From NCBI GenBank assembly GCA_016934515.1, contig JAFGSR010000248.1, forward strand, positions 1-45,111: DNA of 45,111 nucleotides, in the 5' to 3' direction. This DNA is from Sedimentisphaerales bacterium. GTDB taxonomy: Bacteria > Planctomycetota > Phycisphaerae > Sedimentisphaerales > SM23-30. Of the stretch, positions 1 through 45,111 are shown piece after piece. How positions within the stretch are numbered: position 1 is the first letter of the stretch; the number at the start of each line of letters is the position of its first letter. The notes under the pieces were generated by a model. The model ran no database searches. It worked only from the letters and a program-made list of their open reading frames with translations, and had not been told where the DNA came from. The position numbers were made by a program, and so were the translations under genes.

Positions 1-398
1 AAAATAGAGTGCGTAACATGTATCCTTATCGTAACTTAGTGCAACATAAATATAGGGAAACAGGGTAGCGCATCGCAAGTTGCGCTCATTCAGATAGACA
101 GGATCAAAACAACCAACTTTTTTGGAGTTGAACCAATTTTTATGATAAGTTGTTTATTTACGGTTTGTTATGCACCCGGCAATGTCGCCCTTTCAGGGCT
201 TAAAGGTTTTTTGATTCCGTAATCCAAGGCGATGCCCTGGGCTGTTGTATATCGCCCCTTTGGGGCTTTGATGTTTTGCCGCAATGTCATTATGTAGCGT
301 TTTGGTATTAGATAAGAAGATTAAATCTGGATAAAATCAAGAATATAAGCCAAGAAAACCGTACGGTAAATTCGCTGGGTGGGGAATATGCAGCAGTT
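1..398. other. Intergenic leader with hairpins, no gene
   Basis: No credible gene is seen here. The stretch holds a small inverted repeat (AGCGCA at 67-72 and TGCGCT at 81-86) and the hairpin-rich repeat annotated at 187-266. The reading frame of the first gene is open from 312, just after a TAG at 309-311, so its true start may lie inside this stretch. No convincing promoter was identified. Confidence 0.6.
187..266. repeat. Paired-hairpin intergenic repeat
   Basis: Two short perfect hairpins lie close together: GCCC-TTTCA-GGGC at 187-199 and GCCCC-TTT-GGGGC at 254-266, with a CCCTGGGCTG segment (235-244) between them. I recognise this layout from intergenic repeats of planctomycetes and some other bacteria, but I cannot confirm other genomic copies. 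The first hairpin is followed shortly by a T6 run (207-212), so it could also terminate transcription entering from the left. Confidence 0.45.
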
Positions 399-1940
399 TT
401 GCTGGTGGGGCTGATTTTGTACGTGGTTAGTTGTGCGCCCGGCTTGTTGTGGCAGGACAGCGGGATGTTTCAATATCGGGTGGTGCATAACGAGATTCAG
501 GGGAATTTGGGATTGGCGTTGGCGCATCCGCTTTATCATCTGTTGGGGATTTTGGTGAAAGGGGTGCCGGTGGGTAATGTTTTTTTTCGAATCAATCTGA
601 TATCCGCGGTGGCGGGGGCATTGGCGGTTGCTAATTTATTTTTGTTGGTACGGATCTGGACGGGGATGTTTATTCCGGCATTGATCGGGGCGATGAGTCT
701 GGCGTTGTCGCACACGCACTGGCTGCACTGTTGTATAGCAGAAGTTTACACGCTGTATTTGGCGTTTTTTATGGCGGAGTTGGTGGTTCTGCTGAAATAT
801 TGCAAAACGGGGCGGGTGGGGTATTTATATTGGCTGGGGTTGTTTAACGGGCTTTCGATTGCCAATCATATGTGGGGAACGATTCCGCTGGTTTGTTATG
901 TGGTTTTTGTAGTTGTTCTGCTGGCGAAGAAAAAAATCAGCGGTGGGAATGTAGCGATTATATTTTTGTTATGGGTGATTGGTTTTGGGCCATATGGCTG
1001 GTTGATTATTTGGAACATGATTCAGAGCGGGGATGTTTCGGGCACGATATCATCGGCGTTTTTTGGGAACGGTTGGCAGAACAGTGTGCTCAATACCCAG
1101 CTGACGGGAAGGATTGTTAAAGAAAACTTTATGTTTATCGGGATGAATTTTCCCACGCCAAATGTGTTTCTCGGGTTGGTGGGGATTTTTGCTTTGTATA
1201 GAATTTCATCGGAACGGGCGTTCAGTAATGTTGTGCTGGCGTTATTGATATTGTTTTTGCTGTTTGCGTTTCGATATTCGGTTCCGGACAGGTATGCTTT
1301 TTTTATGCCATTTTATGCGATGGTTTCGATATTTATCGGATTGGGCAGTTGGCGATTGTTGAGCGGGGGGGAAGCATTGAGTGATAAACAGCGGTCAAGC
1401 GGCGAGCGATTAATGAGCGGCAGGGGGAAAATTATGGCAGGTTTGATGATTTTTTTTGCTTTGACGACGGTTCCGATTTATGCAGTTCTTCCGGGAGCGG
1501 CGGGAGAAATGAATTTGTCGTTGGGTACGGCGCGGCAGATTCCTTATCGAGATGAGTATGTGTGGTTTTTGCAGCCTTGGAAAACCGGATACCAAGGTCC
1601 GCGTCGATTTGCGGTTGAAGCATTGGAGGTTGTCGAGGAGAACGGGGTGATCTATGCGGACGGCACGACGGTTTACGCATTGCTGCTGGCGCAGCAAAGC
1701 GAAGACCTGCGTCCCGACGTAACGATTGTGTCGAGTCACGGCACGGTGAACAATCTGGACAGGTACGATGCGGAGCGGATTGATGAGCTATTTCGGGAGC
1801 GTAAGATTTATGTGGTTTCGCCGGTGGCTGGTTATTGTCCGGGATTTCTGCTGGAGAAGTTTGAATTTGAGTCGGCGGGAGTGGTCTGGCAAGCTAAAGT
1901 GAAGGATGAATCCGATGCAGTTAAAGAAGCGTCGGGCTAG
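399..1940 (+). CDS. DUF2723-type membrane glycosyltransferase (GT-C-like)
   Basis: Polytopic inner-membrane protein of about 513 residues. The N-terminus has the layout of DUF2723 (TMEM260-like protein O-mannosyltransferase family): a first membrane helix, then APGLLWQDSGMF with the acidic residue expected in the first extracytoplasmic loop of GT-C enzymes, then AHPLYHLLG. About ten further hydrophobic segments run to residue ~370, followed by a soluble C-terminal domain of ~140 residues. It probably transfers a sugar from a lipid carrier, fitting its place at the head of a polysaccharide locus. The start is uncertain: 399 is a TTG without a clear ribosome binding site, and the frame is open back to 312, so the protein may be up to ~25 residues longer. 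The next gene begins three bases after the stop. Confidence 0.75.
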   Translation: MLVGLILYVVSCAPGLLWQDSGMFQYRVVHNEIQGNLGLALAHPLYHLLGILVKGVPVGNVFFRINLISAVAGALAVANLFLLVRIWTGMFIPALIGAMSLALSHTHWLHCCIAEVYTLYLAFFMAELVVLLKYCKTGRVGYLYWLGLFNGLSIANHMWGTIPLVCYVVFVVVLLAKKKISGGNVAIIFLLWVIGFGPYGWLIIWNMIQSGDVSGTISSAFFGNGWQNSVLNTQLTGRIVKENFMFIGMNFPTPNVFLGLVGIFALYRISSERAFSNVVLALLILFLLFAFRYSVPDRYAFFMPFYAMVSIFIGLGSWRLLSGGEALSDKQRSSGERLMSGRGKIMAGLMIFFALTTVPIYAVLPGAAGEMNLSLGTARQIPYRDEYVWFLQPWKTGYQGPRRFAVEALEVVEENGVIYADGTTVYALLLAQQSEDLRPDVTIVSSHGTVNNLDRYDAERIDELFRERKIYVVSPVAGYCPGFLLEKFEFESAGVVWQAKVKDESDAVKEASG

Positions 1941-1943
1941 ATA

Positions 1944-3002
1944 ATGGCTGAGCAAGTTGGTTCAAACTCCAAGAGCGGCATGAAAAGGTTTATTTTGTGC
2001 GTGGTTTATCTGGCGGTGGCGGCGGTGCCGTTGAGTGTGGGGGTGTTTCGGCCGGGCATGAATCACTACCACAAAGCCAGGGTGGCTGATATGGTTTACG
2101 GGCGGGCGCACCAGCCTTTTGTGCGGCGGCAACTGGTACCGTTGATGGTTCAGGTGGGTGTGGCGGTGATGCCGGAGGCGGTGCTTAAACAGTTGCAGGA
2201 TAAATTTGCGAAATCCGAATTGGTCAAGCGGTTAGGGTGGGATGCTGAGTATGCGGGAGAATTTGTTGCAGCGGTAATCCTGATGTATGGAGCGTTGCTG
2301 GGTTTTCTGCTGGTATTAAGATTGTTTTTGGTGCAGTTTTTTGAGCTGACAGGGATAAAATCGCATGGTGTTGTTTGGGTAGTGGGATTGTTGTTGCCGG
2401 CGACGTTTTGCGGGGTGCTTTATATTTATGATTTTGCCCAGTTGTTGCTGTTTACGGCGGGGGCGCTGTTGATGAGGCAGAAGCGCTGGGGGCTTTTTTA
2501 CCCGGTTTTTATTCTGGGGTATCTGAACAAGGAAACGACGATTCTGCTACCGGTGGTTTTTGTAGTTTATTGTGGATGGCGGATTTTGCAGTGGGAGAAT
2601 TTGAGGCATTTTCTGGGGCAGATGGCATTGGGATTGGTGATTGTTGGGATGCTTAGCTGGATTTTTCAGGGTAATCCCGGTGGAGCGGCGGAATGGCATT
2701 TGGAGCGTAATCTGCATCCGGGGCTGACCGGTCTGGGATGGGCGCGTTTGATAATTTTGCTTGTGGCGGTGGTCTTATGCCTGGTTGGGATATCGAGAGC
2801 GCCGGGATTTTTGAGGCGGGGGTGGCTGGCGACTATGCCGATTTTGCTGGTTGCCACCTTTTTTCTGGGCTATATTGATGAGTTGCGTGATTATTATGAG
2901 GCGCTGCCCTTTACGGTGGGGCTGATATTGTTGACGCTGGGTGCCAGAGTGAAAAGTAAGGTTGATGTGTTGAGTTCCGATGCAATTCCGGCGAGCGATT
3001 GA
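1944..3002 (+). CDS. Polytopic membrane protein, unknown function
   Basis: 352 residues with about eight hydrophobic segments, starting three bases after the preceding gene and probably co-transcribed with it. An extracytoplasmic loop after the first helix carries the charged stretch HYHKARVADMVYG and later RRQLVPLM. A short loop with LNKET lies near residue 195. The arrangement of a large first loop followed by many helices is compatible with a GT-C-type glycosyltransferase or another polysaccharide assembly protein, but I recognise no diagnostic motif. An alternative start at Met13 (1980) would trim a hydrophilic N-terminus. Function is not assigned. Confidence 0.7.
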   Translation: MAEQVGSNSKSGMKRFILCVVYLAVAAVPLSVGVFRPGMNHYHKARVADMVYGRAHQPFVRRQLVPLMVQVGVAVMPEAVLKQLQDKFAKSELVKRLGWDAEYAGEFVAAVILMYGALLGFLLVLRLFLVQFFELTGIKSHGVVWVVGLLLPATFCGVLYIYDFAQLLLFTAGALLMRQKRWGLFYPVFILGYLNKETTILLPVVFVVYCGWRILQWENLRHFLGQMALGLVIVGMLSWIFQGNPGGAAEWHLERNLHPGLTGLGWARLIILLVAVVLCLVGISRAPGFLRRGWLATMPILLVATFFLGYIDELRDYYEALPFTVGLILLTLGARVKSKVDVLSSDAIPASD

Positions 3003-3042
3003 TTCGAAAGATAACGGCGAAAGTTGACAAGGAGTTTATATT

Positions 3043-4344
3043 GTGAAGGTTACGGTAGTTGGAGTTGGATATGTTGGTTTGGTGGCGGCGGCTTGTATGG
3101 CGGAGGTGGGCAATCATGTGGTTTGCGTGGACAGCGACCGCAAAAAGATCAAGGATCTCAAGAACGGCGTCATTCCGATTTACGAGCCGGGGCTGACGGA
3201 GATTGTTAAGCACAATTATGAAGCGGGGCGGTTGATTTTTACGACGGATTTGAAAGAGGGGGTGGACAATTCATTGGTAATTTTTCTGGCGGTGGGCACG
3301 CCGTCGGCGGATGACGGATCGGCGGACATTTCGGCGATTTTGAAAGTGGCGGAAGATATTGCGGAGGTAATGACAGAGTATCGAATCATTGTTACCAAGA
3401 GCACGGTTCCGGTGGGCACGGCTAAGAAGGTCTGTACTGTTATGGGGCGGAAGACCGAAAAACCTTTTGATTATGTGAGCAATCCGGAGTTTCTCAAGGA
3501 GGGTGCGGCGGTGGATGATTTTTTGAAGCCGGACCGGGTGGTTATCGGGACGGAGAATCCGGCGGTGATGGAGATTATGAAGCAGATTTATGGTCCTTTT
3601 ATGCGGAAGAGCAGTCGGATTATTTTTATGGATCCGGCGTCGGCGGAGATGACGAAATATGCGGCCAATGTGATGTTGGCTACGCGGATTTCGTTTGTGA
3701 ATGAAATATCCGGTTTGTGCGATAAGTTCGGTGCTGATGTGGAGTTGGTTCGGGCGGGGATCGGCAGCGACAGTCGAATTGGCAACGCATTTATTTTTCC
3801 GGGGCTGGGTTTTGGTGGCAGTTGTTTTCCGAAGGATGTTCGGGCGCTGATTCATATGGGTCGCGAGGAAGGTTGCACCATGACAATTGCCGAGTCGGTT
3901 CAGCAGGCGAATCAGACGCAACAGGATCGTTTTGCCGGGAAGGTAATTGATTACTTTGGTGAGAAGTGTGATCAAACTAAGTTGGCGGTTTGGGGATTGG
4001 CATTTAAGGCCCGGACGGATGACATTCGCGAATCGCCGGCAATATATTGCATAAGAAAATTTTTAGCAGCTGGGATGAAGGTCAAGGCTTACGATCCGGA
4101 AGCGATGGGTCCGGCGGGGGCGGCTTTGGAAGGGAAAATTGAGACCGTGACAAATGGTTATGAGGTGCTCGAGGGAGCGGATGCGTTGGTGATCTGCACG
4201 GACTGGCAGGAATTTCGCACGCCGGATTTCGAGGACATTGTTAAACGTCTGAAAAAGCCGGTTATTTTCGACGGTCGGAACCTTTACGAGCCGAAATTTG
4301 TTCGGAAGCAGGGGATTGAATATCACAGCATCGGACGGCCTTAA
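3043..4344 (+). CDS. ugd: UDP-glucose 6-dehydrogenase
   Basis: 433 residues, the usual length for Ugd, which oxidises UDP-glucose to UDP-glucuronate using two NAD+. The N-terminal Rossmann motif GVGYVGL is at residues 7-13, and the catalytic cysteine is Cys261 in GFGGSCFPKD. The family loops STVPVGT and NPEFLKEG are present, and the C-terminal domain has the usual AFKARTDDIRESP segment. The start is GTG at 3043, preceded by AAGGAG eight bases upstream. The motif GFGGSCFPKD separates it from WecC-type UDP-ManNAc dehydrogenases. The next gene is a UDP-glucuronate 4-epimerase-like enzyme, so the pair should supply UDP-GlcA and UDP-GalA for the polysaccharide. Confidence 0.95.
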   Translation: MKVTVVGVGYVGLVAAACMAEVGNHVVCVDSDRKKIKDLKNGVIPIYEPGLTEIVKHNYEAGRLIFTTDLKEGVDNSLVIFLAVGTPSADDGSADISAILKVAEDIAEVMTEYRIIVTKSTVPVGTAKKVCTVMGRKTEKPFDYVSNPEFLKEGAAVDDFLKPDRVVIGTENPAVMEIMKQIYGPFMRKSSRIIFMDPASAEMTKYAANVMLATRISFVNEISGLCDKFGADVELVRAGIGSDSRIGNAFIFPGLGFGGSCFPKDVRALIHMGREEGCTMTIAESVQQANQTQQDRFAGKVIDYFGEKCDQTKLAVWGLAFKARTDDIRESPAIYCIRKFLAAGMKVKAYDPEAMGPAGAALEGKIETVTNGYEVLEGADALVICTDWQEFRTPDFEDIVKRLKKPVIFDGRNLYEPKFVRKQGIEYHSIGRP

Positions 4345-4382
4345 GGGGGCCAAAATTGAATTTCCCATACTGATCAATTTTA

Positions 4383-5345
4383 ATGTCAAAAACAGCAAAA
4401 CAAATTCTGGTAACCGGGGCAGCGGGATTTATTGGCTCGCACCTGTGCGAGAGGCTGGTTGCGCAGGGTAGCTGGGTAATTGGTTTGGACAATTTTGATG
4501 CTTTCTACGGCAGAGCGATTAAGGAATCGAATCTGGTCAAGCTTAATGAATCTGAAAAATTTACTCTGGTTGAGGGTGATATTCGTGATGCGGGGTGTTT
4601 AGCTGGTATTTGCGCGAATAATCAAATTGACTCGATTGTGCATCTGGCGGCCAAAGCCGGGGTTCGGCCGTCGATTGAAGATCCGCCGGCTTACCAGGAT
4701 GTTAATATCAACGGTACGGGAGTGATGTTGGAAGCGGCACGGAAGCATGACATCAAGAGATTTATTTTTGCTTCGAGTTCAAGCGTTTATGGTAACAATT
4801 CCAAAATTCCCTTTGCCGAAACCGATAATGTTGATTATCCCATTTCGCCATACGCTGCTACCAAAAAAGCCGGTGAGTTGCTGTGTCATACTTATCATCA
4901 TCTTTATGGAATCGACATGCTTTGCCTGCGGTTTTTTACGGTTTACGGGCCTCGTCAGCGGCCGGATTTGGCGATTCACAAGTTTGCCAGGTTGATTGAA
5001 GCGGGCGAGTGCATTCCGGTGTTTGGTGACGGTTCGATGGCGCGTGATTTCACCTATATTGATGATATTATTCAAGGGGTGCTGGCGGCACTGGAGAACT
5101 GCCGGGGGTATGAGATTTACAATCTGGGCCAATCGCATCCTTATCGGCTGGATGAACTGATTGCGGAGTTGGAAGCCGTGCTGGGCAAAAAAGCCCGGAT
5201 CGATCGGCAACCGGTTCCGCCAGGTGATGTTTGCCGGACATGGGCGGACATAAACAAAGCAAAAAAGGAATTAGGTTACGATCCCCAGACCGATTTTCGC
5301 ACGGGTCTGGAGAATTTTGTTGGCTGGTTAAGAAATCATAACTGA
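4383..5345 (+). CDS. NAD-dependent epimerase, UDP-glucuronate 4-epimerase-like
   Basis: 320-residue extended short-chain dehydrogenase/reductase. It has the NAD-binding motif GAAGFIG (residues 12-18), the SSSSVYG serine motif, and the catalytic pair Tyr157/Lys161 in PYAATK. The segment RFFTVYGPRQRPD closely follows the RFFTVYGPxGRPDMA signature of UDP-glucuronate 4-epimerases (CapI/LspL group), which make UDP-galacturonate. Its position 38 bases after ugd, whose product is the expected substrate, supports this. An alternative is UDP-glucose/UDP-GlcNAc 4-epimerase, but the RPD signature and the neighbour favour the uronate enzyme. The ribosome binding site is weak. Confidence 0.85.
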   Translation: MSKTAKQILVTGAAGFIGSHLCERLVAQGSWVIGLDNFDAFYGRAIKESNLVKLNESEKFTLVEGDIRDAGCLAGICANNQIDSIVHLAAKAGVRPSIEDPPAYQDVNINGTGVMLEAARKHDIKRFIFASSSSVYGNNSKIPFAETDNVDYPISPYAATKKAGELLCHTYHHLYGIDMLCLRFFTVYGPRQRPDLAIHKFARLIEAGECIPVFGDGSMARDFTYIDDIIQGVLAALENCRGYEIYNLGQSHPYRLDELIAELEAVLGKKARIDRQPVPPGDVCRTWADINKAKKELGYDPQTDFRTGLENFVGWLRNHN

Positions 5346-5372
5346 AAACGGGAAAATTAAATGGAGTTTTAG

Positions 5373-6467
5373 ATGATTAAAATTATTTGTGTATGTGGTG
5401 CCCGGCCGAACTTTATGAAAATTGCCCCGTTGATGCGGGCTTTTGCTGCACATGGCGGTTTTGAAACCCTGCTGGTTCACACCGGTCAACATTATGACGA
5501 AAACATGAGCAGGCTTTTCTTTGACGAGTTGAACATTCCCAAGCCTGATGTTAATCTGGAAGTTGGTTCCGGCAGTCAAGCGGTTCAGACGGCTGAGGTG
5601 ATGAAGCGTTTTGAGCCGATTGTTCAGGATTTTCAGCCGAATTATGTGTTGGTTGTGGGTGATGTCAACAGTACTATCGCATGCGGGCTGGTGGCGGTGA
5701 AGCTGGGAGTCAAGTTGATACATGTTGAAGCGGGTCTGCGCAGCTTTGATAGGGCGATGCCGGAAGAAATCAACCGTGTGCTGACTGATACCATCAGTGA
5801 TTTGCTTTTTGTTACCGAACAATCAGGTTGCGATAATCTTGTCCATGAAGGTGTTCCGGCGGAGAGATTTCACTTTGTTGGTAACGTGATGATCGACACT
5901 CTGATGGCCAACCGCGAGAAAGCGAAAAACTCCGACATTCTTTCCCGCATGAATCTCGATCCGAAAAGTTACGCGGTTATTACGCTGCATCGTCCCAGCA
6001 ACGTTGACAATCTGGAGATGTTCGAGCGTATCATCAGTGCATTCGAGCAAATTCAGAAAGATATCAAGCTGGTTTTTCCGATCCACCCCAGGACGCTGAA
6101 CAATATCAAGGGTACTGAACTGGATGGTCGCGTCAAAGCCATGGAAAATCTGATTCTGTTGGAGCCGGTGGGTTATCTGGATTTTCTTTGGCTGATGAGT
6201 AATGCGGCTTTGGTGATGACCGATTCCGGCGGCATCCAGGAAGAAACCACTATTTTGGGTGTGCCCTGCATGACCCTGCGGGAGAATACCGAACGGCCGG
6301 TTACAATCGATCAGGGAACCAATCGGCTGGTGCACATTACTACCGAAGACATCCTGAAGAATTACCAGGACATTTGCAATAATCCCAATCATGACAACGC
6401 CAGCGTCCCCAAGTTGTGGGATGGTAAAGCGGCGGAAAGAATCGCTCAAATAATCGCTAACCAATAA
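5373..6467 (+). CDS. wecB: UDP-N-acetylglucosamine 2-epimerase (non-hydrolysing)
   Basis: 364 residues, typical for WecB/MnaA, which interconverts UDP-GlcNAc and UDP-ManNAc in the cytoplasm. Family motifs are complete: GARPNFMK near the N-terminus, HTGQHYDENM, VVGDVNST, HVEAGLRSFDRAMPEEINR, LTLHRPSN-like ITLHRPSN, and DSGGIQEE for nucleotide binding near residue 285. GGAG at 5362-5365 precedes the ATG. No WecC-type dehydrogenase with the GGHCIPVDP motif is in the window, so UDP-ManNAc is presumably used directly or oxidised by an enzyme elsewhere. Confidence 0.94.
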   Translation: MIKIICVCGARPNFMKIAPLMRAFAAHGGFETLLVHTGQHYDENMSRLFFDELNIPKPDVNLEVGSGSQAVQTAEVMKRFEPIVQDFQPNYVLVVGDVNSTIACGLVAVKLGVKLIHVEAGLRSFDRAMPEEINRVLTDTISDLLFVTEQSGCDNLVHEGVPAERFHFVGNVMIDTLMANREKAKNSDILSRMNLDPKSYAVITLHRPSNVDNLEMFERIISAFEQIQKDIKLVFPIHPRTLNNIKGTELDGRVKAMENLILLEPVGYLDFLWLMSNAALVMTDSGGIQEETTILGVPCMTLRENTERPVTIDQGTNRLVHITTEDILKNYQDICNNPNHDNASVPKLWDGKAAERIAQIIANQ

Positions 6468-6489
6468 CTTCCCTGCGAATTTTAAAAGC

Positions 6490-7935
6490 ATGAAAGCAAT
6501 AAATATCATTCTGGTAATTGCCTTGCTGGTTTTTTGGGCAGGAGATGTATTTGGTCAATTTCGGCCGTTTGAGTTGAAGAAAAAGCGGCCGGTTAATACC
6601 AAGTCGTCTGAGGAAAAACAAGCTGAAGTGGTTCCTGAGGAAGAAAATCAGGCGGTGCTCCCGAATCAGAACGACAAGATTCAGCAGAAAGAAGTTGAAC
6701 CTGTTTCGAAGATTAAATCTGAAAAATTACCTGCTCTGAATAATCCAGGCAACGATGTTAGCACGGTTTTTCAGGCTGCTGATATAGCCGACTGGCCTGA
6801 GTATCAGGTGGGCACCGATAGTTGTCGCGTATCACCGGCCATTAATTTTGGCCCTCGTTATGAGTTGAATCTTCATCGTGTCAGCGTTACCTTTTCCGGC
6901 AGCGGCACCGTAGAAATCGGTCTGGCCCACGACGCTGAAGGCGACCTGAATACCGCCCTGGGGAAAAATCACTTGCACAGTCCCTTTCAGAAAGTTCAAT
7001 CCGACCTTGAAATCAAGATTGTCTCAAATTATCGCGGTGAACATAACGCCTGGATTATGCTGAAAATCAGCGGCAGCGTAAAAATTTCCCAAATCCGCTA
7101 TACCTGCTGGCGGGGCAAGGACACTCTTTACGGACACGTAGCTGGTGAATTTGAATTTCATCAGGTCAAGCTGCCCTTTCGGTTGATGTTCCCGAAAAAC
7201 TACGATCCCAAGAAGAAATACCCATTGGTTCTTTCCGTTCACGGTTCCGGAGGGGTTGGTAGCGACAATGTCAAAAACATGGAAATGGTTATTCTGGGGA
7301 CATCTTTGTTTACTCGTTATTACGATGACAAATCATTCGAATGTTTCAGCCTGGTACCACAAGTGCTTCCCCAATCGGCAATCCCAGCTCCATTCTGGCC
7401 TAAAGGAACTCGCGGACAACCCGATCGGCTTTTTCATCCTGACTGGCCAATAGTTAACGCTGAGGGTTGGTTTGTTCAGGGAAGCCTGGCATTGATAGAG
7501 GAGATGATTAAGGATCCGAGATACAGCATTGATTCGGACCGGGTTTATTATTCCGGTTTTTCATTGGGAGGTAAGGCCTGCTGGGAATTTTTGAAGGCTG
7601 ATCCGAATATTTTTGCAGCGGCAATGTGTGGTGCGGGTTGGGCCATGGGCAGGCCGGTGGAAAATCCAACCGGCGCTTTGCTGGAAAGACTAAAACAGGA
7701 AGTGCAAATTTATAAGCATATTCCGACTTATATTTTTGTAGGCGAAAAAGATCGTCTGATGTTGATGGGCAGTCGGGCGGTCCACAAGGAGATTCTCGCT
7801 CAGGGGGGCCAGAGTAATTATGTAGAATTTCCCCAGACCGACCACGTTGCCACAGCCGGTAAAGCCTGGACGAATCCGGAATACCTTGAATGGCTCTTTC
7901 GGCAAAAACGGGAAAAAAACAAAAAAGTCAACTGA
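6490..7935 (+). CDS. Secreted alpha/beta-hydrolase (esterase family)
   Basis: 481 residues with an N-terminal signal peptide (cleavage likely after VFG, about residue 22), then a charged low-complexity linker (~25-90), a beta-rich segment (~95-230), and a C-terminal alpha/beta-hydrolase domain. The catalytic triad is visible: Ser358 in GFSLGG, Asp421 in GEKDR, and His452 in TDHVATAG. The oxyanion region has SVHGSGG. The fold resembles the feruloyl-esterase/PHB-depolymerase-like (LpqC) and prolyl-oligopeptidase-related esterases common in planctomycetes. It is probably exported and may deacylate a polysaccharide. Substrate is unknown. It follows wecB by 22 bases and likely belongs to the same transcript. 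Confidence 0.8.
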   Translation: MKAINIILVIALLVFWAGDVFGQFRPFELKKKRPVNTKSSEEKQAEVVPEEENQAVLPNQNDKIQQKEVEPVSKIKSEKLPALNNPGNDVSTVFQAADIADWPEYQVGTDSCRVSPAINFGPRYELNLHRVSVTFSGSGTVEIGLAHDAEGDLNTALGKNHLHSPFQKVQSDLEIKIVSNYRGEHNAWIMLKISGSVKISQIRYTCWRGKDTLYGHVAGEFEFHQVKLPFRLMFPKNYDPKKKYPLVLSVHGSGGVGSDNVKNMEMVILGTSLFTRYYDDKSFECFSLVPQVLPQSAIPAPFWPKGTRGQPDRLFHPDWPIVNAEGWFVQGSLALIEEMIKDPRYSIDSDRVYYSGFSLGGKACWEFLKADPNIFAAAMCGAGWAMGRPVENPTGALLERLKQEVQIYKHIPTYIFVGEKDRLMLMGSRAVHKEILAQGGQSNYVEFPQTDHVATAGKAWTNPEYLEWLFRQKREKNKKVN

Positions 7936-8009
7936 CAAAACTGGGATAATTCCCTTACTGACAGGTACATAAGTGTTTTGGTAGAATATTCCCTGGTGGG
8001 TGTTGAAAC

Positions 8010-8037
8010 TTGCTATATAGAAATGATTATGTATAAT
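8010..8037 (+). promoter_or_regulatory. Candidate sigma70-type promoter
   Basis: TTGCTA (8010-8015) and a perfect TATAAT (8032-8037) are separated by 16 bases, about 90 bases upstream of the gene at 8129. The stretch is AT-rich and chance matches are common in such DNA. The same bases overlap a sequence resembling a dif site, described in the findings. Confidence 0.35.
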
Positions 8038-8128
8038 ATAGTAAGATAACGAATATGTAATCGACGCCACAAAGTACAAGGTGGTCCGATAGGTTTTGAA
8101 TTAAGTGACAGTCTGATAAACGACAAAC

Positions 8129-8878
8129 ATGAGAAGATACTTTTTTCTGAAATTATTAGTGTTGGTTTGTATTTGGATATGCCAAAACAATCCGGCTGGT
8201 GCCCAGGTTCAGGGCAATAGTGTTATTCGTGGCCCGACAGTCGGTCAGGTTGGAGTAGGCGCGAGTGTAATATCAGGGTTTCGCGCTTATTCGAGCGGTA
8301 TTGAGTTTAATGCCAACATATACAGCAGAAGCCAGCCAAATCCACTAGCGTTTAACCAGCGAAATGCCAAGGCCCAGACGAACATGGGCGCTCCCAGCCT
8401 TTCATCTCGATTGAATAGACTTCGTCCAGCCGTTGCCTCCGCCCGATTGACTCCACCCCGGATCAACCGAGGGGGTGCTTTCCAGAATCTGGATAAACTG
8501 TTAGCCTCAACACCTACAATGCATTCGTCCCGGGCTTTGGCAAATAGCAGGATTGCTTCTGTTGAAAACCAGCTTGGTCCTATCGCGCCCATTCGGGGCA
8601 CAAATACCCAGGGTTATCAATCAAAACTTTTCATGCCATCACTATCGTTATCACAAAGAGGAACGCTTTCCTTAAAGCCCCGGTTAAGTAAGAGGAAAAC
8701 CCTGTCCCAGCGACTGTCCATGGTGGAATCCGCCCGAGAGATGAAAATCACTGAAAAACGCCGATCGATAAATTCCAGAAGGAAAAGTTATTTACAAAAT
8801 TCCATCAGTAACTCATCTTTCTTTCGAACCGGATTTTTAAGTGGCTCAAGACCCACGAGCTCTTTTTTAAGACGATAG
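8129..8878 (+). CDS. Exported basic Ser/Arg-rich protein, unknown
   Basis: 249 residues with a clear signal peptide (hydrophobic core about residues 5-18, cleavage likely after AGA at 25). The mature part is strongly basic and rich in Ser, Arg, Asn and Leu, with no cysteine and no recognisable domain. A short segment with repeated Gly-Val (residues ~38-46) is followed by a long low-complexity body and a C-terminal SFLRR. The composition suggests an intrinsically disordered cell-surface or matrix protein that could bind an acidic polysaccharide, which would suit its place among the genes for a uronate-containing polymer. That role is inference. Coding is supported by a ~250-codon open frame and signal peptide. 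The ribosome binding site is weak. Confidence 0.6.
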   Translation: MRRYFFLKLLVLVCIWICQNNPAGAQVQGNSVIRGPTVGQVGVGASVISGFRAYSSGIEFNANIYSRSQPNPLAFNQRNAKAQTNMGAPSLSSRLNRLRPAVASARLTPPRINRGGAFQNLDKLLASTPTMHSSRALANSRIASVENQLGPIAPIRGTNTQGYQSKLFMPSLSLSQRGTLSLKPRLSKRKTLSQRLSMVESAREMKITEKRRSINSRRKSYLQNSISNSSFFRTGFLSGSRPTSSFLRR

Positions 8879-9027
8879 CTGCACTATTGCACTTTATCAA
8901 ATAATCTGTTTTTTTTTAGCCAGATTCACTCAGGCATTTTCTGAGGCAACTACGCAATTAATTCACACCGTGCTATAAGGGCCGGGATTTTACCTCTGAA
9001 GAAATCAATATTCCGAGGGGTGTTTAG

Positions 9028-10419
9028 ATGATTAGCAAATTGATGGTTTCAGCAATAACGGTGGTGTTATTGGCTTTGGTTAGTTCTCAAGTGAAAGGGG
9101 ACTGGCAAAGTTTTCCTGTCTGTGAAGCTGTTAGTGAGCAAAGCGAACCGGATATTAGCGGGGATAGGGTGGTTTGGACCGACAGTCGTATCGGTGGATA
9201 TGATATATATTCATATGCTTTGTCAGAGCCGAATGAATATCCCATTGATACTACCGGAGGTGATCAGAGCCAGCCAGCGATTAGCGGTGATATTATCGTA
9301 TGGACGGATAACAATAATATTATTGGCTATGAATTATCGGGCACGGGCAAATTTACTATCTGTGCCGACGATGCGGATCAGAACTACCCGGCGATAGACG
9401 GCAATATGGTTGTCTGGCGGGACAAGCGTAATTACAGTGAAAACAGCTATGATATTTACGGCGGTGATATATCCGACATTTCCGAGCCGAACGTGTTTGC
9501 AATTTGCACCGAGTCCCACGGCCAGTATTATCCTGATGTCAGCGGTAATATAGTGATATGGATAGATGTTCGCAATAGCGGTTCCCAGCCCGACATATAT
9601 GGTTATAATCTAAGTACGAAAGAAGAGTTTGAAATATGTACAAATAGTTCGGGGCAATATTATCCTAAAATCAGTGGCGATGTGGTTGTCTGGATGGATG
9701 ACCGTAATGGCAACAGTGACATCTATGGTTATCGGATATCCACTAAAGCCGAGTTTCCTATTTGCACTCACAGCGAAAAACAGAGCAATCCGATGATTAG
9801 CGGCAATCTGGTCATCTGGCAGGATGAGCGTAACGGCGATACGAACAGTGATATTTATGGTTATGATATTGAAGGGGGTAGTGAATTTCCAGTCTGTACC
9901 GTGAGTGGAGTACAGATAAATCCGGCGGTAGATGGCGATACGGTTGTATGGCAGCAGGGAACCGGTAGTAGTGCTGATGTGTATGGTGCCTATCGACCTA
10001 CGTCGCCTTCGGTACTGACGATTCTTTCACCCAACGGTGGCGAGATGCTGTTGGCGGGTACAGCGGCCGAGATTACCTGGCAAAGCAGCGGCCCGGAAAT
10101 CGAAAACGTGCGACTTGATTATTCCATCAATATGGGTGGCAACTGGAACCTCATTATGTCGAGTATAGCCAATACCGGATTATTCGAATGGAATCCGATT
10201 CCGGCGGAGAATTCGGAGCAGTGCCTGGTTCGCGTTAGTGATGTCGGAGGTTCCAGTACGTCCGATGCCAGCAATGATGTATTTACCTTATTCGAATGTT
10301 CCGGTTCACTGATTGCCGACCTTAACGAAGATTGTTTTGTGGATATAAAGGATTTTGCCCTGTTTTGTCAACAGTGGCTTCGGAGCGGTAATCCGTATGA
10401 TCCTACCTGGCCAAACTAA
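9028..10419 (+). CDS. Secreted TolB-like beta-propeller with dockerin-like tail
   Basis: 463 residues. A signal peptide (cleavage near residue 24) is followed by about seven tandem repeats (~35-325) of the form PxISGDxVVWxDxRxGxxDIYGY, typical of TolB-like beta-propeller blades. A beta-sandwich segment starting LSPNGGE (~333-425) resembles the Kre9/KNH-type domain seen in planctomycete secreted proteins. The C-terminus (~430-463) has ADLNEDCFVDIKDFALF and QQWL, a single EF-hand-like, dockerin-like motif common at the ends of Phycisphaerae exoproteins, possibly for cell-surface attachment. GAGGGG lies just before the ATG. It interrupts the sugar-nucleotide genes and may be a surface protein with its own promoter. 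Confidence 0.8.
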   Translation: MISKLMVSAITVVLLALVSSQVKGDWQSFPVCEAVSEQSEPDISGDRVVWTDSRIGGYDIYSYALSEPNEYPIDTTGGDQSQPAISGDIIVWTDNNNIIGYELSGTGKFTICADDADQNYPAIDGNMVVWRDKRNYSENSYDIYGGDISDISEPNVFAICTESHGQYYPDVSGNIVIWIDVRNSGSQPDIYGYNLSTKEEFEICTNSSGQYYPKISGDVVVWMDDRNGNSDIYGYRISTKAEFPICTHSEKQSNPMISGNLVIWQDERNGDTNSDIYGYDIEGGSEFPVCTVSGVQINPAVDGDTVVWQQGTGSSADVYGAYRPTSPSVLTILSPNGGEMLLAGTAAEITWQSSGPEIENVRLDYSINMGGNWNLIMSSIANTGLFEWNPIPAENSEQCLVRVSDVGGSSTSDASNDVFTLFECSGSLIADLNEDCFVDIKDFALFCQQWLRSGNPYDPTWPN

Positions 10420-10537
10420 AAGTAAAAAATGGACTTTGTGGTTTTTTAAAAAGTTATTGTAGCAAGAGCGTGGCACTATGTGTTATGTTCTATATTTTTT
10501 TCCCTAACAGAACTTAATAATCTAGAAGGTAATCGAT

Positions 10538-12498
<1,961 letters not shown>

Positions 12499-12541
12499 GT
12501 TAATCTTAATATCATGCTAACTTTTGAGGTAGTAACGAGAA

Positions 12542-13321
12542 ATGATTTTGTTTATCAAGAAATTGTTAAGAAAAGTTAACCTTGTGATTGTAAATGCCAT
12601 GGGATTGAAACCTCCTCAGGATATACCCGTTGAATTAATGAAACGCTACACTCTGGACGGACAGATTTCTGTTGTCAAAAACTACTATAATGACGTCGGT
12701 CTGACGATTTTTCCAAAATTATTCACGCAAGGCAAAATTAAGCGGTTCACAAATATAATAAAAAATCGCCAGGATGGCAACTACCGACAAACAGACACCT
12801 GGCTTTATCAAGCTATAGAAAAATATCCAATCCGCGATAAATCTTGCGTGATAATGGGCTCGATTTCCCCATATTACGAAAGTGTATGTTTGTATTACGG
12901 CGCTAAAACAATTACCACAATCGAATATAATAAAGTAATTTCGTTTCATCCCGCCATCATAACGATCCGGCCGCATGAATTCGATCAAAATCCCGAGAGC
13001 TTCGACATTGGAATATCAATCTCATCTTTTGAGCATGATGGTTTGGGTCGTTATGGTGATCCTCTCAATCCTGAGGGTGATTTACAAGCCATGCAAAAAA
13101 TGAAAAGCATTATAAAAAAGGGCGGCTTGCTTTTTTTATCGGTTCCCATCGGCAAGGATATGGTCGTGTGGAATGCTCACCGGGTATATGGAAAAATTCG
13201 GCTGCCTTTGTTAATAGAGGGTTGGAAAATCATTGATACTTTTGTGATGGATAACGAAAAACTCGAGCAACAGGATGAATCCGGCAAATTTCAGCCGGTA
13301 TATGTTTTGAAAAATATATAA
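12542..13321 (+). CDS. DUF268 protein, predicted methyltransferase-like
   Basis: 259 residues. The segment SSFEHDGLGRYGDPLNPEGD (about 162-181), followed by a GGLLFLSVPIG strand, WNAHRVYG and RLPLLIEGW, is the signature of DUF268 (Pfam PF03269), a family with a Rossmann-like fold found in nematodes and in bacterial polysaccharide loci. The upstream part VIMGSISPYYESVCLYYGAKTITTIEYN matches the position of a SAM-binding motif I region. Activity is unproven. It is the first of a run of AT-rich genes (12.5-17 kb) that differ in composition from gmd/fcl and may have been acquired separately. Confidence 0.75.
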   Translation: MILFIKKLLRKVNLVIVNAMGLKPPQDIPVELMKRYTLDGQISVVKNYYNDVGLTIFPKLFTQGKIKRFTNIIKNRQDGNYRQTDTWLYQAIEKYPIRDKSCVIMGSISPYYESVCLYYGAKTITTIEYNKVISFHPAIITIRPHEFDQNPESFDIGISISSFEHDGLGRYGDPLNPEGDLQAMQKMKSIIKKGGLLFLSVPIGKDMVVWNAHRVYGKIRLPLLIEGWKIIDTFVMDNEKLEQQDESGKFQPVYVLKNI

Positions 13322-13367
13322 CCTGAATCAATCGATCATCTAACTTATTGGAAAGCTCCTTTTAATA

Positions 13368-14726
13368 ATGAGGCATTTGCTTTCAGGCGGCATAAAAAAA
13401 ATTATCCACCAGGGATTCGGCTCGCAATTGCGGCGCAATGTAGTTTCCGGAGTAATTTGTGCTTTTGTAAACTTCATGGCACTGGCCGTATCTTATCCGA
13501 TATATTTGCATTTCCTTGGTTATGAAACGTATGGAATCTGGCTGGTTTTGACAACGGTTTTAAGTTTTGCCCAAATGGGTAATCTTGGTATAACTCCAGC
13601 GGTGACCAAGCTTGTTGCCGAAGAATATGGCAGTGGCGATATTAAGGGAATTCAAAGCTATGTTTCAATGGCACTGATAATATTGAGTACAATCGGTGCG
13701 ATAATGTTAACGGTCATATTGTGCTTAAAATCACCAATTATTGCCCTATTCAAGATGATACCCGAGAATGAATCTACTGCCCTTTGTATTCTACCGTATA
13801 TAGGCCTGCTCATAATATATGTCTTTGTGGTACAGGTCTTAAATTCCACACTAACAGGTCTGGGGCGAATGGATCAGGCCAATTACCTTCGGATAGTTAG
13901 CCGGCTTGCGGCAGTGGTTATAACAATCGGGCTTCTTGTGACCGGAATAGGAATCGAAAGTTTATTAATTGGAAATGTAGCATCATATATTATACTGCAC
14001 ATTGGTAGCGTGTTTTTCATAAAAAGGACCGTACATATGCGCCTTTTGCGAATCAGAAACTGGGATGGGAAACGCCTGGTAAAACTCTTTCGATTCGGAG
14101 GAGGAGTCTTTAGCAGTTCCTTAATGGTGATGTTTCTTGATCCCTTTAACAAACTGATGTTATCTCGTTGGGCGGGTGTAACATCGATACCTGTTTACGA
14201 GATAGCATATAAAAGCAGCGTGATGTTACGTGGTCTGATAGAGACTGGTTTTCGAGCTATCGTTCCAGAGGTCAGCAGGATAAGTGTTGGTGCAAATAAC
14301 ACTACCAGGGACAGAATTTCCAAAATCAACCACAAAACAATAAAGATTATTATCTTTATTGGAGGGCCGATATTTGGTATTATATTGGCAACCGCTACTC
14401 CAATATTAAAATTGTGGCTTGGTGATAATTATCTGGATACATTTCCTGTGGTCTTTAGAATAATGTTCATAGGCTCATTCTTTGGCCTATTAGGCTCTGC
14501 GCCATACTATATAATTATGGGATTAGGTCGCGTAGGTAAATTTGTCTTTATTGTAATGGTGCAATGCGGATTGCATGTGGGAATTATCTTAGGATTCATT
14601 TTTTTGAGAGGCTCTCTCTCGGTAATCTCGGTGGCAATAGCTATCATGTTGTCAATGTTTATTTCATTAATTCTTATATCCATGATAACAAAACGAGCAA
14701 TAGCAGATATTGATAAAAGAGGATAG
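13368..14726 (+). CDS. wzx: Polysaccharide flippase (Wzx/MATE-like)
   Basis: 452 residues with about 12-14 hydrophobic segments and the general layout of the MOP superfamily Wzx flippases, which move undecaprenyl-diphosphate-linked repeat units to the periplasm. N-terminal helices include SYPIYLHFLGYETYGIWLVL, typical of the first Wzx helices, followed by GNLGITPAVTKLVAEEYG. The positive loop between the two halves has KRLVKLFRFGGGVF. Identity as a flippase is strong, but its substrate cannot be told. Low GC. Confidence 0.88.
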   Translation: MRHLLSGGIKKIIHQGFGSQLRRNVVSGVICAFVNFMALAVSYPIYLHFLGYETYGIWLVLTTVLSFAQMGNLGITPAVTKLVAEEYGSGDIKGIQSYVSMALIILSTIGAIMLTVILCLKSPIIALFKMIPENESTALCILPYIGLLIIYVFVVQVLNSTLTGLGRMDQANYLRIVSRLAAVVITIGLLVTGIGIESLLIGNVASYIILHIGSVFFIKRTVHMRLLRIRNWDGKRLVKLFRFGGGVFSSSLMVMFLDPFNKLMLSRWAGVTSIPVYEIAYKSSVMLRGLIETGFRAIVPEVSRISVGANNTTRDRISKINHKTIKIIIFIGGPIFGIILATATPILKLWLGDNYLDTFPVVFRIMFIGSFFGLLGSAPYYIIMGLGRVGKFVFIVMVQCGLHVGIILGFIFLRGSLSVISVAIAIMLSMFISLILISMITKRAIADIDKRG

Positions 14727-14863
14727 TAGAAACAGCATTTGTATTATTGATAAAGAGAAGCACGGTACATGTTGCTTAAATTCAGGTTGTGCTAAATTCG
14801 AAAAAGATATATATAGGTAAATCTGATTTGTCATAACTATAATGATCGTAGAAGGAAAAATGT

Positions 14864-15616
14864 ATGTCATATATAATTATACATATAAAATGTATATTAA
14901 GAAACATATTGCCTGCATTTATGATAAAACAAATGGTCCGAGTAAAAAATTCATACTTTGACGGATACGCATTGAAGTCATATTCTCAAGACGGAGAGGA
15001 TATGATTTTGCAAAGATTTTATGGACACAAATCCAAAGGCCTATATGTTGACATTGGAGCTCATCACCCCATGCGATTTTCGAACACATACGTGTTTTAC
15101 AAAAAAGGCTGGAGCGGTATAAACATTGATGCTATGCCAGGGAGTATGAAAATATTCAAGAAATTTAGAAAACGAGATTTAAATCTAGAAGTTCCCGTAT
15201 CAAACAGCTCACAGGAAATGACATACTACATATTTAATGAAACTGCCCTTAATACTTTTTCCAAAGAGCTATCGGAAAAAGCCGTTGATGAGGGAAAATA
15301 CGTAATAGTTGATACCGTAAAAATGAGGCCAAGGAGTCTTTCTGATTTGTTGGATGAGCACTTAGAAGGACAAAAAATCGACTTTCTTGATATAGATGTG
15401 GAAGGTTTAGACTATGAAGTGCTTTTGTCTAATAATTGGATAAAATACCGGCCGACAATTGTACTTATTGAGCAACTTGCGACTACACTGGATGCTTTGG
15501 TTAATAATAAAGTGTCACAATTCATGAAAGAAAAAAGCTATTTGCTATACGCCAAAACGGTTAATACTGCATTTTATATAGATTCGCAATACGAATTAGA
15601 ATCGCTATACAGATAA
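14864..15616 (+). CDS. FkbM-family methyltransferase
   Basis: 250 residues. The SAM-binding region is GLYVDIGAHHP (about residues 58-68), preceded by SQDGEDMIL, a conserved start of this FkbM subgroup. Later DFLDIDVEGLDYEVL (~175-189) is the second family motif. These enzymes O-methylate sugars or polyketides, and in polysaccharide clusters they usually methylate a sugar hydroxyl. AGAAGGA precedes the ATG. Low GC like its neighbours. Confidence 0.85.
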   Translation: MSYIIIHIKCILRNILPAFMIKQMVRVKNSYFDGYALKSYSQDGEDMILQRFYGHKSKGLYVDIGAHHPMRFSNTYVFYKKGWSGINIDAMPGSMKIFKKFRKRDLNLEVPVSNSSQEMTYYIFNETALNTFSKELSEKAVDEGKYVIVDTVKMRPRSLSDLLDEHLEGQKIDFLDIDVEGLDYEVLLSNNWIKYRPTIVLIEQLATTLDALVNNKVSQFMKEKSYLLYAKTVNTAFYIDSQYELESLYR

Positions 15617-15693
15617 ATAATACTAGTAGGTATAAAAAAGCATGTGGCATGGGGAAAGCTATATTAATCATTAATAAGGAAGGAAAGTGTCAT

Positions 15694-15774
15694 ATGAGTT
15701 TTTCAATAATGAGTTGTGATTATAATGGTGAACTATGTACCAGTAAAAGTGTAACGCTGTTAATCAAAGTCTAG
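15694..15774 (+). other. Possible 26-residue small ORF or gene remnant
   Basis: An ATG preceded by a strong purine-rich AAGGAAGGAAAG opens a 26-codon frame ending in TAG. The peptide (starting MSFSIMSCDY) matches nothing I know. It lies in the 247-base gap between the FkbM gene and the following glycosyltransferase. It may be a real small protein, a leader, or the stub of a deleted gene. The rest of the gap shows nothing. Confidence 0.2.
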
Positions 15775-15863
15775 CTTGCTGAGCAACAACATGAGTAATC
15801 CCGGTTTGCAATATATTCTCGTTTATTCTTATGCAATTCAGGCAATCTGAAAAGGATATTTTT

Positions 15864-17009
15864 GTGACTAACACAGATCATGAAATGAATAGCATTCTCT
15901 TTTGTGCTTCATCACGGACAGGTTTTCATGGCGGAACAAATCGGTCAAGTCAACTTTTGGAATTGCTTTCGGAAATAGCAGAAGTAGAATTAGTTGGTCC
16001 TATAGGCAAGAAAGAGGCTATGGATGCGAGAAGAAATATGAAGGCTGTATTATCGCCGGGATTTATCCCATCCATGATCAAGTGGTTATGGATTTATTCG
16101 CGAATATATGACTTGAGAACAAGTATCGGTTCGGCGATTAGATGTATACATCGCAGGAGAGATGCGAAACAGCAGATTTATGAATGTGGAAGACCAAGTT
16201 TGATAGCGATAGAATATTTTAAATACTTCCTGGATTTAACCTTTTCCAAGAGCACAGATTGCATTGTCATGGGCTTTCCACAGAACATAGATGCTTTAGC
16301 TCAGGGCAATTTTGGGAAACAACGTAAACATCTAAGACAACTCAAACACGAAATTTCGATGTATCGCCGGTGCAATGCTGTATTTACAATTTCTCAAGAA
16401 GAAGCATGGTTTTTGCGAAATGCCGGAGTTAACGTTTATTATTTGCCGTATATACCCCCACAAAATCAAATGACAATCATTCAGAATGTTGCTCAACTGC
16501 GTAAGAATACATCTGCACGCCATAATTTATTGTTGAGTACTACGAAAAATCTGCCAACGAAGCACGGTACTCTTTCTTTTTTGAACCATATACACGATAA
16601 AAAGGTTTCATTTAACCTGCCTCTTGTAGTAGCAGGAGGTGGCACGGCAGAACATTGTTCTTCTTTTGCCAGTGAGAACGTTAAGGTTCTTGGAAAAGTT
16701 ACAAATGAGACACTAATTGACTTGCTTGCCCAAGCTAATACACTAATAATACCTCAAGAATGGGGCACAGGGGCATTAACCCGTGTTATAGACTGGGCAC
16801 TTGCCGGAATTAATATTGTTTGCACCAGGCATGCGGCAAGAAGTGTTCCTTATTTCCCTAATGTGCATATATGTAACGATATCAATGATATGATCGAGTT
16901 AATAAACAGTCCGCTGCCTCGATACCAAGGTGTTCAGGATGTGCCGGAGGAATTTAAAGAATCGATTGAATATGCCAAGATTTATATTAGCTCGTTACTA
17001 AAAAAATAG
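15864..17009 (+). CDS. GT4-like glycosyltransferase
   Basis: About 381 residues from GTG at 15864, chosen because AAAGGA (15851-15856) sits seven bases upstream. An in-frame ATG at 15831 would add 11 residues but has no binding site. The N-terminal domain begins SILFCASSRTGFHGGTNRSSQLL, in the position of the GGxxR/S loop of GT-B enzymes. The C-terminal domain has VVAGGG, VKVLGKVTNETLIDLLAQANTLIIPQEWGTGALTRVIDWALAG, the layout of a GT4 nucleotide-sugar site, but the usual E-x7-E is imperfect. It probably adds one sugar to the repeat unit on the cytoplasmic side. Low GC. Confidence 0.7.
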   Translation: MTNTDHEMNSILFCASSRTGFHGGTNRSSQLLELLSEIAEVELVGPIGKKEAMDARRNMKAVLSPGFIPSMIKWLWIYSRIYDLRTSIGSAIRCIHRRRDAKQQIYECGRPSLIAIEYFKYFLDLTFSKSTDCIVMGFPQNIDALAQGNFGKQRKHLRQLKHEISMYRRCNAVFTISQEEAWFLRNAGVNVYYLPYIPPQNQMTIIQNVAQLRKNTSARHNLLLSTTKNLPTKHGTLSFLNHIHDKKVSFNLPLVVAGGGTAEHCSSFASENVKVLGKVTNETLIDLLAQANTLIIPQEWGTGALTRVIDWALAGINIVCTRHAARSVPYFPNVHICNDINDMIELINSPLPRYQGVQDVPEEFKESIEYAKIYISSLLKK

Positions 17010-17089
17010 ATGAATCATCATATGATCGCCCAAGCACTTACACAGATGCTGTCTAGGTTTGCATATATAATTAGACTGGAGACTATTCT

Positions 17090-18049
17090 ATGAAAACGGC
17101 TATGATAACGGGAATAACCAGCCAGGATGGAGCATATCTGAGCAAACTATTGATAGAAAAAAATTACAGAATCATCGGGCTTGTAAGGAGTTCAAGCGAT
17201 TCAAATTTAAAGGGGTTAGACTATCTTGGCATTAAATCTAAAGTTGAAGTCGAGGAATGCAACCTGTTGGATATCACAAATGTTATGATGGTGTTAGAAA
17301 AATATCGTCCGAACGAGATTTATAACTTAGCAGCCCAAAGTTCTGTAGGAATATCTTTTTCCCAACCTGTGGGAACAATAGAATTCAATACCATGTCGGT
17401 GTTATACTTGTTGGAAGGTCTAAAAAGATTTGATAAAAAGGTAAGGTTTTATCAGGCTTCAAGCAGTGAAGTGTTCGGAAAAGTCAAGAACTTGCCCGTT
17501 ACTGAAGAAACCCCGATACATCCGCTCAGCCCATATGCGATATCAAAAGCAGCGGCGCATTGGATAACGGTGAATTACAGGGAAGCGTTTGGTTTATACG
17601 CGTGTTGCGGAATTTTGTTCAATCATGAATCTTTTTTAAGAAGGAAAGGCTTTTTTGTCAAGAAGGTTATCAAGGAGGCCCTTGAGATTAAGCAAGGCAA
17701 GAGAGAGTTTCTCAAAGTAGGCAATACGGATGTTCGAAGAGATTTTGGATATGGACCGGAATATGTTAAAGCTATGTGGCTGATGCTCCAAGCAGACAAG
17801 CCGGATGATTACATAATATGCTCGGGAAAATCATTATCGCTAAAAACGATTATTCAGTATGTATTTAACCGGCTTGGAATTTCGGAGAAAGCGCTGGTTA
17901 TTGACAGTAATTTATATCGACCGACTGACATGGTCGATATTTACGGAGACAGTACGAAAGCTAAAAAGGAACTGGGATGGAAATATGAAATGGATTTTTT
18001 CGATGTATTGGATGAATTAATTACACAAGAAGAATCACAAAAATTATGA
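17090..18049 (+). CDS. Second Gmd-family NAD(P)-dependent sugar dehydratase/reductase
   Basis: 319 residues, clearly homologous to the Gmd at 10538 (QASSSEVFGKV against [25 protein letters not shown] against [14 protein letters not shown]). It keeps GITSQDGAYL for nucleotide binding, QASSSE, and Tyr149/Lys153 in PYAISK. It differs at the diagnostic segment: NHESFLRRKGFFVKK in place of [15 protein letters not shown]. It could be a divergent GDP-mannose 4,6-dehydratase or a related GDP-sugar enzyme such as a GDP-6-deoxy-4-keto-mannose reductase (RMD-like). I favour Gmd-like without a firm substrate. Confidence 0.8.
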   Translation: MKTAMITGITSQDGAYLSKLLIEKNYRIIGLVRSSSDSNLKGLDYLGIKSKVEVEECNLLDITNVMMVLEKYRPNEIYNLAAQSSVGISFSQPVGTIEFNTMSVLYLLEGLKRFDKKVRFYQASSSEVFGKVKNLPVTEETPIHPLSPYAISKAAAHWITVNYREAFGLYACCGILFNHESFLRRKGFFVKKVIKEALEIKQGKREFLKVGNTDVRRDFGYGPEYVKAMWLMLQADKPDDYIICSGKSLSLKTIIQYVFNRLGISEKALVIDSNLYRPTDMVDIYGDSTKAKKELGWKYEMDFFDVLDELITQEESQKL

Positions 18050-18143
18050 TATTCATTACCGTCGGATAGCAAAACAGCATTTAACAGATGATAGCAGGGA
18101 TTTGCTTTCAGAAACGCCAAGACTTAAGATGAAATAACATTAT

Positions 18144-18175
18144 AACCATTCAGGCATGAAATGGACTGAATGGTT
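18144..18175 (+). promoter_or_regulatory. Perfect 10-bp hairpin before the polymerase gene
   Basis: AACCATTCAG (18144-18153) and CTGAATGGTT (18166-18175) form a perfect inverted repeat with a 12-base loop. It ends two bases before CAAAGGA, the ribosome binding site of the gene at 18190. No T-run follows, so it is not a standard terminator. It could be an operator or an RNA hairpin affecting translation. Confidence 0.45.
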
Positions 18176-18189
18176 TCAAAGGAATTGCC

Positions 18190-19527
18190 ATGAAACTGCG
18201 TTCTTTCTTTAAAATATTTTCCGAACGTATGGCAGAAGTCGACCTACTGCCGGTTCTCCTAATATTGTTCATTGTACTGGTCATCCTCATCTTAGCGTTG
18301 CGTAAGTGGGGTGCAGGGCTGTTATTGACTTGTGCCTTTGTGTTAGTTGGATTGCAATTGACCAGATCTAACGTACTTAATGGATTAGTACTTGTAGGAC
18401 GTTTTATGCTTATATTCGTTCTGACTATGTACGCTTTTTTCAGCTATCGGAACAAGCGTCCATTTTCTCCGATTCTGGCAGCTTTGGCAATTTTGCCTGT
18501 TGCAATGATATTAAATTCTATACGGGCATATAATTTTGCAGATGCTGCTCTCCAATCGATGTTATTTATGTTTATGTATATCGGCCTGATTCTGGGCGGC
18601 AGAAAAATCCTGGGTGATTCCCGCGGGCGGGCAATTTTCACACGAGGCCTGATGCTTTTTTCGATTATCATGATTTGCATTCAGCTACCCTACTTGTCAG
18701 AAGCTGAGGGTTTGTTTCAAGGTGTATTCGAAAATGTTGTCGGCATAATGATTATCGGTGTGACCGGAGCCATTATCTTGTTCTGGTTTGCTATGAAGCA
18801 TAAATTTGCCAGCCCTCGCTTTATTTTCTACATATCGTTTTTTATGCTGTCTTTTGTTCTTGTGCTTCTAAGCGGGGGACGGGGGGCTATAGCCGGAACC
18901 TTGCTTGGCATATTGGTAATTATGGCCCGTCGGCTCCGAAGGAATGTTGTCATTTTTCTGGCGGCGCTAATTATATTGGCGCCTATCGGCTTAAAAACCG
19001 TTTCTTCTTTTGCCGGTATTGAAACCGTTAAAAGAAAACTATTTTCTACCCAAAGTTCCGGTCGAACCTATTTGTGGAAACTTGCCTGGGGCGAAATCCA
19101 GCAAAATCCTATTATTGGAGGAGGAACCGGTAGCTCAACTGTCAAAGGCATGACGACGGCAGGAAAGGCCTATCATAATTCTTACCTTGAATTTGCGGTT
19201 GAACATGGGATCCCTGTTGCGTTTATGTTGCTATGTGCCTATGTCTGGTTACCATTACGCGGTTTATATCTTATGCGTAAATGCCAAACCGAAGAAATGA
19301 AGGACATGGCAAATTTATCTGCTGCATTTCTAGCTGCTTATATTTTCTCCAGCTTTTTGGGTGGTGTACTAATTATTACCACCGGAATCCTAACAACCTA
19401 TACTGCCTTTGCTCTGCAGGAGGGTGTCTGGGCCGAGCAGAAGGAATTGGAAAATTACCTGTTGTACGAATATGAGAACGATCTTGACTGGGCGGAGGAC
19501 GCGCAACATATTCCAACTTATGGATAA
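18190..19527 (+). CDS. O-antigen polymerase/ligase (Wzy/WaaL-type)
   Basis: 445 residues with about 11-12 membrane segments. The loop near residue 315-335 contains GGGTGSSTVKG and AYHNSYLEFAVEHG; the HNSYLE motif is the hallmark of the O-antigen ligase/polymerase family (Wzy_C, PF04932). An RGAIAGTLLG segment precedes it. The protein acts in the periplasm, polymerising undecaprenyl-linked repeat units or joining the polymer to a lipid anchor. Wzy and WaaL cannot be separated here, but with a Wzx gene in the same locus a Wzy role is likely. CAAAGGA precedes the ATG, and a strong hairpin terminator follows at 19582-19654. Confidence 0.85.
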   Translation: MKLRSFFKIFSERMAEVDLLPVLLILFIVLVILILALRKWGAGLLLTCAFVLVGLQLTRSNVLNGLVLVGRFMLIFVLTMYAFFSYRNKRPFSPILAALAILPVAMILNSIRAYNFADAALQSMLFMFMYIGLILGGRKILGDSRGRAIFTRGLMLFSIIMICIQLPYLSEAEGLFQGVFENVVGIMIIGVTGAIILFWFAMKHKFASPRFIFYISFFMLSFVLVLLSGGRGAIAGTLLGILVIMARRLRRNVVIFLAALIILAPIGLKTVSSFAGIETVKRKLFSTQSSGRTYLWKLAWGEIQQNPIIGGGTGSSTVKGMTTAGKAYHNSYLEFAVEHGIPVAFMLLCAYVWLPLRGLYLMRKCQTEEMKDMANLSAAFLAAYIFSSFLGGVLIITTGILTTYTAFALQEGVWAEQKELENYLLYEYENDLDWAEDAQHIPTYG

Positions 19528-19581
19528 GCAAAACACTCCAAAAGAAGACCGATAAGTAACTTTAGAATTCAGCGGTATATA

Positions 19582-19654
19582 CTGATTGCAAAATGAGAAT
19601 GCCCCGCCGCCGGCAGGTTGCGCATTTCGTATTTATAAAACAATCAGTTTTTTT
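19582..19654 (+). terminator. Long-stem rho-independent terminator
   Basis: CTGATTG (19582-19588) pairs with CAATCAG (19641-19647), followed at once by seven T (19648-19654). Between them AAAT/ATTT and AATGC/GCATT extend the stem almost to a GC-rich tip. It lies 55 bases after the polymerase gene and probably ends the upstream transcript, so the gene at 19741 would need its own promoter. Confidence 0.7.
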
Positions 19655-19740
19655 GGCACGGTCCCTGTCGGGAATAATGATACCCATTGCGAAACTTACT
19701 TGATTAGCGGTTGATTTCAGCCGATTGTAGGATTGTATAT

Positions 19741-21516
19741 ATGTCTAAAAATAACCGATACATTCCCAGTTACTTCTCCGCAATATTCAGCCCGAAGGCT
19801 AATGCACAGCCCGAAGAGGTTTTACGTGAAGAATTTATCCGCGAAGCCGGAATAACTCCCGGTATCACTATTCAATGTCCGGATTTTATTGGACTTTTAG
19901 CAGTATCGCCTACGACAAAAGTTGCTACGAACCAACAACATCAAATTACCCTGGTTCTGCATGGCGAAGTTTTCGGGTTTTCCGCTAAGAATCCCGCACA
20001 ATATCTGCTGGATAGATATATTGAATCCGGGGAAGACATTGCTCCCGATCTCAACGGCTCATTCGCAATCCTGATTATTGATCAACAGAAAGATACGGTG
20101 CTGGCAATTACTGACCGAGTGAATTCAAAAAATGTTTTGTTTAGTAGGTATCAGGATAATTTCTACATTTCAACTTCCCCTGATTATCACCCCACCGCAA
20201 AAATGTCTCCAGATCCTGTTGGTGTGGCTTGTTATTTAGCGAATGGCACCACTCATAACAACCGTACGTTGTTCGACGGTGTAAGAATTCTCGAAAGAGC
20301 TTCCATCAGCTATCTGACGCCGTCCGGATTGAAAGAAAAAGTTTATTGGAAATATGAATTCACGTATTCTTTAGCGGGTATTGATGAAAAATCACTTCGC
20401 CGGCAACTTACCGATCTGCTTTTCGATAGTGTAAAAATCAGGGTACATGACGATCCTATTGCCTATCTCTCACTAAGTGCCGGATTTGACGCTACTACTA
20501 TTCTTGGCATTCTTAAAAAACTTAATTCGCCCGATATTCGCACAATTACCTATGCCTTCGGAAATCCTGCACCAAATTCCGATGCTTATATTGCCGCTAA
20601 AACCGCTGAGATCTGTGGGGTAAACTGCCGAATAATGAATAGTCACAGAGGCGATATCCTTTACAGCATTAAAAAAAATGCCGAGTTAGGTGCGGGGATG
20701 ACAAATTTCTGCGATGAGATTGATGTCTGGACCGAATTGGCCGACGAATTAGCGACTGCCTCGCCGGCAGCTTTTTTCACCGGCGATGCCTGCTATGCTT
20801 TGGCCAGCGGCGTACAATTACAATGCCATAAGGATGCTCTTCGACACGCCGGAATTATTGATTTCGGCGATCTTGCCTGGATGAAATCTCTGCTGCCCGA
20901 TGGTGTATTTGACGTTTTTCATGATGGATTAAAACAGGATATTGCTCAGCTCATAGCACGTTGTCCAGACATCAAGGATTTTCATGATTCTAAAGATTTT
21001 TTCTATCTTGATCAACGCCTGAGTAATACCGTCCAGCCCTGGCGAAACTATTTCCAGGGCAGATTCATTACGGTAAGAAACGCCCTGCTCGACAGTCGGC
21101 TACTGAATTTCATGCAAGCTCTGCCCGGGCATTTCAGGCGAGATAAAATTCTCTTTAGAAAAACCGTCACAAATTTATTTCCCGAATTATTCTCCATGAA
21201 CCGGGCTTCTACAACCGGATCGATAACCAGTTGGCGTTCCGAGTTCATTACCCAGCATAAGCAGGTTGAAGAGCTTATTGCCTCGCATACCAGTCGACTC
21301 GATGACCTGATTCCGCCGCAAGTTATCCTGAAATTACTTCGTGATATTCGCAGTTGGAAACACAGCCGCTACAGCCCCAGAATTTTACCCTCGCGTTTCG
21401 CTTTTCGTTTTCTCCAGGGAACAAATCTCTACAATAAAATCCTGGATCGTTTTCCCATTGTTGACCTGAAAACCCTGTTGCGCAGATTGTTAGTTATGAG
21501 ACTGGTTTTGAGATAA
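19741..21516 (+). CDS. Asparagine-synthase-like protein lacking the glutaminase cysteine
   Basis: 591 residues from ATG at 19741 (TAGGAT upstream at a good distance; an in-frame TTG at 19711 has none). The N-terminal ~200 residues follow the class II glutamine amidotransferase fold of AsnB (DLNGSFAILIIDQQKD, ITDRVNSKNVLFS), but the protein starts MSKNNR, so the catalytic Cys2 is absent. The C-terminal synthetase domain has a PP-loop SAGFDA (Ser246-Ala251) in place of SGGxDS, with the last serine changed. AsnB-like proteins are common in polysaccharide and exosortase loci and are thought to amidate uronic acids or transfer amino groups. Here a glutamine-independent or altered activity is likely. 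Confidence 0.75.
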   Translation: MSKNNRYIPSYFSAIFSPKANAQPEEVLREEFIREAGITPGITIQCPDFIGLLAVSPTTKVATNQQHQITLVLHGEVFGFSAKNPAQYLLDRYIESGEDIAPDLNGSFAILIIDQQKDTVLAITDRVNSKNVLFSRYQDNFYISTSPDYHPTAKMSPDPVGVACYLANGTTHNNRTLFDGVRILERASISYLTPSGLKEKVYWKYEFTYSLAGIDEKSLRRQLTDLLFDSVKIRVHDDPIAYLSLSAGFDATTILGILKKLNSPDIRTITYAFGNPAPNSDAYIAAKTAEICGVNCRIMNSHRGDILYSIKKNAELGAGMTNFCDEIDVWTELADELATASPAAFFTGDACYALASGVQLQCHKDALRHAGIIDFGDLAWMKSLLPDGVFDVFHDGLKQDIAQLIARCPDIKDFHDSKDFFYLDQRLSNTVQPWRNYFQGRFITVRNALLDSRLLNFMQALPGHFRRDKILFRKTVTNLFPELFSMNRASTTGSITSWRSEFITQHKQVEELIASHTSRLDDLIPPQVILKLLRDIRSWKHSRYSPRILPSRFAFRFLQGTNLYNKILDRFPIVDLKTLLRRLLVMRLVLR

Positions 21517-21565
21517 GTCTTAATGCAGCAGCAATACTCAATCATTTATTATTAAGCTAAAAAAT

Positions 21566-22402
21566 ATGACAAATTGGCCAAAAATCAGTATTATAACACC
21601 TTCGTATAATCAGGGTGTTTTCCTTGAGCAGACTATCCGTTCCGTATTGGAACAAGACTACCCAAATCTGGAGTATATTATCATTGATGGTGACAGTACC
21701 GATACCTCTGTCGATATCATCAAAAAATACGACGACAAACTTGCTTACTGGGTCAGCGAAAAAGATAATGGTCAAACTGATGCTATAAATAAGGGATTCA
21801 AAAGATCTACCGGCGAAATCGTCGCCTGGCTAAATAGTGACGATGTTTACTGCCCAGGTACCTTGCAAGCGGTTGCCGACGCCTTCCTGGCAGATCCGAA
21901 TCTTGATTTCGTCTTTGGGAACAAACTTGCCGTCGATGAAAATGAAATAACTTTCCGAGATGATCGTCATACCCGCTTTAGCTTTGCCGCTTTAATTCTT
22001 CAAGGTTCTATACTTTCCCAGTGTGCTTCATTCTGGAAAAGAAAACTCTTTGAAAAGCACGGCTACCTGGATGAAAGTTTACGTTTCTGTATGGATTATG
22101 AATTTTTCTGCCGAATTGGACAACATATTAAAACCAGGCATATTCGCAAAAATTTTGCCAAGTTCCGTTGGCACAGCGACTCCAAAAGCTCTACTATTCA
22201 GGATGTTCGACTGGATGAACACAACATGATAAAAAATCGCTACTTAAAATCCGCCTGCCACGGTTTTCCTCCTGCAATCGTTCTGCTATGGACTTTTATC
22301 TATCGCGCTTTCTGGTATGTCCTCCAGGGCGATGCCCTTTATGTCGGCCGCGGAATTTGCCGTAGAATTCTACCCCGTTCTTTACGTCCAAAATGGCTCT
22401 AA
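21566..22402 (+). CDS. GT2 family glycosyltransferase
   Basis: 278 residues. A GT-A fold is clear: ISIITPSYNQGVFLEQTIRSVL at the N-terminus, then EYIIIDGDSTDTS, a GQTDAINKGF segment, and the DXD-type NSDD (about residues 91-94) for metal and nucleotide binding. This subgroup commonly follows the pattern SYNQ...IIDGxSTD in O-antigen clusters. The C-terminal 60 residues contain a hydrophobic helix that may associate with the membrane. It probably adds one sugar to the repeat unit. Confidence 0.9.
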   Translation: MTNWPKISIITPSYNQGVFLEQTIRSVLEQDYPNLEYIIIDGDSTDTSVDIIKKYDDKLAYWVSEKDNGQTDAINKGFKRSTGEIVAWLNSDDVYCPGTLQAVADAFLADPNLDFVFGNKLAVDENEITFRDDRHTRFSFAALILQGSILSQCASFWKRKLFEKHGYLDESLRFCMDYEFFCRIGQHIKTRHIRKNFAKFRWHSDSKSSTIQDVRLDEHNMIKNRYLKSACHGFPPAIVLLWTFIYRAFWYVLQGDALYVGRGICRRILPRSLRPKWL

Positions 22403-22425
22403 GGCATATAGTCAGGTAAGACATC

Positions 22426-23517
22426 ATGAAAAATATTACCTTAATAATTATTGTTTTATCTCTTTGCTTATCCGGCGGCTGTTTGCGATTCAGTCATGCC
22501 CAGGAATTAGCTTCTTTTGACTTTCTGGAAAAACTATCTCAACTAGAACCGTTGCCCAAGGTACACTATTCCTGGCCGGTACCGGATTATGTCAATGACG
22601 CCCATCTGAATGAATACACCCGGATTACTCACGCCTTAACCATCTCCGGGGAATGGGTTAAGGAACCCCATCTCGACCGCTGCGCTCGTATCTGTGCTCA
22701 GGTAAATAAAACTAATCCCAAAATACCCGCCACCTTAGCAGTAAATTTCAGTCCCTGGCACATCCGTTTCAAAAATGATCTGCCCCCCACAGACAGAGGT
22801 GAATCCTATTGGAATCATCTTGCTTTCTTTGAAGAACGTTGCTATCTGATTAAAGATTGGCTCCAGCTCAGCAATACGAGAAACGAATCTGACATTTCAA
22901 TTACTGCTGTCACCCTTGACTCAGAACGATTTGTCGTCCGCGAAAACGATCCCGTATGGAACGATGCCATCCGTGAGGCCTTGGATCAGATTCACATCAT
23001 GACCAGAGAATTTTTTCCCGATGCCCGCATCGAATGGTATGGCCGCGGCATTCAGCACAATCAATCTGAAACCGGATGGTCAAAAGGCGGTTTTTGGACC
23101 GGCGAGGAAATTAAATCGCCTTTATCCTGCTCGCTCTACACTGTCCCTGAATTTGAACGTACGCGGGAAACCTTCCGCAGAACTTGCATGCTGGCTGATC
23201 AAATGCAAATAAGTGATGTTACTCCCTGGGTAGCTCTGGCTGCAGGTGCTCAGAGGCATCTCACAAAATTCCAGGTCTGGAAGACCGACTGGGATTACGA
23301 CCTGGTTTACTCCTGGATGATTGGCGCAGAACTAAATCATCCCTGGTATGCCGAAAGACCTGATAGATTTGCCCATTACGATCGGGCTAAAATAGTTATT
23401 TTTTATCCGCCGCCTTTCGACAAGCGTACCCCAAACTGGTCTAAGCACTTTATTGCTTATGTCCGCGGCGCTATGGGCAACACAGATTTAACCGATCTGG
23501 GATATGAACAGGATTAA
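22426..23517 (+). CDS. Exported protein of unknown function, possibly a glycosidase-like barrel
   Basis: 363 residues with an N-terminal signal peptide. Two processing sites are possible: a non-canonical lipobox LSGGC (Cys19) or cleavage after SHA at 25. The mature part reads like an alternating beta-alpha protein with acidic residues at strand ends (AVTLDSERFVV, ARIEWYGRG, TPWVALAAG), as in TIM-barrel glycoside hydrolases, but I cannot assign a family. Trp and Arg are frequent, typical of carbohydrate-binding proteins. It sits between glycosyltransferases, so processing of the exported polymer is a reasonable guess. Confidence 0.6.
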   Translation: MKNITLIIIVLSLCLSGGCLRFSHAQELASFDFLEKLSQLEPLPKVHYSWPVPDYVNDAHLNEYTRITHALTISGEWVKEPHLDRCARICAQVNKTNPKIPATLAVNFSPWHIRFKNDLPPTDRGESYWNHLAFFEERCYLIKDWLQLSNTRNESDISITAVTLDSERFVVRENDPVWNDAIREALDQIHIMTREFFPDARIEWYGRGIQHNQSETGWSKGGFWTGEEIKSPLSCSLYTVPEFERTRETFRRTCMLADQMQISDVTPWVALAAGAQRHLTKFQVWKTDWDYDLVYSWMIGAELNHPWYAERPDRFAHYDRAKIVIFYPPPFDKRTPNWSKHFIAYVRGAMGNTDLTDLGYEQD

Positions 23518-23551
23518 TTCAATAATTCACTGGAACCTTATTTAAACAAAT

Positions 23552-24670
23552 ATGAATAATAAAATTCATCACAAAGTTTGTCAAATCACCACCGTCCATC
23601 CCATCAATGACAACCGTGTCTTCCATAAGGAATGTAAAACCCTTGCTCAAAATGGTTACTATGTCAACCTGGTAATCCAGCATGATAAAGACGAAACTAT
23701 CGACGGTGTACATGTACTCGCCCTGCCCAAACCCAAAAACCGCTTCAGCCGAATCTTTGGCCTGACCTTCAAAGCGATGCGTCGCGCCCTCAAGCAAAAA
23801 GCGGATATCTACCACTTCCACGATTCAGAGCTTATCCCCGTTGGCATCATGCTGAAACTGCTGGGAAAAAAAGTCATATACGATGTCCACGAAAACGTAC
23901 CAAAACAGTTCATGAATAAGGACTGGCTGGGAAATATCTACTTTAAAAAAATTGCCGCCGCCGGTATGAGCATCCTTGAAAAATTCTGTAAAATTTTCTT
24001 CGATGTTATAATCGTGGCCCGTCCCGATATCGCTGAACACCTTAGTTCCAAACGCACCAAAGTAATCCTCAATGCCGCCGTTCTGAAAACCATTGATGAG
24101 GCCCCGGATATCAAAATCGAAAAAACCAGACCCGTGGTTATTTACGCCGGCGGCATCACCAAAATCAGGGGTATTACAGAAATTATCCAGGCCATGGAAA
24201 TTCTCGACGGCAAAGCCGAGCTTTGGCTCCTGGGACCTTGGCAAATTGAAAGTTTTCGGGACGAATGTAAAAAATTACCCGGCTGGAAATATGTAAATGA
24301 CCTGGGTTACAAACCTGTTCAGGAAGTATTCAGCTACATGAAAAAAGCTGATATCGGTATCGTAACTTTCTGGCCTGCCCCGAATCACCTGACCACCTTA
24401 CCCAATAAACCTTTTGAATATATGTCCAGCTACCTCCCCGTGATTATGTCAAATTTCGATTACTGGCAGGAAATTTTTCAAGGGTGCGCCATTTTCACTG
24501 ACCCACAAGATACCCAACAAATCGCCGAAAAAATTAACCTGCTGCTTGACGATAAAAATCTCGCAAAAAATCTGGCAGTTGCCGGAAGAAAACTTGTAGA
24601 AGACAAATATTCCTGGGAAGCCGAGAGTAAAAATTTACTACAGATTTACCAGGACCTGTTAACTAAATAA
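23552..24670 (+). CDS. GT4 family glycosyltransferase
   Basis: 372 residues, GT-B fold. The N-terminal domain starts VCQITTVHPINDNRVFHKECKTLAQ, followed by IYHFHDSELIPVG and VIYDVHENVP, all standard in a GT4 subgroup of O-antigen clusters. The C-terminal domain has VIYAGGITKIRG, VNDLGYKPVQEV and LPNKPFEYMSSYLPVIMS, the donor-binding region with the conserved Glu in KPFEYM. Acts in the cytoplasm on the growing repeat unit. Donor unknown. Confidence 0.9.
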   Translation: MNNKIHHKVCQITTVHPINDNRVFHKECKTLAQNGYYVNLVIQHDKDETIDGVHVLALPKPKNRFSRIFGLTFKAMRRALKQKADIYHFHDSELIPVGIMLKLLGKKVIYDVHENVPKQFMNKDWLGNIYFKKIAAAGMSILEKFCKIFFDVIIVARPDIAEHLSSKRTKVILNAAVLKTIDEAPDIKIEKTRPVVIYAGGITKIRGITEIIQAMEILDGKAELWLLGPWQIESFRDECKKLPGWKYVNDLGYKPVQEVFSYMKKADIGIVTFWPAPNHLTTLPNKPFEYMSSYLPVIMSNFDYWQEIFQGCAIFTDPQDTQQIAEKINLLLDDKNLAKNLAVAGRKLVEDKYSWEAESKNLLQIYQDLLTK

Positions 24671-24760
24671 ATCCTGCTTCATCAATTTTATTCCTCGGCA
24701 TTACAATAATATTACATCATTACCTTATATTAACTTCTTCCAGCATATAGGATTTCTACA

Positions 24761-26005
24761 ATGCATATAATGATAGTTCATCAGTATTATCTCCACGAAA
24801 AAGGGGCCGGGGGTTCACGCTGGAACCAATTCGCCAGATACTGGGCTCAAAAGGGACACAAAATAACCATCATCGCCGGTATGCTGGAAATTGCTTCCGC
24901 AAAAAAATTCCCTGAGTACAAGGGAAAATTTATAGTTACCGAACATGACGCTGAAAACATCACTGTCAAACGATGCCATGTCAGTGAAGCTTACAACAAA
25001 AATTTCCTTGGTCGAGCCTGGGCCTACTTCTCCCACTTATGTAGTGGCACCATTGCCGGTCTGGGAGTAAAAAAACCTGATGTCATTATCTGCACTTCAC
25101 CACCCTTAACCGTTGGCCTTACCGGTTATTTTCTCAGTACTATTAAAAGAATTCCCATGATCTTCGAGGTGCGTGACCTCTGGCCGGAATCGGCTATCGA
25201 TACCGGGGTCCTTACCAACAAATCTCTTATCAAAATGCTTTATTGGCTTGAAAAAAAGAGTTATAAATCCGCCGCCTGGATCAATGTCCTGACCCCTGCC
25301 TTCAAACAAGCGCTGATTGAAAAGAAAAACATTCCCGCCGAAAAAATCAGCATGATTCCCAATGGCGCTGACCTCGACATCATCTTCCCGGGGCCAAAGC
25401 AAAACTGGGTTCGCGAAAAACACCACCTTCAGGACAAATTCATAGTTACCTATGTCGGTGCCCATGGCCGTGCCAATGCCCTCGCTCAACTTATCGAAGC
25501 TGCCGATATCCTCCAGTATCAAGACCCGCAAGTCCAGATCGTGCTTGTCGGCGACGGCATGGAAAAAAAACAACTCATGGAGCAGGCGAAAAAACTCAAT
25601 CTCCAAAACGTAACTTTCGTTGACCCGGTCCCTAAATCTCAAATCGGCGACTACATCAACGCTTCCGACCTTTGCACTGCCGTACTAAAAAAATGTGATA
25701 CCTTCAAAACGGTTTACCCCAACAAAGTATTTGATTATATGGCTGCCGAAAAAACCACTATTATCGGCATTGATGGTGTCGCCCGTAAACTTGTCGAGGA
25801 TGCCCATGCCGGCGTCTTCGTTGAACCGGAAAATCCCCGACAATTTGCTCAAGCCGTTATTGATCTGAAAAATAATCCTGAAAAGAGGATGGCTTTCGAA
25901 AAAATCGGTCGTGAATTTGTCACCCAACATTTCTCCAGGAAAGTACTTAGTGAAAAATATCTGACTGTTATTGAAAATCTTGTTAGGATAAATAATAAAT
26001 CTTAA
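24761..26005 (+). CDS. GT4 glycosyltransferase, WbuB-like
   Basis: 414 residues, GT-B fold. It begins IMIVHQYYLHEKGAGGSRWNQFARYW and has FEVRDLWPESAIDTGVL, a motif typical of WbuB/WcaI-type transferases that use fucosamine or fucose-like donors. The C-terminal donor site contains VPNGAD-like IPNGADLD, VTYVGAHGRANAL and NKVFDYMAAEKTTI. With GDP-fucose made by the Gmd/Fcl pair in the same locus, a deoxy-sugar donor is plausible but not shown. Confidence 0.88.
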   Translation: MHIMIVHQYYLHEKGAGGSRWNQFARYWAQKGHKITIIAGMLEIASAKKFPEYKGKFIVTEHDAENITVKRCHVSEAYNKNFLGRAWAYFSHLCSGTIAGLGVKKPDVIICTSPPLTVGLTGYFLSTIKRIPMIFEVRDLWPESAIDTGVLTNKSLIKMLYWLEKKSYKSAAWINVLTPAFKQALIEKKNIPAEKISMIPNGADLDIIFPGPKQNWVREKHHLQDKFIVTYVGAHGRANALAQLIEAADILQYQDPQVQIVLVGDGMEKKQLMEQAKKLNLQNVTFVDPVPKSQIGDYINASDLCTAVLKKCDTFKTVYPNKVFDYMAAEKTTIIGIDGVARKLVEDAHAGVFVEPENPRQFAQAVIDLKNNPEKRMAFEKIGREFVTQHFSRKVLSEKYLTVIENLVRINNKS

Positions 26006-26145
26006 TACCTGGATAGATAGTACGAAACTCATCGAAGACTCCGGCACCGGGAAATTTGTCCAATTCAAAAACGATCAACAATTAATCGATGCCAACTTGT
26101 ATATAAAAATATTGTCAGTGATTTAGCTTGGAACAGAGGTTCAAT

Positions 26146-27435
26146 ATGATTGATGCCATAAAAAGTGTTATTGTTCTTGGGGCCAGTGGCGCCGTAGGCA
26201 GTTTGTTAGGCGGCCTTCTTGCCCAACAAGGTTTAAAAATTTATTTTTTAAGCCGAACCTACGAAAAAGCAATGTCTGGCCTGAAACGAGCTGTTGCCCA
26301 GGGACGTTCGGAAGTAATTAGTCGAAACATCGTGTGTGGAGACTATGAACATCATCTTGAAATTGCACTGAATGAAGCTGACTGGATAGTTGAGTGCGTT
26401 ACGGAAAACCTGGAAATAAAGCAAAAAATATACGAAAAAATAGACCTACACAAAAAACCCGATGCTATAGTAAGCTCGACAACATCCAGCTTGCCCCTGT
26501 CAAAATTGCCGGAAGTAAGGTCTGAAAATTTCAAAAAACACTTTCTTTCTACTCATTTTTATAATCCTCCGGGGAAAATGCTGGCTTGCGAAATCACTTC
26601 AACACAAGATACCGATCCTGAAGTTTACAACTTCATGAAAAGTTTTATCGAACATAAACTACGTCGCGTAGTTATTCCCACCAAAAACGTTGCTGGTTTC
26701 GCAGGCAATCGAATTGCATTTCTGCTTTTTAACCAAATAACTGTATTGGCAGAAAAATACGGTGTTGAAATATTGGATTATCTGATTGGACCATACACCG
26801 GCAGGATAATGCCACCATTGGCTACTCTTGATTTAGTGGGACTGGACATTCACAAGGCAATTATCGAAAACCTTCATGAACACACACATAATGATGCACA
26901 ATATTCGTTTGTCAGTCCGGACTACATTAACACCATGATTCAAAATGGGTGTCTGGGCAATAAAACGACCGATAAAGGTGGATTCTATAAAAAACTGGCG
27001 GGGGGAAAATTAATGTTCCTTGATCCTGCAACTTGTGACTATGTGCCTGCAATTGAACCCCATTTCGCCTTCGTGGAAAAAGCAAAACACAAAATCCATT
27101 TGGGATTATACAAAGAAGCCTTTGATGCCATCAAAACAGACCTCTGTAGAGAAGCTGAAATTGTTATGGACATCCTCTGCACGTATATATCATATTCTTA
27201 TTCTCTGATTGGCGAAGTTACCGAGAAAAAATGTGGCATAGATGGAATCGATAAAGTAATGTCCTACGGATTTAATTGGGCGCCGCCAAGCTTGATGGTA
27301 AATATGCTTGGCGGAAAACAATGCGTTTTAGAATTATTAAAGGAAAAAAAATATGATATACCTGAGCCTCTGATAAATTCCCTTGAACCGGAATTTCATA
27401 TTTCCAGCGCGGGTAAATATTTCCTTGCCAGGTAA
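26146..27435 (+). CDS. 3-hydroxyacyl-CoA dehydrogenase family protein
   Basis: 429 residues from ATG at 26146, chosen over an in-frame TTG at 26128 because AGAGG lies just upstream of it. The N-terminal NAD-binding motif is GASGAVG (residues 10-16), departing from the family's GxGxMG. Family features follow: ADWIVECVTENLEIKQ, SSTTSSLPLSKL with the substrate serine, THFYNPP with the catalytic histidine, and AGFAGNRIAFLLFNQ with the conserved Asn. Length and C-terminal domain match single-function enzymes that oxidise 3-hydroxyacyl-CoA to 3-ketoacyl-CoA. The thiolase 20 bases downstream would act on that product. Its presence in a polysaccharide locus is unusual. Confidence 0.85.
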   Translation: MIDAIKSVIVLGASGAVGSLLGGLLAQQGLKIYFLSRTYEKAMSGLKRAVAQGRSEVISRNIVCGDYEHHLEIALNEADWIVECVTENLEIKQKIYEKIDLHKKPDAIVSSTTSSLPLSKLPEVRSENFKKHFLSTHFYNPPGKMLACEITSTQDTDPEVYNFMKSFIEHKLRRVVIPTKNVAGFAGNRIAFLLFNQITVLAEKYGVEILDYLIGPYTGRIMPPLATLDLVGLDIHKAIIENLHEHTHNDAQYSFVSPDYINTMIQNGCLGNKTTDKGGFYKKLAGGKLMFLDPATCDYVPAIEPHFAFVEKAKHKIHLGLYKEAFDAIKTDLCREAEIVMDILCTYISYSYSLIGEVTEKKCGIDGIDKVMSYGFNWAPPSLMVNMLGGKQCVLELLKEKKYDIPEPLINSLEPEFHISSAGKYFLAR

Positions 27436-27455
27436 GTTTTATGGAGATAAAATAA

Positions 27456-28703
27456 ATGGATGATAATCGAGTATATATATTGGGCGGGTATCAAACGGAT
27501 TTCGCCAGAAACTGGCATAAAGAAAATAAGCATATTTCCGCCTTAATGCGCGAGGCATACTATGGCAGCATCGAAGCGGTAAATATTGACCCCAGCGATA
27601 TCAAAGCCGCTTTTGTTGGTAATTTTGCCAGTGAACTTTATTGTATGCAGGGACATCTGGGTGCATTTTTCGTGGATTTAGACTCTTGTTTTACTGGATT
27701 ACCCACATGCCGTTTCGAGGCCGCCTGTGCTTCCAGCGCGGTAGCTATACTCTCGGCTATGGCCCACATAAATGCCGGCATCTATGATTTGATTTGCTTG
27801 ATTGGTGTTGAACAAATGAAAACTGTAGATTCGGCCAAGGGAGGAAGTTTTCTGGGAGCAGCTGCATGGTATGAAAATGAAGCCGATGGGATAGAATTCC
27901 CTTTCCCTAAACTTTTTGGCAAACTCGGTGATGAATACGATAAAAGATATGGACTCGATGATGCCTACCTGGCGAAAATTGCTGATATCAACTATACCAA
28001 TGCCAGGAATAATCCTAATGCTCAGACCCGCAATTGGTTTATGAACTATGAACATGCAAATACAGTCGGCAAGTATAATGCCCCGATTTATGGAAAAATC
28101 AAAGTTACCGATTGCTCGCAAATAACTGACGGGGCTGTTTGTTTATATCTCGCTTCGAAGGATTTTACTGAAAAGTATGCCAGGCAAAGACACTTTGATC
28201 TTAATAATATTCCTTACATCCTGGGGTGGGGACACACAACCGCACCAATCGAATTTGCCAAAAAAATTGCTGATTCAGCCAAAAACGAATATGTTTTACC
28301 GGTAACACGACAGGCAATTTTAGATGCATATAAACGCTCTAACATAAAAGATTGTTGGGATCTGGATGTCATTGAGACTCATGATTGCTTCACAACCTCT
28401 GAGTACATGGCTATTGACCATTTTGGTCTCACCAAACCCGGAGAATCATGGAAAGCAATTGACGAAGGCGTCATACAAATGGAAGGCAAGCTGCCCATAA
28501 ATCCTTCGGGTGGCCTGATTGGTTGCGGACATCCAGTTGGAGCCACGGGCGCAAGACAAATACTTGACGCATATAAGCAGATTACCGGCACCGCAGGCGA
28601 TTATCAGGTAAACGGCACAAAACGGGTTGCTACTTTAAATATTGGCGGCACCGCCACAACAAATGTCTGTTTCATTGTGGAGAAATGCCCACTTCACCAT
28701 TAA
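27456..28703 (+). CDS. Thiolase-family acyl-CoA acyltransferase
   Basis: 415 residues. Catalytic features of thiolases are visible: nucleophile Cys91 in EAACASS, His309 in THDCFT, and Cys357/His359 in GGLIGCGHPVGATG. The HDCF arrangement and overall layout are those of the SCP-x/acetyl-CoA acetyltransferase branch. It could cleave a 3-ketoacyl-CoA or condense two acyl-CoAs. It directly follows the hydroxyacyl-CoA dehydrogenase gene with its own GGAGA ribosome binding site, and the two probably form a small acyl-CoA pathway. Confidence 0.88.
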   Translation: MDDNRVYILGGYQTDFARNWHKENKHISALMREAYYGSIEAVNIDPSDIKAAFVGNFASELYCMQGHLGAFFVDLDSCFTGLPTCRFEAACASSAVAILSAMAHINAGIYDLICLIGVEQMKTVDSAKGGSFLGAAAWYENEADGIEFPFPKLFGKLGDEYDKRYGLDDAYLAKIADINYTNARNNPNAQTRNWFMNYEHANTVGKYNAPIYGKIKVTDCSQITDGAVCLYLASKDFTEKYARQRHFDLNNIPYILGWGHTTAPIEFAKKIADSAKNEYVLPVTRQAILDAYKRSNIKDCWDLDVIETHDCFTTSEYMAIDHFGLTKPGESWKAIDEGVIQMEGKLPINPSGGLIGCGHPVGATGARQILDAYKQITGTAGDYQVNGTKRVATLNIGGTATTNVCFIVEKCPLHH

Positions 28704-28823
28704 TCAGCTTCTCAGTTATATAAACTTATCGTGAATCTACCGTCCACCAATAATCCACTCGTGATCCATTTCTTCATAGATTCACTTTAAATCGTAAATA
28801 TGATCATACAATAAATTACCAGC

Positions 28824-28904
28824 TTTCGCTGGACCGGATTCGCCGCGATCCACGGGGAGTTTCGACGCTCCCGTTGGTCGCTGCGGCTTTCGGAAACAGC
28901 GAAA
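28824..28904. repeat. 81-bp imperfect palindrome (MITE-like)
   Basis: Outer arms TTTCGCTG (28824-28831) and CAGCGAAA (28897-28904) are a perfect inverted repeat. Inside, GCCGC (28842-28846) pairs with GCGGC (28883-28887), and an ACGGGGAG/CTCCCGT stem closes the tip. The element is far more GC-rich than the AT-rich DNA around it in the 243-base gap between the thiolase and GNAT genes. It encodes nothing obvious. It looks like a small palindromic mobile or REP-type element; without a T-run it is not a normal terminator. Confidence 0.5.
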
Positions 28905-28946
28905 TACAAATTCCTATACATTTAAATTACATGGAGCAGCATTATT

Positions 28947-29504
28947 ATGTTGGGATACTCAAAAATAAAACACGATGTTTTCATATTTGAAAAACAGACG
29001 GAACCCTTTGAAGCTAAAATTAAAATCAACACCTTATGCCTCCCGGTAAATCAATTGTCAAAAGCACAGTGGCATGACGTAAAAAGCCTACAGGGAAAAC
29101 TGGCAGTATCTTACCTGAAGTGGCGATATGGCTCACCCGAAACATATGTCCTGCTGGCTTATGCTGATAAGGCTTTGGCTCACATTGGATGGGTTGTTCC
29201 TGCTAAAAAAATTATGTCACGTTATCCTTTTGTTACAAAAAATTCTTATTTCATAATCGCATGCTTGACGTCGCCCGATTTCCGCGGCATGGGTATTTAT
29301 CCCTCCCAACTACAAAAGATTGTAAATTCAGAAATCCCCAACCAGTTGTATTGGGGTATGGCAGCATGTGATAACATACCAAGTTTGAAAGGTATCCATA
29401 AAGCCGGCGGGATTAAGGTCGGTGAATATGTCCAACAAAAATGGTTGTATGGCTGCTTCTCAAAAACCCGGAGCTGTTCCGTTAATACGCACATAAGTAG
29501 TTAA
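28947..29504 (+). CDS. GNAT-family acetyltransferase-like protein
   Basis: 185 residues. The central part follows a GNAT fold: SYLKWRYGSPETYVLLAYADKALAHIGWVVP (beta strands 2-4), IACLTSPDFRGMGIYPSQLQKIV with RGMGIY in the acetyl-CoA pyrophosphate-binding position, then WGMAACDNIPSLKGIHKAGGIKVGEY, the usual end of the fold. GGAG precedes the ATG. It probably N- or O-acylates a sugar. The acyl donor could come from the thiolase/dehydrogenase pair just upstream. Confidence 0.75.
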   Translation: MLGYSKIKHDVFIFEKQTEPFEAKIKINTLCLPVNQLSKAQWHDVKSLQGKLAVSYLKWRYGSPETYVLLAYADKALAHIGWVVPAKKIMSRYPFVTKNSYFIIACLTSPDFRGMGIYPSQLQKIVNSEIPNQLYWGMAACDNIPSLKGIHKAGGIKVGEYVQQKWLYGCFSKTRSCSVNTHISS

Positions 29505-29523
29505 ATTCCTTAAAGGTAGATAT

Positions 29524-30378
29524 ATGGAAAATAACATAAATCCTTTTAAAGATGAATACTGGGTACCTCGCGGCACCAAAAAAATCCTCACCTACTTCGG
29601 TCCTCACCTCAAAAATAATCTGAATCCCCAGGAAGTAAAAAACTTCGCCAAAAAAAAAGGAGCCTGGGGACTCATCTGGAGCTATGATCGGGATTACACT
29701 GACCGGGGCCACTGGTATCATGTCGTCTGCGACACACCCGATTTCGAAGCTTCCATGATCAAAAGCAAAAACGCTCGTCATAACATCCGCCGCAGCCTGA
29801 AAAGATGTCAGTTCCGCCAGATAGATTACCCCTGGCTGGCCGAAAATGGCTATGATGTGTACGTCCAGGCCGCTTCCCGGTATAAAAATTTCCAAAAGGA
29901 ATCAAAATCTGAATTTTACCAAAATGTCATCAGGCACGCCGATACGCCCGGCAGCGAAGCTTTTGGTATTTTCACTGAAGACAAACTGATTGCCTATGTC
30001 ACTCTTTTCATAACCGAAAAAAATGTTCGCGGAGACGTCGCCCGCTTCGATCCCAATTACTCGAATTGCTATCCGATGTTTGCTCTCTATTATTCTGTCG
30101 CTAATCACTACCTCAAGGACGGCAATTACAATGAAGTTGACTGCGGCACCAAACCCCTGCTGCATGAAACAAATATCGGGGATTTCCTCACGCAAATCGG
30201 CTACCGAAAAACCTATTGCCGTTTTGGCTTGTATTGGTCTCCAACAGCCCGCTTAGGTCTGAGCTTTCTTAGAACTTTCAAAATTATTTTTAAGCTAATT
30301 CTTCCCGCTCGACATTATTCCATTTTAGAGGGTTTGCTTTTAACGCAGGACCTGGCAAAAGATACTAAGCCAAAATAA
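29524..30378 (+). CDS. FemAB-like/GNAT acyl- or aminoacyltransferase
   Basis: 284 residues. The segment SKNARHNIRRSLKRCQF followed by AENGYDVYVQAASRYK and EAFGIFTEDKLIAYVTLFI is typical of FemAB-like (Acetyltransf_6) GNAT proteins, which transfer aminoacyl or acyl groups and are common in planctomycete and exosortase-type polysaccharide loci. The last ~40 residues contain a hydrophobic stretch. It is the last gene of the + strand locus, 20 bases after the GNAT gene, and the two probably work on the same or sequential modifications. Confidence 0.75.
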   Translation: MENNINPFKDEYWVPRGTKKILTYFGPHLKNNLNPQEVKNFAKKKGAWGLIWSYDRDYTDRGHWYHVVCDTPDFEASMIKSKNARHNIRRSLKRCQFRQIDYPWLAENGYDVYVQAASRYKNFQKESKSEFYQNVIRHADTPGSEAFGIFTEDKLIAYVTLFITEKNVRGDVARFDPNYSNCYPMFALYYSVANHYLKDGNYNEVDCGTKPLLHETNIGDFLTQIGYRKTYCRFGLYWSPTARLGLSFLRTFKIIFKLILPARHYSILEGLLLTQDLAKDTKPK

Positions 30379-30701
30379 TACATATCTGTACACAATTCAT
30401 TATCCGCCTTTAAAAAAGCACTACACGTAGAGCTATGTAAGTGAAATCGCACAAAAAATATTATTATAAAAATATTATTTTTTTATTAACAACGTTTAAC
30501 TTTTACAATTCTCTGCATGTACTTGCTACACAACAACTTGCAACAATTTTTCTTGAAACATACCAAAAACCCACTTTTCAGAGGCTTTTCTGAAAAATTA
30601 AACTTGATAGATCACTTATCACCCGCTAGAATCCAATGACTGCAGAGTACCTTCTTTTTTCCACGTTGGTATAAAAATAATACAGCAGTAACATTACGCG
30701 A
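30379..30701. other. AT-rich intergenic region, no gene
   Basis: No coding frame is seen. The stretch is very AT-rich, with a tandem AAAAATATTATT pair (about 30455-30480) and a hairpin TTTTCAGA/TCTGAAAA (about 30577-30597) without a following T-run. It separates the polysaccharide locus from the radical SAM gene and presumably holds that gene's promoter; TATAAAA near 30671 is a possible -10 box without a clear partner. Confidence 0.5.
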
Positions 30702-31856
30702 ATGATTAATACGGCTGCCATGACCACAAAAAAAACGAAATTTATAACTAAACTGAAGAATGTTCCTGAATTAACCGCTGACGAACAAAGCATTTTAGCT
30801 GACGTTACCGATAAATTCGAATTCCGGGCGAATGATTACTATCTTTCCCTGATCGACTGGACCGACCTCAACGACCCCATTCGCAAACTTATCATTCCCA
30901 ATCCCTGCGAACTGGACGACTGGGGATCTCTCGATCCTTCCGGTGAAAAAAATTACACCATAATGCCCGGCCTGGAACACAAATACCAATCCACCGCTCT
31001 GTTGCTGGTCAGTAACGTTTGCGGCGGCATCTGTCGCTATTGTTTTCGCAAACGCGTTTTCATCCACAAACAGGATGAAATGCTCTCCAACTTAGAAGCC
31101 GCTATCGATTATCTCCGCCATCACCCCGAAATCTCTAACGTCCTGCTCACCGGTGGCGATCCCCTGATGCTATCTACCAACAAACTCCAAAATATCATCG
31201 AGCCACTGCTCCACATCGACCACATCAAAATCATCCGGCTGGGCACTAAAATCCCTGCCTTTAATCCTTATCGCATCATCGAGGACCATAAACTAATCGA
31301 ACTGATGTCTAGCGTCGGCTCAGCAGGCAAGCAGCTTTATACAATTGTGCATTTCAATCACGCAAACGAATTAACCGATCCGGCCTGCCAGGCTCTCCGG
31401 CTCATTCACAAAACCGGTTCCGTCCTGGCCAACCAAAGCCCCATCATCCGCGGCATCAACGACAATCCTCAAAACCTGGCTGATTTGTTCAATAAACTGT
31501 CGTTCTTCGGCGTGCCCCCTTATTATGTCTTTCAGTGCCGACCCGTCCTGGGCAACAAAGGTTATGTCGTCCCCATCGAGGAGGCCTACCAGACTTTCGA
31601 ACAGGCCAAAGCTCAATGCTCCGGCCTGGCTAAACGCGCCCGATACGCCATGTCTCATGAAACCGGAAAAATTGAAATCGTCGGCCTGACACAAAAGCAC
31701 GTGTACTTCAAATACCACCGTGCCGCCCTCGACGCCGACAACGGAAAATTCATGGTCTTCAATCGAAATCCCGACGCCTATTGGCTCGACGATTACGATC
31801 AACCCATCGAGCAATTCCCGTTGGAAAATTTCCAAAACTCCGAAGCTGTTTTATAA
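30702..31856 (+). CDS. KamA-family radical SAM protein (lysine 2,3-aminomutase-like)
   Basis: 384 residues. The radical SAM iron-sulfur motif is Cys107-x3-Cys111-x2-Cys114 in CGGICRYCFRKR, the KamA/EpmB signature. LLTGGDPLML, IRLGTKIPAFNP and QSPIIRGIND follow, as in lysine 2,3-aminomutases. The likely PLP lysine is Lys323 in SHETGKIEIVG, which replaces the GGGGK segment of clostridial KamA. That marks a separate subfamily whose substrate is not settled, so beta-lysine formation is a guess. Start 30702 (ATG) or 30720 (ATG) are both possible. It converges on hisG and shares a terminator with it. Confidence 0.85.
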   Translation: MINTAAMTTKKTKFITKLKNVPELTADEQSILADVTDKFEFRANDYYLSLIDWTDLNDPIRKLIIPNPCELDDWGSLDPSGEKNYTIMPGLEHKYQSTALLLVSNVCGGICRYCFRKRVFIHKQDEMLSNLEAAIDYLRHHPEISNVLLTGGDPLMLSTNKLQNIIEPLLHIDHIKIIRLGTKIPAFNPYRIIEDHKLIELMSSVGSAGKQLYTIVHFNHANELTDPACQALRLIHKTGSVLANQSPIIRGINDNPQNLADLFNKLSFFGVPPYYVFQCRPVLGNKGYVVPIEEAYQTFEQAKAQCSGLAKRARYAMSHETGKIEIVGLTQKHVYFKYHRAALDADNGKFMVFNRNPDAYWLDDYDQPIEQFPLENFQNSEAVL

Positions 31857-31875
31857 TTCGATAATTAGCAACAGC

Positions 31876-31915
31876 AAAAAAAGCCCCGCTCCTTTTTCGG
31901 AACGAGGCTTTTTTT
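31876..31915. terminator. Bidirectional terminator between convergent genes
   Basis: AAGCCCCGCTCC (31881-31892) and GGAACGAGGCTT (31899-31910) flank a short loop, with seven T after the stem on the + strand and seven A before it (T-run on the minus strand). On the minus-strand RNA the two imperfect positions become G-U pairs, so the helix is unbroken; on the + strand they are C-A mismatches. It should stop transcription more strongly for hisG than for the radical SAM gene. Confidence 0.8.
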
Positions 31916-31937
31916 CGTCAAATTATTCAGCTCCCGA

Positions 31938-32810
31938 TCAGGGTATCACCTGGTTCAACGGATAAGTAAATATCCCGGAAGCTCCGGCTCTTTTCAGCTT
32001 AGGGATCAGATCCCTTGCCGCCGATTCTTCTAAAACAACTTCCAATGCCAGGAATCTCTTGTCCGCCAGCTCGTTTACCGTAGGTGACTTCTCCGATGGC
32101 AAAATCGCCAACGCCGCCTCCAGCTTCTCCGCCGGCAGATTCATCTTCAATCCCACCTTGGCTCGACCCTCGATCGCTCCCTGCAGCAGCATCGCTATCG
32201 ACTCAATCTTCTCCCGCTTAAAATCGTCCTCCCACGCCTGCTTGTTCGCAATCAATCTCGTCGTGCTCGTCATCAACGTATCGATAATCTTCAGATTATT
32301 CGCCCGCAAACTCGATCCCGTCTCGGTTAACTCTACAATCCCGTCCAGCAACCGCGCCTTGACTTCCGTCGCTCCCCAGGAAAATTCCACCTTCACATTC
32401 ACCTTCTTCTCGGCAAAATATTTCTTCGTAACGTTAATCAACTCGGTCGCCACAATCCCGCCTTCCAGGTCCTCAACTTTTTCAATCTTGCCCTCATTCG
32501 GAACCGCCAGTACCCAGTGCGTCGGCCGCGTCGTCGCCTTCGAATACATCAACTCACAAACTTCCACAACATCAGAGCCGTTCTCACAAATCCAGTCCTT
32601 GCCCGTTATCCCCATATCGATCACTCCGTCTTCCACATAACGGCTCATCTCCTGCGCTCGAAACATCACACCTTCCAGCTCCGGATCATCTATCGACGGA
32701 AAAAAACTGCGATTGGACAACTGCACATCAAAACCCGCCCGATTAAACAAATCAAACGTAGAATTCTGCAGCGATCCCTTCGGCAATCCAATTTTCACTT
32801 GCTTACTCAA
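31938..32810 (-). CDS. hisG: ATP phosphoribosyltransferase, long form
   Basis: 290 residues, the length of the HisG_L form that carries its own C-terminal regulatory domain and needs no HisZ. It catalyses the first step of histidine synthesis, joining ATP and PRPP. It begins VKIGLPKGSLQ, and has DMGITGKDW, GGIVATELINVTKKYF and the PRPP loop region DGIVELTETGSSLRAN. The C-terminal ~75 residues match the HisG_C domain (PTVNELADKRFLALEVVLEE). The start is TTG at 32810 with GGGAG upstream, and the frame is closed by a TAA just before it; GTG at 32798 is an alternative. No other his gene is in the window. Confidence 0.93.
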   Translation of the reverse strand: MSKQVKIGLPKGSLQNSTFDLFNRAGFDVQLSNRSFFPSIDDPELEGVMFRAQEMSRYVEDGVIDMGITGKDWICENGSDVVEVCELMYSKATTRPTHWVLAVPNEGKIEKVEDLEGGIVATELINVTKKYFAEKKVNVKVEFSWGATEVKARLLDGIVELTETGSSLRANNLKIIDTLMTSTTRLIANKQAWEDDFKREKIESIAMLLQGAIEGRAKVGLKMNLPAEKLEAALAILPSEKSPTVNELADKRFLALEVVLEESAARDLIPKLKRAGASGIFTYPLNQVIP

Positions 32811-32960
32811 TTAAATACTCCCAATCCTTTCTGTATAACTCATATTAAAAATCCCTGACAAAGCTTGTCTCCGACCCGATCGGGAATGCACCACACACTG
32901 CGTTTATTGGCCATTAATCCGACCAAAAACTCATTTTGCCGGAGCGAACAAATTTTAAAA

Positions 32961-33740
32961 TCAAGACTTCTTCTTGGTAGTTCTCTTTTTAGTTTTTTTA
33001 TTGCTGTTGGTCGACTTCTTTTTTGTCACCTTCTTTGCCGACTTCGTTGTCCCAGACTTCTTCGTCTTGGATTTCTTCGTCGTAGCCTTCTTGCTTGCCG
33101 CTTGTTTCTTGGCAACTTTCTTGCTCTTGGCCGGCTTGAAATCATCCGCGTACTGACGCAATAATGCATAAACCTTATGAATCCTGCTCGCCGTAAACTG
33201 CCTCTCCAAAAAACCCTGCACTTCCGCCTCGCTCGCATCCTTGTCCACAACTTCTTCCTCACGCAGCATGGTCAGCATCTGCTCATTTATCGGAAAAGCA
33301 TGACCTCCTAAACCAAACAAGGTCGCCCGCGAAACCATATATGTCGATGAACCATCCAGCGACTCCAGATAAGCCTTGCCTTCACGCTTACCCACATCCT
33401 TCAAATGCTCCAAATCCAGACAATCCTCCTTGCTATATATCGATTGCAACAATGCTAACAACTGTCGCGCCGCATCGCGGCTCTGCGGAAAATTCTTACC
33501 CAAAACTTCCATCACTTCCGAAATTCGATGCACCCGCAACTCATTGTAATCAACACAACTACTACGCAGCTTACTCAGCGCCGTTCGAGCTTTACTTTCG
33601 GTCGTGTACACCGACAAACAAGCCAGCAATATCTCCGTTACAATATCCTGACCTTCCATAACCTCAACTTTACCGCCGGAACGTTGCAAACGATTGCACA
33701 ACTTCTTCAGCTTCGCCCCGTATTCACTGCTATCTTTCAT
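32961..33740 (-). CDS. Degenerate HhH-GPD (endonuclease III-like) protein with histone-like Lys tail
   Basis: 259 residues from ATG at 33740 (GGAG upstream), overlapping the end of rbfA by 11 bases. Residues ~25-200 resemble the helical HhH-GPD/endonuclease III fold (DIVTEILLACLSVYTTESKARTALSKL, FPQSRDAARQLLALLQ, ATLFGLGGHAFPINEQM). At the position of the catalytic Asp (VDTHV in Nth) it reads INEQM (151-155), and no catalytic Lys/GVGxKTA hairpin or FeS cysteine cluster is seen, so glycosylase activity is unlikely. Residues ~203-259 are almost only Lys, Ser, Thr and Ala, like histone H1 tails. A DNA- or RNA-binding role is inferred. Its place in the translation operon is conserved-looking but unexplained. 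Confidence 0.7.
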   Translation of the reverse strand: MKDSSEYGAKLKKLCNRLQRSGGKVEVMEGQDIVTEILLACLSVYTTESKARTALSKLRSSCVDYNELRVHRISEVMEVLGKNFPQSRDAARQLLALLQSIYSKEDCLDLEHLKDVGKREGKAYLESLDGSSTYMVSRATLFGLGGHAFPINEQMLTMLREEEVVDKDASEAEVQGFLERQFTASRIHKVYALLRQYADDFKPAKSKKVAKKQAASKKATTKKSKTKKSGTTKSAKKVTKKKSTNSNKKTKKRTTKKKS

Positions 33741-34149
33741 GCTCAGACTCCGAATCTTCCTCTTCCACGGAAACCTCTTTTTTAACATCCGACTCCGCTA
33801 ATTCCGCTGACACCTGATCAATTAACCGTGATATCTCAAAACCTTTTTGCAGCGAATCATCCAACTCAAACTGCAACGTCGGACAAACTTTCATCGACAA
33901 CCGCTTGGCCAGATGCGACTGAATATATCCGACCGCACTTCTCACGCCCGAAAAACTCAAATCTCGCTGCTTGCCTTCCACTCCTATAATACTCAAAAAC
34001 ACTCGCGCCCGACGCAAGTCTGTCGAACACTCTACCCGGGTAACACTTATTATTCCCGTCACCCGCGGATCATTCAACCGGCTCTGAATTATCTCACTCA
34101 CCGCCGTCTTAATACCCTGGGAAACTTTTTCTAAACGACGTGATACCAT
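33730..34149 (-). CDS. rbfA: Ribosome-binding factor A
   Basis: 139 residues, normal for RbfA, which binds the 30S subunit and helps mature the 5' end of 16S rRNA. It begins SRRLEKVSQGIKTAVSEIIQ and has DPRVTGIISVTRVECSTDLRRARVFLSI and the KH-like core with PTLQFELDDSLQKGFEISRLI. The C-terminal 20 residues are acidic. It follows ylxP by five bases in the nusA-infB operon order known from many bacteria. Confidence 0.93.
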   Translation of the reverse strand: MVSRRLEKVSQGIKTAVSEIIQSRLNDPRVTGIISVTRVECSTDLRRARVFLSIIGVEGKQRDLSFSGVRSAVGYIQSHLAKRLSMKVCPTLQFELDDSLQKGFEISRLIDQVSAELAESDVKKEVSVEEEDSESEHER

Positions 34150-34154
34150 CCTGC

Positions 34155-34436
34155 TTAATACGTCTCCATACTATAATCCACCAGTGTCAACTGTGGAATC
34201 CGCCTCACAAAGTCAACAATCGTACTCAGCGATGACTCCACAAACCGCTTCTCATTAGCAACCGTCGCCACCGCCAGTATCGATGTGCGTATCACGTCGT
34301 TATGCCCCACCTCCGCTATCGACACATTATACTTATTTCCGATCCGGTCTTTCAGGCTCTTAAGCACCCGCCGCTTATCCTTCAAACTCCTCGCCTCAAA
34401 TATGCTGACCTGAAATTTTAACACTCCCACAATCAT
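34155..34436 (-). CDS. ylxP: DUF503 family protein (YlxP-like)
   Basis: 93 residues. The pattern MIVGVLKFQVSIFEARSLKDKRRVLKSLKDRI, then NVSIAEVGHNDV and a C-terminal strand, is the DUF503/YlxP family. In Bacillus the gene lies in the same place between infB and rbfA, and YlxP has been linked to ribosome assembly. It follows infB by 18 bases. Confidence 0.9.
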   Translation of the reverse strand: MIVGVLKFQVSIFEARSLKDKRRVLKSLKDRIGNKYNVSIAEVGHNDVIRTSILAVATVANEKRFVESSLSTIVDFVRRIPQLTLVDYSMETY

Positions 34437-34454
34437 AGCCCACTCGCCACCTGA

Positions 34455-37445
34455 CTACTTACCCACCGGCTCCAACTCCAACTTGCGGCTGATCTCCACC
34501 ATCTCATACGCCTCCAGCATATCGCCCTCTTTCAAATCGTCGAAACCATTCAGCTTAATGCCGCATTCAAAACCGTTGCGGGCTTCTGAAATATCATCTT
34601 TGTGCCGCTTGAGCGATTGAATCGTCATGTCATTACGAAGCACAATCCCTTCTCGAACCAGACGCATCTTCGATGACCGCTGTATCACACCTTCGGTAAC
34701 ATAACAGCCCGCAATCGAACCCAAACGCGAAATCTTGAAAACCTGACGTATTTCTACCCGACCCAACTGCTTCTCCTCGATCCGAGGCTTGAGCATCCCT
34801 TCCAACGCCTGCTTGATATCATCGCTAATATTATATATCACCCGGTAATGCCTTATCTGAACACCCTTGGCATCTGCCAGACTCCGGGCGTGCTCATCCG
34901 CCACCACCTGAAAACCAATTATTATCGCATTCGAAGCCTCCGCCAACAACACATCGCTTTCGCTGATACCTCCCACCGCCGAGTGCAAAATCCGCACCGC
35001 AACTTCTGAAGTGTTCATCTCCGTTATCGACTTGCACAAAACATCTACGCTCCCCTGAACGTCCGCCTTCACAATCACATTCAGCTCGCGAATCTCTCCC
35101 GCCGCTATCTCCGTAAACAAATTCTCCAGCGTTACCAGACGACGACGGGCCAAAATCTTCTCCCGCTGTGTACTTCGCTGCTCATCTGCTATCTCCGCCG
35201 CCCGCGGAATGCTCTCCACTACAAAGAACCGATCACCGGATACCGGAACTTCGTCCAGACCCGTTATTTCAACCGGTGTCGCAGGACCCGCCTGCTTCAT
35301 CGACTGGTTATTGCTCCCCGTCATCGATCGCACCCGACCGTGACTGCTGCCGCTCACAATTATATCTCCCGTCTTCAGCGTTCCCTGCTTAACCAGCAAA
35401 CGGGCCACCACCCCGCGACCAATCGCCATCTCCGATTCCACCACCCATCCGGTCGCCGAACATTCTACCGGAGCCTTCAGTTGACGCAACTCCGCTACAT
35501 AATCCAAATGCTCAATCAGATCGCTTATTCCTTCCCCGGTCGTCGCGCTGGTCTTGACCACTTCCGTATCACCGCCCCATTCCGTCGGCACTAGGTCATG
35601 CTCCGCCAGTTGACCAAACACCCGATTCACATCAACATCCGGCAAATCAATCTTGTTCAAAGCCACTACAATCGGCACCCCCGCCGCCTTGGCATGACTT
35701 ATCGCTTCTTCCGTCTGCGGCATCACCCCGTCATCCGCCGCTACCACCAACACCACAATATCCGTCATATTGGCACCCCGCGCACGCATCGCCGTAAAAG
35801 CCTTGTGACCCGGAGTGTCCAGAAACGCCACACGACGCTCACCGTCATCATACAAATATGAACCAATATGCTGCGTTATACCACCCGCTTCACCCGATGC
35901 CACACTCGATTTGCGAATCTGATCCAGCAATGATGTCTTGCCGTGATCAACATGACCCAAAAACGCCACTACCGGCGGACGCGCTTGCAACTGCTCCTCT
36001 ACAACCTCCTTGTCAACTTCCTCTCGCAACTGATCCAGAAGCAGCACTTTCGCTTCAACCGTCAATTCCACCCCAAGTTCCAATGCCACCGCCTCGGCGG
36101 CCTCCGTGTCAATTATCTGGTTCACCGTCGCCATTACCCCCATCTGCATCAGCTTACTCATAATCTCCGCCGCTCGCACGCCAATCGCTCCGGACAAATC
36201 CTTCACCGTAATCGGCTCCTTGACCGTCGCTTTCTCAATCCGCACAACCTGCCTGGTACTACCCTGACTTGTACTACGCTCCTCATCCTTGGCCATCCGA
36301 CGGGCTCGACTGGCCAATTTACCCGCTCCTGCCGCCGCCAGACGCGCCTGACGCTCCTGCAAGTCACGGTCTCCTCGTTGATGGGCGGTACCTATCTGTA
36401 AGTCGCCCGCTTCAGAACCTCGACCTCGTCGGCCGGTTCGTGACTTGCTTCGCTTGCCCACCGAACGAATTGGCTTTTCCATATCGTCCAGACTCGCATG
36501 ACGACTACCTTTCTTGCCCTTACCAACTGACACCGAACCAAAATTCTGCAGATCCTTGTCCGATGTTTTCTCGCCTGTCGCCTTATCCTTACGCGGCGGA
36601 CGTGGGGTACCTCGACCTATATATTCCGGTAACACATCCGGCCGCTCCACCCGAACCACCTGCGGACCCGATAGCTTCGCCGGCTCCGGAACATGATCTA
36701 CCTTTCCTATCTTCTTTACTTTTCGCTTAATAGAAGGATGCGAAAATCCCGGCGCCATCCGAGGTTGCTCTGGCTTTTGTTCTTCCTCATCGCCAACCTC
36801 AGCCGCTGCCTCTCTCGCTCCCTTTTCAGCTTGAAGCTCCTCTGCTCCTGTAACTTCAGCAACCGACTTACTCGCCCCGCTCGCAGGGGCCGCCTCTCCT
36901 GCTGCTTCTTCAGCCGCCGCTATACCACCATCCTCAACTTCCGCTAGATCCTTCGGACTTTTACGCTTGGGTTTTGACAACTTGGACTTGGCTTTTGCCT
37001 TGACCTTCATCTTGGACTTAACTTTGGCGGCTGGGGCCTCTTCTACTGCTGTTTCAGCAACAAATCCATCAACCTCTTGACCAACCTTAGCAACTGCCGC
37101 TTCAACCTCAACCGGTTCACTCACTTCTTCCGCCACAGTTGCTGCTGTTGGCAATTCCGCAACCGCCACCTCGCCTTCCGTCGTTGATACTTCTTCCGAA
37201 TCAGACTTCTTCTTGCGCTTGCGAGTCTTCTTGGTACGCACCTTCGCCAAATCGACTGACTCCGTCGTTTCCACCGTCAAACTTTCACCACCCTCGGTAA
37301 ACCATTCCCGAATGGTCGCTTCCAGACCCGCCGATAGCGTGCTCATGTGATTCTTAATGCTCAGACCTTCAGCCTGACACTTAGCAACTATCGCCGTGCT
37401 TTTGACTCCCAGTTCTTTCGCTAATTGGTGGACGCGTCTCGCCAC
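34455..37445 (-). CDS. infB: Translation initiation factor IF-2
   Basis: 996 residues. IF-2 is the GTPase that brings initiator tRNA to the 30S subunit and promotes subunit joining. The N-terminus ([25 protein letters not shown]) is the IF-2 N-terminal domain. Residues ~60-415 are a long low-complexity stretch rich in Glu, Ala, Val and Lys, then basic. A second N-terminal-type domain lies at ~415-470. The G domain follows, with GHVDHGKT beginning at residue 497, DTPGHKAF and NKIDLP. Domains II-IV complete the C-terminus. The start is GTG at 37445 with a strong GGAGG six bases upstream. The 139-base gap after nusA holds a small GGCAG/CTGCC hairpin but no ylxR or rpl7Ae-like gene. Confidence 0.96.
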
Positions 37446-37584
37446 GCAAAACCTCCAGCTTAGGACGTATAAAATAGATAACTTTTTTACACGTTCCTAA
37501 TTTATGCTCCCATACAAAACCTGTCGTTAATTCACATGGGCAGTAACCTGCCAAAACAAATCTTGTTAGAGCCGTTAAAAAATC

Positions 37585-39072
37585 CTATTCTTTCGCTTTA
37601 TCCTCTGAATCCTGCTCTTCCGGATCAACATCTTTCGAAACCGCTTCCTCCGCAACAGCATCTTCTGATTCAACACTTTCCGAACCTTCTTCTAACACTT
37701 CCGGTTCTTCGGAATCTTCTTCCGCTAACTGCTCCGACGCTTCATCAGCCGCCGTTACATCTGCCGCTTTAGCTTCCACATCTCCTGCCGCTTCACCTGA
37801 AACTTCATCCACCGATTCGCCAATATCAATCGTACCGCTGGCTAAACTCGATAAAACCGAAGCCGCCGGTTTTTTATCGCTCACCTCATCCGCCAGCACC
37901 GCTTGCGCCGTGCTCTGCTCCTTCAACGTCGCCTGATGACGTGCTTCTTTCGACGCCGACCGCACCATTTCCAACGCCAACGCTTCCTCCAGCTCCAACG
38001 ACTGCATCAAAGGCTCCGGCCCCACCTCTTCCATATCCAGCACCGAAACAATCCCCAACGCCAGCACCTTGTCAATCAACGTATCATCCACACCTTCCAC
38101 GCTGCGCAGCGTCCGGGATAAAATATCCATCGATTCACTGTATTCCCTGGGTGTCAAAATGTCGATATCCCAGTTAGTCAACCGCGCCGCCAACCGAACA
38201 TTCTGACCGCGCTTGCCAATCGCCAGCGACAACTGATCCTCCGCCACCACTACCGTCGAACGATTCAACTCAAAACACAACGCAATGTCCCGAACCTCCG
38301 CCGGACGCAACGCGTTGCCTATCAGCACCTGCGACGATTCATTCCAACGCACAATATCTATCTTCTCCCCGCCCAGCTCATCCACAATATTCTTGATCCT
38401 GCTCCCTCGCACTCCCACGCACGCACCCACCGCGTCCACCTTCGTGTCCGAACTGATTACCGCCACCTTACTGCGATAACCCGCTTCACGAGCCAACGCC
38501 TTTATCTCAATAATCTTCTCCGCCACTTCCGGAACTTCCTGCTCAAACAACCGCTGAATAAACTCCGGATGCGTCCGCGACAAAATAATCTTCACCTGGT
38601 TCGGCGCTTCCTTCACCTCAATTATCACCGCCCGAACCCGCTCACCCGGATGATGCGTCTCGCCCGGTATCTGTTCGCTCCGCGGCAAAATCGCTTCCGC
38701 CCGCGACAAATTCACCACCGTCGTCCCACCTTCAAATCGCGCCACCGACCCGGTTACCAACTCACCAATCCGCTCCTGGAACTCCGTATATATGCTGCCC
38801 CGCTCATCTTCTCGTAATTTCTGAATCATCACCTGCTTTGCCGTCTGGGCCGGAATCCTACCCAACTTGCGAATATCAATCTGCTCACCGTTGACAAATA
38901 CATAAAACTCTCCCGATTCGCGATCAATCTGAACTTCCACACCCTCAGCTACACCAAAATGTTTACGCGTCGCCGAGGCCATCGCCGCTTCCAGATCAAC
39001 AAAAATGCTCTCGCTGTCTATATTCTTATCCCGAGCCATTCCATCTACGATTCGCAACAATTCTTGATTCAT
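37585..39072 (-). CDS. nusA: Transcription termination/antitermination factor NusA
   Basis: 495 residues from ATG at 39072 (AAAGGA upstream; a TTG one codon earlier is less likely). NusA binds RNA polymerase and controls pausing and termination. The N-terminal polymerase-binding domain covers ~1-100, the S1 domain ~105-170 (GELVTGSVARFEGG), and two KH domains ~200-305 (GVRGSRIKNIVDELGGEKIDIV and LAIGKRGQNVRLAA). A helix-hairpin-helix-like segment follows at ~325-380. The last ~100 residues are very acidic and low-complexity. A small tandem repeat CTGCCGTTC (39136-39157) lies in its leader. rimP is not upstream. Confidence 0.96.
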   Translation of the reverse strand: MNQELLRIVDGMARDKNIDSESIFVDLEAAMASATRKHFGVAEGVEVQIDRESGEFYVFVNGEQIDIRKLGRIPAQTAKQVMIQKLREDERGSIYTEFQERIGELVTGSVARFEGGTTVVNLSRAEAILPRSEQIPGETHHPGERVRAVIIEVKEAPNQVKIILSRTHPEFIQRLFEQEVPEVAEKIIEIKALAREAGYRSKVAVISSDTKVDAVGACVGVRGSRIKNIVDELGGEKIDIVRWNESSQVLIGNALRPAEVRDIALCFELNRSTVVVAEDQLSLAIGKRGQNVRLAARLTNWDIDILTPREYSESMDILSRTLRSVEGVDDTLIDKVLALGIVSVLDMEEVGPEPLMQSLELEEALALEMVRSASKEARHQATLKEQSTAQAVLADEVSDKKPAASVLSSLASGTIDIGESVDEVSGEAAGDVEAKAADVTAADEASEQLAEEDSEEPEVLEEGSESVESEDAVAEEAVSKDVDPEEQDSEDKAKE

Positions 39073-39259
39073 CAACCAATATCCTTTTATCCTGGAGTAC
39101 CAAGCTACTTCTCAAAAACTTAGCTGCTCAATATTCTGCCGTTCCTGCCGTTCCTGCTCAACCAAAAGCACTCAAATCAAATCTCTTAATTACTCAACCA
39201 TCGGTCTGTCTGAGTTAATTATCTCTTACCCAACCAACTCTTACACTTCCTTATAAAAC

Positions 39260-39289
39260 AAAAAAAGCGGGCCCTTTCGGGATACCCAC
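39260..39289 (-). terminator. Terminator-like hairpin 3 upstream of nusA
   Basis: On the minus strand GTGGG pairs with CCCGC, and CCC-GAAA-GGG forms the tip with a three-base bulge. A run of seven T follows. The GAAA tetraloop and T-run make it a good rho-independent terminator. Confidence 0.7.
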
Positions 39290-39303
39290 TTTCAAAGCTC
39301 TAC

Positions 39304-39337
39304 AAAAAAAATGCATAAGCTCACTACTGCCGCATTT
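39304..39337 (-). terminator. Terminator-like hairpin 2 upstream of nusA
   Basis: On the minus strand AAATGC (39337-39332) pairs with GCATTT (39314-39309), followed by a run of eight T overlapping the stem end. The loop is 17 bases, so this is weaker than its neighbours. It would end any transcript starting between 39388 and 39338. Confidence 0.45.
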
Positions 39338-39388
39338 CTTCACCTCCGTTTTCCCGCAGCTTGCTCTGCCGCGCCAAAACGCAATGCG

Positions 39389-39413
39389 AAAAAATACCGC
39401 CGCTGGGGGTATC
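39389..39413 (-). terminator. Terminator after the UgpC-type ATPase gene
   Basis: On the minus strand ATACC pairs with GGTAT, with an inner CC/GG pair and a C-C mismatch, followed by six T. It lies 50 bases after the stop of the ATPase gene and should end its transcript. Confidence 0.6.
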
Positions 39414-39462
39414 TACGCCATCTCGGCCGTGCCGCCCTTGTCTAGGCTCCGCACGCACCGGA

Positions 39463-40608
39463 CTAACTCTCTAAACCTGTAAGGTTACTGTTGCTGGTCA
39501 CGTTCGCTCCAACTTCATCTGGTTCAAATATATGAATCCTGTTCAACTCCAGCTTCACCGTCACACATTCTCCTGCCTTCAATCCAGCTTCAACACCGCA
39601 ACGGCAAACAATCCTACTGTCGCCAAACTCCAAATAAACATCCTGGATACTGCCCAATGGCTCAACTACTTTTACTACCATCGGCAACTCTCCAGTGCAA
39701 CCAATACTCATTCTATCGCATCCCCCACCACTTGGCAAGAGGTCTTCTGGACGAATACCCAAAACCATCTCACTTCCCACATATTCCTCCAACATACCAT
39801 TAAACCGCTCTGGCAGGCCCAAATCAACGCTCCCCAACCGAAATACCTTCCTGCCCGACACCTCCTCAATCCTCCCATTCAAAAAATTCATCCCCGGCAC
39901 TCCCAAAAATCCCGCCACAAACCGATCCACCGGCCGCCGATACACCTCCACCGGCTCCCCTTCCTGCCGCACCCGCCCCTTATTCATCACCACAATCCGC
40001 TCACCAAGGCTCATCGCCTCTTCCTGATCGTGCGTAACATATATTGTTGTCCTGCCCACCCGCTGATGCAACTGTTTCAGCTCCGACCGCATCGCCACCC
40101 GCATCTTCGCGTCCAGATTACTCAGCGGCTCATCAAACAACAACACCCGAGGCTCCCTCACCAACGCCCGCCCCAACGCCACCCGCTGCTGCTCACCACC
40201 CGATAACTGCCGAGGCTTACGCTTCAGTAATCCCTTTAACCCCAACAACTTAGCAACATCTTCCACTCGCCCCTCAATTTCCTGCTTACCCACCTTCCGC
40301 ATTCGCAAACCAAACGACAAATTCCCAAAAACCGTCATGTGCGGATACAGCGCATAATTCTGAAACACCATCGCCACATCCCGTTCACATGGCTCAACCT
40401 CATTCACCACCACCCCGCCAATCTCGATTTCCCCCTCACTAACCTCCTCCAGCCCCGCTATCATCCGCAGCGTCGTCGTCTTACCGCAACCCGACGGCCC
40501 AACCAGCACCACAAATTCACCATCCGCCACCGCCAAATCCAGCAAACGCACCGCCGCCACACCTCCCTCATAAACCTTACTTACCTGCCTCAGCCGTACT
40601 TCCGCCAT
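39463..40608 (-). CDS. ugpC: Sugar ABC transporter ATP-binding protein (UgpC/MsmX type)
   Basis: 381 residues. All ABC motifs are present: Walker A GPSGCGKTT, Q-loop FQNYALYPHM, signature LSGGEQQRVALGRAL, Walker B LLFDEPLSNLD and the switch histidine in VTHDQEEA. The C-terminal ~140 residues form the MalK-type OB regulatory domain with GIRPEDL. UgpC/MsmX ATPases energise sugar and polyol importers, and a single one often serves several permease sets. No permease or binding protein is encoded nearby, fitting a shared ATPase. GAGGG precedes the ATG. Confidence 0.9.
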   Translation of the reverse strand: MAEVRLRQVSKVYEGGVAAVRLLDLAVADGEFVVLVGPSGCGKTTTLRMIAGLEEVSEGEIEIGGVVVNEVEPCERDVAMVFQNYALYPHMTVFGNLSFGLRMRKVGKQEIEGRVEDVAKLLGLKGLLKRKPRQLSGGEQQRVALGRALVREPRVLLFDEPLSNLDAKMRVAMRSELKQLHQRVGRTTIYVTHDQEEAMSLGERIVVMNKGRVRQEGEPVEVYRRPVDRFVAGFLGVPGMNFLNGRIEEVSGRKVFRLGSVDLGLPERFNGMLEEYVGSEMVLGIRPEDLLPSGGGCDRMSIGCTGELPMVVKVVEPLGSIQDVYLEFGDSRIVCRCGVEAGLKAGECVTVKLELNRIHIFEPDEVGANVTSNSNLTGLES

Positions 40609-40643
40609 CTATTACCCTCATTTTTATCAAAAAATCATCATTT

Positions 40644-40672
40644 AAAAAAAAGGGGTCAGGAACCTTTTTTTT
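40644..40672. repeat. A8-GG...CC-T8 palindromic repeat
   Basis: Eight A followed by GGGGTCAGGAACC and eight T form a palindrome that could fold on either strand. I recall close relatives of this A-run/GTCAGGAACC/T-run motif as dispersed elements in many environmental genomes, some near REP-associated transposases, but cannot check copies. It lies in the divergent promoter region between the ATPase gene and the gntR-like gene. Confidence 0.45.
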
Positions 40673-40778
40673 AGTTATTACTATAAAATGGACTTCAGCC
40701 CATGCTGAATCACTATAATTCTGTCGGCAAATTATACCCCAACCGCTCTCGCCTCCGAAAAAAATTATTTTTTCCTTC

Positions 40779-40807
40779 TTGACCATCCCCAATTCTTGCT
40801 GTATTAT
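40779..40807 (+). promoter_or_regulatory. Promoter of the GntR-ABC operon
   Basis: TTGACC (-35, 40779-40784) and TATTAT (-10, 40802-40807) are separated by 17 bases, a near-consensus sigma70-type promoter. It lies 41 bases before the regulator's ATG, and its -10 box abuts the palindromic operator. Confidence 0.7.
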
Positions 40808-40829
40808 TGTACTAGTACATATAGTACAA
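40807..40829 (+). promoter_or_regulatory. GntR-family operator
   Basis: TTGTACTA (40807-40814) and TAGTACAA (40822-40829) form a perfect inverted repeat with a 7-base centre. It starts at the last base of the -10 box and covers the expected transcription start, so a bound dimer would block initiation. GTAC-rich half sites of this kind suit YtrA-type GntR regulators, and the first gene of the operon encodes one. Autorepression is the likely arrangement. Confidence 0.7.
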
Positions 40830-40847
40830 ATAATTTTCGGAGCTACA

Positions 40848-41288
40848 ATGCAGTTTTATCTCGATCAATCTTCCGCCCGCCCGGTCTATCAGCAGATCAT
40901 CGACAACATAAAACGCGAAATCGCCCTCGGCCACCTCACCAAAGGCCAAAAACTCCCCACCGTCCGTCGCCTCGCCGCCCAGCTCATCATCAATCCCAAC
41001 ACCATCGCCAAAGCGTACCGCCAGCTCGAATCCGAAGGCATCATCTCCACCCGCCCCGGCTCCGGTGCCTTCGTCGCCCAACTCAACTCCACCCTCAGCC
41101 ATGCCGTTCGTCAAAAAATTATTACCGAAAAAATCGAATTACTCGCCGTGGACGCCATTCACATGCAGATAGATCGACCAACTTTACAATCCTGGCTCAC
41201 CGACACCCTCGACCGCTTCCAGTTTGAAACCGCCCAACCAGTTAACGATTCAGAACAAAACCCAACAAGTGAGAATCCCAATGACTGA
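40848..41288 (+). CDS. GntR-family regulator, YtrA-like
   Basis: 146 residues from ATG at 40848 (CGGAG just upstream). The N-terminal ~75 residues are a winged helix-turn-helix of the GntR type (PVYQQIIDNIKREIALGHLTKGQKLPTVRRLA, NPNTIAKAYRQLESEGIISTRPGSGAFV). The C-terminal part is short and helical without a ligand-binding domain, which marks the YtrA subfamily. Such regulators repress adjacent ABC transporter operons. The ABC ATPase gene overlaps it by eight bases. Confidence 0.9.
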   Translation: MQFYLDQSSARPVYQQIIDNIKREIALGHLTKGQKLPTVRRLAAQLIINPNTIAKAYRQLESEGIISTRPGSGAFVAQLNSTLSHAVRQKIITEKIELLAVDAIHMQIDRPTLQSWLTDTLDRFQFETAQPVNDSEQNPTSENPND

Positions 41289-42207
41289 AAACGCTGTACA
41301 AATTGATAACCTGGTAAAATATTTCGACGGCCGCTGCGTACTCGACGGCATCGACCTCCAGATCCCGCCCGGCTGCATCTACGGTTTGCTCGGCCGCAAC
41401 GGCGCCGGCAAAACCACCATCATCCGCATCCTGCTCGGCCTGGATTCACCAACCCGAGGACAAACCGCTCTCTTTGGCTGCGACTCGCTCCAACTTTCCG
41501 CCCACGACCGCAGCCGCATCGGTTACGTCGCCGAAGGCCACCATCTCATCCAGCACTACCCCGTCGCCAAACTCATCAAACTCGCCCAGGACCTCGCCCC
41601 CCAATGGAACCGCGAACTCTTCGACCACCTCATCAACACCTTCCGCCTGCCCCTCGACCGCAAAGTCAAAAAACTCTCCACCGGCATGCGCGCCCAACTG
41701 AACCTCGCCCTCGCCCTGGCCGCCAATCCCGAACTGCTCATCCTCGACGATCCCACCCTCGGCCTCGACACCATCGTCCGCCGCCAGTTCCTCGAACTCG
41801 CCATCGACCTCATCCAGAAGCAAGGCCGCACCATCCTCTTCAGCTCCCACATCCTCAGCGACGTCGAACGAATCGCCGACCGCGTCGGCATCCTCCTCGC
41901 CGGAAAACTCGTCGTCGATTGCCCGCTCGACCAACTCAAAAACCGCGTCAAAAAAATCCGCCTCATCTTCGATCGCTCCGCCCCCACCGAACTCCACCTC
42001 ACCGACATCATCAGTCAACAATACGACAACCGCGAACTGATCCTCACCATCGCCAACTGGAACCGGCAAAAACAAACTTACCTCCAAACCTACAACCCCA
42101 CCTCCCTCACCGAAATCCCCCTCTCCCTCGAAGACATATTTATAGAATGCACCAACCCCAATCCCGCAACCCTCACCATCGAAACTCAAGGAGACCATCC
42201 ATGCTAA
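41281..42207 (+). CDS. ABC transporter ATP-binding protein (YtrB/BcrA-like)
   Basis: 308 residues from ATG at 41281, which overlaps the regulator's stop. Walker A is GRNGAGKT (38-45), the signature is LSTGM (132-136), and the Walker B end is LILDDP, with Asp157 where most ABC proteins have the catalytic Glu. The switch histidine is in FSSHILSDVERIADR. The C-terminal ~80 residues are a variable domain as in drug- or peptide-exporting ATPases. It pairs with the permease encoded next. The C-rich third codon positions contrast with the minus-strand genes nearby. Confidence 0.88.
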   Translation: MTENAVQIDNLVKYFDGRCVLDGIDLQIPPGCIYGLLGRNGAGKTTIIRILLGLDSPTRGQTALFGCDSLQLSAHDRSRIGYVAEGHHLIQHYPVAKLIKLAQDLAPQWNRELFDHLINTFRLPLDRKVKKLSTGMRAQLNLALALAANPELLILDDPTLGLDTIVRRQFLELAIDLIQKQGRTILFSSHILSDVERIADRVGILLAGKLVVDCPLDQLKNRVKKIRLIFDRSAPTELHLTDIISQQYDNRELILTIANWNRQKQTYLQTYNPTSLTEIPLSLEDIFIECTNPNPATLTIETQGDHPC

Positions 42208-42845
42208 CTCTGATAAAACGAGAATCCCAGTCCCTCTGCTTATACCTCGCCCTGCCGGTACTAGTTTCGATATTCATAGCCATACTCCTTTGTCTCGATA
42301 TCACTCGACGTCACCAGTTCTCCCCTTACAGCCCAATCTCCAACTCCATGTATGAATTCTTCTGGGTCATCGCCTTTATCTTGCCTCCGCTCTGCGTTGG
42401 CGTCGGCCTCTATCAGATGCTCACCGATCACTACCAAAAAATTTCACCTTTCCTGCTCACCCACGCTACCACCCGCAGCCGCATCTTTCTGGCCCGCATT
42501 ACTATAGGCATAATCGCTGTCCTAATACTAAGTCTTTTCTGGCTGGCTCTCTTTGCTTTCCTGATATACAAATATCCTCGATATCTCCCCGGCGCCCTGG
42601 AATTTTTCATGCCCCGACTAATCCTCTTAACCATCCTCAACCTCACCTGTTACAGCCTCGGTATCCTGATCGGCCTCTATCGAAACAAACTAATCGCTCT
42701 CACCGCCGGCTTACTCCTGCCCTATATTCTTATCTCCTTGATCGCCATCAAAGGCTTCACCCTCACCCCCGTCATCCTGCTACTGCTCATAACCGCCGCC
42801 GCAACCATCCGCACCTGGCAAAAATTCCTGACTCAACCTTTATGA
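42201..42845 (+). CDS. ABC transporter permease-like membrane protein
   Basis: 214 residues with six hydrophobic segments, the size of an ABC-2-type or YtrC/D-like permease. AAGGAG lies before the ATG at 42201, and the gene overlaps the ATPase gene by seven bases, so the two are coupled. No substrate can be inferred; related operons respond to envelope stress or cell-wall antibiotics. Confidence 0.8.
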   Translation: MLTLIKRESQSLCLYLALPVLVSIFIAILLCLDITRRHQFSPYSPISNSMYEFFWVIAFILPPLCVGVGLYQMLTDHYQKISPFLLTHATTRSRIFLARITIGIIAVLILSLFWLALFAFLIYKYPRYLPGALEFFMPRLILLTILNLTCYSLGILIGLYRNKLIALTAGLLLPYILISLIAIKGFTLTPVILLLLITAAATIRTWQKFLTQPL

Positions 42846-42897
42846 AAATTCTTTGATAAAAATGAAGACAAACATAAAACTCAAACCAACCGACTCA

Positions 42898-43101
42898 ACT
42901 TGTCATTCCCGCGGAAGCGGGAATCCAGATCATCCGATTACATCCAATATTCAAAATCTTCTTCTGGACCCTGAACCCTGGACCCTGAACCCTGAAAACT
43001 CTGTGATCTCTGTGTCCTCTCGCCGCGGCGAAGCGCTCTGGCGAAGCCGGGCTGTGGCTAAAGTCTTTTATTTTTCTTGGCGCCTTTGCGTCTTGGCGTG
43101 A
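42898..43101. repeat. Cluster of intergenic repeats
   Basis: The gap holds a perfect hairpin ATTCCCGC-GGAA-GCGGGAAT (42905-42924), a 14-base tandem repeat CTGGACCCTGAACC (42964-42991 plus a partial third copy), and a CGCCTTTGCGTCTTGGCGTGAG-like stretch (about 43080-43101, with one base interruption in the quoted form). A related CTTTGCGCCTTTGCGTGAA stretch recurs at about 45048-45066. These match dispersed, non-coding repeats I know from planctomycetes and other bacteria. The open frames across them are not genes. Confidence 0.6.
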
Positions 43102-43126
43102 GATATCTTTATTCAGGAAAACCATC

Positions 43127-44818
43127 ATGAAACTGAAAAACAACTATTTCATCAAAATCATTACCGTTGGCCTCATAACTCTCACCGCCTACCTTATCCT
43201 GCTGGGCCTGGCGCAACGCACCCTCAAAATCATCACCTACGAAACCATCCTGCGCTATGCCCGCCTCAATGAAGCCCTCACCTTCACCCCCTCCCAACTA
43301 ACCCCGGACCTCGACTCCGAGCCTAATCTTGCCACCCCTTCCAGACTCCGTGCCGAAATCGGCGAAGGCGCGTTCCTGGCCGGCTTTGCCGCTATCGATT
43401 TTTTATTCAACAACCAGTGGCCCAACGTCCATCGTACCTACAAAAAGGTTTCATCCTATAATGAACATACCAAAGAAACTGAAATCCGAAACGAACTCAG
43501 TAGCCTCATCTATTACGACAATTCCCTGAAACTATTTGTTTACACCAGCCTTACTCAGCAAAATAATAGCGCCTACGCCGGTCCCAACGGCATCGCAAAA
43601 TCACCCGACAAAAAACTCGGAACCTTCCAGAACCCACTTAGCTACTGCCGAAACCTCACTCCTCAATTATTCGTCTTCAACACCAACCACTCCCGCTTCT
43701 TCCGCTTCAACTTCGATAGTATGGAATTTACCCAGGGTCCAAAACTCCCTCCCAATCAATCCTGCGTCAGAGTAGGCGACTTCCATGACCGCCACAGCAT
43801 CTATATATCCTGGCGATCACCCACTACAGAAAAATATGTTGACCAGTCTTCAAATTTTTACCCAACCATCCGCCGTAGCCCTTCATCCCGCCTACCCGAT
43901 AAAGTTCTTCACGAAGTAAATATGGAACACAATCTTCAAATTGTCGATTGCAATTTCGACAACGCCGACTTCATCCCCATCCTCCAGCAAAACACTCGCG
44001 TTTCTAAACTCGACCCCGTTTCCCTCACCATCACCGACCAACTCGGCTTTCTTGAGGAAAAGTCTTCTACTTCTATGGACGACATCCTTGCCTACGACCT
44101 CAATTTCTTCTTTCGCGACGGCCAATACCTCGGCATGGCCGCCGCCCACCTCAATCGCAATGCTCGAAAGGCGATGCTGATACTCTTTAATAAAGATGGC
44201 AGTGTCATGAAAATACCCCCTGAAAAAACAGCTCGTGACATTTTTAAAACCGACAAAAAGTTATTTATTAATCGTACTGGATATGCTCGCGTAAACATAT
44301 TTAGCATTATCGACGATCAGCCCGGCGGTCCCTTAATCCTCACAATTCAATATCTGCTCGACAATCTCCACCCGCCCCTGCTTAGTCTGGCTTCCTGCAT
44401 CCGCCCCAACCACTTTGACGCCCACACCTCCGAATGTACCATCTTATTCACTCCCAATTCCCTCGCCGCCAATTTTAATCGTTATGAAAATATCAACCGC
44501 TTTGAAGAAGTTTTCGCAATCTTTCTATTTCACGGCTTAGCTTTGACTTTCGGTGCTTTTCTCGCTTGGCGAATTGTTCGCGATGCCCGTCAGCTTGGCC
44601 TGTCGCGCCAATCTCGAAAATTCTGGATAATTGCCGCTGTCACCCTGGGCCTGCCCGCCTACATCACCTATCGCCTCACCCGCCCCGCCATTACCCGCGT
44701 AACCTGTCCCAACTGCGGCCGCCTCCGCCGACCCGATCAACCCAACTGCGCTAACTGCAACGCCCCCTGGCTCCTGCCCGACCTCATCCCCCCAACCTGG
44801 AAAGTCACCATTCATTAA
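43127..44818 (+). CDS. Membrane protein with C-terminal zinc ribbon, unknown
   Basis: 563 residues. One N-terminal membrane helix (~10-28) is followed by a large domain (~30-460) that should be extracytoplasmic and reads like a beta-propeller or sensor-type fold (blades with KLFVYTSL, PQLFVFNTNHSRFFRF, SIYISWRS). Two C-terminal helices (~465-515) follow. A four-cysteine zinc ribbon comes last: Cys527, Cys530, Cys541, Cys544. The zinc ribbon would lie on the cytoplasmic side if the helix count is right. I recognise no family. It follows the ABC operon by ~280 bases of repeats and may be expressed separately. Confidence 0.65.
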   Translation: MKLKNNYFIKIITVGLITLTAYLILLGLAQRTLKIITYETILRYARLNEALTFTPSQLTPDLDSEPNLATPSRLRAEIGEGAFLAGFAAIDFLFNNQWPNVHRTYKKVSSYNEHTKETEIRNELSSLIYYDNSLKLFVYTSLTQQNNSAYAGPNGIAKSPDKKLGTFQNPLSYCRNLTPQLFVFNTNHSRFFRFNFDSMEFTQGPKLPPNQSCVRVGDFHDRHSIYISWRSPTTEKYVDQSSNFYPTIRRSPSSRLPDKVLHEVNMEHNLQIVDCNFDNADFIPILQQNTRVSKLDPVSLTITDQLGFLEEKSSTSMDDILAYDLNFFFRDGQYLGMAAAHLNRNARKAMLILFNKDGSVMKIPPEKTARDIFKTDKKLFINRTGYARVNIFSIIDDQPGGPLILTIQYLLDNLHPPLLSLASCIRPNHFDAHTSECTILFTPNSLAANFNRYENINRFEEVFAIFLFHGLALTFGAFLAWRIVRDARQLGLSRQSRKFWIIAAVTLGLPAYITYRLTRPAITRVTCPNCGRLRRPDQPNCANCNAPWLLPDLIPPTWKVTIH

Positions 44819-45111
44819 ATATACATCATGTTAATCCTGTCCGCCGCGTCTGCGACATCGCCCGCCGTGCTCGCGACTGCTCGCCATGCTTCGCTAGTCG
44901 TAGCAGGTCGCGACGGATTTTCCTGTCTAAAAAATTATTATATTCTTCATTATCTTCCTGCTGCAACGGGTCATCCTGCTATAATTTATATATTTTCTTA
45001 TCTTCTTCGTGTTCTTCGTGTTCTTCGTGGTTAAAATTCTTCTCCGCGTCTTTGCGCCTTTGCGTGAAAATTCTTATTCTTTAATTTAAAATTACCATCT
45101 CTCTGGTAAGC
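44819..45111. other. Terminal intergenic region with tandem repeats
   Basis: No gene is seen. TTCTTCGTG is repeated three times in tandem (45003-45029), followed by a CGCGTCTTTGCGCCTTTGCGTGAA-type dispersed repeat (about 45045-45066, two degenerate halves). A GC-rich stretch (44840-44920) with GCTCGCGACTGCTCGCCATGC-like sequence also looks like repeat rather than coding DNA. The 68-codon open frame here has no coding signs. Confidence 0.55.

What the first reader, a model, noticed from the sequence alone, without database searches (positions are those of the whole stretch)
32961..33740. Inactive-looking HhH-GPD protein with a histone-H1-like tail in the nusA-infB operon
The protein keeps the helical shape of endonuclease III but lacks the catalytic Asp, Lys and FeS cluster, and ends in ~55 residues of Lys/Ser/Thr/Ala. 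It overlaps rbfA, so it is translated with ribosome-assembly factors. A repair fold recast as a DNA- or RNA-binding protein in a translation operon would be new to me.
Basis: partly seen in the sequence, partly recalled or inferred. Interest (0 to 1): 0.6.

Follow-up and report, generated by a model that had tools for sequence, protein, structure and literature searches.

The report
Enzyme-dead EndoIII-like protein beside rbfA
Planctomycete bacteria carry, usually right after the ribosome-assembly gene rbfA, an undescribed protein that descends from a DNA-repair enzyme but has lost its active site and gained a lysine-rich tail, so an old repair fold seems to have been turned into a non-enzymatic binding protein.

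Summary
The gene at 32961-33740 (minus strand, 259 aa) overlaps rbfA by 11 nt, has the endonuclease III fold (AlphaFold pLDDT 93.6; Foldseek best hits D. radiodurans EndoIII-1/-3 and ROS1, E down to 2e-7), lacks Lys120, Asp138, Gln41, the second hairpin glycine and the 4-Cys cluster, and ends in 58 residues with 26 Lys. It is not a local oddity: all 41 near-complete genomes of its order have it, and orthologues are widespread in Planctomycetota, forming one clade apart from the true Nth/MutY proteins tested. In nearly all Phycisphaerae and in the Planctomycetia-like members read it follows rbfA. The family is marked by a near-invariant [FY]VDxN[DE]hRV motif rather than by glycosylase residues. 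Deep-branching members keep the Fe-S cysteines and tie the family to Nth (profile E 9e-25). One correction: the Asp is lost in this order but kept in sister orders and classes, so loss was stepwise. Best reading: a repurposed, probably non-catalytic protein with a partner-binding core and a nucleic-acid-binding tail; a ribosomal role is favoured over a nucleoid role, but neither is shown. I found no published description and no Pfam family.

The parts
32961..33740 (-). the gene: EndoIII-derived, catalytically degenerate protein, 259 aa (stop codon 32961-32963)
   Evidence: ORF and translation; AF2 plus Foldseek; 41/41 near-complete genomes of the order
33138..33740 (-). folded HhH-GPD-like core, residues 1-201, twelve helices, net charge about -3
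   Evidence: AF2 pLDDT 93.6; charge
32964..33137 (-). basic tail, residues 202-259, 26 Lys, charge about +27
33531..33557 (-). family signature CVDYNELRV (residues 62-70); consensus [FY]VDxN[DE]hRV
   Evidence: Asp64, Asn66, Arg69, Val70 nearly invariant in four groups
33333..33359 (-). degenerate HhH hairpin LDGSSTYMV (residues 128-136), aligned with LPGVGRKTA of E. coli Nth; Lys120 -> Tyr134, Gly118 -> Ser132
33279..33305 (-). GHAFPINEQ (residues 146-154); Asn152 takes the place of the catalytic Asp138
33730..33740 (-). 11-nt overlap of the end of rbfA and the start of the gene
   Evidence: sequence; -11 and -4 overlaps recur in relatives
33730..34149 (-). rbfA
   Evidence: Pfam RBFA 3e-27
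34155..34436 (-). DUF503 gene
   Evidence: Pfam 5e-28
34455..37445 (-). infB (IF2)
   Evidence: ORF translation; relatives' infB found with it
37585..39075 (-). nusA
   Evidence: ORF translation, not tested by a family search
31938..32810 (-). hisG, next gene downstream; also downstream in most Phycisphaerae
   Evidence: Pfam HisG 5e-45

Best explanation
The protein is a planctomycete pseudo-EndoIII: an old duplicate of an endonuclease III of the DR2438/ROS1-like branch that stopped being a glycosylase and became a non-enzymatic binding protein. The folded core, whose catalytic pocket, DNA-probing Gln and hairpin glycine have degenerated, now presents a different conserved surface (VDxN[DE]hRV) to a fixed partner. 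The disordered lysine-rich tail supplies nucleic-acid affinity. Because the gene is closely coupled to rbfA behind infB in the well-covered classes, the likeliest target is nascent rRNA or a 30S precursor, with the tail as an electrostatic tether. Shown: EndoIII ancestry, loss of hallmark residues, family signature, tail, rbfA linkage. Inferred: lack of activity, partner binding, RNA as target. My odds: EndoIII ancestry 0.97; no glycosylase activity in this order 0.9; non-enzymatic tether 0.6; ribosome or rRNA as its site 0.4-0.45.
For: Fold; deep-branching relatives independently give the same fold. Ancestry chain: own-order profile vs deep members E 5e-39, deep members vs true Nth E 9e-25 including the Cys cluster, own order vs Nth 3.6e-6. 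Family is one clade against 17 true GPD proteins (SH-aLRT 99). The Lys120 position is Phe or Tyr in 95/95 own-order, 19/19 other Phycisphaerae and 8/8 Planctomycetia-like sequences. Fe-S cysteines: 0 in the order, 23/31 in deep members. Signature: Arg69 1.00, Asp64 0.99, Asn66 0.97 mean frequency over four groups. The core has lost net positive charge (medians: Nth +6, deep +6, own order 0, other Phycisphaerae -4, Planctomycetia-like -5.5) while tails are basic (144 of 156 at +5 or more). Placement next after rbfA on the same strand in 125 distinct loci. The genome has a separate intact Nth (L001) and a second GPD protein (L002).
Against: No binding or expression data. Operon position is weak evidence for function: in many deep-branching members the neighbours are hisG, ffh, pgi or others. 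H1-like tails are best known from DNA-binding proteins. The Asp is fully conserved in sister groups, which keeps a monofunctional glycosylase possible there. Net charge is not a surface map.
Confidence: 0.45

Rival explanations
1. A nucleoid protein. The degenerate EndoIII core still recognises DNA shape without cutting, and the H1-like tail compacts the chromosome, helping to make the condensed nucleoid typical of planctomycetes.
For: Fold of a DNA-binding superfamily; H1-like tail nearly exclusive to this gene among its neighbours. DrEndoIII3 binds damaged DNA strongly without detectable activity (PMC9268735). Gemmata nucleoids show bead-like particles, and the authors expected unknown condensing proteins (PMC3440768).
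Against: The core has lost net positive charge and the hairpin glycine in the derived classes. Placement with rbfA and infB is unusual for a nucleoid protein. No member found in one planctomycete family of seven genomes.
Confidence: 0.28
2. An active but unusual monofunctional DNA (or RNA) glycosylase that needs neither Lys nor a cluster.
For: Asp conserved in 19/19 other Phycisphaerae and 8/8 Planctomycetia-like members. MutY-type enzymes work without the Lys (established knowledge). Nearest named family is a monofunctional glycosylase, NF053634.
Against: In the window's order the Asp is Thr, Asn, His or Ser in 91/95. The probing Gln and the hairpin GVG are lost and the Lys position is aromatic. 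The conserved residues lie elsewhere.
Confidence: 0.12
3. A lesion sensor: it binds damaged DNA without cutting and recruits repair, like DrEndoIII3 or S. pombe Mag2.
For: Structural closeness to DrEndoIII3 (TM 0.80) and Mag2 among the hits; DrEndoIII3 mutants have an oxidative-stress phenotype (PMC10523315).
Against: DrEndoIII3 keeps Asp, Lys and the cluster (PMC9268735). Here the residues that contact a flipped base are lost.
Confidence: 0.1

Closest known systems
D. radiodurans EndoIII-1 (DR2438; NF053634) and EndoIII-3 (PDB 4uob)
   Same: same fold and nearest sequence relatives of solved structure; EndoIII-3 also lacks detectable EndoIII activity
   Different: they keep catalytic Asp and Lys and a [4Fe-4S] cluster; no lysine-rich C-terminal tail or rbfA linkage is described for them in the papers read
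E. coli endonuclease III (Nth)
   Same: fold; deep family members align over the whole length including the cysteine cluster
   Different: Nth has Gln41, GVG hairpin, Lys120, Asp138 and four cysteines; of these the window protein keeps only the first hairpin Gly
Plant ROS1 glycosylase domain
   Same: shares the VDW...R stretch and the fold
   Different: ROS1 is an active 5mC glycosylase/lyase; it lacks the N[DE] of the family motif
Histone H1-like lysine-rich bacterial proteins (for example chlamydial HctA/HctB)
   Same: Lys/Ser/Thr/Ala tail composition
   Different: those lack a folded EndoIII core; resemblance is by composition only and recalled, not tested

Membership tests
HhH-GPD fold superfamily | all-helical two-domain EndoIII fold | tested here: met
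   AF2 plus Foldseek
HhH-GPD fold superfamily | match to Pfam PF00730 above cut-off | tested here: not met
   no hit for the window protein or any of 30 order members; 1 of 19 deep members, weakly
Endonuclease III (Nth), functional | catalytic Lys120 | tested here: not met
   Tyr134; Phe or Tyr in all 95 distinct own-order sequences
Endonuclease III / MutY glycosylases, functional | catalytic Asp138 | tested here: not met
   Asn152 here; kept in sister groups
Endonuclease III (Nth), functional | [4Fe-4S] cluster cysteines | tested here: not met
   0 in the order; 23/31 in deep members
Endonuclease III (Nth), functional | glycosylase/AP lyase activity | not testable with these tools
   needs purified protein
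NF053634 monofunctional glycosylase (DR2438) | score above the curated cut-off (400 bits) | tested here: not met
   24.6 bits; deep member L150 71.7 bits
Family proposed here (rbfA-linked pseudo-EndoIII) | VDxN[DE]hRV signature and clade apart from true GPDs | tested here: met
Histone H1-like nucleoid proteins | DNA binding and compaction by a lysine-rich chain | not testable with these tools
   composition only

The most novel reading that the evidence does not exclude
A DNA-repair enzyme fold was recruited once, early in Planctomycetota, as a non-enzymatic ribosome-assembly or rRNA-binding factor co-translated with RbfA, with the Fe-S cluster and the catalytic Asp discarded stepwise in different lineages.
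Probability: 0.35. Interest if true: 0.85.

Novelty: new variant of a known kind. Interest (0 to 1): 0.62.

Why it matters
It is a widely conserved, housekeeping-like planctomycete gene without a Pfam family or a published description that I could find, sitting beside one of the best-studied ribosome assembly genes. If it acts on ribosomes, a repair fold has moved into translation; if it acts on DNA, it is a candidate for the unknown proteins behind the condensed planctomycete nucleoid. The graded series (cluster and charge kept, cluster lost, Asp lost) makes the route from enzyme to non-enzyme directly readable.

Tried and rejected
Pfam gave no usable hit. The first single-sequence genome-contig scan found nothing; the profile scan found 161 relatives, of which the best 80 are listed. 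Other phyla could not be searched: a locus cannot be the centre of the genome search, so restriction to Planctomycetota is suggested by the listed hits, not proved. The raw phylum tally (315/392) was not taken as a count of orthologues, because a true GPD protein (L142) also scores. Twenty-two genomes missed or barely matched by the first profile were re-searched with the deep profile: three carry divergent members, the other loci read hold only true GPDs. Domain fusions were looked for in long ORFs: none, only long tails. An acidic RbfA tail as electrostatic partner was considered: 69/125 are acidic, but no control was made. Literature searches for a planctomycete rbfA-linked EndoIII found none.

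Full report
Observation. The ORF at 32961-33740 (minus) encodes 259 aa and overlaps rbfA by 11 nt. Order on the strand: nusA, infB, DUF503, rbfA, this gene, hisG. The protein has two parts: a 201-residue core of charge about -3 and a 58-residue tail with 26 Lys and charge about +27. The tail is not a general habit of the neighbourhood: of 487 ORFs in 80 related loci, 45 have 12 or more K/R in the last 30 residues and 44 of these are this gene.

Fold and ancestry. AF2 with 30 relatives gives mean pLDDT 93.6. Foldseek finds D. radiodurans EndoIII-1 and EndoIII-3, Arabidopsis ROS1, then OGG, Nth and MutY (E down to 2e-7). Sequence evidence alone is thin, but intermediate sequences close the gap: the order profile matches deep planctomycete members at E 5e-39, these match true Nth at 9e-25 over their whole length including the cysteine cluster, and they model as the same fold. 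In a tree with 17 true GPD proteins the 55 family members tested form one side of a branch with SH-aLRT 99, and sub-clades follow the taxonomic groups (quick method, some long branches).

What was lost. Aligned with E. coli Nth, the window protein has Tyr for Lys120, Asn for Asp138, Tyr for Gln41 and Ser for Gly118, and no cluster cysteines. Across the order the Lys position is Phe or Tyr in all 95 distinct sequences, and the Asp position is Thr 69, Asn 15, His 5, Asp 4, Ser 2. In deep members it varies, but 23 of 31 keep the four cysteines. So the cluster and the Asp were lost at different times. Thr, Asn, Ser and Asp are all good helix N-caps, so this position may be kept for structure (inference).

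What is kept. The most conserved columns over four groups are Arg69, Asp64, Leu98, Asn66, Pro150 and Val70; the motif is [FY]VDxN[DE]hRV. ROS1 shares the VDW and R, so part of the motif is inherited; the N[DE] looks particular to the family. Median net core charge goes from +6 in true Nth and in deep members to 0 in the order, -4 in other Phycisphaerae and -5.5 in Planctomycetia-like members (order versus Nth Mann-Whitney p 8e-6, relatedness ignored). This suggests that in the derived classes nucleic-acid affinity moved from core to tail.

Distribution and context. The gene is in 56/59 relatives and 41/41 near-complete genomes among them. A phylum sample gave 315/392 profile matches, an upper bound for orthologues because true GPDs can score. 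Of the distant loci read one by one nearly all carry the motif. One planctomycete family (7 genomes, 96-100% complete) shows only true GPDs in the loci read. The gene is the next one after rbfA in 95 own-order, 19 other Phycisphaerae and 11 other distinct loci, often with a 4- or 11-nt overlap. Deep members without rbfA nearby lie next to hisG, ffh, pgi or unrelated genes. Named records are mostly Phycisphaerae and Sedimentisphaerales MAGs, so the window most likely comes from a member of or near Sedimentisphaerales. The own genome has a normal Nth (L001, with Lys, Asp and cysteines) and a second GPD protein (L002), so classic repair is covered elsewhere.

Mechanism and rivals. Shown: ancestry, loss of hallmarks, conserved motif, tail, linkage. 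Inferred: no glycosylase activity, a partner at the motif, tail binding nucleic acid, ribosome as site. [quoted passage not shown]), though it keeps Asp, Lys and cluster. A nucleoid role stays open, since the Gemmata nucleoid is condensed and its condensing proteins are unknown (PMC3440768).

Verdict. Its own test for refutation is half met: homologues with an intact Asp exist, but without any activity data. I rate this as a new variant within the HhH-GPD superfamily.

Noticed in passing
L142 (6534 bp), minus-strand ORF of about 600 aa: An EndoIII-like domain (Asp and four cysteines kept, Tyr at the Lys position) is fused to what reads as a cytosine DNA methyltransferase; possibly a mismatch-repair glycosylase joined to its methylase.
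   Followed up: no
L002: The window's own genome has a second true GPD protein whose catalytic Lys is replaced by Glu (GIGRETADS) while Asp is kept; a relative (L207) is in another planctomycete family.
   Followed up: partly
33730-34149 and relatives: RbfA has an acidic C-terminus in many of these genomes (69 of 125 with net acidity of 5 or more in the last 25 residues), next to the basic-tailed protein; no control was made.
   Followed up: partly
30702-31856 (+): ORF with a radical-SAM-like CGGICRYCFRKR motif, resembling a lysine 2,3-aminomutase, convergent with hisG.
   Followed up: no
L155, L156, L239: Some family members carry very long charged tails (coiled-coil-like Glu/Arg/Ala repeats followed by KKAAAKK-type repeats).
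   Followed up: no
L156, L157, L164, L166, L180: In five deep-branching genomes ffh (SRP54) lies near the family gene.
   Followed up: partly
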